The position numbers and the translations under genes are program-made. Source: Alphaproteobacteria bacterium (GTDB lineage Bacteria > Pseudomonadota > Alphaproteobacteria > JAEUKQ01). From it: a stretch of DNA of 45,732 nt. Below the pieces are notes generated by a model. The model did not search any database and was not told where the DNA came from. It saw only the letters and a program-made list of their open reading frames with translations. The first letter of the stretch is position 1, and each line of letters opens with the position of its first letter. The stretch is from positions 1 through 45,732 of the forward strand of contig JAEUKQ010000007.1 in assembly GCA_016794225.1 (NCBI GenBank), read 5' to 3'. Shown piece by piece: positions 1-45,732 of the stretch.

Positions 1-995
1 TAGCAGCAGGAATACCCGCAAATAAAATTGTTTTTTCTGGGGTTGGTAAAACAGCTGATGAAATTAAAGTGGGGATCGAAAATGGTATTTTACAATTTAA
101 CGTTGAATCAGAACCAGAATTACAAACAATTGCTAATACGGCCGAAAAACTAGGCAAAAAAACTTCGGTGTGTTTAAGGGTAAACCCAGATGTCGATGCC
201 CAAACCCATGCCAAAATTTCAACCGGAAAAGCTGAAAATAAATTTGGTATCGACAGGCAACATGTGGAACAATTATACGAAAAATTTTCTCAAAATCCAT
301 GGATTAAACTGGTTGGGCTTGCTGTACATATAGGTTCACAAATAACTGATTTTTCTGCATTTGCCAAAGCTTTTAACCAAATTGCCATTCTTGTTCAAAA
401 ACTTCGGGATAAAAGATTTTCGATTGATCGCATCGACATTGGTGGTGGAATTGGTATCCCCTATAAAAACGAACAAGAACCGCTTTTAGCTGATTATGCA
501 GAAATTATTTGTAAAATAATTGCTCCGCTTAAATGCAGGATAATTGTTGAACCAGGGCGTTATCTCGTTGGTAACGCTGGTGTTCTTGTCACTAAGGTCA
601 TTTACGTAAAAGTTGGCAAAACCAGGCAGTTTTTAATTATCGATGCAGCCATGAACGACCTATTAAGGCCAAGTCTTTATGATGCATGGCACGATTTTCA
701 GCCTGTTCATCAACCATCCCTATCCTATCAACCTATACCTTATGATATTGTGGGGCCAGTTTGCGAAACTGGTGACACTTTTGCAATCCAGCGCTTGATG
801 CCACCCTTACAAACAAACGATTTATTAGTTGTTAAATCGGCCGGCGCATATGGTGCTGTTATGGCATCAACCTATAATACACGTTTACTTGCCCCGGAAG
901 TTCTTGTGAAAGGCACAAAATTTAAAATAGTGCGTTCGCGTTTAAATTATGATATGTTACTAAAATTGGATCAGATACCCGATTGGCTAAACTAA
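1..995 (+). CDS. lysA: Diaminopimelate decarboxylase, 5'-truncated by the window edge
   Basis: PLP-dependent decarboxylase that converts meso-diaminopimelate to L-lysine, the last step of lysine synthesis, in the cytoplasm. The reading frame is open from base 3 to the stop at 993-995, so the N-terminus, including the PLP lysine, lies upstream of the window. The visible part starts AAGIPANKIVFSGVGKT, then shows LQFNVESEPEL, CLRVNPDVDAQTHAKISTG, FGID, VGLAVHIGSQI, the glycine-rich phosphate-binding stretch DIGGGIGIPY, VEPGRYLVGNAG, the GPVCETGD segment carrying the conserved active-site Cys, and the C-terminal GAYGAVMASTYN. This is the standard order for the fold-type III decarboxylase. The gene ends 18 nt before the DUF4175 gene, an arrangement I recall from Rhodospirillales. 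Confidence 0.95.
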   Translation, partial: AAGIPANKIVFSGVGKTADEIKVGIENGILQFNVESEPELQTIANTAEKLGKKTSVCLRVNPDVDAQTHAKISTGKAENKFGIDRQHVEQLYEKFSQNPWIKLVGLAVHIGSQITDFSAFAKAFNQIAILVQKLRDKRFSIDRIDIGGGIGIPYKNEQEPLLADYAEIICKIIAPLKCRIIVEPGRYLVGNAGVLVTKVIYVKVGKTRQFLIIDAAMNDLLRPSLYDAWHDFQPVHQPSLSYQPIPYDIVGPVCETGDTFAIQRLMPPLQTNDLLVVKSAGAYGAVMASTYNTRLLAPEVLVKGTKFKIVRSRLNYDMLLKLDQIPDWLN

Positions 996-1013
996 CTTGA
1001 GAGTGGGCAAAAA

Positions 1014-3602
1014 GTGACTCGTCACATTCCAATTATTGATAGAACACTAAAAGAAAGTACAAAAAAACTTGGTCAACAGGCGCTACCCGCCCAAATTGAA
1101 AGCCGCATAAACGCTACAAAATGGGCTATATGGTGGGAAAAGACATGGTATGGCAGCTGGCCGTTTTTAATGTGCTTTGTGGTTGTAGCCAGCATTTTAT
1201 TTTCTGGTCTTTTGCCAAAAATGCCCGAAGGCATACACCAATGGGCACTCGTTTTTATAGTATTAGCTTTACTGGCAAGTGTAATATATTGGTTTAAATG
1301 GCCTCGTAACCCTAAAGCCCACGAAATTTACCAGAGGCTTGAAACAGAAAACAGCCTGAAAAGCAAACCGATCACACAACTTCATGATGACTTATTAGCT
1401 GGCGCTGATAACCCCGTATCGCAAAAATTGTGGGAAGCGCATCGTAACCAGCTGATTGCCCAATTAACTTTTTTAAAAGCCGCGCGTCCCAAGCCTGGTC
1501 TATTCCGTCGTGACCCTTTTGGACTAAGGGTTTTAGGAATTATTGCGCTTCTTTTAACAATTTTTTTGCCTGCAGGTACCCCATTACAGCGTCTGCAAGC
1601 ATCCTTAATGTTAGAAACCGAAGAAACACCTAATGTACCAGGTTCAGGGTTACCAACACCATTATTGCTTGATGTCTGGATATCACCCCCAGCCTACACT
1701 GGCATATCGCCAATATTTTTGGTTACAGGTGACAAACAAACGAATATCCCCATAAAAACAAGTGATAAAGCTATTGAAATACCCGAAGGCAGTTTGCTGC
1801 ATATAGGAATTAGTGGTGGAACAAACCTGCCACCAACCGCTATGGCCGGTGATATACCGATAAATTTTCAGGAAGTTGGTCTTGGCAGTTTTCAAGGAAA
1901 AGGTCTGTTGCTTGTCGGTAATAAAATAAGCTTGTTCCAGGGTAATTCCTTATTAGGCAACTGGAATATTCGTCTTATTTCTGATCGCCCCCCTGTTATT
2001 TCATTTACCAAACAACCCACCGGCACTGCTCGGGGTAGGCTGGATATTAGCTATACAGCAAGTGATGATCATCATATTCAATCGATTAAAGCTTTTATTA
2101 CCCTACTGAATGATAAAGAAAATACAGATAACCCAGACATACTCGAAGTAACACTTTCTGTAATCAGTAAAAATAATAACAAAATTGTTCAGGGTAGCAA
2201 ATTATATGACAGTGCTGCACATCGTTGGGCTGGCTTGCCTGTACGCGTACAACTGATTGCGAATGATGGTAGTGGTCAATTTGGTCGCAGCAAGGCTGTT
2301 GAGATTTTGCTACCCCAACGCCGGTTCCGTCATCCGCTGGCTCAGGCGGTCATTATTCAGCGCCGCCTATTGAATATAACGCATAACCGTGAAACACGCT
2401 TACCCGTGGTAATGACTCTACACCATATCGCAAGTCAACCATTGAATTATCGTGAAGACACCTTGGTCAATCTTGGTTTACGAACTTCTTTGGAACGTTT
2501 GTTACACGATCAAACTGAAGCTGCACTGGGCGAAGTTCAAGATATATTATGGAAAGTTGCGTTGCGCATTGAAGATGGAGATTTATCACAAGCCGAACAA
2601 CAATTAAGAACAGCGCAACAAAATTTACAAGAAGCCTTAAATAATGGCGCTTCCGATCAAGAACTGCAGCAACGAATGCAGGATTTACGTGAAGCCATGG
2701 AAAATTATATGTCTTCAATGCAACAACAATTCCAGCAGCAACAGCAGCAAGCACAACAGGACGGACAACAACAAGGTGAAGCGCAGTCAGACGGCCAAGG
2801 TCAATTTGAAAATCAGGGCAATGGTCAGCCTTTAAGTTCTGAAGATTTACAGCGCATGCTTGATCAGGCTGAGAATTTAGCGCGCAGTGGCGCTCGAGAT
2901 GCTGCCCAAGATTTATTGTCAGAGCTAGAGGAACTAATGGATAACTTAACTATGGTTCCAAATAACGGTGGACAAGGTGATTCGCAAACAGGCCAGAATC
3001 GTCGCCCACAAGATCAATTACCTTCCCCGGATACACAGTTAAATCAAGGGTTAAATCAGTTAATGCAAGAACAGCAAGAATTGATGGACCGTCAGTTTGG
3101 GCAATCCCAAGGAAACAACAGACCAAACCAAAACCAAGAAAATGCACAACAACAAGGTCAATTGCGCCAAGAGTTGGGCGAACAAATGCGCCAGATGGGG
3201 GAATTATTGGGTGAAATTCCCCAAGAATTCGGTGCTGCGGAACGCGCAATGCGCGAAGCAGAAGAAGCGCTAAAGCTAGGAAACAATGAACGCGCCGGTG
3301 AAGCAATGGCACGTGCATTAGAAGAAATGCAAGATGGCAGCAGACAGCTGCAAGACAAGCTTGCACAAAGACGTGCTCAGAATGGTGATCGCGGGCTTAA
3401 CCAGGAGCATGGCGGTCGCGATCCGTTAGGGCGCACAGACCCTGGACAAGGGCGCATGGATGAGGGTAACGTTAAAATCCCAGACATCAATGATATGCAA
3501 AAATCGCGCAATATTTTGGAAGAATTGCGGCGCAGAGCTGGTGACCCAAACCGCTCACCTGCCGAGCGTGAATATCTTGACCGCCTGCTGAAGCTATTTT
3601 AG
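1014..3602 (+). CDS. TIGR02302/DUF4175 family membrane protein with Gln-rich C-terminal tail
   Basis: 862 residues, starting at a GTG preceded by GAGAG-like purines 10-15 nt upstream. The family is alphaproteobacterial: about 850 residues, two or three N-terminal membrane helices and a long Gln/Gly-rich tail; its function is unknown. Seen here are hydrophobic segments at about residues 50-68, 75-94 and 172-190, a central domain of about 270 residues with a beta-rich look, then from about residue 480 a helical, coiled-coil-like region. Gln-rich low-complexity runs follow (about 565-610 and 655-720), with a charged helical end. The long tail is probably on the periplasmic side, but topology is inferred. 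It lies just behind lysA and converges with pyrD, leaving 34 nt. No enzyme motif was seen. The assignment rests on length, helix layout, low-complexity tail and the lysA neighbour. Confidence 0.85.
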   Translation: MTRHIPIIDRTLKESTKKLGQQALPAQIESRINATKWAIWWEKTWYGSWPFLMCFVVVASILFSGLLPKMPEGIHQWALVFIVLALLASVIYWFKWPRNPKAHEIYQRLETENSLKSKPITQLHDDLLAGADNPVSQKLWEAHRNQLIAQLTFLKAARPKPGLFRRDPFGLRVLGIIALLLTIFLPAGTPLQRLQASLMLETEETPNVPGSGLPTPLLLDVWISPPAYTGISPIFLVTGDKQTNIPIKTSDKAIEIPEGSLLHIGISGGTNLPPTAMAGDIPINFQEVGLGSFQGKGLLLVGNKISLFQGNSLLGNWNIRLISDRPPVISFTKQPTGTARGRLDISYTASDDHHIQSIKAFITLLNDKENTDNPDILEVTLSVISKNNNKIVQGSKLYDSAAHRWAGLPVRVQLIANDGSGQFGRSKAVEILLPQRRFRHPLAQAVIIQRRLLNITHNRETRLPVVMTLHHIASQPLNYREDTLVNLGLRTSLERLLHDQTEAALGEVQDILWKVALRIEDGDLSQAEQQLRTAQQNLQEALNNGASDQELQQRMQDLREAMENYMSSMQQQFQQQQQQAQQDGQQQGEAQSDGQGQFENQGNGQPLSSEDLQRMLDQAENLARSGARDAAQDLLSELEELMDNLTMVPNNGGQGDSQTGQNRRPQDQLPSPDTQLNQGLNQLMQEQQELMDRQFGQSQGNNRPNQNQENAQQQGQLRQELGEQMRQMGELLGEIPQEFGAAERAMREAEEALKLGNNERAGEAMARALEEMQDGSRQLQDKLAQRRAQNGDRGLNQEHGGRDPLGRTDPGQGRMDEGNVKIPDINDMQKSRNILEELRRRAGDPNRSPAEREYLDRLLKLF

Positions 3603-3636
3603 GGCTAATAGGTTTTAGGCGAATAGGCTGCAAGGC

Positions 3637-4692
3637 TTAGGCACCCCTACCTATCGCCTGGCTTATATGATTATAGCCATCTTTTGCCAGCAAGCGTGGC
3701 AACTGCCTATGAATTTCGTGGACAAGCCTAAAACCTGAATAGATTAATGCCGTGTATAATTGTATCAGGTTTGCACCAGCACGAATTTTTTGATAGGCTT
3801 GTTCTGCACTTGCAACGCCCCCTACACCTATTAAAGGTATTCTGCCTTCTGTAAGACGATAAAACTTGGCTAAAACAGCCGTTGACTTTTGAAATAAGGG
3901 TTGGCCGCTTAAGCCCCCAGTTTGCTGCACATGATAACTTTTCAGACTATCAAATCGTTCAATTGTTGTATTCGAAATAATCAGCCCATTAACTTGATAA
4001 GTCAAAGATAGCTCTACAATATCTTTTATCTGTTCTTGCCCCAGGTCTGGGGCAATTTTAACAAGCAACGGTATTTTTTTTTGGTGTTTTATTCGAACAT
4101 TACCCAATGCCTCAAGAAGACGTTGTAATTGTTTATATTGCTGTAATTCGCGTAATCCAGCTGTATTCGGTGAAGAAATATTAACCGTAATATAATCTGC
4201 TACATCGGCCATTTGTTGCCAACCTAAGACATAATCGGCTATTGCGTCATCGGTATCTTTATTTTTACCAATATTAACACCGATAATTGATTTTCTTGGC
4301 TGGTTGTACAACATTTCTAAGCGACGATGGGCGTATTGCTGGCCTTGGTTATTAAAACCAAGACGATTAATAATCGCCCGGTCTTTAGACAACCGAAATA
4401 AGCGTGGCTTATCATTTCCTGCCTGCGCCCTTGGTGTTAATGTGCCAACTTCGATAAAACCAAAACCCATCTGCATCATCGCTGGTACAATCTCGGCATT
4501 TTTATCAAAGCCGGCTGCAAGACCTATAGGATTGGCAAAATCCATACCCCATAATTTTTGTGACAATGCTGGATGACTATCAATCGGCCGGGTCATAAGC
4601 CGAAACATAAAACGCGGGTAACGTTTTAAAAGCGCAATGGCCAGCTGATGTGCAGTCTCAGGCTGAAGCAAATAGGCTAATTTCCATAACAT
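3637..4692 (-). CDS. pyrD: Dihydroorotate dehydrogenase, class 2 (quinone-dependent)
   Basis: FMN enzyme of pyrimidine synthesis that oxidises dihydroorotate to orotate and passes electrons to membrane quinones. At 351 residues it has class 2 length. The amphipathic N-terminal helices of that class (WKLAYLLQPETAHQLAIALLKRYP) are present and should dock it to the inner membrane. Seen: the substrate/FMN motif FANPIGLAAGFDKNAE near residues 52-67, the phosphate loop GVNIGKNKDT, the catalytic loop NISSPNTAGLRELQ with the class 2 serine, LVKIAPD, the IISNTT segment, and GLSGQPLF. Start ATG at 4692. It follows lysS on the same strand after 23 nt, so the two are probably cotranscribed. Its 3' end faces the DUF4175 gene. 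Confidence 0.96.
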   Translation of the reverse strand: MLWKLAYLLQPETAHQLAIALLKRYPRFMFRLMTRPIDSHPALSQKLWGMDFANPIGLAAGFDKNAEIVPAMMQMGFGFIEVGTLTPRAQAGNDKPRLFRLSKDRAIINRLGFNNQGQQYAHRRLEMLYNQPRKSIIGVNIGKNKDTDDAIADYVLGWQQMADVADYITVNISSPNTAGLRELQQYKQLQRLLEALGNVRIKHQKKIPLLVKIAPDLGQEQIKDIVELSLTYQVNGLIISNTTIERFDSLKSYHVQQTGGLSGQPLFQKSTAVLAKFYRLTEGRIPLIGVGGVASAEQAYQKIRAGANLIQLYTALIYSGFRLVHEIHRQLPRLLAKDGYNHISQAIGRGA

Positions 4693-4715
4693 TACTTTAA
4701 ATAATTTTCTTTATT

Positions 4716-6293
4716 TTAACCGATTTTTTGACCATTTTCAGCTTGCCGCAATAGTTTGATTGTTTCGGAAAGACCATAAATTGCAACAAAAGTTCCCCAA
4801 CGCGGCCCCTGCTCTTGCCCCAGTAAGATTTCATAAAGAATCTTAAACCAGGCACGCAAATCAGGAAAAGCATGACGTTTACCAACATCATAAAACGATG
4901 TCTGGATTTGTTCAGAAGTTGCGCCTTTCGTCAATCCTTCCAAAGAAAGTCTTAAATCGGTAATAGCTGCTTTTTCCATGTCGGTAGCCAAGCGATACTT
5001 TTTATGTGGCTTAACCCGATCACGATAATAAGCGATAGCATAACCTATCAACTTATCTAGAAATGGTGCCGTATGTGGGGTTGCCCCCTGAGCGTACCTA
5101 CTAATAAACCCCCACAAAACCTGCTTATCCTCGGTATTACAAACATTAACCAGATTAAGCAAGATACTAAAATGCAATGTTACACCTTGTTTAGGTGCTT
5201 GTCCGTTATGAATATGCCAAACAGGGTTTTCAAGTTGTGCAGCAGCTGGCTCTGTTGGGAACTTCTCTGAAAAGTCTAAATACTCATCAACGGCCTTTGG
5301 TATAACATCAAAATATAGCCTTTTTGCCGTACGTGGTTTTTGATACATATAAAGGGCTAGACTTTCAGGGGGCGCATAAGAAAGCCATTCTTCCACGCTA
5401 AGTCCATTACCACGTGACTTTGAAATCTTTTCTCCATTTTCATCTAAGAACAGTTCGTAACTTAAGCTTACCGGCGGTATTGATCCAAGAACCTGGCATA
5501 TATCAGTAGCTAGTTTTACTGAGGGTATCAAGTCTTTACCCGACATTTCATAATCAACATGCAAAGCATGCCAACGCATTGCCCAATCAGGCTTCCACTG
5601 TAATTTGCAGCGTCCACCTGTTACTGGTGTTTCAACTTTTTCGCCATCTTCGCTTTGATAGATAATGGTGCCTGCCTTCACATCATGTTCTAACACTGGT
5701 ACCTGCAAAACACGGCCTGTTTTTTGACATAGCGGCAGAAAGGGGCTATAGGTTTGCTGACGCTCTTCGCGCAGGGACGGAAGCATGATGTCCATAATCT
5801 CTTGATATTTTGCAAGTACGGCAAGCAATGCTTTATCAAAACGGCCACTTTTATACCAATCTGTTGCACTTTGAAATTCGTACTCAAACCCGAATGAATC
5901 AAGGAACGAACGCAAGCGTGCATTGTTATGATGACCAAAACTTTCGTATTTTTGAAACGGATCTGGAATAGAGGTTAAAGGTTTACCAAGATGTTGGGCA
6001 ACTATTTCACGGTTGGGGATATTTGTTGGAACTTTGCGCAATCCATCCATATCATCAGAAAAAGCAAAAAGCCGCGTCGGAATATCACTTAAACATTGGA
6101 AAGCCTGACGAACCATAGTGGTTCGCACCACTTCACCAAAGGTACCAATGTGTGGCAGTCCCGATGGCCCATACCCTGTTTCAAATAAAACATAACCTTT
6201 CGCCGGTTTTTTGTTACCCAAGCGTTCGATAATTCGACGTGCTTCTTCAAATGGCCATGCTTTTGCCGCTAAAGCGTAAGGGGTAATTGTCAT
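4716..6293 (-). CDS. lysS: Lysyl-tRNA synthetase, class I
   Basis: Charges tRNA-Lys with lysine. This is the class I enzyme (LysK type) found in archaea and many alphaproteobacteria, not the class II enzyme of E. coli. The Rossmann signature appears as PHIGTFGE (HIGT at residues 48-51) and the KMSKS loop as KISKSRGNG near residue 290. Length is 525 residues, normal for the family. I chose the ATG at 6293: it has AGGA 7 nt upstream, while the TTG one codon earlier adds only one residue. It is divergent from ugpB across a 400-nt AT-rich gap and is followed by pyrD. A class II copy elsewhere in the genome cannot be excluded from this window. Confidence 0.95.
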
Positions 6294-6692
6294 CAATCGT
6301 TCCTAAGTCAAATATTGCTGCTGAATAATATTAATAAGAATATGGTTGTTTTAACCTTGATTTTGGTTGCAGAACTTAGCCTAACAAAAAATAATCTTTG
6401 GTCAATTATTATTAAAAATTACCATTTAAATATTTCCCTTTAAACCAAAAAATTTTTAAAATTGTATTATCATCTAATGGATGTTTTTTATTTTCCCTAG
6501 ATTCATCAGTTATATCCTGGTTATAAAAAATTCGGTTGATTTTCTCATATAAAAAAACTTTACTTCATCAAATTGTCATGTTTGTCTATTAGGGTAAAAA
6601 AAGTGTACGTAGCTAACAATTATTGGTAAAATTTTAATTTATCTTATTTGAAGGCTACTTTTTTGTGTTCAATTTTAGGATAAGGAAACGCC
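6294..6692. other. Divergent intergenic region lysS / ugpB
   Basis: About 400 nt, very AT-rich, with no open frame that looks coding. It should hold promoters for both directions: a plausible one for ugpB on the plus strand near 6573-6600 and a weaker candidate for lysS on the minus strand (TTGACC at 6405-6400, then TAGGCT at 6383-6378, 16-nt spacer). A short inverted repeat GTAGC/GCTAC with a loop of about 40 nt ends in a T run just upstream of ugpB; its significance is unclear. Confidence 0.5.
6573..6600 (+). promoter_or_regulatory. Candidate sigma70-type promoter for ugpB
   Basis: TTGTCA at 6573-6578 (5 of 6 bases to the -35 consensus), 16-nt spacer, TAAAAA at 6595-6600 (4 of 6). It lies about 90 nt upstream of the ugpB ATG. 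It is a pattern match only. In AT-rich DNA such matches arise by chance, so confidence is low. Confidence 0.35.
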
Positions 6693-8015
6693 ATGTTTAA
6701 AAATCGTCTTAGCCGATTATTAACAATGATTACATCGGTTATGTTTCTTGGTGCTGCATCAGCACAAGCACAAATCGAAATTCAATTTTGGCATGCCATG
6801 GGTGGCGAGCTTGGCCAAAAACTAACCGAACTTTCTGAACGTTTTAATACCACCCAAAAAGAATTCAAAATTGTCCCTGTGTATAAAGGGACTTATACAG
6901 AAACGATGACCGCGGCAATTGCCGCTTTCCGGGCTAAACAACAACCACATATTGTTCAGGTTTTTGAAGTTGGTACCGCAACAATGATGTCGGCCAAGGG
7001 CGCTGTTTACCCAGTTTATCAGTTAATGGCCGATCAAAAAGAACCATTCAACCCTAATTCATATCTTAGTGCAGTTGTTGGATACTATTCGGATAGCAAG
7101 GGTAACATTCTATCATTGCCATTCAATAGTTCAACACCAGTTATGTACTATAATAAGGAAGCGTTCCGTAAAGCCGGCTTAAACCCAGATCAACCACCAG
7201 CAACCTGGCCCGAATTAGAGGCTGCAGCTAAAAAATTACAGGCTGCGGGGTATGTATGCGGTTTTACTACAGCATGGCCTTCTTGGGTTCAGTTGGAAAA
7301 TTTAAGTGCAATTCACGATCAACCAATTGCTACAAAAGCGAATGGTTTTGATGGGTTGGATACTGTTTTACAGCTAAACGGCGATTTACAAGTACGCCAT
7401 ATAGGTAAACTAGCTGAATGGCAAAAAACCAAAATCTTCGATTATGGTGGCCGTCAATCAAACAGCGCACCCAAATTTTATAGCGGCGAATGTACAATGT
7501 ACATGAATTCTTCTGCTGCTTATGCAGCCGTTAGGGCTAATGCCAAGTTTGAATTTGGCGTTGGCATGTTACCATATTGGCCTGACGTAACCCAAAACCC
7601 CAAAAACAGCATTATTGGCGGGGCAACTTTGTGGGTATTAAATGGCCACCCGAAAGAACATTATCGTGGTGTTGCAAAGTTCTTTTCTTATCTTTCATCG
7701 CCCGAGATTCAGACGGAATGGCATCAATTCAGTGGGTATGTACCCATTACAAATAAAGCTTATGAAATCAGCTTGGAACAAGGATTTTATGGCAAGAACC
7801 CGGGAACTGATGTTTCGATTAAACAACTAACTCGCGGAACACCAAGCCAAAATTCTAAGGGATTACGCCTTGGTAGCTTTGCCCAGATTCGTGATATTAT
7901 TGAAAACGAAATCGAAGCAATTTTGTCTGGCAAAAAAACAGCCAAGCAGGGTTTGGATGACGCCGTACGTCAAAGCAATGACTTATTGCGTCAATTTGAA
8001 CGCACAAATCGGTAA
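6693..8015 (+). CDS. ugpB: sn-Glycerol-3-phosphate periplasmic binding protein
   Basis: Solute-binding protein of the Ugp ABC importer, which brings in glycerol-3-phosphate and glycerophosphodiesters. The 440-residue product has a Sec signal peptide: a basic start (MFKNRLSR), a hydrophobic core, and AQA at residues 24-26 as the likely cleavage site. The mature protein begins IEIQFWHAMGGELGQKL, and the UgpB-typical stretches VPVYKGTYTETMTAAIAAFRAKQQPHI and VFEVGTATMM follow, which match E. coli UgpB from memory over the whole N-lobe. The start ATG has AAGGA 7 nt upstream. It is the first gene of ugpBAEC and is followed by a strong hairpin terminator, which fits a binding protein made in excess over the permease. 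Confidence 0.96.
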   Translation: MFKNRLSRLLTMITSVMFLGAASAQAQIEIQFWHAMGGELGQKLTELSERFNTTQKEFKIVPVYKGTYTETMTAAIAAFRAKQQPHIVQVFEVGTATMMSAKGAVYPVYQLMADQKEPFNPNSYLSAVVGYYSDSKGNILSLPFNSSTPVMYYNKEAFRKAGLNPDQPPATWPELEAAAKKLQAAGYVCGFTTAWPSWVQLENLSAIHDQPIATKANGFDGLDTVLQLNGDLQVRHIGKLAEWQKTKIFDYGGRQSNSAPKFYSGECTMYMNSSAAYAAVRANAKFEFGVGMLPYWPDVTQNPKNSIIGGATLWVLNGHPKEHYRGVAKFFSYLSSPEIQTEWHQFSGYVPITNKAYEISLEQGFYGKNPGTDVSIKQLTRGTPSQNSKGLRLGSFAQIRDIIENEIEAILSGKKTAKQGLDDAVRQSNDLLRQFERTNR

Positions 8016-8023
8016 TTGCATGT

Positions 8024-8052
8024 AAGCAGGGCGGTTTCCGCCCTGCTTTTTT
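8024..8052 (+). terminator. Intrinsic terminator/attenuator between ugpB and ugpA
   Basis: A perfect 10-bp GC-rich stem, AGCAGGGCGG at 8025-8034 and CCGCCCTGCT at 8038-8047, with a 3-nt TTT loop, followed by a run of T to 8052. It begins 9 nt after the ugpB stop. Because ugpA, ugpE and ugpC lie downstream with no long gap, it more likely causes partial termination (and protects the ugpB 3' end) than a full stop. Confidence 0.88.
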
Positions 8053-8094
8053 AACTTCTTATTACAATGAATAATAAAATTAGCGCCCCCCATT

Positions 8095-8979
8095 ATGGCT
8101 GAAAAGCGTGTTACGTTTAAAAAATCAACGATTGCTTGGCTACTGGTTGCACCACAGTTAGCCATTACTTTGGTATTTTTTATTTGGCCTGCAAGCCAGG
8201 CTTTGTATCAATCTTTATGGCAAGAAGATGCTTTTGGGCTTAATCGTGATTTTGTTTGGTTTGATAATTTTAGCCGTTTATTTGACGACCCAAGTTACCA
8301 ACATTCCTTGATTGTTACGATTATTTTTAGTTTAAGCACTGCCGCTACCGCTATTTGTTTTGCCTTGTTATTAGCCTGTAAGGCGGATAAATTAATGCGT
8401 GGCAGCCAAACATATAAAACTTTGTTAATTTGGCCATATGCGATTGCTCCGGCCGTTGCTGGCGCGTTATGGTGGTTTATGTTTAACCCAACTGTTGGCA
8501 TATTGGCTTATATTGCACGTGGTTTGGGTTATGATTGGAATCATTTTCTTAATGGTGATGATGCCCTGATTTTAGTAATTCTGGCATCCGCATGGAAACA
8601 AATAAGCTATAATTTTCTTTTCTTTTTAGCTGGTCTACAATCAATTCCCAAATCACTTATTGAAGCAGCAGCAATTGATGGTGCATCAAGTACAAAACGT
8701 TTTTGGACAATTATTTTTCCTTTACTATCGCCTACAACCTTCTTCTTGCTTGTTGTCAATTGTGTATACGCATTCTTTGATACTTTTGCGGTTATTCATG
8801 CTACCACCCGGGGTGGCCCATCACAAGCAACACAAACCCTGATTTATAAAGTGTACAAAGATGGTGTCGAAGGAAATGATTGGAGCAGTGCGGGTGCCCA
8901 GTCTGTCGTACTTATGATCATCGTATGTTTGTTAACTGTTATTCAATTTCGTTTTATCGAGCGGCGGGTGCATTACTAA
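8095..8979 (+). CDS. ugpA: Glycerol-3-phosphate ABC transporter permease UgpA
   Basis: One of the two membrane subunits of the Ugp importer. It has 294 residues, about six membrane helices (for example [19 protein letters not shown] near 15-33, and [14 protein letters not shown] at the end), and the permease EAA loop at about residue 190 ([22 protein letters not shown]), which contacts the ATPase. Length and motif match E. coli UgpA. There is no clear Shine-Dalgarno; the ATG is preceded by a C run. The gene sits 79 nt after ugpB, beyond the hairpin, and its TAA overlaps the ugpE ATG. Confidence 0.95.
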
Positions 8980-9827
8980 TGGTAGAAAATCGTCCAATTA
9001 GCCGTTACATAGCACATGGTATCTTAATTATCGGGGTGGTTATTACCTTCCTTCCCATCTGGCTGGCCTTTGTTGCTTCAACCCACCCGGTTGATCGTCT
9101 TTTAAATGATCAGATGCCTTTTTGGCCCGGTGATCAGTTGCTTGAAAATTATGGTACCGTTCTTAGTGAAGGCATGAAAAAAGCTGGTGGTGTACCTGTC
9201 GGCACGATGATGCTTAATAGCTTAATTATGGCTCTTGCTATCGCGATTGGAAAAATTTTTATTTCGTTTCTTTCGGCTTTTGCAATCGTCTATTTCCGCT
9301 TTCCATTTCGCCGCACGATCTTTTGGATGATTTTTATTACCCTGATGCTGCCGGTTGAGGTACGTATTTTGCCTACATTCGAAATTGTCGCTAATTTAGG
9401 AATGTTAAACAGTTATGGTGGGCTAATCATTCCCCTCATCGCGTCAGCAACTGCAACTTTTTTATTCCGACAATTTTTTTTAACTGTTCCCGATGAATTG
9501 CTTGAAGCAGCACGGATTGATGGGGCTGGCCCCATGCGCTTCTTAAAGGATATTTTACTTCCCCTATCGCGTACTTCCATCGCTGCTTTATTTGTCATTC
9601 AGTTTATTTATGGCTGGAACCAGTTTTTATGGCCATTACTTGTGACAACCGATCAATCCCTTTATACTATTGTGATGGGGATTCGCAGCATGATTACAGT
9701 TGGTGACAGCGAACCAACATGGCATTTGATTATGGCCACAGTCATCTTGGCAATGTTACCGCCTGTTTTGGTTGTTATGCTGATGCAACGTCAGTTTGTT
9801 AAAGGTTTGGTTGAAACCGAAAAATAA
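8979..9827 (+). CDS. ugpE: Glycerol-3-phosphate ABC transporter permease UgpE
   Basis: Second membrane subunit of the Ugp importer, 282 residues, about six membrane helices. I chose the ATG at 8979, which overlaps the ugpA stop as TAATG and gives a product starting [14 protein letters not shown], the length of E. coli UgpE. The same frame is open back to 8880, but that part runs inside ugpA. The EAA loop is at about residue 176 (EAARIDGAGPMRFLKDILLPL). WHLIMATVILAMLPPVLVVMLMQRQFVKGL is the usual C-terminus of this permease class. The overlap suggests translational coupling to ugpA. Confidence 0.95.
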   Translation: MVENRPISRYIAHGILIIGVVITFLPIWLAFVASTHPVDRLLNDQMPFWPGDQLLENYGTVLSEGMKKAGGVPVGTMMLNSLIMALAIAIGKIFISFLSAFAIVYFRFPFRRTIFWMIFITLMLPVEVRILPTFEIVANLGMLNSYGGLIIPLIASATATFLFRQFFLTVPDELLEAARIDGAGPMRFLKDILLPLSRTSIAALFVIQFIYGWNQFLWPLLVTTDQSLYTIVMGIRSMITVGDSEPTWHLIMATVILAMLPPVLVVMLMQRQFVKGLVETEK

Positions 9828-9841
9828 GGATTTATTTGGGA

Positions 9842-10909
9842 ATGGCTGAATTAAAGTTAGAGAAAGTTCGAAAAAACTATGGCCAGGTTACGGCTATTCA
9901 TCAGATCGACTTGCAGGTGAAGAACGGTGAATTTTTAGTAATTGTTGGGCCATCTGGCTGCGGTAAATCTACCTTGTTAAGGATGGTAGCTGGACTAGAA
10001 GCTATCAGTGATGGCGATATCTATATTAATGAAAAACACGTGAATGAGGTTGAACCAAAAGATCGTCAAATTGCCATGGTTTTTCAAAATTATGCCCTAT
10101 ATCCGCATATGAGTGTTTTTAACAACATGGCTTATGGTCTTAAGATTGCAGGCCTTAATCGCAGTGACATTCAAAAACGTGTCCATGAAGTATCAGAAAT
10201 CTTAGAGATTAAATCATTACTTGATCGCAAACCCCGTCAATTATCTGGTGGACAACGTCAACGCGTTGCCATGGGACGCGCAATTGTTCGCAATCCTGCA
10301 CTTTTTCTTTTTGACGAGCCCCTTTCAAACTTAGATGCAAAACTACGCGTCCAAATGCGGATTGAAATTAAACAACTTCAACGACGCCTTGGTATAACAA
10401 CCCTATACGTTACCCACGACCAAGTTGAAGCGATGACCCTGGCAGACAGACTATTAGTAATGAATGCCGGTATTGCTGAACAAATTGGTACACCCCTTGA
10501 AATATATGAGCATCCCCAAACAACTTTTGTTGCCGGCTTTATTGGCTCTCCACCCATGAATTTACTTCAGTGCGTTGTTAATGGGCATCAAATATTTCTT
10601 GAAAAACAGGCTTTACTTGGGATACCACCCTCACGCAATATTGAGAAACCATCAGTTGTTTTGGGCATTAGACCCGAACATTTAGTGCTGGATCCACAAG
10701 GACCACTAAATCTTACGATTGATCTTGTTGAAACCTTAGGTGCTGATACACTGGTATATGCCCACCTTGGACGCCAACGTATTGTTGCACGCCTGCCTGA
10801 TCATCATAAAGTATCCCTGGGTGACCAGATGCGGTTTACCATCCCGCCAGAACGTGCTAATTTTTTTGATGTCGATAGTGGAAAGAAAATAGCCGCCAAA
10901 TTTTCCTAA
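9842..10909 (+). CDS. ugpC: Glycerol-3-phosphate ABC transporter ATP-binding protein
   Basis: ATPase of the Ugp importer, 355 residues, MalK/UgpC type. Seen: Walker A GPSGCGKST at residues 36-44, Q-loop VFQNYALYPHMSV, signature LSGGQRQR from residue 134, Walker B FLFDEP with D158 and E159, D-loop SNLDAKLR, and switch histidine in VTHDQVEAMTLA. The C-terminal OB-like regulatory domain begins after about residue 235 (GSPPMNLL and GIRPEHL). The ATG at 9842 matches the usual MAxLKL start. An in-frame TTG at 9836 sits nearer to the AAGGA and cannot be excluded. Its 3' end converges with the amidase gene, with only 4 nt between. Confidence 0.95.
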   Translation: MAELKLEKVRKNYGQVTAIHQIDLQVKNGEFLVIVGPSGCGKSTLLRMVAGLEAISDGDIYINEKHVNEVEPKDRQIAMVFQNYALYPHMSVFNNMAYGLKIAGLNRSDIQKRVHEVSEILEIKSLLDRKPRQLSGGQRQRVAMGRAIVRNPALFLFDEPLSNLDAKLRVQMRIEIKQLQRRLGITTLYVTHDQVEAMTLADRLLVMNAGIAEQIGTPLEIYEHPQTTFVAGFIGSPPMNLLQCVVNGHQIFLEKQALLGIPPSRNIEKPSVVLGIRPEHLVLDPQGPLNLTIDLVETLGADTLVYAHLGRQRIVARLPDHHKVSLGDQMRFTIPPERANFFDVDSGKKIAAKFS

Positions 10910-10913
10910 ATTG

Positions 10914-11621
10914 TTAGGTTAATAAAGATACCATTCCATTGATAATCGTGATTGTTTCTTGGTCCAGGTTGCCATCAACCTTCTTGGGTCTAAAACGGCG
11001 TTGAAAAGCCTGAATAACAGGGATTAAGTCTTTTTTATCCGAAGAAATAATTTGATAGCCAATTTTTTCTAAGGCATGGCTTGCAAAATTATAGAAATCT
11101 TTTGTTTCCTGTTTTAAGGGTATAGGACTAGGCCAAAGGCCAACACCATGTTGTGCTAACCATGCCCAATCAAATAACTCGCCAGGATCAATTTTGCGGG
11201 TTGGTGCTATATCCGAATGGCCAACAATACGCCTGGCCGGTATTGGGTAGCTTTGGATCAAGCAGCGCATTAATTCAAGTGCAGCTTGCATTTGTTTCTT
11301 TTCAAATGGGCGATATCCATAATCATGCCCTGGGTTCACCAATTCAATACCAATGGAACAATCATTTAAATTATGCTGCCCCATCCAATAACTTACGCCT
11401 GCATGCCAGGCCCTTTTTTCATTTGGGACAAGCTGATAAATATTACCATTTTCTTCAATTAAATAATGTGCACTTACCTGTGCAGCAGGATCGCATAAAC
11501 GCTTGAGGGCAGCTTTTGCACTTTGCATACCAGTATAATGGACAACAACCATATCTATCTCTTGCCCCTTCGGACGATCGTTAAGATTTGGTGACATCAA
11601 TGAATGATTCATCGTTAACAT
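10914..11621 (-). CDS. N-acetylmuramoyl-L-alanine amidase, AmpD/AmiD type
   Basis: Zinc amidase (Amidase_2 fold) that cuts the bond between MurNAc and the stem peptide of wall fragments. In the 235-residue product the zinc-ligand segments are visible as VVVHYTG near residue 25 and VGHSDIAPTRKIDPG near residue 130, with GIELVN between them. The C-terminal part (AFQRRFRPKKVDGNLDQET) resembles a peptidoglycan-binding repeat, as in AmiD. No signal peptide is visible, so action on imported anhydro-muropeptides in the cytoplasm (AmpD-like) is as likely as a periplasmic role. Several Met codons near the start (11621, 11612) leave the N-terminus uncertain. It sits directly next to rnpB and the wall cluster, an arrangement I recall from other alphaproteobacteria. 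Confidence 0.9.
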   Translation of the reverse strand: MLTMNHSLMSPNLNDRPKGQEIDMVVVHYTGMQSAKAALKRLCDPAAQVSAHYLIEENGNIYQLVPNEKRAWHAGVSYWMGQHNLNDCSIGIELVNPGHDYGYRPFEKKQMQAALELMRCLIQSYPIPARRIVGHSDIAPTRKIDPGELFDWAWLAQHGVGLWPSPIPLKQETKDFYNFASHALEKIGYQIISSDKKDLIPVIQAFQRRFRPKKVDGNLDQETITIINGMVSLLT

Positions 11622-11731
11622 TATTTGATCATGCCCTTAAATATTGATTTTATTTATTTGTCTATCGTAGCAGCAGATTATCTTACTTCAAAGTATCTAT
11701 ATGTGATCAGCATAAAAAATAAACTAAACAC

Positions 11732-11760
11732 TTGACCTGCTTGATCATCGTTTTTAAATT
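11732..11760 (+). promoter_or_regulatory. Promoter of rnpB
   Basis: TTGACC at 11732-11737 and TAAATT at 11755-11760, with an exact 17-nt spacer. The expected start is 6-7 nt downstream, which coincides with the first base of the predicted RNase P RNA (11767). Confidence 0.65.
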
Positions 11761-11766
11761 AATTTA

Positions 11767-12128
11767 GCCAGATAATCGGGCAGTTGCTGGTAACTTGGCT
11801 TACCAGAGGAAAGTCCGGGCTCTACGAATAAATGATGCCGGATAACGTCCGGCGGGGGAAACCCTAGGGAAAGTGCCACAGAAAATATACCGCCGAATTC
11901 GGTAAGGGTGAAAAGGTGCGGTAAGAGCGCACCGCATATTCAGTAATGAATATGGCATGGAAAACCCCATCAAGAGCAAGACCAAGTAGGAGCAACCAAC
12001 CCCTAGGGGTTAGATGGTTATTCGCATCGTTGCTCGGGTCGGTCGCATGAGGTCATAGGCAACTATGCCCCTAGATGAATGACTGCCTTGCTTATAGCAA
12101 ACAGAACCCGGCTTATAGATTATCTGGC
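11767..12128 (+). ncRNA. rnpB: RNase P RNA (bacterial class A)
   Basis: Catalytic RNA that removes 5' leaders from pre-tRNAs. The ends pair as an 11-bp P1 helix (GCCAGATAATC at 11767-11777 with GATTATCTGGC at 12118-12128). A P3-type hairpin CTGGTAA/TTACCAG is at 11787-11806. The universal core is intact: GAGGAAAGTCCGGGC at 11806-11820, AGATGAAT at 12073-12080 and ACAGAACCCGGCTTA at 12101-12115. Total length is about 362 nt. A T-rich run follows P1 and may serve in termination. The whole region is non-coding despite short open frames on the minus strand. Confidence 0.96.
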
Positions 12129-12429
12129 TTTGTTTTTTGCAACCATAGATATTTATGAATTCTTGGATGTTGCATAATTGCAATACAGCCAATAAAAAAT
12201 TAAAGAACTTTAAAAGAATTTATAGTAAACAAAAAAACAACATATGTTTACATATGGGCCTGTATCTCTTGATTCACCAAGTGTATGGCCAATTTATAAC
12301 TTTTTGTTTTTTCCCAGCAAATTTCAGCATATTCCCATTGACTCCCATAATATCCCATGATATCCCAAATATATACCTACATATGCTTCTGCTAAAAACA
12401 ATAAGATTTACCTGCAGGTTGCCCTCAAA
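12129..12429. other. Intergenic leader between rnpB and mraZ
   Basis: About 300 nt, AT-rich. A 96-codon frame crosses it (12155-12445) but has no coding look and overlaps the mraZ start. The region carries the MraZ box array at 12333-12367 and the probable promoter for the division and wall cluster. The 62 nt between the last box and the mraZ ATG would be the leader. I see nothing else in 12140-12300. Confidence 0.6.
12333..12367 (+). promoter_or_regulatory. MraZ operator: four TCCCA boxes at 10-bp spacing, overlapping a promoter
   Basis: TCCCA begins at 12333, 12343, 12353 and 12363, each separated by exactly 5 nt, which is TGGGA-N5 repeated on the minus strand. This is the known MraZ-binding pattern (TGGGN-N5 repeats). 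A fifth, off-register copy is at 12312. A -35 match, TTGACT at 12338-12343, lies between boxes 1 and 2; the 17-nt spacer leads to TATCCC at 12361-12366, over box 4. Binding of MraZ should therefore block the promoter, giving autorepression. Confidence 0.85.
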
Positions 12430-12885
12430 ATGGCATTATTTTTAGACACATTTATTAACAAAATTGACAAGAAAGGCCGTGTATCTGTGCCTGCGCCATA
12501 TCGTTTGAGTCTGTCGGGCTTGTCGTTTCAGGGCATCATTGCTTTACCTTCATTTAAAAATAAGGCGATTATTTGTGCTGGTATCGACTGGATGGAAAAG
12601 CTAAGCCAGCAAGTTGGGCGGGTTGATCTGTTTTCTGATGCACATGACGATTTAACAGCAACGTTATTTGCTGACGCTAAGCAGCTAGGATTTGATGGAG
12701 AAGGTCGGATAATACTTCCAGAAAGCCTTTTATCACACGCCCATATTCAAGAGAGTGCCGCTTTTGTTGGACGTGGACAAATTTTTGAAATATGGCAGCC
12801 AGAAGCACTTGAAAAATATAAAATATTTGCCCGCAAACAAGCCTTAGAAAAGAACAGAACCTTAAGTGTTATATCAGATAAATAG
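12430..12885 (+). CDS. mraZ: Transcriptional regulator MraZ
   Basis: DNA-binding regulator of the division and wall cluster, 151 residues, with two tandem AbrB-like halves that form a ring-shaped oligomer. Both halves carry the DxxGRxxxP-type motif: IDKKGRVSVPAPYR near residue 14 and FDGEGRIILPESLL near residue 97. It is the first gene of the cluster, 62 nt after four MraZ boxes, so it very probably regulates its own operon. The stop codon is 5 nt before rsmH. The Shine-Dalgarno is weak. Confidence 0.95.
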   Translation: MALFLDTFINKIDKKGRVSVPAPYRLSLSGLSFQGIIALPSFKNKAIICAGIDWMEKLSQQVGRVDLFSDAHDDLTATLFADAKQLGFDGEGRIILPESLLSHAHIQESAAFVGRGQIFEIWQPEALEKYKIFARKQALEKNRTLSVISDK

Positions 12886-12890
12886 CCCCT

Positions 12891-13850
12891 ATGACCGAGC
12901 AATATACTCATATTCCTGTATTGTTAAACGAAGTGGTAAAAGGCCTTCGGCTACGCACGGGTGGTATTTATGTGGATGCAACTTTTGGTAATGGTGGATA
13001 CAGTGAAGCGTTCCTGCTGGCTGCAGATTGTAAAGTTTGGGCCATCGACCGTGATCCGCAAGTCAAAAACCGTGCACATGAATTACAATACCGCTACCCC
13101 GGCCGTTTCAGGTTTATCCCTGGCCTATTTAGTCAATTAGATCGTTTGCTATCGATCAACAATATCAGCAAAATCGATGGAATTGCCTTTGATCTGGGGG
13201 TTTCATCACGTCAATTAGATGATCCTGAACGTGGTTTTTCCTTTCGTCATGATGGAAAACTTGATATGCGCATGGGCATGGATGGAATATCCGCAGCAGA
13301 TATTATTAATCATTGGGACGAAAAACAGCTACTTGATTTGTTAATTAACTATGGCGAAGAACCAAACGCAAAACGAATCACCAAGGCAATTGTTATTGCC
13401 CGCAAAAAAGAGCCAATTACCAGGACAAAACAGCTAAGCAGCTTAATTCAAGATGCCATTACTTTCCGTACAAGCCATAAAATAGACCCGGCAACACAAA
13501 CTTTTCAAGCTTTACGCATCGCAACCAACAACGAAATGAAGGAACTGGAAAACGCGCTGATTATGGCTGAAAAACTTTTAAATCCTTTGGGTCGCCTGGC
13601 GGTTGTTTCTTTCCATTCATTAGAAGATCGTTTGGTCAAAAATTTTTTACGATCACGAAGCTTGCCACCAAGCAACAAATCACGTTATTACCCTCAGCAT
13701 GAGAACCTTGATTTTCATCCTACTTTTCGGTTGGTCAGAGGACATGCGATTACACCATCTTTAAATGAGTTATCTATGAATAGAAGATCCCGTTCAGCAA
13801 AGCTTAGACTTGCAGAACGCACTGAATTTGAAAAATCAAGGGAGAACTAA
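12891..13850 (+). CDS. rsmH: 16S rRNA m4C1402 N4-methyltransferase
   Basis: SAM-dependent methyltransferase (formerly MraW) acting on C1402 in the ribosomal P site. 319 residues. Seen: N-terminal HIPVLLNEVVKGL, the SAM-binding loop VDATFGNGGYSEAFL near residue 25, AIDRDP, FDLGVSSRQLDDPERGFSF, LDMRM, and the C-terminal SFHSLEDRLVKNFLR, all typical. It lies 5 nt after mraZ and the next gene starts 1 nt after its stop, so it is firmly in the operon. Confidence 0.97.
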   Translation: MTEQYTHIPVLLNEVVKGLRLRTGGIYVDATFGNGGYSEAFLLAADCKVWAIDRDPQVKNRAHELQYRYPGRFRFIPGLFSQLDRLLSINNISKIDGIAFDLGVSSRQLDDPERGFSFRHDGKLDMRMGMDGISAADIINHWDEKQLLDLLINYGEEPNAKRITKAIVIARKKEPITRTKQLSSLIQDAITFRTSHKIDPATQTFQALRIATNNEMKELENALIMAEKLLNPLGRLAVVSFHSLEDRLVKNFLRSRSLPPSNKSRYYPQHENLDFHPTFRLVRGHAITPSLNELSMNRRSRSAKLRLAERTEFEKSREN

Positions 13851-13851
13851 A

Positions 13852-14271
13852 ATGTCACGATGGGCAATGTTGTTTTGGTGCTTCTCGATTCTATCAGCAG
13901 GTACTTTTTTGTTCCAGGTAAAATACGATGTTATTCAGCTTGAAACACAACTAGACCAAATTAAGCGGCAGATTATCCAAGATCGTCAAACGATCCATCT
14001 GCTGAAAGCCGAGTGGGGACATCTAACCGACCCCACCCGTCTTAGCCGTTTGTCGGAACAATATCTAAAATTTATTCCTGTTAGGCCAACACAAATGGCA
14101 AGTATACGTTCATTCACAAATATTCTAAACAGTTATGTTGCCACTGCAAATCGTCAACCAACTGCGGAAATTTCTAGTTTGAACAGAACATCAGCATTTT
14201 CAAACCAGTTATTGCCAGTTCAACCTGCACATTTTCAAGCACCCTCTCTACAACAATCCCATCCAAGATAA
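13852..14271 (+). CDS. ftsL: Cell division protein FtsL
   Basis: Small bitopic divisome protein that partners FtsB and FtsQ and helps activate FtsWI. 139 residues from the ATG at 13852, which has GGGAG 8 nt upstream; the frame is open back to 13810 but that part lies in rsmH. The N-terminus is a single membrane helix (WAMLFWCFSILSAGTFLFQV, about residues 4-22), followed by a heptad-like coiled coil (VIQLETQLDQIKRQIIQDRQTIHLLKAEW), then the LTDPTRLSRLSEQYL motif usual for alphaproteobacterial FtsL. The last 45 residues are low complexity. Confidence 0.9.
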   Translation: MSRWAMLFWCFSILSAGTFLFQVKYDVIQLETQLDQIKRQIIQDRQTIHLLKAEWGHLTDPTRLSRLSEQYLKFIPVRPTQMASIRSFTNILNSYVATANRQPTAEISSLNRTSAFSNQLLPVQPAHFQAPSLQQSHPR

Positions 14272-14284
14272 TAGTCATTGAACA

Positions 14285-16063
14285 ATGGATGATCTTACAC
14301 AAACATTTAAACCTTTAGATTGGCAAATCAAAAAATCGTGGAAGTTTAGCAAATTAGCTGATCCACGTCTTCAGTCCACATACGTACCCTATAAACAATA
14401 TAATCAACGTCAACGAATATCAAAAGCCCAGAACCGTCTTGTTGTTACGTGTTCTCTACTAATATTGTGCATGATGGCAATCTTTCTACGTTTAACAGAG
14501 GTTATTTTGTGGAAAGGAACAACCCAAATCCGCACAACATCCCCGGTTGATACCAATCTGCCCATCGTAAAAAGGGCTGATATCGTCGATCGTAATGGCG
14601 TTATTTTGGCCACAAGTTTACCTACTTATTCCCTGTATGCTAATCCACGAGAAATGCTTGATAAAAAAGATGCGGTAGAAAAACTAATGCGGGTTTTTCC
14701 CGATCTTGATTACCAGCAGCTGCTAAGCCGCCTGAACAGCGACCGTAGTTTTGTGTGGGTCAGACGTAATTTATCTCCGGCACAAAGCCAAATTGTCTGG
14801 CGGCTTGGAATACCTGGACTGCAGTTCATCCAGGAAGAAAAACGTGGCTACCCCCTTGGAGCTCTGTTAGCCCATGTTGTTGGGTTTGCGGATGTTGATA
14901 ATAAAGGCTTATCAGGAATCGAGCGTTCTTTTGACGAATATTTAACTAATTCGACAGATCCGTTGCGTCTATCAATTGATATTCGTCTGCAACATATTAT
15001 TCGTCAGGAATTAACAGAAACAATTAAGCAATTTACGGCGGTGGGTGGGGTTGGCGTGCTTATGGATATTCGCACCGGCGAAATACTGGCCATGGTTTCT
15101 CTTCCAGATTTTGACCCCAATAATCCGGCTAACGCAACTAGTGATGAATTATTCAATCGTCCCATTCTTGGGGTTTATGAAATGGGCTCTACCTTTAAGA
15201 TATTTAACACAGCCTTAGCAATTGATAGTGGTGTTGTAAGTATTACAGATCAATTCGACGCGCAAGGCCCCCTTCATGTCGGTGGTTTTAAGATTCACGA
15301 TTTTAACCCAATCAATCGCCTGTTAACAGTGCCAGAAATTATGCTTCATTCATCAAATATTGCTTCAGCCAGAATGGCAATGAAAGTGGGCACTGAACGG
15401 CAAAAAATATTCTTGGAAAAACTTGGCCTGTTAGACCCTGTCTCTGTCGAGTTGATGGAGACCGCAAAACCACTTTATCCAAAAACTTGGCGTGATATTA
15501 ATACAATGACCATCGCTTATGGGCACGGGATTGCTGTTACACCGCTGCATCTTATTGTGGGGGTTAGTGCAATTGTGAACGATGGAAAATATTATGCACC
15601 GACACTTATTGCTCGTTCAAGCAGGAATATTAATGTAATTCGACAGGTTATTAGTCCGCAAACGTCAAGGCAAGTGCGCGATATCATGCGTTTGGTGGTT
15701 GAAAAAGGAACCGGAAAAAAAGCAGACGTAGCCGGATATTATGTTGGTGGTAAAACGGGTACAGCCGAAAAACAAGTTGCTGGATTATACCAAAAAGATG
15801 CACGACTTGCTTCGTTTGTTAGTGTTTTTCCAATCTACGAACCCCGCTATGCCTTACTTGTTATGGTCGATGAACCTAAACCAAATGCATCTTCCCAGGG
15901 TTTTGCAACGGGTGGCTGGGTAGCTGCCCCAACTGCTGGACGCATTATTCAGCGAATAGCCCCTGTTTTAAATATTTTACCAACAGAAAAATTGCCTTTA
16001 TTAACGTCTGATAACTATGCTACCTCTCAAACTGGTCTTGTTAATTTAAACGGAGAAGAATAA
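14285..16063 (+). CDS. ftsI: Peptidoglycan D,D-transpeptidase FtsI (PBP3)
   Basis: Septal cross-linking enzyme working with FtsW. 592 residues: about 55 cytoplasmic residues, a membrane helix near 56-75 (LVVTCSLLILCMMAIFLRL), the pedestal domain, and a class B transpeptidase domain. Catalytic motifs are all present: S302 in STFK, SSN at 356-358 and K490-T-G-T in VGGKTGT. The cytoplasmic tail is longer than in E. coli. Its TAA overlaps the ATG of murE, so translation is probably coupled. No convincing Shine-Dalgarno is seen before the ATG. Confidence 0.96.
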   Translation: MDDLTQTFKPLDWQIKKSWKFSKLADPRLQSTYVPYKQYNQRQRISKAQNRLVVTCSLLILCMMAIFLRLTEVILWKGTTQIRTTSPVDTNLPIVKRADIVDRNGVILATSLPTYSLYANPREMLDKKDAVEKLMRVFPDLDYQQLLSRLNSDRSFVWVRRNLSPAQSQIVWRLGIPGLQFIQEEKRGYPLGALLAHVVGFADVDNKGLSGIERSFDEYLTNSTDPLRLSIDIRLQHIIRQELTETIKQFTAVGGVGVLMDIRTGEILAMVSLPDFDPNNPANATSDELFNRPILGVYEMGSTFKIFNTALAIDSGVVSITDQFDAQGPLHVGGFKIHDFNPINRLLTVPEIMLHSSNIASARMAMKVGTERQKIFLEKLGLLDPVSVELMETAKPLYPKTWRDINTMTIAYGHGIAVTPLHLIVGVSAIVNDGKYYAPTLIARSSRNINVIRQVISPQTSRQVRDIMRLVVEKGTGKKADVAGYYVGGKTGTAEKQVAGLYQKDARLASFVSVFPIYEPRYALLVMVDEPKPNASSQGFATGGWVAAPTAGRIIQRIAPVLNILPTEKLPLLTSDNYATSQTGLVNLNGEE

Positions 16064-17517
16064 TGAACCTTAGGCAACTACTTGAACCCCTTCTTCACCG
16101 AAAAAACCCAAGCTGGGAAAAAGTTGAAATTGTTGGAATAACTTCTGATTCTCGCCTTGTAAAACCCGGTTATTTGTTTATTGCGATTGGTGGTCGTAAA
16201 AACCATGGGTTTGACCATGCAAAAGAAGCATTCGACAACGGTGCTGTAGCTATGCTAACAGATGCACCCAAAACAGGAAAAAGATCGCGACATGTTATTG
16301 TTTATGTGGAACGCGGACGTTATAATCTATCAAGAATATCTTCAAAGTTTTATACTCCGCGACCCGAGACCACAGTTGCGGTTACCGGAACCAATGGAAA
16401 AACATCAACTGTAGATTTTGTACGCCAAATATGGGAAAGACTTGGTCTTCCTGGTGCAAGCATTGGAACGCTTGGCGTTATCAGCATGCCCTATCGTGCT
16501 TCATTAGGACATACAACCCCTCCAGCAGATATTATGCACCGCGAATTAATGGAACTCGCAAAAAGAAAAATAGAATATGTTGCGCTTGAAGCATCAAGTC
16601 ATGGTATCGAGCAGCAGCGATTGGATCATATCGGTATTACAGCCGCCGGATTTACCAATTTAACTGTTGACCATCTTGATTATCACAAGACAATGGAAAA
16701 TTACCGTAAAGCTAAATTTCGTTTGTTTACCGAAATACTTGCTCCTGGGCAAACAGCTGTTATTAATGCTGATATACCTGAGTATCCAATGCTTTATGAA
16801 TTATGCAAAAAACGCCAGTTTCAAGTAATCGATTATGGTCGTAATGCCAATTACCTACGCATTACAAATATAAGGCGAACCAATACACACCAATATGTCG
16901 ATGTAGTGATACCGGGTGATCGTAAAAAAGAATTTGAAACAACGATTGCCGGTGAATTTCAAATCTATAATATTCTATGCGCTATTGGATTAGTGTTTGC
17001 AAAATACCAAAAATTTACGCCATTATTTGAATGTATCCCTTATTTAAAACCTGTACATGGACGTCTTGAGTTGGTGGGACGTAATCAACACGAATGTCCC
17101 GTTTTTGTTGACTATGCACATACACCAGATGCTTTGGAACGCGTGTTAAATACCTTGCGTCCAATTACCAAAAAAAGACTAATTATTATATTTGGTTGCG
17201 GTGGCAATCGCGATAGCACAAAGCGGTCTATGATGGGAAAAATTGCCAAAAAATTGGCGGACATAACCATTGTCACTGACGATAACCCACGCAACGAAGA
17301 CCCCGCCGATATTCGACAGCAAATTATTGCTGCCTGTCCCGAGGCAATCGAGATTGACAATCGCCGTGAGGCTATTCAACATGGTATCAGTCTGCTTAAA
17401 AGTGGTGATGTCTTGCTTGTTGCCGGGAAAGGTCATGAAACAGGGCAAATTATCGGTTCTTATACCTTGCCATTTGATGATTGTGAAGCTGTTCGAACGA
17501 TATTGTCTGAAGGTTAA
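16063..17517 (+). CDS. murE: UDP-MurNAc-tripeptide synthetase, meso-diaminopimelate-adding
   Basis: Adds the third residue to the UDP-MurNAc dipeptide. 484 residues with the three Mur-ligase domains. The P-loop VTGTNGKTS is near residues 106-115, the carbamylated-lysine region HLDYHKTMENYRKAK near 207-221, and DNPR at about 407-410. The DNPR motif is the known mark of meso-diaminopimelate specificity, in line with a Gram-negative wall. The start overlaps the ftsI stop (TAATG). murF follows after 9 nt. Confidence 0.97.
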   Translation: MNLRQLLEPLLHRKNPSWEKVEIVGITSDSRLVKPGYLFIAIGGRKNHGFDHAKEAFDNGAVAMLTDAPKTGKRSRHVIVYVERGRYNLSRISSKFYTPRPETTVAVTGTNGKTSTVDFVRQIWERLGLPGASIGTLGVISMPYRASLGHTTPPADIMHRELMELAKRKIEYVALEASSHGIEQQRLDHIGITAAGFTNLTVDHLDYHKTMENYRKAKFRLFTEILAPGQTAVINADIPEYPMLYELCKKRQFQVIDYGRNANYLRITNIRRTNTHQYVDVVIPGDRKKEFETTIAGEFQIYNILCAIGLVFAKYQKFTPLFECIPYLKPVHGRLELVGRNQHECPVFVDYAHTPDALERVLNTLRPITKKRLIIIFGCGGNRDSTKRSMMGKIAKKLADITIVTDDNPRNEDPADIRQQIIAACPEAIEIDNRREAIQHGISLLKSGDVLLVAGKGHETGQIIGSYTLPFDDCEAVRTILSEG

Positions 17518-17526
17518 CCATTAAAT

Positions 17527-18939
17527 ATGACAGAATTTCTATGGTCTGCGGCGGATATTCTTAAGGCAACCCACGGTCAGTCAGAATCGGTAAATTGGTC
17601 GGTAAATGGCTTATCTATTGATAGTAGAACTTTAAAAAAAGGTGATCTATTTATCGCCCTAGAAGGACCAGAGCAAGATGGCCATTGTTTCATTGAGCAA
17701 GCCGTTCTCGCAGGAGCTGCTGGGGTGCTGGTACACCAATCTCATATAAAATCTTCCGTACCTGTCATTAAAGTTCATGATACACAAAAGGCACTAATAG
17801 AGCTTGGTCAGGCTGGTCGGATACGATCCAAAGCTAGAATCGTTGGTATTACCGGTAGTGTTGGAAAAACCAGCACAAAAGAAATGTTGCGTCTGGTTTT
17901 ATCGGCACGCGGTAATACCCATGCCAGTGAAGCAAGTTTCAATAATCATTGGGGGGTGCCATTTAGTTTAGCGAAGTTGCCAATTAAGGCTGATTTTGGC
18001 ATTTTTGAAATGGGCATGAATCACCCAGGTGAAATTGACAACCTGACTCGTCAAGTAAGGCCTGATATTGCCTTGATCACAGCTATCGCCCCCGCTCATT
18101 TAGCTTTTTTTAAAGATATCCACGGCATCACTGATGCCAAAGCCGAAATTTTTCATGGTTTGACCAGAGATTCAAGTGCTATACTTCCTTTTGATAGCCC
18201 TGAATATCAGCGTCTACTTGATCATGCCAAACGCAATAATGTTAAGCAGATTATCAGTTTTGGTCAGAGCAAAGACGCAGATATAAAGCTGCTTAATGTG
18301 ATTAGCGAAAAGGAAACACAACGAATAACTGCCCAATACTACAGCTTACACATAAAATATCAATTGCCTGTTATTGGCCATCATTGGGCTGTTAATAGTT
18401 TGGCCGTTGTTGCAACTGCTCTTCAATTGGGTGTTGATCTAAAATTAATTACCGCTGCACTTGAAGCATTTTATCCCCCAAGTGGGCGAGGGCAAAAACA
18501 AGCACTAACTATCTCTAATAATAGAGAAATTTTGTTAATAGATGATAGTTATAATGCTAATCCAGCCTCAGTCCAGGCAGCGCTAAACGTGTTAGGACAA
18601 ACCAATTTTAAAGCAACCAATCGCCGTATTGCTGTGCTTGGTGACATGCTTGAATTAGGATCAGAAGCAGCAAAACTGCATATGGAATTAAGTCAGGCGG
18701 TTATTCAAAATAAAATTGATCTTGTTTTTACTTGTGGGTCTTTTATGCAGCATCTTTTTAAAAATTTACCAAAAAAGATTCAAGGCACACATTTCGCCAA
18801 TAGCGCACTATTGGCAGATAAAATCGAATCTGTTTTAGATGATGGTGACATTATCATGATTAAGGGTTCTTTAGGAAGTCAAATGAAGTTAATTATTAAT
18901 AAACTAAAACAGCTTAGCGCGGTTCGGCATGCTTTATAA
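17527..18939 (+). CDS. murF: UDP-MurNAc-tripeptide D-alanyl-D-alanine ligase
   Basis: Adds the D-Ala-D-Ala dipeptide to complete the UDP-MurNAc pentapeptide. 470 residues; P-loop [14 protein letters not shown] near residue 106, then [29 protein letters not shown] with the carbamylation-site region nearby (AKAEI), and the C-terminal [16 protein letters not shown] and LGDMLELG stretches diagnostic for MurF. Its last 11 nt overlap the start of mraY. Confidence 0.97.
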
Positions 18940-20017
18940 TTTGTTAAGTCCCCTTGCCCAAGATTCGATTTTTTTTAATGTATTTCGCTACATTACGTTC
19001 CGTAGTTTTGGAGCGATATTAACTGCCTTGATGATATGTTTTATTATAGGGCCACGTGTTATCCGCTGGCTAAAATCAAAACAAAAAGAAGGACAGCCCA
19101 TTCGATCGGATGGACCAGAAGGTCATTTGCTAACCAAAAAGGGCACTCCCACCATGGGAGGTATTTTAATTTTAATTTCACTAATTATTAGTACCCTTTT
19201 GTGGGCTGATTTAAATAATGGCTTTGTCTGGGTTATTCTTTTTGTTGCATTAACCTTTGGGGCAATAGGTTTTGTTGATGATTACCTTAAATTGACCAAA
19301 CGAAATAGCAAAGGCTTACGTAGTCGTTACAAGTTTCTTGGTCAATTAGTGGCCGCTGCTTTAGCCACCTTGTTCATTTGGTTGCTTAGTCCAGATCATA
19401 TTCAGGGGCAATTTGCCTTACCATTTTTTAAAGACTTTGCTTTGGATTTGGGTCTTTTCATGATTCCTGTTGGCATTATAGTTGTTGTTGGGGCTTCAAA
19501 TGCAGTAAACTTGACAGACGGATTAGATGGACTTGCGATTGTTCCAACAATGATAACCGCCGGTTGTTTTGCCCTAATTGCATACTTGGTTGGCAGAATA
19601 GATTTTGCAGCATACCTGCAAATTCCCTATATACCTGGTAGTGGCGAATTGGCTGTAATCGGAGGGGCACTGGTTGGGGCAAGTTTAGGATTTTTATGGT
19701 TTAACGCACCACCCGCAATGGTTTTTATGGGTGATACGGGTTCGCTATCGATGGGCGGTATACTTGGCACTATCAGTGTTATCATAAAACATGAAATTGT
19801 TTTGGCAATTGTTGGTGGAATATTTGTCATTGAAACATTATCGGTCATGATTCAGGTTGTTTCATATAAACTAACTGGTAAACGCGTGTTTCGCATGGCT
19901 CCCCTCCATCACCATTTTGAAAAGAAGGGATGGGCAGAACCAACGATTGTTATTCGTTTTTGGATTATAGCGGCAATTTTGGCTCTTATTGGGTTATCAA
20001 CTTTAAAATTAAGGTAA
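18929..20017 (+). CDS. mraY: Phospho-MurNAc-pentapeptide transferase
   Basis: Integral membrane enzyme that moves phospho-MurNAc-pentapeptide onto undecaprenyl phosphate to make lipid I. 362 residues, about ten membrane helices. Signature loops present: [11 protein letters not shown] near residue 70, [16 protein letters not shown] near 114 with the DD pair, [10 protein letters not shown] near 194, [12 protein letters not shown] near 266, and [13 protein letters not shown] near 322. It overlaps murF by 11 nt and is followed by murD after 2 nt. Confidence 0.97.
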
Positions 20018-20019
20018 CT

Positions 20020-21399
20020 ATGATTACCGTTGCGTGTTTTAATAATAAAACGGTTGGTGTTTTGGGTCTTGCCAGGTCTGGGATTAGTAGCGTACAAGCG
20101 CTACTGCGTGGAAATGCAGTGGTTTTTGCTTGGGATGATGATGCACAAAAACGCCTTAATCTAATGAATCAAGTGTCTCTTAACGCTGTTGACCTATCTT
20201 TGGTAGAATTACAGCAATTATCAGCTTTAATTATAAGCCCTGGAATTCCAACAAATCTGCCGCAACCGCACCCCCTAATTCCGTTGATTCATAAAGCCAA
20301 TGTGCCAATTATGACAGACATTGATCTTTTAATTAAAGCCCAACCAACCACGAAACGCATTGGAATAACTGGAACAAACGGCAAATCAACGACCACAAGC
20401 CTTATTGGACATATCCTTAAAAATAGCAATATACCAACCGAAATTGGTGGAAATATTGGAATTCCATGCCTTGATCTAAAACCACTTGATAATCGGGGTA
20501 TTTATGTTCTGGAATTGTCATCGTTCCAGCTTGAATTAATGCAACATTTTACTTTTGATGCCGCAGTTTTACTTAATATAACACCTGATCACTTAGACCG
20601 GCATGGAACAATGCAAAAATATGCGGGTATAAAGCAAAAAATATTTGCTGCGCAAAAATCGACTCAGGCCGCAATTATTGGTGTTGATGATCCTTATAGC
20701 CAGGAAATTTATACATATCTTAAGAAAAATGATCAGCAACAAGTCATCCCAATATCCAATCAGGATATTGTACCAAGGGGGGTCTATGTTAAAGATTCAT
20801 TTCTTGTTGACGATATGGACGGGAAAAAAGCTAGCATTCTTAATCTTCAAAAAGCATCAAGGTTGCCTGGCTTACATAACGCACAAAACATTGCAGCTGC
20901 CTATGCTACATGTCGCGCTATGGGGCTAGATAGCAAAAAAATTGCGTCAGAGATTCTAAGTTATCCTGGGCTAGCCCATCGCCAAGAGTTTGTACGCCAA
21001 ATTCGCCATATAGGTTTTGTTAATGATAGTAAGGCAACAAATGCTGACGCTGCGGGAAAAGCTTTGGCCTGCTATCAAAATATTTATTGGATTTTAGGTG
21101 GACGTCCTAAAGAAGGCGGTTTGAATGGCTTGGAAGCGTTTCTCGATCGGGTTCAACACGCCTTCTTAATTGGCGAAGCACAACAGTCATTTGCCTTTTT
21201 CTTAAAACAGCACCAAATACCACATACCTTGTCAGGCACCCTGGATGTGGCAGTTACATCGGCCTATAATATTGCACGCCAATCATCTCAATCTTGTGTT
21301 ATTCTGTTATCCCCCGCCTGCGCATCTTTTGACCAGTTTCGTGACTTTGAAGATCGTGGCACACACTTTAAAAAAACTGTCCTTTCGTTAAACGGGTAA
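20020..21399 (+). CDS. murD: UDP-MurNAc-L-alanine D-glutamate ligase
   Basis: Adds D-glutamate to UDP-MurNAc-L-Ala. 459 residues from the ATG at 20020, which has AAGG 5 nt upstream; the frame is open back to 19930 but that part lies inside mraY. Seen: N-terminal GVLGLARSGIS nucleotide-binding turn, GITGTNGKSTTTSL P-loop near residue 114, LELSSFQLE, NITPDHLDRHGTMQKYAGIK, FVNDSKATNADA and LSPACASFDQFRDFEDRG, all family hallmarks. Confidence 0.96.
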   Translation: MITVACFNNKTVGVLGLARSGISSVQALLRGNAVVFAWDDDAQKRLNLMNQVSLNAVDLSLVELQQLSALIISPGIPTNLPQPHPLIPLIHKANVPIMTDIDLLIKAQPTTKRIGITGTNGKSTTTSLIGHILKNSNIPTEIGGNIGIPCLDLKPLDNRGIYVLELSSFQLELMQHFTFDAAVLLNITPDHLDRHGTMQKYAGIKQKIFAAQKSTQAAIIGVDDPYSQEIYTYLKKNDQQQVIPISNQDIVPRGVYVKDSFLVDDMDGKKASILNLQKASRLPGLHNAQNIAAAYATCRAMGLDSKKIASEILSYPGLAHRQEFVRQIRHIGFVNDSKATNADAAGKALACYQNIYWILGGRPKEGGLNGLEAFLDRVQHAFLIGEAQQSFAFFLKQHQIPHTLSGTLDVAVTSAYNIARQSSQSCVILLSPACASFDQFRDFEDRGTHFKKTVLSLNG

Positions 21400-21406
21400 A
21401 AAGAAC

Positions 21407-22564
21407 ATGGAGCAGGTTACCAACTATAAAATTTTTAACCGGACAGATCGTAGCCTGCTTAATCTATGGTGGTGGACTGTAGATCGCTGGACGATTGCTG
21501 CATTGTTTTTATTATTATTCATCGGCGGATTTATGAATATTTCAGTCAGCGGTGCTACTGGTGGAAGAATTGGTCTTGATACATTTTATCTGGCCCGTCA
21601 CCACCTGGTTATGATTCCTGCTGCTATTTTTATTATGCTGTTTTTTTCCTTTTTATCAGTAAGGCACCTGTTTCAAGCAGCAATGATTATTCTGGCGGGA
21701 TCAATATTTTTAACCCTTGTAACACCTTTTATTGGTAGTGAAATCAAAGGTGCCAAACGCTGGATACGTCTGGTAGGTTTTTCATTACAACCATCTGAAT
21801 TCATCAAACCAACCTTTGCCATTGCAACAGCCTGGCTTCTTGCGCGTCAATCATTACACATATCAGATTGGAAAAAATTTTTAAGCTCTTGGGGATTTTC
21901 GCTTATTCTATATGGTTTTATTATTTTCTTGCTTATTCGCCAACCCGATTTAGGTATGGCTTTTGTTATCTCAATTACCTGGTTTGCCCAGCTTTTTTTT
22001 GCAGGTTTGCACCGAGGATGGGTTCTATTTTTATTGATTAGCGGAATTTTAGGACTTATTGCCGCCTATACATTCCTTCCCCACGTAGCAGCACGGGTTG
22101 ATCGATTTTTAAATCCGGAAGCTGGTGATAATTTTCAGGTAAATCAAGCACTACAAGCTTTTTCAAGTGGTGGGCTTTATGGCAAAGGACCTGGAGAGGG
22201 TGTAGTGAAAAAAAATATTCCCGATGCTCACAGTGATTTTATTTTTGCGGTCATTGGCGAGGAATTGGGGTTAATAGCCTGCATATTGGTTGTAGCGCTT
22301 TATGGTTTTATTTTTCTGCGTGGTACTTCCCGCTTGCTGCGTGAAGATTCGTTGTTCGTTGTACTTGCAAGTGCTGGTATTCTAATATCTTTTACCATTC
22401 AAGCTATGATTAATATAGCTTCTGCAATTAATCTAATTCCAACCAAGGGTATGACACTTCCCTTTATTAGTTATGGTGGATCATCCATGATTGCCATATC
22501 AATGGCCATGGGCATGTTGTTGTCATTAACGCGGCAACGATTAGGAGAAACTGAACAATTATGA
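21407..22564 (+). CDS. ftsW: Peptidoglycan glycosyltransferase FtsW
   Basis: SEDS-family glycan polymerase of the septum, partner of FtsI. 385 residues and about ten membrane helices. The conserved extracellular region is present: KGAKRWIRLVGFSLQPSEFIKP near residues 113-134, RVDRFLNPEAGDNFQVNQALQA, GLYGKGPGEG, the HSDFIFAVIGEELG loop, and the C-terminal GMTLPFISYGGSSM. Its last 4 nt overlap murG (ATGA type). Confidence 0.96.
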   Translation: MEQVTNYKIFNRTDRSLLNLWWWTVDRWTIAALFLLLFIGGFMNISVSGATGGRIGLDTFYLARHHLVMIPAAIFIMLFFSFLSVRHLFQAAMIILAGSIFLTLVTPFIGSEIKGAKRWIRLVGFSLQPSEFIKPTFAIATAWLLARQSLHISDWKKFLSSWGFSLILYGFIIFLLIRQPDLGMAFVISITWFAQLFFAGLHRGWVLFLLISGILGLIAAYTFLPHVAARVDRFLNPEAGDNFQVNQALQAFSSGGLYGKGPGEGVVKKNIPDAHSDFIFAVIGEELGLIACILVVALYGFIFLRGTSRLLREDSLFVVLASAGILISFTIQAMINIASAINLIPTKGMTLPFISYGGSSMIAISMAMGMLLSLTRQRLGETEQL

Positions 22565-23685
22565 AGCAACATCCTGAAAAACCTATTGTTATAGCTGCAG
22601 GTGGCACTGGTGGTCATCTGTTTCCGGCAAAATCCTTAGCTGCTGAATTAAAAAATCGCCATTATTCTGTATCTTTTGTCTCTGATAAACGTGCTGTTTC
22701 TTTTGAAAAATCAGCACAGGAAAATTGGCATATTATCGATGCAGCTGGAGTAGTTGGAACTGGTGCTTTAACAAGGATTCGTAATCTATGGCGTGTATAT
22801 CGGGGATATCGTCAGGCGTTAAGGTTACTAAAAAACTTAAAACCTCAAGTTGTTGTTGGATTTGGTGGATATGCCTCTTTTCCAACCGTTCGCGCAGCCC
22901 AAAGTCTTGGTATACCGACAATCATTCACGAACAAAATGCCGTTTTTGGCCGTGCAAATCGTCATTTGTTGAAAAAATCAACCCTGATTTGCTTGGGGAT
23001 GGCGAAAGTTCAAGGTTTACCCAAATCATATTTGAATAAGATGGTTTTTTGTGGCAACCCTGTTCGTGAAGCCATTAAGGCGGTGGCTAGCAACCCATAC
23101 AAAAAAGCTGGTATTGGTCAAAAATTTCATCTGCTTATCCTGGGTGGAAGTCAGGGTTCACGCAGTTTTTCAAGACTTATTCCCCAGGCTGTCTCAAAAC
23201 TACCTGCCTTTTTGCGACAAGATTTAATGATCACCCAACAATGTCGCCCGGAAGATATCCAGCATGTCACAAACTTTTACCAGGAACTAGGCATTCAAGC
23301 GGTGATTGCCAGTTTCTTTGATCATGTTCCAAGTCTCTTGGCTGAATGCCAATTACTGGTTAGTCGTGCTGGTGCCTCAACAATTGCTGAGCTTTGCCTG
23401 ATCGGAAGACCAGCAGTGCTTATCCCCTTGCCTTCGGCAGCTGATAATCATCAAAGTGCCAATTGTCAGATGCTGGTCGAACATAATGCTGGTTGGATGC
23501 TGACAGAAGAAGAAATTTCTCAAGATGCCACAATTTTGACAAAATTAATTGAGAAACTTATGCAGAATCCAACCGAACTTGCAGAAAAAGCCGTACGCGC
23601 GCGCAGTTTGGCGGTTGACCAAGCCGTTATTAAATTAACGGACGCTGTAATATCCTTAACCCTATTAAAAGATGTACCTGAGTAA
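22561..23685 (+). CDS. murG: UDP-GlcNAc:lipid I N-acetylglucosaminyltransferase
   Basis: Peripheral membrane glycosyltransferase that converts lipid I to lipid II. 374 residues, GT-B fold. Seen: [12 protein letters not shown] at about 12-23, [33 protein letters not shown], and the UDP-GlcNAc site [24 protein letters not shown] followed by ADNHQSANC. It overlaps ftsW by 4 nt and is followed by murC after 5 nt. Confidence 0.97.
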
Positions 23686-23690
23686 ACCCG

Positions 23691-25106
23691 ATGAAATATA
23701 TTTCACAAAATATTGGACCTTTTCATTTTATTGGAATTGGCGGAATCGGCATGAGCGGTATCGCCGAAATACTGCACAATCTTGGCTACCATGTCCAAGG
23801 TAGTGATATTAGTGACAATAGTAACGTTGCGCGCCTTAGAAAAAGAGGTATTGCAATTACCGTTGGTCATAATCCTGCTAATCTGGCACAAGCACAAATT
23901 GTGGTTGTTTCATCTGCCGTTAAAGATGATAATCCTGAACTTATAGAAGCAAAAAAAAGACGATTAATTGTTGTTCGCCGCGCTGAAATGCTAGCCGAAT
24001 TAATGCGCTTAAAACAATCCATATCAATCGCCGGAACACACGGCAAAACAACAACAACCTCCTTAACAGCTTCGTTACTTGACGCAGGACATTTTGATCC
24101 AACCGTGGTTAATGGTGGTATTATTAACAATTACGGTACAAATGCCCGTATCGGCACTGGTGATTGGATTGTCGTTGAAGCAGATGAATCAGACGGAAGT
24201 TTTTTAAAACTACCTTCAACGATTGTTATTGTTACTAATATTGATCCAGAGCATTTGGATTATTATCAATCTGTCGATTCCTTACATAATGCCTTCAACC
24301 AATTTATCAGTAATATCCCCTTTTATGGATTTGCTGTTTTGTGTATTGATCATCCCGTTGTTCGAAATTTTTATCATCAGATTCAGAATCGCCGCCTCAT
24401 CAGCTATGGTTTCAGTCCTGAAGCAGATATCCAAGCAACCAATCTTATGCCTGATCTGACAGGGGTAAATTTTACTGTAACCCTTAACAATCGATTAAAA
24501 GGTGGTGCTAGAACCATAAAGGCACGATTACCAATGATTGGACGTCACAATGTTCAGAACGCCCTTGCAGCTATTGCTGTTGCCAATGAAATAGGTATAA
24601 ATTCTGAACAAATTCTGAAGGGTCTTTCATTATTTGGTGGGGTTAAGCGGCGCTTTACCAAAACCGGCGAGGTTAACGGTATTACAATTATTGACGATTA
24701 TGGCCACCATCCAATTGAGATTGAAGCCGTTCTTAAAGCCGCACGTCAAGTTTGCAGACAACGTGTTCTTGCAATAATACAACCACACCGGTATTCACGC
24801 TTGCATGATCTTTTCCAAGAATTTGTTTCGTGTACCGACCTGGCTGACCATGTTTTGATTGCTGATGTTTACCCAGCTGGCGAACAGCCGATTCCTGGTA
24901 TAGATCGTGAACACTTGGTGAAAGCAATTAAAAAACGTGGTAAAACACCGGTTGACGCATTAAAAAACCCTGTCGATCTGGCAAGGAAGGTTGCTACCAT
25001 TGCCAAACAAGGCGACCTAGTTGTTTGTCTTGGAGCCGGTAGTATAACTAATTGGGCTTATTCCCTGCCCTCAGAACTTGCATCAATTCTAAATGGAACA
25101 GTTTAA
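23691..25106 (+). CDS. murC: UDP-MurNAc L-alanine ligase
   Basis: First Mur ligase; adds L-Ala to UDP-MurNAc. 471 residues. N-terminal [17 protein letters not shown] dinucleotide-like turn, P-loop [12 protein letters not shown] near residue 114, [52 protein letters not shown] and GAGSITNWA are all present. murB starts 8 nt after its stop. Confidence 0.97.
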
Positions 25107-25114
25107 GCGCTGCT

Positions 25115-26047
25115 ATGACTTTTGATATTCAACATCAATATTCGTTTCTCAATGGTCTTCAGGGAAAAATAAGCTTTAATGCTATTCTGGCAGATATAAC
25201 ATGGTTCCAAGTTGGTGGGGCAGCACAGTTGATGTTTCGTCCTCAAAACTCCGATGATTTGCAAAAATTTTTAAGACAAAAACCTGATGAAGTACCTTTA
25301 ACTGTAATTGGTGTTGGCTCAAACTTACTGGTTCGCGATGGTGGTGTTGATGGGGTTGTTGTACGATTAGGCAGGGAATTTAACAAAATTACTAAATTAT
25401 CAGCCACCCATATGTATGTGGGTGGCGCTGTCCTTGATAGTAATATTTCTCGTATGGCTTTGGAATATGGAATTGGTGGGCTAGAATTCCTAAGCGGTAT
25501 TCCGGGTACTGTTGGTGGTGGGGTGTATATGAATGCTGGGTGCTATGGACGCGAATTTAGCGATATTGTTGAAAGCGTAGATATTATAGGCCCGGGTGGT
25601 CAAATAAAAACCTTACCCACTAAAGAGATTGGTTTTTCCTATCGCCACAGCAATATACCAAGGAATTCTGTAGTGATCGGCGCAATTTTGAAGGGTATTG
25701 TTTCGGACTCGGTACACATTCAATCCGCTATACAAGATATCCAGCAAAAACGCTTGTTAACCCAACCCATTCGCACGAAAACCGGGGGAAGCACCTTTGC
25801 CAACCCTGATCCCCAATTAAGTAATGGAAAGAAAGCTTGGCAACTTATTGACGAAGCAGGTTGCCGCGGATTACGCCGCGGGGACGCTATTGTATCACCC
25901 ATGCATTGTAATTTTTTAATTAATGAAGGAAATGCCAAAGCTGCCGATTTAGAAGATTTGGGAGAAGAGGTTCGTGAACGCGTGCTACGTCAAAGCGGTA
26001 TTAATTTGCGCTGGGAAATTCAACGTATCGGTAAAAGGCTTATATAA
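25115..26047 (+). CDS. murB: UDP-N-acetylenolpyruvoylglucosamine reductase
   Basis: FAD enzyme that reduces enolpyruvyl-UDP-GlcNAc to UDP-MurNAc. 310 residues from the ATG at 25115. The frame extends back to 25052, but that would overlap murC and adds residues unlike the family. Seen: TWFQVGGAAQLMFRP, GVGSNLLVRDGGVDGVV, the FAD loop GLEFLSGIPGTVGGGVYMNAGCYG, FSYRHSNIP, and the type I active-site region GSTFANP with the conserved serine. Its TAA abuts the ddl ATG with no gap. Confidence 0.96.
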   Translation: MTFDIQHQYSFLNGLQGKISFNAILADITWFQVGGAAQLMFRPQNSDDLQKFLRQKPDEVPLTVIGVGSNLLVRDGGVDGVVVRLGREFNKITKLSATHMYVGGAVLDSNISRMALEYGIGGLEFLSGIPGTVGGGVYMNAGCYGREFSDIVESVDIIGPGGQIKTLPTKEIGFSYRHSNIPRNSVVIGAILKGIVSDSVHIQSAIQDIQQKRLLTQPIRTKTGGSTFANPDPQLSNGKKAWQLIDEAGCRGLRRGDAIVSPMHCNFLINEGNAKAADLEDLGEEVRERVLRQSGINLRWEIQRIGKRLI

Positions 26048-26983
26048 ATGCTCAAACGTCGCTTTAAAAAAGTTGTTGTTTTGATGGGTGGAACTTCAAG
26101 TGAACGTGAAGTATCCCTTGTTACTGGGAAAGCTTGTGCTAAAGCTTTACAACAGCAAGGTTATCAAGTAACAACTGTTGATGTAACGGGTAATTTATTA
26201 TCTTTATTACAGCAACTAAATCCAAAACCAGATGCTATATTCAATGCCTTACACGGCAAAAATGGTGAAGATGGTAAAATTCAAGGTATATGTGATATTT
26301 TGGGTATACCATATACCCATTCTGGCTTGTTGGCTTCGGCATTAGCCATGCACAAGGGAATGGCCAAGCTGATTTTCCAGCAACTTGGTTTACAAGTGGC
26401 AAAAGGCATTATTAAAACACGGCAAGAATTATCAATGGGAATAGACCCAATGGTACGTCCCTACGTTATAAAGCCAATAGACCAAGGTTCAAGCGTTGGC
26501 GTGGTCATCTTTCGCATCAATGATAATATGACCCTGCGAACACCAGAAATTTTATGCCCCAACCAAGATGAATTCCTAGTAGAAGAGTATATCGAAGGCC
26601 GGGAATTGACGGTAGCAGTTATGGGTGATAAACCCCTAGCCGTTACCGAATTACAACCAGTCGGACGCTTCTATGATTACGATTCTAAATATTCAGAAGG
26701 AAAAACAAAACATATTTTACCAGCTAATATCCCTGCATCAATTGCACAAATGGCTATGGAATGGTCGCTTAAAGCACACCAAGGACTTGGTTGTCGTGGC
26801 CTAACACGCAGTGATTTTCGTTGGAATGATAAAAAAGGAGATAAGGGGCTTTATATTCTTGAAATTAACACCCAACCTGGCATGACTCCTTTATCGCTGG
26901 CACCAGAACAAGCAGCGTGGGCTGGAATTACCTTTGAAGAATTAGTTGATTGGATGTTGGAGAATGCACAATGCGATCATTAA
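26048..26983 (+). CDS. ddl: D-alanine--D-alanine ligase
   Basis: ATP-grasp ligase that makes the D-Ala-D-Ala dipeptide used by MurF. 311 residues. Seen: VVLMGGTSSEREVSL near the N-terminus, NALHGKNGEDGKIQG, YVIKPIDQGSSVGV, VEEYIEGRELTVAV, and LEINTQPGMTPLSLAPEQA with metal-binding Glu and Asn. It begins directly after the murB stop and overlaps the start of ftsQ by 13 nt. Confidence 0.96.
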   Translation: MLKRRFKKVVVLMGGTSSEREVSLVTGKACAKALQQQGYQVTTVDVTGNLLSLLQQLNPKPDAIFNALHGKNGEDGKIQGICDILGIPYTHSGLLASALAMHKGMAKLIFQQLGLQVAKGIIKTRQELSMGIDPMVRPYVIKPIDQGSSVGVVIFRINDNMTLRTPEILCPNQDEFLVEEYIEGRELTVAVMGDKPLAVTELQPVGRFYDYDSKYSEGKTKHILPANIPASIAQMAMEWSLKAHQGLGCRGLTRSDFRWNDKKGDKGLYILEINTQPGMTPLSLAPEQAAWAGITFEELVDWMLENAQCDH

Positions 26984-27843
26984 AAGAGTTTTTGCAATCA
27001 ACCGAAAAACAGCAGATTGAAACTTCGGTATCTTTAGATCGCCCTACCCCACAATCAGCCGTTGCAACGACCTGGAGCTGGCGCTTAAGACCCTTATGGA
27101 GCCGTTTCAGCCGTTTAAAACAGATTAATAAAAGAATTTACCTGGGTATTTTTTTCATGGTATTTGCGATTCTGATTGGGACAGGCTGGCTAATGGATTT
27201 ATGGTTTGCATCAGGCCGCTTGATAGGCGCTTTTAGTGCCAAGCAAGGTTTTGAACTGACCGAGGTAAAAATTTCTGGACGACTCAATAGCACTTCTGAG
27301 TCACTAAGAAAGGCAATTAATTTGCAGATTGGTATGCCGTTGATTGCCATCGATTTACATCAGGTTAAAAGTGATCTTGAAAAACTTGCGTGGGTGAAGA
27401 GTGTTAAAACGGTTTCCAGAATATACCCGGGACTTATTTTTATCGAAATTGAAGAAAGAACCCCTGTTGCCATCTGGCAATACCAAGGAAAATTTTCTTT
27501 AATTGATACAGATGGCCAAATTATCCCTGTCAGTGATGTGCAACGTTTTGCTAATTTGATGGTGATTGTTGGAGAAAATGCCCCCCAAAAAACACCCGAA
27601 TTAATTAAAATGCTATCAACACAAAGTAGCCTTCAAGACCGCGTAACAGCAGCCATATGGGTTGGAGACCGCCGCTGGGATTTAAGGATAGACAACAGAA
27701 TTGAAGTTATTTTGCCTGAAGAGGGAGCAACCGATGCTTGGTTGTTTCTGGCACAAAAACATCAAGAGCAACGCATACTTGACCAACCAATAAAGCGAAT
27801 CGATTTACGCATAAAGGGTCAGATCGCCTTATCTTTTTTATAA
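26971..27843 (+). CDS. ftsQ: Cell division protein FtsQ
   Basis: Bitopic divisome protein linking early and late components. 290 residues from the ATG at 26971, which has GGAG 8 nt upstream; an earlier in-frame TTG at 26950 is less likely. Layout: a cytoplasmic tail of about 55 residues, a membrane helix near 58-78 (YLGIFFMVFAILIGTGWLM), a POTRA domain starting FELTEVKISGRLN, the NxxxL-type turn and WVKSVKTVSRIYPGLIFIEIEERTPVAIW, then the beta domain ending KRIDLRIKGQIALSF. It closes the first tight block of the cluster. Confidence 0.94.
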   Translation: MRSLKEFLQSTEKQQIETSVSLDRPTPQSAVATTWSWRLRPLWSRFSRLKQINKRIYLGIFFMVFAILIGTGWLMDLWFASGRLIGAFSAKQGFELTEVKISGRLNSTSESLRKAINLQIGMPLIAIDLHQVKSDLEKLAWVKSVKTVSRIYPGLIFIEIEERTPVAIWQYQGKFSLIDTDGQIIPVSDVQRFANLMVIVGENAPQKTPELIKMLSTQSSLQDRVTAAIWVGDRRWDLRIDNRIEVILPEEGATDAWLFLAQKHQEQRILDQPIKRIDLRIKGQIALSFL

Positions 27844-27871
27844 GATTACAAATTATTTTACCCAATATAAT

Positions 27872-27899
27872 TGGCTTATAAAGCCACTTTTATTTTTTT
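27872..27899 (+). terminator. Weak terminator-like hairpin after ftsQ
   Basis: TGGCTT at 27872-27877 pairs with AAGCCA at 27881-27886 across a 3-nt loop, followed by a T-rich run to 27899. The 6-bp stem is short. It begins 29 nt after the ftsQ stop and would at most give partial termination before ftsA. Confidence 0.5.
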
Positions 27900-27986
27900 A
27901 AAAAATTTGTTTGGCTTTGTGTACATTGTTGTTCTATTGAATTTAAGTACGATTTTTTTTATTTACCGTGATATTTTACTGTACCC

Positions 27987-29303
27987 ATGGTCAACCAAAT
28001 TAACCTGCCCAAACAAGCAAATAACGGTTTAGGCAATCATTTGCCTAAAAAGAATAGCAAACCTGTGAACCGTCAGGGTGTTTTGGCCGCTTTAGATATT
28101 GGGACGAACAAAATTTGTTGTCTGATTGCTCAAGCTGATGATGAACATCGGATGCGGATTTTAGGCATCGGTCACCATATGTCTCGAGGATTACGTAATG
28201 GCTCGATTGTCAATATGGAAGAAACACAACTTGCCGTTATTAATGCTGTACATGATGCCGAAAAAAGTGCTGGCGTCACTGTTCAGAAGGTATTGGTTAA
28301 TTTATCGGGTGGTTACCCGAATTCTCAAACTGTAAAACTAGAAGCAGACGTTAACGGACAGGAAATTAGCGACAAAGATTTGCGTCGCATATTGGAACAA
28401 GGCAGTTTAACAGGACATCACCTAGAACGTCGCCTAATTCATTCAATACCAGTTGGTTACAGCTTGGACGGCAATCGGGGCATTCGTGACCCCCGTGGTA
28501 TGTTTGGCCAAAGATTAGCTGTTGACATGCACCTAGTTACCGCGGCCGTTAGTGCAGTTCGCAACTTAACATCCTGTATTAGCCGTTGCCATCTTGGTTT
28601 AGGTTCTATTGTCGTTTCTTCGTACGCATCAGGCCTTGCAACACTTGTTGATGACGAGATTGACTTGGGTGTGACTGTCATTGACATGGGTGCAGGCACA
28701 ACAAATATTGCTGTTTTTTTTGATGGTAATCTTGTTTATACTGATTGCTTGCCTATTGGCGGGAATCATGTGACAAATGATATAGCTCGTGGTCTTTCAA
28801 CCCCTTTGGCAGAAGCAGAACGTATAAAAACTCTTTATGGACATTGCATTCCTTCAACTGTTGATCAGCATGAAATAATTCATGTTCCACAAATTGGTGA
28901 AAATGACCCGCAACATACACATCAGGTATCTCGGTCAATTTTGGTTGGAATTATTCAGCCGCGTCTTGAGGAAACTTTTGAATTGGTAAGATCACATTTA
29001 GAAATTAGTGGCTTTGATAAACTTTCAGGTCGAAGAGTTGTTCTGACTGGTGGCGCCAGCCAGTTAGGCGGTGTCAAAGATTTAGCTAGGCTTATTTTAA
29101 ACAAACAAGTTCGACTGGGACGCCCTATAGGTGTTCTTGGCCTTGATGATGTAACAGCAGGGCCAGCATTTGCAACCTGCACCGGTTTGTTGGCTTATGG
29201 GCAACAACACAATGTAACATCACATCGCACTGATACAATAAAAAATGCTGATAATAATGGTTTTCTATCTAAAATTAGCCATTGGCTGCGGGAGAATTTT
29301 TAA
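27987..29303 (+). CDS. ftsA: Cell division protein FtsA
   Basis: Actin-like ATPase that anchors FtsZ filaments to the membrane. 438 residues. It has an N-terminal extension of about 30 residues before the phosphate-1 motif [15 protein letters not shown]. Seen: [29 protein letters not shown], the 1C-domain region with [11 protein letters not shown], phosphate-2 [30 protein letters not shown], and adenosine motif [13 protein letters not shown]. The C-terminus ([13 protein letters not shown]) is an amphipathic helix of the membrane-targeting type. The start ATG lacks a clear Shine-Dalgarno. Its TAA overlaps an ATG in the ftsZ frame. Confidence 0.95.
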
Positions 29304-31114
29304 TGCGTCGTAAAAAGAATATTCCCAACACACCCGAATCAAATCAACCTAGTTTTGATCAGGTTACAATAAACCAGCCGGTGTCAGTTGAAGAGAAATC
29401 TATTTCAATTCCCCCTAACCCTGCACAAAAGAAAACGGAGTCGGCCATGAGCCTTAAATTATCGATGCCAAATGCAACACATGAATTGAAACCTAGAATT
29501 ACCGTTGTTGGCACCGGAGGTGCTGGCAGCAATGCGGTTAATAATATGATTCGATCGAATCTTGAGGGTGTTGACTTTGTTGTGTGCAACACCGATGCAC
29601 AGGCACTTTCCCAATCATTATGCCAACATCGCGTACAACTTGGTGTACATGTAACACAAGGTTTAGGGGCTGGAGCACGCCCGGAAATTGGTCGCGCTGC
29701 TGCTGAGGAAAGTTTAGAAGAAGTTATCCGTTATATCCAAAACAGCAACATGGTCTTTATTGCAGCTGGTATGGGTGGTGGAACAGGTACCGGTGCTGCA
29801 CCTGTTATTGCCCGTGCTGCCCGTGAGCAGGGTATTCTAACAATCGGCGTTGTAACAAAGCCTTTCCATTTCGAAGGTTTACACCGTATGCGCCTTGCCG
29901 AGGCAGGTATCAACGAGCTACAGCAATATGTTGATACCCTGATTGTTATTCCCAATCAGAATCTTTTTCGTATTGCTAATGAAAAAACCACTTTTGCCGA
30001 TGCGTTCCATCTGGCTGACCAAGTTCTTTATTCTGGCGTTCGTGGTGTAACCGACCTTATGGTTATGCCAGGTTTGGTGAATTTGGATTTTGCTGATATC
30101 CGCACTGTTATGTCTGAAATGGGTAAAGCAATGATGGGCACTGGTGAAGCTGAGGGTGAAAACCGTGCTATAAAAGCCGCTGAAGCCGCTATATCCAACC
30201 CGTTGCTTGATGATGTTTCAATGAAAGGCGCTCGTGGTGTTTTAATTAATATCACTGGTGGACTGGATATGACGTTGTTTGAAGTCGATGAAGCAGCGAA
30301 TCGTATTCGTGAGGAAGTTGATCCCGAAGCAAACATTATTTTTGGTTCTACGTTCGATGAGAACTTGGTTGGCAAAGTGCGTATATCTGTTGTTGCCACT
30401 GGTATTGAATCAGAAGCAGCTATTCAACCCCGCCATAACCATGTTAGTCATGCTCAACCAACCCCTACGGTTGGTCGTTCCAATGTGCGTCCCAACATGT
30501 CTCAACCAAACCCGGCGTTTGCACCCACAACCCGTAGAGTTGAACCTGCTATCAACCCTGCAAGCCGTCCAGTAAACATTGCGGAACATAATCGGACATC
30601 AGCCCCGGTCACTTCTGCACCGCAACAATCATCACCGATTCAGCGTGAACAGGTAAAAACGCAAGCAACATGGCGTCCAATGCCAGGTCCGGGTTCAACT
30701 GTTATTAAACAGCAGGTTGAAGATCAGAACCTGGCTTACGAAAATCGCCCACAAGGAAGTGTAACTTCACCGGCAGCGCCGTCTATTTCTCAACGTCCCA
30801 ATGCAGCAGCACCCAGTTTGTTTGCACGTGTTAGCGGTATGGCACCAGCACAACCCGCTACACCAAAAATATCAACTTCATCCGCTGCAATGCAATCACC
30901 CCAAACCCCCATTAGTAATTCAGCAACACGGTCGACGCTTCCAAACAAATCCGCTAATATTGCTACAAACGGCGGGCAAGAACCAGCAGCTGGTTCGTCT
31001 GCTCAACCAGCACTGCAAGTTCGGGTAACCAGCCAAGAGAACAGAGCGCCAACCAATAAAGCAGATGAAGAAATACTTGATATCCCTGCCTTCTTAAGAC
31101 GTCAGGCCAACTAG
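29303..31114 (+). CDS. ftsZ: Cell division protein FtsZ
   Basis: Tubulin-like GTPase that forms the division ring. Seen: [16 protein letters not shown], the GTP signature [14 protein letters not shown] near residue 157, the T7 loop [13 protein letters not shown] that completes the neighbour's active site, a Pro/Gln/Ser-rich linker of about 200 residues, and the conserved tail peptide [15 protein letters not shown] that binds FtsA. Two starts are credible. The ATG at 29303 overlaps the ftsA stop, has GGGAG 9 nt upstream and adds 48 residues (603 aa in total). The ATG at 29447 begins [17 protein letters not shown], the usual alphaproteobacterial start, and also has GGAG 6 nt upstream (555 aa). 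I report the longer form because the extension is open and coding-like. Confidence 0.96.
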
Positions 31115-31202
31115 CAACTATATTGCTGTTTGCTTTCTGAAAAAGCAGGACCTATGATTGTTGTTGTTTAACATATGGAATATGTTGTTATTGAGGGATA
31201 AG

Positions 31203-32012
31203 ATGGCATTTGGAATTTGTAAAAGCTTTTTACTGGCTATTAGCATTACTTCTACCCTAGGTTTAACCGCTTGCTCGAAAACTGACCCAGAAGTCTATCT
31301 AGAAGAACCAGCTGAAACCATTTATAATACAGCGTATGATGCATTTTTGTCAGGAGACCGGGAACAGGCAGCAAAACTTTTTAACGAAGTGGAGCGTCAG
31401 CATCCTTACTCTGTATGGGCATTACAGGCTCAATTAATGGCTGCTTACTCATATTATAGTGCCGAGAAATACAATGATGCCATTTTGATTCTTGAACGTT
31501 TTATCGAACAACATCCAGGTAATGTAAACATTCCTTATGCCTATTATCTAAGAGCCGTTTGTTATTATATGCAAATTGTTGATGTTGGCCGCGATCAGCG
31601 GAATACTCAATTAGCACTTGAAGGTTTTCAAGAACTGCTTGGCCTTTTTCCTGAATCGGTTTATGCGCGTGATGCCGCTTTTAAGCTTGATCTAATTCGC
31701 GATCACTTGGCCGGTAAGGAAATGAATGTTGGTCGTTTTTATCAGAATCAACATTTATACCTAGCGGCCGTTAATCGATTCCGCATGGTTATACAAAATT
31801 ATCAAACCACTGGTCATGTCCCAGAGGCTTTACATCGCCTAACAGAAAGTTATTTGTCGTTAGGTGTAGTTGATGAAGCACAAAACGCTGCAGCTGTACT
31901 TGGATATAATTTTCCAGGAAGCCCCTGGTATGAAGATAGTTATCGCCTATTAACCCAAAATAACCTAAAGCCCTTACGCAAAGACAGTTCTTGGTTAAAA
32001 CAACTGTTCTAA
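31203..32012 (+). CDS. bamD: Outer membrane assembly lipoprotein BamD
   Basis: Essential TPR lipoprotein of the BAM machine that folds outer membrane proteins (formerly ComL/YfiO). 269 residues from the ATG at 31203, with GAGGG about 6 nt upstream; the frame is open back to 31158, but the signal peptide only makes sense from 31203. Lipobox LTAC with Cys24 at the end of a hydrophobic stretch. TPR-like repeats follow (NTAYDAFLSGDREQAAKLFNEVERQHPYSVWALQAQLM, then YNDAILILERFIEQHPGN), and the DQRNTQLALEGFQELLGLFPES segment is typical of BamD. It lies 88 nt after ftsZ, where lpxC usually intervenes in related bacteria. Confidence 0.95.
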   Translation: MAFGICKSFLLAISITSTLGLTACSKTDPEVYLEEPAETIYNTAYDAFLSGDREQAAKLFNEVERQHPYSVWALQAQLMAAYSYYSAEKYNDAILILERFIEQHPGNVNIPYAYYLRAVCYYMQIVDVGRDQRNTQLALEGFQELLGLFPESVYARDAAFKLDLIRDHLAGKEMNVGRFYQNQHLYLAAVNRFRMVIQNYQTTGHVPEALHRLTESYLSLGVVDEAQNAAAVLGYNFPGSPWYEDSYRLLTQNNLKPLRKDSSWLKQLF

Positions 32013-32021
32013 GTTTGATAC

Positions 32022-37309
<5,288 letters not shown>

Positions 37310-37392
37310 AAATCATAAAAAATTTTGTATATTAAACTGATATCACCAAGCTAATTGTACATTACAGGTATACACCATTATGTTTTATGTAC

Positions 37393-39432
37393 TTAAGAAA
37401 CTTTTGTAAGCTTGGCAGTTGCCCAGTTTAAGTATTCCCTGCTTTGTTGATTAAGATGTTGCGCTAATTGCTGTTGGACTTGTTGGTGATAATTGTTTAA
37501 CCAGCCCAATTCTTCAACAGTTAGTAAGCTAACATCAATAAGACGCCGATCAAACGGTGCCAATGTAAGAGTTTCAAAACCAAGCATTTCCCGTTCTGCG
37601 CCATCGATTATAGCGGGTACAACCAATACCAGGTTTTCAAGCCGAATGCCATAAGCACCCTTTTTGTAATAGCCTGGTTCGTTTGATAGAATCATCCCCG
37701 GTTGTAATGCTACCTGGTTAGGGGCAGTAGCTATACGTTGTGGGCCTTCATGAACACTAAGGTAACTGCCAACTCCATGACCTGTTCCATGATCATAATT
37801 CAACCCATGCTGCCACAAGTGATAACGCGCTATAGCGTCTAATTGGTGGCCTGAAACGCCTTTTGGAAATTTTGCCATAGCAAGGCTGATATGCCCTTTC
37901 AAAACCAAGGTGAAGTGTTTTTTCATAATTGGCGTTGGATCACCTATGGCCATCGTACGGGTAATGTCTGTTGTTCCATCCAGGTATTGCCCGCCCGAAT
38001 CAAGAAGCAATAATTCGCCATGTTGCACAACGCGATTGCTTACCGGTGTTGGCCGATAATGAACGATAGCCCCATTGGGGCCTGATCCTGCAATTGTTTC
38101 GAAACTTGTGCCCCGAAATAGGCTGTTTTGACACCGGAATTGATAGAGCTGTGCGGCAACATCCAACTCGGTTATCTTTTTCTTAGCTTTAACCTGATCA
38201 CTTAACCAAGCAAGTAATTGTACTATCGCTACCCCATCGCGCAGGTGGCTAGCACGAGCGCCTTGAATTTCGGTAGACGTTTTACATGCACGGGGTAACA
38301 AACATGGATCTGGCTGCTTATGAATAACAGCGCCTGCTTGTTCAAGACGGTTATAAATCCATACAGCCACAATATCAGGATCAAGCAAAACATGACGTCG
38401 GTCAGAACCAAGCTTTTCCAAGGTTTTTGCAAAATATTCACATGGAAGTAGATGTATATTAGCTGGCAACGATTGCTGTAATTTTCTGGTTATTTTGCGG
38501 ATATCTACGTACCAGTGAATTTGCTGATCTTGGTAAAAAATAACAAAACTGTGCACAAAGGGCGTATTTGGCACATCCCCACCCCGCACATTCAACAACC
38601 ATGCCACTGACTCGGGCGCTGTTAGTACAACTGCATCTAGCTGTTTTTGCTGTAATTCTTTTGCCAATATTGCCGCTTTTTCCGCAGTTGACCACCCAGC
38701 ATATTGCAAAGGATGCAGATTTACGGGTGCAAGTGGACGTGGCGGTCGACCAACCCAAACTTCATCTATGGGATTTTGTTCAAGCATAACAAGGTGACCG
38801 TGTGCTTTTTCAATAGCGTTTTTTAGCCGTTGCAATTGATTGGGCGTATGCAACCATGGGTCAATTCCTATACGCTGGCCTTTTTTTAGCTGTGCGTTCA
38901 GCCACCCATCACTTGATTGTTCACTGCTTAAAAAAACTTGAAAACAACTCGAATCAGTTTGTTGAGCTGCTTGTAAAATATACCGTCCATCAACAAATAA
39001 CCCAGCTTGATCTCTAAGAACAACGGCTAATCCTGAAGAACCAGTAAAACCACTAAGCCATCCTAAACGCTCGGCATAGGCGGCAATATATTCGCCCTGA
39101 TATTCATCTGTGCGCGGAATGATAAAGCCATCCAATTTTTGCCGTTGAAGATAATCTCTTAGTAATTTTAGCCGCTTGGCAATATCAGATTTAGAAGCTG
39201 CCACACTTAATTCATCTTGACGATACTTCTCAAGCTGTTGCCTTAAGCTGTATAATTGTTGATCAAGATCAGGATTGCGTTGGTCAGATATTAATACCTG
39301 CCAAGAATTTGGATCAATATCGTTAGGTGCTGCCAAAACGCCAGACATAATGTCATAAACAGCTGGCACCGTTTTTTCGATCCGGTACTTTTTTAATAAT
39401 TGTTGTAGATGATCATCCCCTTGATAAGACAT
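37393..39432 (-). CDS. pepP: Xaa-Pro aminopeptidase (aminopeptidase P, M24B), long form
   Basis: Dinuclear metallopeptidase that removes an N-terminal residue preceding proline. 679 residues. An extra 85 or so N-terminal residues (including the PAVYDIMSGVLAAPNDIDPNSWQVL stretch) precede two creatinase-like N domains (RTDEYQGEYIAAYAERLGWLSGFTGSSGLAVV, then TAPESVAWLLNVRGGDV) and the pita-bread catalytic domain. Metal ligands are visible: the Asp pair in LLLDSGGQYLDGTTDITRT, His in GHGVGSYLSVHEGP, Glu in LSNEPGYY and Glu in GIRLENLVLV. The ATG has GGGAGAAAGG just upstream. The first extension may be usual for Rhodospirillales members; I cannot confirm this here. Confidence 0.93.
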   Translation of the reverse strand: MSYQGDDHLQQLLKKYRIEKTVPAVYDIMSGVLAAPNDIDPNSWQVLISDQRNPDLDQQLYSLRQQLEKYRQDELSVAASKSDIAKRLKLLRDYLQRQKLDGFIIPRTDEYQGEYIAAYAERLGWLSGFTGSSGLAVVLRDQAGLFVDGRYILQAAQQTDSSCFQVFLSSEQSSDGWLNAQLKKGQRIGIDPWLHTPNQLQRLKNAIEKAHGHLVMLEQNPIDEVWVGRPPRPLAPVNLHPLQYAGWSTAEKAAILAKELQQKQLDAVVLTAPESVAWLLNVRGGDVPNTPFVHSFVIFYQDQQIHWYVDIRKITRKLQQSLPANIHLLPCEYFAKTLEKLGSDRRHVLLDPDIVAVWIYNRLEQAGAVIHKQPDPCLLPRACKTSTEIQGARASHLRDGVAIVQLLAWLSDQVKAKKKITELDVAAQLYQFRCQNSLFRGTSFETIAGSGPNGAIVHYRPTPVSNRVVQHGELLLLDSGGQYLDGTTDITRTMAIGDPTPIMKKHFTLVLKGHISLAMAKFPKGVSGHQLDAIARYHLWQHGLNYDHGTGHGVGSYLSVHEGPQRIATAPNQVALQPGMILSNEPGYYKKGAYGIRLENLVLVVPAIIDGAEREMLGFETLTLAPFDRRLIDVSLLTVEELGWLNNYHQQVQQQLAQHLNQQSREYLNWATAKLTKVS

Positions 39433-39819
39433 ATGCCTTTCTCCCTGAGTGAAGCAGTTTGCAGTAATGTTTAAGACGGTAATATCTGTTCCTTAACTTA
39501 ACGGTTATGATGCTAAATAGCAACACATGTAAAAAAAATGCTTGATGGCAGAATATTTATTTGGTTTTGAAATAATATAGACCTGCCAATAATGTTCAAA
39601 TTGTAATAATATTACTTATTATTGATATATTATTACCTTAAAGACCGTTTAAACCTGTAACAACTTTATTTTTACAAAATATGCTGCAGCGCAAAATAAT
39701 CTTGTATAAAATAAATAATAATGCTATATAAATGGCTGTGTAATTAATTTTATTGTATTTAGCATATGCAAAAAAACCATATTGCACCATAAAAATAACA
39801 ACGATAAAAGGATTGAACC
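39433..39819. other. Intergenic region between pepP and a DUF1127-like gene
   Basis: 387 nt, extremely AT-rich, with no coding frame. It contains two symmetric elements. An imperfect hairpin has TGGCAG at 39546-39551 and CTGCCA at 39583-39588, with a run of eight A at 39531-39538 (T on the minus strand). A perfect 10-bp inverted repeat, GTAATAATAT/ATATTATTAC, is at 39603-39636. A weak promoter match for the DUF1127-like gene is TTGTAT at 39702-39707 and TATATA at 39725-39730, 17-nt spacer. Confidence 0.5.
39603..39636. repeat. Perfect 10-bp AT-only-core inverted repeat
   Basis: GTAATAATAT at 39603-39612 and its exact reverse complement ATATTATTAC at 39627-39636, spaced by 14 nt. It could be a dimeric regulator site or a cruciform-prone element. 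In such AT-rich DNA chance is possible, but a 10-of-10 match is notable. Confidence 0.6.
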
Positions 39820-40194
39820 ATGAATAACGGAAACGTAAAACTTACCGATGGTTCGAAGCCTAAAGTGGCTAAAAACAAATTGGGTAAAACACCGGTGTCT
39901 ATTTTTGCTGGGTTCGTTCGCTCAATGCGCCTGAACCGAAAACAACGTTTGTTGTTACAGCGTCAGGCTATTTTACGCCGCGAACTAAATGGCTTTAGTA
40001 ACCATATGTTTGATGATTTAGGTATGACCAGTGATATTGCATCAACAAGCGATATCACTGGCATCGCACTATTAACAGGATCTGAGTTTATTAATACACT
40101 TAACAATTCAGTTAATCTTAACGATAATTGTTCTTTATTACACAAAACCCAATTCGAAAACCAATCTGCTGCATGTCGTTTAAAAGCCGCTTAA
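39820..40194 (+). CDS. Small DUF1127-like protein
   Basis: 124 residues, basic N-terminal half. The middle, RQAILRRELNGFSNHMFDDLGMTSDI at about residues 47-72, matches the DUF1127 pattern R-EL-x-L-S-x(4)-L-x-D-[LI]-G-x-[ST]-x-x-[DE]-I known from short alphaproteobacterial proteins, some of which bind RNA and affect phosphate and carbon metabolism. The flanking 46 N-terminal and 50 C-terminal residues have no clear homology. The ATG has AAAGGA 7 nt upstream. The gene stands alone between two minus-strand units and ends in its own terminator. Family membership is likely; a role is not known. Confidence 0.75.
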   Translation: MNNGNVKLTDGSKPKVAKNKLGKTPVSIFAGFVRSMRLNRKQRLLLQRQAILRRELNGFSNHMFDDLGMTSDIASTSDITGIALLTGSEFINTLNNSVNLNDNCSLLHKTQFENQSAACRLKAA

Positions 40195-40203
40195 GCGGTT
40201 TTT
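40182..40203. terminator. Bidirectional intrinsic terminator, containing the upstream stop codon in its loop
   Basis: AAAAGCCGC at 40182-40190 pairs with GCGGTTTTT at 40195-40203 around a TTAA loop (one G-T wobble). The TAA of the DUF1127-like gene is in the loop at 40192-40194. The A run on one side and T run on the other let it work in both directions, so it can also end the minus-strand uvrD-prmA transcript, whose stop is about 70 nt away. Confidence 0.8.
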
Positions 40204-40271
40204 CTCCATGATTGAACAATCTTCAAAATGCCTATATGTTTATGAATTAGCTTGCTTTTGGCCCTTTGTTA

Positions 40272-41279
40272 TTAATCTTGATTAATCTTATTGATATATT
40301 TAAAGGCATCAATCAGCATATCTGCATCTTTTTCTACATCCCGCTTGTTATCTACAGGCATTTCACTTTGATCTACGATGATCTCCTGGCTTGGTCTTGA
40401 ACCGTGCCGTACAACAAGTATAGACCATTCACCCATACGTAAACGCTCGACCACAACCAAATTATGGCGATTATGAGATCTCTCGACAAAATCTTCTTGG
40501 CTGGTCAATAATCCCGATAAAATGGCGAAACCCTGCGGGGCTAGGTTTTTTGCAAGACCGTAAGACATTTTAGAAATTGGCCTTGCTAAAATGTTAGCCA
40601 CAACAAGATCAAAAGGACCACGCTTCTTCACCCAGGAACCGTAACCATTACTCCATCGCACATTAATCTTGCCTACGAGATTGTTAACTTTCAAATTTTC
40701 ACGTGTTACATCAAGGGCTTCATAATCAAGATCAACAGCAAGCACATAGGCATCATTCCATAATCGAGCTGCACCCATGGCCAAAATTCCACTGCCACAG
40801 CCCAAATCAAGAATTTTTTGGAATTTATATTTCCGTTTGTTACGAAATATCTGCATCATCTTAAGACAACCGGCGGTTGTCTCATGCCGACCTGTACCAA
40901 ATGCCAACCCCGCATCAATCCTTAGGGGTAAAAATTTTACCGGTATCTTGCCACGATAAAACGACCCATACACAAAGAAACGACCGATTGTAAAAGGTGC
41001 CAAAATTTCTTCACTTTCTTTAACCCAATCTTTTTCGGGTAAAGGCTCTGACTCGATGTGATATTGATCAATCGCATTGGTATCTAAATATTCTTTAAAA
41101 ATTGGTATTTTTGATTCAAGCCGGTCATTTGATAAAATTTCAACAACCCATTGTTTCTGGTCATTTTCATAACTTGAAATTGCCATCCCTATCCCATCGG
41201 CAAGACCTTCAAGTTTAACCCGATAACGATCAGGACAACCTTGGGGCAACGTAATTTTCAGCAACCATAATTCTTCCAT
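40272..41279 (-). CDS. prmA: Ribosomal protein L11 methyltransferase
   Basis: SAM-dependent enzyme that trimethylates amino groups of ribosomal protein L11. 335 residues from the ATG at 41279, which has GGTGG about 6 nt upstream; an earlier in-frame GTG at 41288 would add three residues. Seen: RIDAGLAFGTGRHETTAGCL near residue 125, SAM motif KILDLGCGSGILAMGAARL, VLAVDLDYEALDVTRENLKVN, and VVANILARPI. The last 50 residues, acidic and charged, go beyond the usual end. It follows uvrD after 10 nt. Confidence 0.95.
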   Translation of the reverse strand: MEELWLLKITLPQGCPDRYRVKLEGLADGIGMAISSYENDQKQWVVEILSNDRLESKIPIFKEYLDTNAIDQYHIESEPLPEKDWVKESEEILAPFTIGRFFVYGSFYRGKIPVKFLPLRIDAGLAFGTGRHETTAGCLKMMQIFRNKRKYKFQKILDLGCGSGILAMGAARLWNDAYVLAVDLDYEALDVTRENLKVNNLVGKINVRWSNGYGSWVKKRGPFDLVVANILARPISKMSYGLAKNLAPQGFAILSGLLTSQEDFVERSHNRHNLVVVERLRMGEWSILVVRHGSRPSQEIIVDQSEMPVDNKRDVEKDADMLIDAFKYINKINQD

Positions 41280-41289
41280 GCGATCCACC

Positions 41290-43545
41290 CTATTTCACTG
41301 TTTCAGCTGCCACCAAAAATGTGGCAATTACTTTTTTTGTTCCGGCCTTATCAAAGGCTATTTCTAAATGTTCACCGGCACAATCAATAACAGTGCCATA
41401 ACCGAACTTTTGGTGAAATACTTTATCACCATTTTTAAATGCCACCATATTTTTAGAAGAAAGTGCCTGCCCATACGAATAATCTTGTCCCATGTTGCCA
41501 CGAGCTGGGGTCAATAAAAAGCGGTTTTTGGATTGCTGATAATCACCTTGACGAACAAATGTGCTTTGCAAATTCTGATCCCAAAAATATGCCCATTTTT
41601 CGGCCATAAGGCTACCAATAATTGGGGATAACGATTTTTTCGGTAATTCGCGCAAAAAACGTGATGGTAAAGCATTCTGCCACGTACCATATAATCGTCG
41701 GCTGTTTGCATAAGTTATATACAAATGGCGGCGTGCCCGTGTAATACCAACATAAGCAAGACGTCGTTCTTCTTCAAGACCATGCTGGCCATTATCATCT
41801 AAAGCACGTTGATGAGGAAACAATCCTTCTTCCCAACCCGGTAGAAAAACCGTATCAAACTCTAACCCCTTGGCACTATGCAAAGTCATGATACTGATCA
41901 TATCTTTAGGATTAGCTTCAGCATTCTCCATAACCAAACCAACATGTTCTAAGAATCCAGCCAAATTTTCAAAAGATTCCATGGCCGATACAAGCTCTTT
42001 CAGGTTTTCAAGACGCCCCGATGAATCAGGTGATGGATCTTTTTGCCACATTTCAGTATAACCGGATTCATCAAGAACAATGCGTGCTAATTCTGTATGA
42101 CGCACTTGTTCCACCATACCACGCCAATGATCAATGTTTTGGATAAACCCTGCTAAAGAACGCCTAGCCGACGTGCTACCAAGCTGTTCCTGCACCATAT
42201 GTCTTGCTGACTCTAACAGGCTGCAAGAAAGTGTACGCGCCGACTGATACAAAGCCCTTATAGTTGTTTCACCAATACCGCGCCTGGGGGTATTAATAAT
42301 GCGTTCAAAGGCCAAATCGTCACGCGGTTGGTGAATCAGTCTTAGATAAGCTAAAGCATCCCGAATTTCCAGGCGTTCATAGAATCGTAATCCACCAATC
42401 ACACGATATTTAATTCCAAATGTTAAAAAACGTTCTTCAAACTCGCGCGTTTGTGCTGCTGTTCGTACAAGAACCGCCATTGATCCCAGCTTTTCTCCTC
42501 GACGCTGGATAGATTCAATTTCTTCAGCTACAAAACGTGCCTCTTCCGTACCGTCCCAGAAATTACCCAACTGAACATAATCACCATCGGTAATATCTGT
42601 ACGCAAGGTCTTCACCATGCGGTCACGATTATGGGCGATAATCCCAGACGCTGCTGCTAAAATATGTGGCGTTGATCGGTAATTTTGTTCAAGACGAACA
42701 ATTTTTGCGGTTGGAAAATCCTGACCAAATCTTAGGATGTTGCCAATTTCAGCACCACGCCATCCGTAAATTGACTGGTCGTCATCCCCTACACAGCAAA
42801 TATTTTGATGTTGTTGTGATAACAACCTTATCCAAAGATATTGCGCAGTATTTGTATCTTGGTATTCATCAACCATAATAAATCTAAATTGCTGGTGATA
42901 TTGGCTTAGAATTTCTGGTTGTTTACTTAAAATATGCAAATTATGTAATAATAAATCACCAAAATCACAGCTGTTCAGGCTTTTAAGACGTTGCTGATAC
43001 ATCGTGTATAATTGCGGCAATTTAGGATTTACTAACGTGTTAGGCGACATATTGCTTATATGCTCGGGCGATAATCCCTTGTCTTTCCAACGCGCAAATA
43101 AATCCCCAACCTGACGGGGAGGCAACTTTTGATCATCAATGTTTTCGATTTGTAACAGTTGTTTAATTAAACGCAGTTGATCATCTTCGTCCAAAATTGT
43201 AAATTGTGGTGTTAGACCAACAATCTCAGCATGGCGACGCAACAAGCGTGCAGCAAGCGCATGAAAAGTTCCCAACCACCAACCTTCCACTGGTCGTTGA
43301 AGAATCATCGCTACACGCTCTTTTATTTCCTGTGCAGCTTTATTGGTAAAAGTGACGGCCAGTAATTGGCCAGGATGTGCACGTCCTGTCGATAAGATAT
43401 GAGCAATTCTGGCAATCAAAACACGTGTCTTGCCTGTTCCAGCCCCAGCAAGGATCAACAACGGTCCTTCGGTGGTCATGGCAGCTTCCAACTGCGCATT
43501 ATTTAAAGCCATACCCATGATGCCAGACATTTTTGCTTTTTCCAT
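41290..43545 (-). CDS. uvrD: DNA helicase II (UvrD/PcrA family)
   Basis: Superfamily 1 3'-5' helicase used in excision and mismatch repair. 751 residues. Seen: Q-motif LNNAQLEAAMTTEGPLLILAGAGTGKTRVL (Walker A), VTFTNKAAQEIKERV, DEEDQLRLIKQLL-like stretch, Walker B VDEYQDTN, VGDDDQSIYGWRGAEIGNIL, RLEQNYRST, MTLHSAKGLEFDTVFLPGWEEGLFPH, and EERRLAYVGITRAR. The C-terminal FGYGTVIDCAGEHLEIAFDKAGTKKV is the small PcrA tail fold that contacts RNA polymerase in other bacteria. Two Met codons near the start (43545, 43530) leave the exact N-terminus open. Confidence 0.95.
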   Translation of the reverse strand: MEKAKMSGIMGMALNNAQLEAAMTTEGPLLILAGAGTGKTRVLIARIAHILSTGRAHPGQLLAVTFTNKAAQEIKERVAMILQRPVEGWWLGTFHALAARLLRRHAEIVGLTPQFTILDEDDQLRLIKQLLQIENIDDQKLPPRQVGDLFARWKDKGLSPEHISNMSPNTLVNPKLPQLYTMYQQRLKSLNSCDFGDLLLHNLHILSKQPEILSQYHQQFRFIMVDEYQDTNTAQYLWIRLLSQQHQNICCVGDDDQSIYGWRGAEIGNILRFGQDFPTAKIVRLEQNYRSTPHILAAASGIIAHNRDRMVKTLRTDITDGDYVQLGNFWDGTEEARFVAEEIESIQRRGEKLGSMAVLVRTAAQTREFEERFLTFGIKYRVIGGLRFYERLEIRDALAYLRLIHQPRDDLAFERIINTPRRGIGETTIRALYQSARTLSCSLLESARHMVQEQLGSTSARRSLAGFIQNIDHWRGMVEQVRHTELARIVLDESGYTEMWQKDPSPDSSGRLENLKELVSAMESFENLAGFLEHVGLVMENAEANPKDMISIMTLHSAKGLEFDTVFLPGWEEGLFPHQRALDDNGQHGLEEERRLAYVGITRARRHLYITYANSRRLYGTWQNALPSRFLRELPKKSLSPIIGSLMAEKWAYFWDQNLQSTFVRQGDYQQSKNRFLLTPARGNMGQDYSYGQALSSKNMVAFKNGDKVFHQKFGYGTVIDCAGEHLEIAFDKAGTKKVIATFLVAAETVK

Positions 43546-43667
43546 ATAAACACACTATATATTTAACAGTTAGCATTTGAACTAAGTGATTCAGATGGTA
43601 GTGGAAAGTTTTTTTAATAATTTATACAAATAAATTGCTGTAGAACAACCAATCAAAGGATTAACTT

Positions 43668-44810
43668 ATGCCATTTAAAACTGATTATATTCCATTAATT
43701 AGTAATAGTCCTTTAACAGAACGGCAAATTATGGTTTGGCGATTTGGAACAATTGGGGCACGCCCAAAGGCTTATGTCCAAGCATCTTTGCATGCTGATG
43801 AAATTCCTGGTATGTTGGTGGCACGCCACTTGGGACAATTATTGTACCAGGCCGATCAACAAAATCAGATAATCGGCGAAGTTGTTGTTGTACCTGTGGC
43901 CAACCCCATTGGTCTTGGTCAGTTTCTAAATGCCAGACTGAATGGACGTTACGAGCTGGGGGGCGCAGGTAATTTCAATCGCCATTGGCCAGACTTGTAT
44001 TCCGGACTACCTGATATTGTTGGTCACCAATTGGGTCAAGACGGCAAAAAAAACATTGATATCATCAGAAGTGCCTTAAACCAAATATTAAATCAGTCGC
44101 AAGCAATTACTGAAATGGGCAGCCTAAAATTAACCCTAGCCCGACTTGCATATGATAGTGATATAGCCCTTGATTTACATTGTGATGACGAGGCTTTGGT
44201 TCATCTGTTCTTAACACCAGCACACTGGCCAGACGCATCCGACCTGGCAGCCGAAATCGGCAGCAGGGCAAATTTGTTATGCGCCGATTCAGGAGGTCAA
44301 TCGTTTGATGAAAGTCTTAGTACACCTTGGTTAAAATTAGCCGCAGATTTTCCATCTTTACCAATACCTGCAGCGTGCTTGGCTGTTACTATCGAACATC
44401 GTGGTTCAGCAGATGTTAATGACCCTATGGCAAAACAGGATGCACAAGCAATTTTTCGTTTTCTGCAGCGCCGAGGGCTTGTTAAAGGAAATCTTGGCCC
44501 GCTTCCTTCTGTTTTACACCAAGCAAGCGATTTAGCCGCTTGTGATATTGTTCGTGCACCTATAGGGGGGATTGTTGTTTATCTTAAAGAATTGGGAGAC
44601 GTGGTAAGTACAGGGGAACCACTTGCCGAAATTATGAACCCGGCATCGGCATTACCTTTTGCAGCCAGAACCCCAGTTGTTAGTGGTACGGATGGATTTG
44701 TTCTGTCGCGGCGGCTTGAACATTTTGTACGCCCGAATGATACAATTGCCAAAATAGTTGGTAAAGTTTCTCTACCCCACCGTAATGGTTTATTACTTGA
44801 AGACAAATAA
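43668..44810 (+). CDS. M14-type succinylglutamate desuccinylase/aspartoacylase family protein
   Basis: Zinc hydrolase of the family that removes acyl or amino-acid groups. 380 residues. Likely zinc ligands are H42 and E45 in SLHADEIPG and H171 in ALDLHCDDE. VTIEHRGSADV near 245 resembles the catalytic glutamate region. The C-terminal 85 residues (IVRAPIGGIVVYLKELGDVVSTGEPLAEI) form a biotinyl/lipoyl-like beta domain usual in this subgroup. The substrate cannot be told from sequence: carboxypeptidase, deacylase or N-acyl amino acid hydrolase are all possible. The ATG has AAAGGA 7 nt upstream. An SDR gene follows after 18 nt. Confidence 0.85.
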   Translation: MPFKTDYIPLISNSPLTERQIMVWRFGTIGARPKAYVQASLHADEIPGMLVARHLGQLLYQADQQNQIIGEVVVVPVANPIGLGQFLNARLNGRYELGGAGNFNRHWPDLYSGLPDIVGHQLGQDGKKNIDIIRSALNQILNQSQAITEMGSLKLTLARLAYDSDIALDLHCDDEALVHLFLTPAHWPDASDLAAEIGSRANLLCADSGGQSFDESLSTPWLKLAADFPSLPIPAACLAVTIEHRGSADVNDPMAKQDAQAIFRFLQRRGLVKGNLGPLPSVLHQASDLAACDIVRAPIGGIVVYLKELGDVVSTGEPLAEIMNPASALPFAARTPVVSGTDGFVLSRRLEHFVRPNDTIAKIVGKVSLPHRNGLLLEDK

Positions 44811-44828
44811 AAATCACGATAAAGTCAC

Positions 44829-45617
44829 ATGAATGTACATAATCAGCTTATGAAATATCAAAATTGTGTTTTAGTAACTGGTGCTGCCCAACGGATTGGT
44901 CGGTCTATTGCACTGGGTTTTGCCAAAAGAAAGTGGTTTGTGGTTATTCATTATCATCAGTCACGCCAGGCTTCGGATGATTTAGTACATCACATTCAAG
45001 AGATAGGTGGTAAAGCCTTGGCAATTAAGGCTGATTTAAGCAATATTCCTGAAACTGAAGAACTTATTAAAAAAATACATAGGGCAATTGGGCAACCAGT
45101 AACCTGTCTTGTTAATAATGCGTCGATTTTTGAGCGGGACGAAGCCGGTACCGTTACCAACCAATCATGGCATCGTCATTTACAAATTAATTTGCATGCC
45201 CCTTTTATCTTAAGCCAGGAATTTTACCGACAATTACCCCCTAAAATACCTGGGCATATTATTAATATAATTGATCAGCGTGTTTTGTGTTTGACGCCTT
45301 ATTTTACCAGTTATACGGTTAGCAAAAGTGCTCTCTGGACACTGACACAGACCTTGGCCTTGGCATGGGCACCCTATATAAGGGTTAATGCAATAGGACC
45401 AGGCCCGACCTTACCAAGCGTTCGGCAAACACTCCAACAATTTGAAGCGCAATACAGCACTATGCCGTTGCAACGTGCAGTAACACCCGAAGAAATAAGC
45501 CACACTGTCCAATTTTTAATCGACACGCCATCAATTACTGGCCAGATGATAGCCCTTGATAGTGGCCAACATCTTGGTTGGAATAACCCGTCCAAAAAAG
45601 ATATGGTGATGGAATAA
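44829..45617 (+). CDS. SDR oxidoreductase, pteridine reductase-like (FolM type)
   Basis: NAD(P)H-dependent short-chain reductase, 262 residues. The nucleotide loop TGAAQRIGR (about 17-25) is of the TGxxxRxG type seen in pteridine reductases. NNAS is at about 98-101. The active site is D149-Y162-K166, with Asp where ordinary SDRs have Ser; the 13-residue Asp-Tyr spacing equals that of Leishmania PTR1 (Asp181, Tyr194, Lys198). The C-terminal GQMIALDSGQHLGW is typical of SDRs. The stop overlaps the ATG of a folB-like gene, which supports reduction of dihydrobiopterin, dihydromonapterin or dihydrofolate. The exact substrate is inferred. An in-frame ATG at 44850 is an alternative start. Confidence 0.85.
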   Translation: MNVHNQLMKYQNCVLVTGAAQRIGRSIALGFAKRKWFVVIHYHQSRQASDDLVHHIQEIGGKALAIKADLSNIPETEELIKKIHRAIGQPVTCLVNNASIFERDEAGTVTNQSWHRHLQINLHAPFILSQEFYRQLPPKIPGHIINIIDQRVLCLTPYFTSYTVSKSALWTLTQTLALAWAPYIRVNAIGPGPTLPSVRQTLQQFEAQYSTMPLQRAVTPEEISHTVQFLIDTPSITGQMIALDSGQHLGWNNPSKKDMVME

Positions 45618-45732
45618 TGTTATTAAACACGCATTACAAGCTGTTGATTAAAGATTGGATTGTCTTGTTAAATGTTGGTATTAAACCAAGTGAAATAACT
45701 GCATCACAGCGTATCAAAATACACCTAACGCT
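45617..45732 (+). CDS. folB: FolB-like (dihydroneopterin aldolase family) protein, 3'-truncated by the window edge
   Basis: Only the first 38 residues are in the window. The ATG at 45617 overlaps the SDR stop as TAATG. The translation contains LLIKDWIVLLNVGIKPSEI and then SQRIKIHLT, which follows the FolB pattern (L-x-x-x-x-G-[VI]-x-x-x-E-x-x-x-x-Q-x-[VI]-x-[IV]-[ND]). Family members cleave dihydroneopterin in folate synthesis. The stretch is short, so the family call is probable and the specific reaction uncertain. Confidence 0.72.
   Translation, partial: MLLNTHYKLLIKDWIVLLNVGIKPSEITASQRIKIHLT

Follow-up and report, generated by a model that had tools for sequence, protein, structure and literature searches.

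A predicted MraZ operator merged with the core promoter of the division and wall cluster in an alphaproteobacterium

Introduction

The mraZ gene of an alphaproteobacterium (assembly GCA_016794225.1, contig JAEUKQ010000007.1) is preceded by regularly spaced copies of a short word. The question that this locus raises is whether the repeats form an operator for MraZ, and how they are placed with respect to the promoter of the division and wall (dcw) cluster. The window analysed here is the whole stretch of 45,732 nucleotides, read on the forward strand.

MraZ is widespread, and most descriptions of its sites come from E. coli, Burkholderia and Mollicutes. The MraZ boxes themselves, their 10-bp phasing, their position before mraZ and the existence of four-fold repeats are already known.

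The box array and the neighbouring genes

The word TCCCA occurs on the + strand at 12333-12337, 12343-12347, 12353-12357 and 12363-12367, with a step of exactly 10 bp, as the initial annotation of this DNA had described; on the - strand the same array reads TGGGA. It is located 63-97 bp upstream of mraZ, and boxes 2-4 have AT in front, not G. The fifth, off-phase copy mentioned in the same annotation is indeed present. This copy probably lies outside the core array and has no in-phase counterpart in the genome. The features of the array are the following:

12312..12316, - strand: out-of-phase copy of TGGGA, 21 bp upstream of the array (read from the sequence)
12333..12337, - strand: putative MraZ box 1 (TGGGA), just upstream of the -35 element, variable across the class (sequence and conservation profile)
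12343..12347, - strand: putative MraZ box 2, which abuts the -35 element, nearly invariant in 63 aligned arrays
12353..12357, - strand: putative MraZ box 3, in the spacer between the -35 and -10 elements, nearly invariant
12363..12367, - strand: putative MraZ box 4, which overlaps the -10 element, nearly invariant

Chance is expected to produce about 1e-10 four-box arrays in the 298-bp intergenic region, given its base composition, and about 5e-7 genome-wide, based on the frequency of TCCCA in the window. The sole exact match to TGGGN6TGGGN6TGGG in the 1.62-Mb genome is the array before mraZ.

The array is followed by mraZ, mraW and a PBP gene, and preceded by the gene of the RNase P RNA:

11768-12131, same direction as mraZ: rnpB (RNase P RNA), directly upstream
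12430..12885, + strand: mraZ, 151 amino acids (Pfam PF02381, E=4e-17), with the DXXXR motifs DKKGR and DGEGR in its translation
12891..13850, + strand: mraW/rsmH, second gene of the dcw cluster (Pfam PF01795, E=5e-96)

The locus therefore shows several traits expected of an MraZ operator. A word of the GTG(G)/TGGG type is directly repeated at least three times in 10-bp steps, the repeats are placed shortly before mraZ, where the dcw cluster begins, and the MraZ encoded there carries DXXXR in both halves. Solved structures of MraZ include 1n0e, 9qlg, 9qlr and 9sx6 (PDB). With 156 bits versus the required 257 for its best match, the MraZ encoded at 12430-12885 stays under the curated cut-offs of all the NCBIfam MraZ models listed, so that automatic naming may miss this gene.

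Two other observations concern the upstream region. A short word of the 3' end of rnpB is found upstream of mraZ in 33 of 97 loci of the class. In addition, the AT-rich DNA that precedes the array contains, at 12200-12213, a TTAA-N6-TTAA motif which resembles CtrA half sites, possibly by chance.

Core promoter elements in register with the boxes

The initial annotation recognized a TTGACT element interleaved with the boxes. This element follows box 1 and shares one letter with box 2, which begins with the final T of TTGACT. A -10 element, TATCCC, was missing from that annotation; it is preceded by TG at 12358-12359 and separated from the -35 element by a 17-bp spacer.

12338..12343, + strand: predicted -35 element TTGACT, whose phase with the boxes is fixed in 61 arrays
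12358..12366, + strand: predicted extended -10 element TGaTATCCC (hexamer 12361-12366), whose position fits the published starts of S. meliloti and R. sphaeroides; 57 of 66 TGnTA words share one phase

Compared with the housekeeping sigma consensus (TTGACa/TATAAT), the -35 element matches at five positions out of six and the -10 element at three out of six, but the latter has the extended TG and the spacing is 17 bp. A generic promoter scan did not report the -10 TATCCC and yielded nothing of use.

The register of these elements was examined in arrays found by phased CCCA alone, and hence selected independently of the promoter letters. Of the 62 nearby TTGA[CT] words, 42 share one phase of the 10-bp frame, and of the 66 TGnTA words, 57 likewise fall in one phase. 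The 63 aligned arrays were picked by their match to the composite of boxes and promoter, and the phase test is thus the only one that is free of that choice. In these aligned arrays, positions 5-9, 15-19 and 25-29 of the core correspond to the three nearly invariant boxes. Two boxes are variable, one before the -35 element (box 1 here) and one after the -10 element (absent here).

A GANTC site (GACTC) at 12340-12344 overlaps the -35 element and box 2. A role for this site was considered; against it, no CcrM-type domain (PF18755) was detected in this genome, and GANTC is present at this place in only 11 of the 63 arrays of the class.

Conservation across Alphaproteobacteria

PF02381 is present in 62 of 76 related genomes, each of which represents a different family of the same class. 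The named genomes in which this element also occurs identify the class as Alphaproteobacteria. The initial annotation suggested an alignment of the leader with related genomes, and the arrays prove to be conserved in the class. Most relatives have, upstream of mraZ, the composite (TCCCAT)TGAC-n-CCCAT-n5-CCCATG-n-TATCCCA, sometimes with an extra box downstream; the only other genome of the same order (locus L008) has TCCCATTGACGCCCATCTAATCCCATGATATCCCA. When a box is counted if at least three of the four CCCA letters are present, the phased runs in the 63 aligned arrays comprise three boxes in 9 cases, four in 30, five in 19, six in 3 and seven in 1, one array being broken at the anchor box. 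Four boxes are thus the commonest state, and three to five are usual. The array of four boxes was correctly described, but the count is not exceptional, contrary to what the initial annotation implied: four is the most frequent number in the class and is also reported for B. cenocepacia (PMC7761207).

The exact composite TTGAC-n-CCCA-N6-CCCATGnTATCCCA is found in 15 of 67 genomes of the same class versus none of 182 genomes from other classes of Pseudomonadota, and the reversed pattern, used as a control, has no match. A scan of 84,980 species genomes for the composite returned at least 120 stretches. Among the 80 loci listed, the titles name Alphaproteobacteria or are uninformative, except for one Nitrosomonas bin, and mraZ was recognized downstream in 75 of these 80 loci; a less strict search added two. 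The exception, a contig binned as Nitrosomonas sp. OFTM190 (locus L178), carries an alphaproteobacterial array together with an alphaproteobacterial-looking MraZ, and is probably a mis-binned contig.

The presence of the array follows that of mraZ. An array is found in 49 of 56 mraZ-positive loci of the class versus, upstream of mraW, one of 14 class genomes that have no Pfam MraZ match (P=2e-8, phylogeny being ignored), and the sole MraZ-less genome with an array carries a MraZ-like motif in the same place. These sequence comparisons indicate that the array depends on mraZ in evolution.

Predicted transcription start

Weber et al. (PMC5089854) mapped the dcw transcription start of R. sphaeroides 268 nt before mraZ, using differential RNA-seq, 5' RACE and reporter fusions, and gave a length of 170 nt for the mraZ leader of S. 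meliloti, based on public sequencing data. In S. meliloti 4H41 (locus L153), which is perhaps not the strain in which the start was mapped, the composite ends 176 nt before mraZ. The genome G362 is taken as that of R. sphaeroides by inference, from its 100% identity to the R. sphaeroides reaction-centre H chain (the query was confirmed against PDB chains). Its composite, TTGCGTCCCATGAAATCCCATGGCATCCCT, ends 274 nt before the mraZ start codon, taken as the in-frame GTG. The offset between the end of the composite and the published start is therefore 6 nt in both species, though their leaders differ by about 100 nt. In the family of the R. sphaeroides genome, the distance from the end of the composite to mraZ is mostly about 245-290 nt.

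The promoter assignment, as read from sequence, thus predicts the published starts in S. meliloti and in R. sphaeroides, the latter being identified indirectly. Applied to the window, the same offset gives:

12374 (within about 2 nt), + strand: predicted transcription start, with a leader of about 56 nt

The predicted folding of the leader RNA reveals no structure above that of shuffled sequences (z=0.49).

In R. sphaeroides, as taken from G362 (locus L279, 0-based positions 1184-1213), the published start of the abundant small RNA UpsM is at the MraZ-box promoter. This leads to the prediction that UpsM is under MraZ control. No mention of MraZ binding, boxes or repeats was found in the UpsM paper (PMC5089854). 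The R. sphaeroides dcw/UpsM promoter belongs to the same class as the one described here and has a similar box array which ends 6 nt short of the published start, but it differs in its 268-nt leader, which yields UpsM.

Comparison with known MraZ systems

The MraZ operator of E. coli, attributed to Eraso et al. 2014, reportedly lies at mraZ1p. As in the window, TGGG is directly repeated in 10-bp steps at mraZ1p, a short distance before mraZ and at the dcw promoter. However, the E. coli repeats are three in number, read TGGG on the coding strand and follow the -10 element, whereas here there are four, with TGGG on the template strand and over the interval from the -35 to the -10 element. In B. 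cenocepacia, the binding of MraZ to a PmraBc fragment which has four repeats spaced by 10 bp was demonstrated by EMSA (PMC7761207). The number and step of the repeats are the same as here, but those of PmraBc are downstream of the -10 element and overlap the transcription start. The operator layout of E. coli and Burkholderia is thus not that of the present locus: since the boxes lie downstream of the -10 element in both species, the geometry here differs from the one that has been studied experimentally.

The MraZ site of Mollicutes consists of AAAGTG[T/G] repeats (Fisunov 2016, as cited in PMC8475190). There too, MraZ recognizes directly repeated words around the mraZ promoter, but the core letters are different. 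According to the account given in PMC8475190, MraZ represses in E. coli, and the ftsZ transcript of M. genitalium is raised when mraZ is mutated.

Most loci examined from other classes have GTGG(G) boxes on the coding strand. Considering this orientation, and the position downstream of the -10 element in E. coli, both the orientation and the position of the boxes have changed in Alphaproteobacteria. One locus of the same class (L104, genome G131) has at least four CCCA boxes downstream of TTGACT...TATAAA, that is, the alphaproteobacterial orientation in an E. coli-like position; this layout is possibly an intermediate.

Alternative explanations

The boxes could bind MraZ while the main dcw promoter lies elsewhere, for example upstream, near 12269-12300 (TTGATT...TATAAC), or while transcription reads through from rnpB, MraZ acting as a roadblock or as an upstream regulator. 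The -10 TATCCC is a poor match to the consensus, rnpB precedes mraZ closely and in the same orientation both in the window and in the 33 loci mentioned above, and secondary mraZ starts have been reported in at least some agrobacteria (PMC10469942). However, the fixed register of the -35 and extended -10 elements with the boxes and the 6-nt offset shared by two published starts argue against a main promoter elsewhere, which we consider unlikely. The spacer between TTGATT and TATAAC is 20 bp, longer than usual, and the reporter fusions in R. sphaeroides revealed no promoter nearer to mraZ than the mapped one (PMC5089854). It has also been considered that MraZ activates from the array, since FtsZ of M. 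gallisepticum rose on overexpression of MraZ (Fisunov 2016, cited in PMC8475190). Activation is quite improbable given that the boxes here lie over the -35 element, the spacer and the -10 element. Activators rarely work from positions that cover all three. The repression observed in E. coli and the effect of the M. genitalium mutation also point in the opposite direction.

Two further readings were considered. The four GGG tracts of the - strand could form a G-quadruplex that regulates mraZ: their sequence, GGGN7GGGN7GGGN7GGG, satisfies a loose quadruplex rule, and a PmraZ quadruplex has been reported in S. aureus (PMC11796246). Yet the loops are at the upper length limit, and a quadruplex would be expected to keep its GGG tracts and leave loop length free, whereas arrays of the class keep the step of exactly 10 bp together with the A and T letters beside the tracts, and the arrays of many relatives have interrupted GGG tracts or three boxes only. 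The arrays also vanish along with mraZ, and this reading is very improbable. Finally, the repeats could be codon repeats of a small gene, for there is an open frame of 96 amino acids at 12155-12445. It spans the array and has no Pfam match, so that the initial annotation rightly warned that the stretch could be mistaken for a gene. That it is a real gene is extremely improbable: it overlaps the mraZ start, and in the better tblastn matches the similarity falls mostly on residues that the boxes encode, which is explained by the conservation of the boxes as DNA. Amino-acid conservation outside the boxes was not found.

Proposed mechanism

Positions 12333-12367 very probably constitute a promoter-operator through which MraZ would repress its own dcw cluster by blocking RNA polymerase. 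The boxes, the promoter register, the conservation in the class, the loss with mraZ and the agreement with mapped starts are directly seen by sequence comparison, and they favour the proposal of the initial annotation that MraZ boxes are embedded in the dcw core promoter. The arrangement itself thus stands, but it is a property of Alphaproteobacteria and not a trait of a single genome.

The combined promoter and operator would drive mraZ and the downstream dcw genes. RNA polymerase with the housekeeping sigma factor would use TTGACT (12338) and the extended -10 element TGATATCCC (12358-12366), and start near 12374. The four TGGGA boxes, which are 10 bp apart and thus face the same side of the helix, would be bound by MraZ, probably in the form of a ring-shaped oligomer. 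Because boxes 2-4 cover the interval between the -35 and -10 elements and some bases of the -10 element belong to box 4, bound MraZ would exclude the polymerase and repress its own operon. The binding of MraZ to the array and its oligomeric form are inferred, and the sign of the regulation is taken from the work on E. coli, B. cenocepacia and Mycoplasma.

At the level of the class, it seems somewhat more probable than the contrary that Alphaproteobacteria have merged the MraZ operator with the dcw core promoter, the -10 element overlapping a box and the array being flipped and shifted with respect to other Pseudomonadota. The array resembles an ordinary on/off switch of these bacteria that has received little description. 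A search of the open literature, outside of which the key papers on E. coli and Mollicute MraZ lie, found no class-wide fusion of boxes and core promoter and no link between UpsM and MraZ. The alphaproteobacterial arrangement is thus a variant, shared across the class, of a system already known, and its priority is uncertain.

Implications

With the composite as a simple rule, the dcw promoter of Alphaproteobacteria, Rhizobiales and Rhodobacteraceae among them, can be located and its transcription start predicted. The composite also leads to the prediction that repression occurs through direct occlusion of the promoter. That box orientation and position can change while the 10-bp phasing stays constrains the models of how the MraZ ring reads DNA. 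If the predicted control of UpsM is true, this RNA would be a MraZ-controlled transcript in Rhodobacteraceae, which would link MraZ to a trans-acting RNA.
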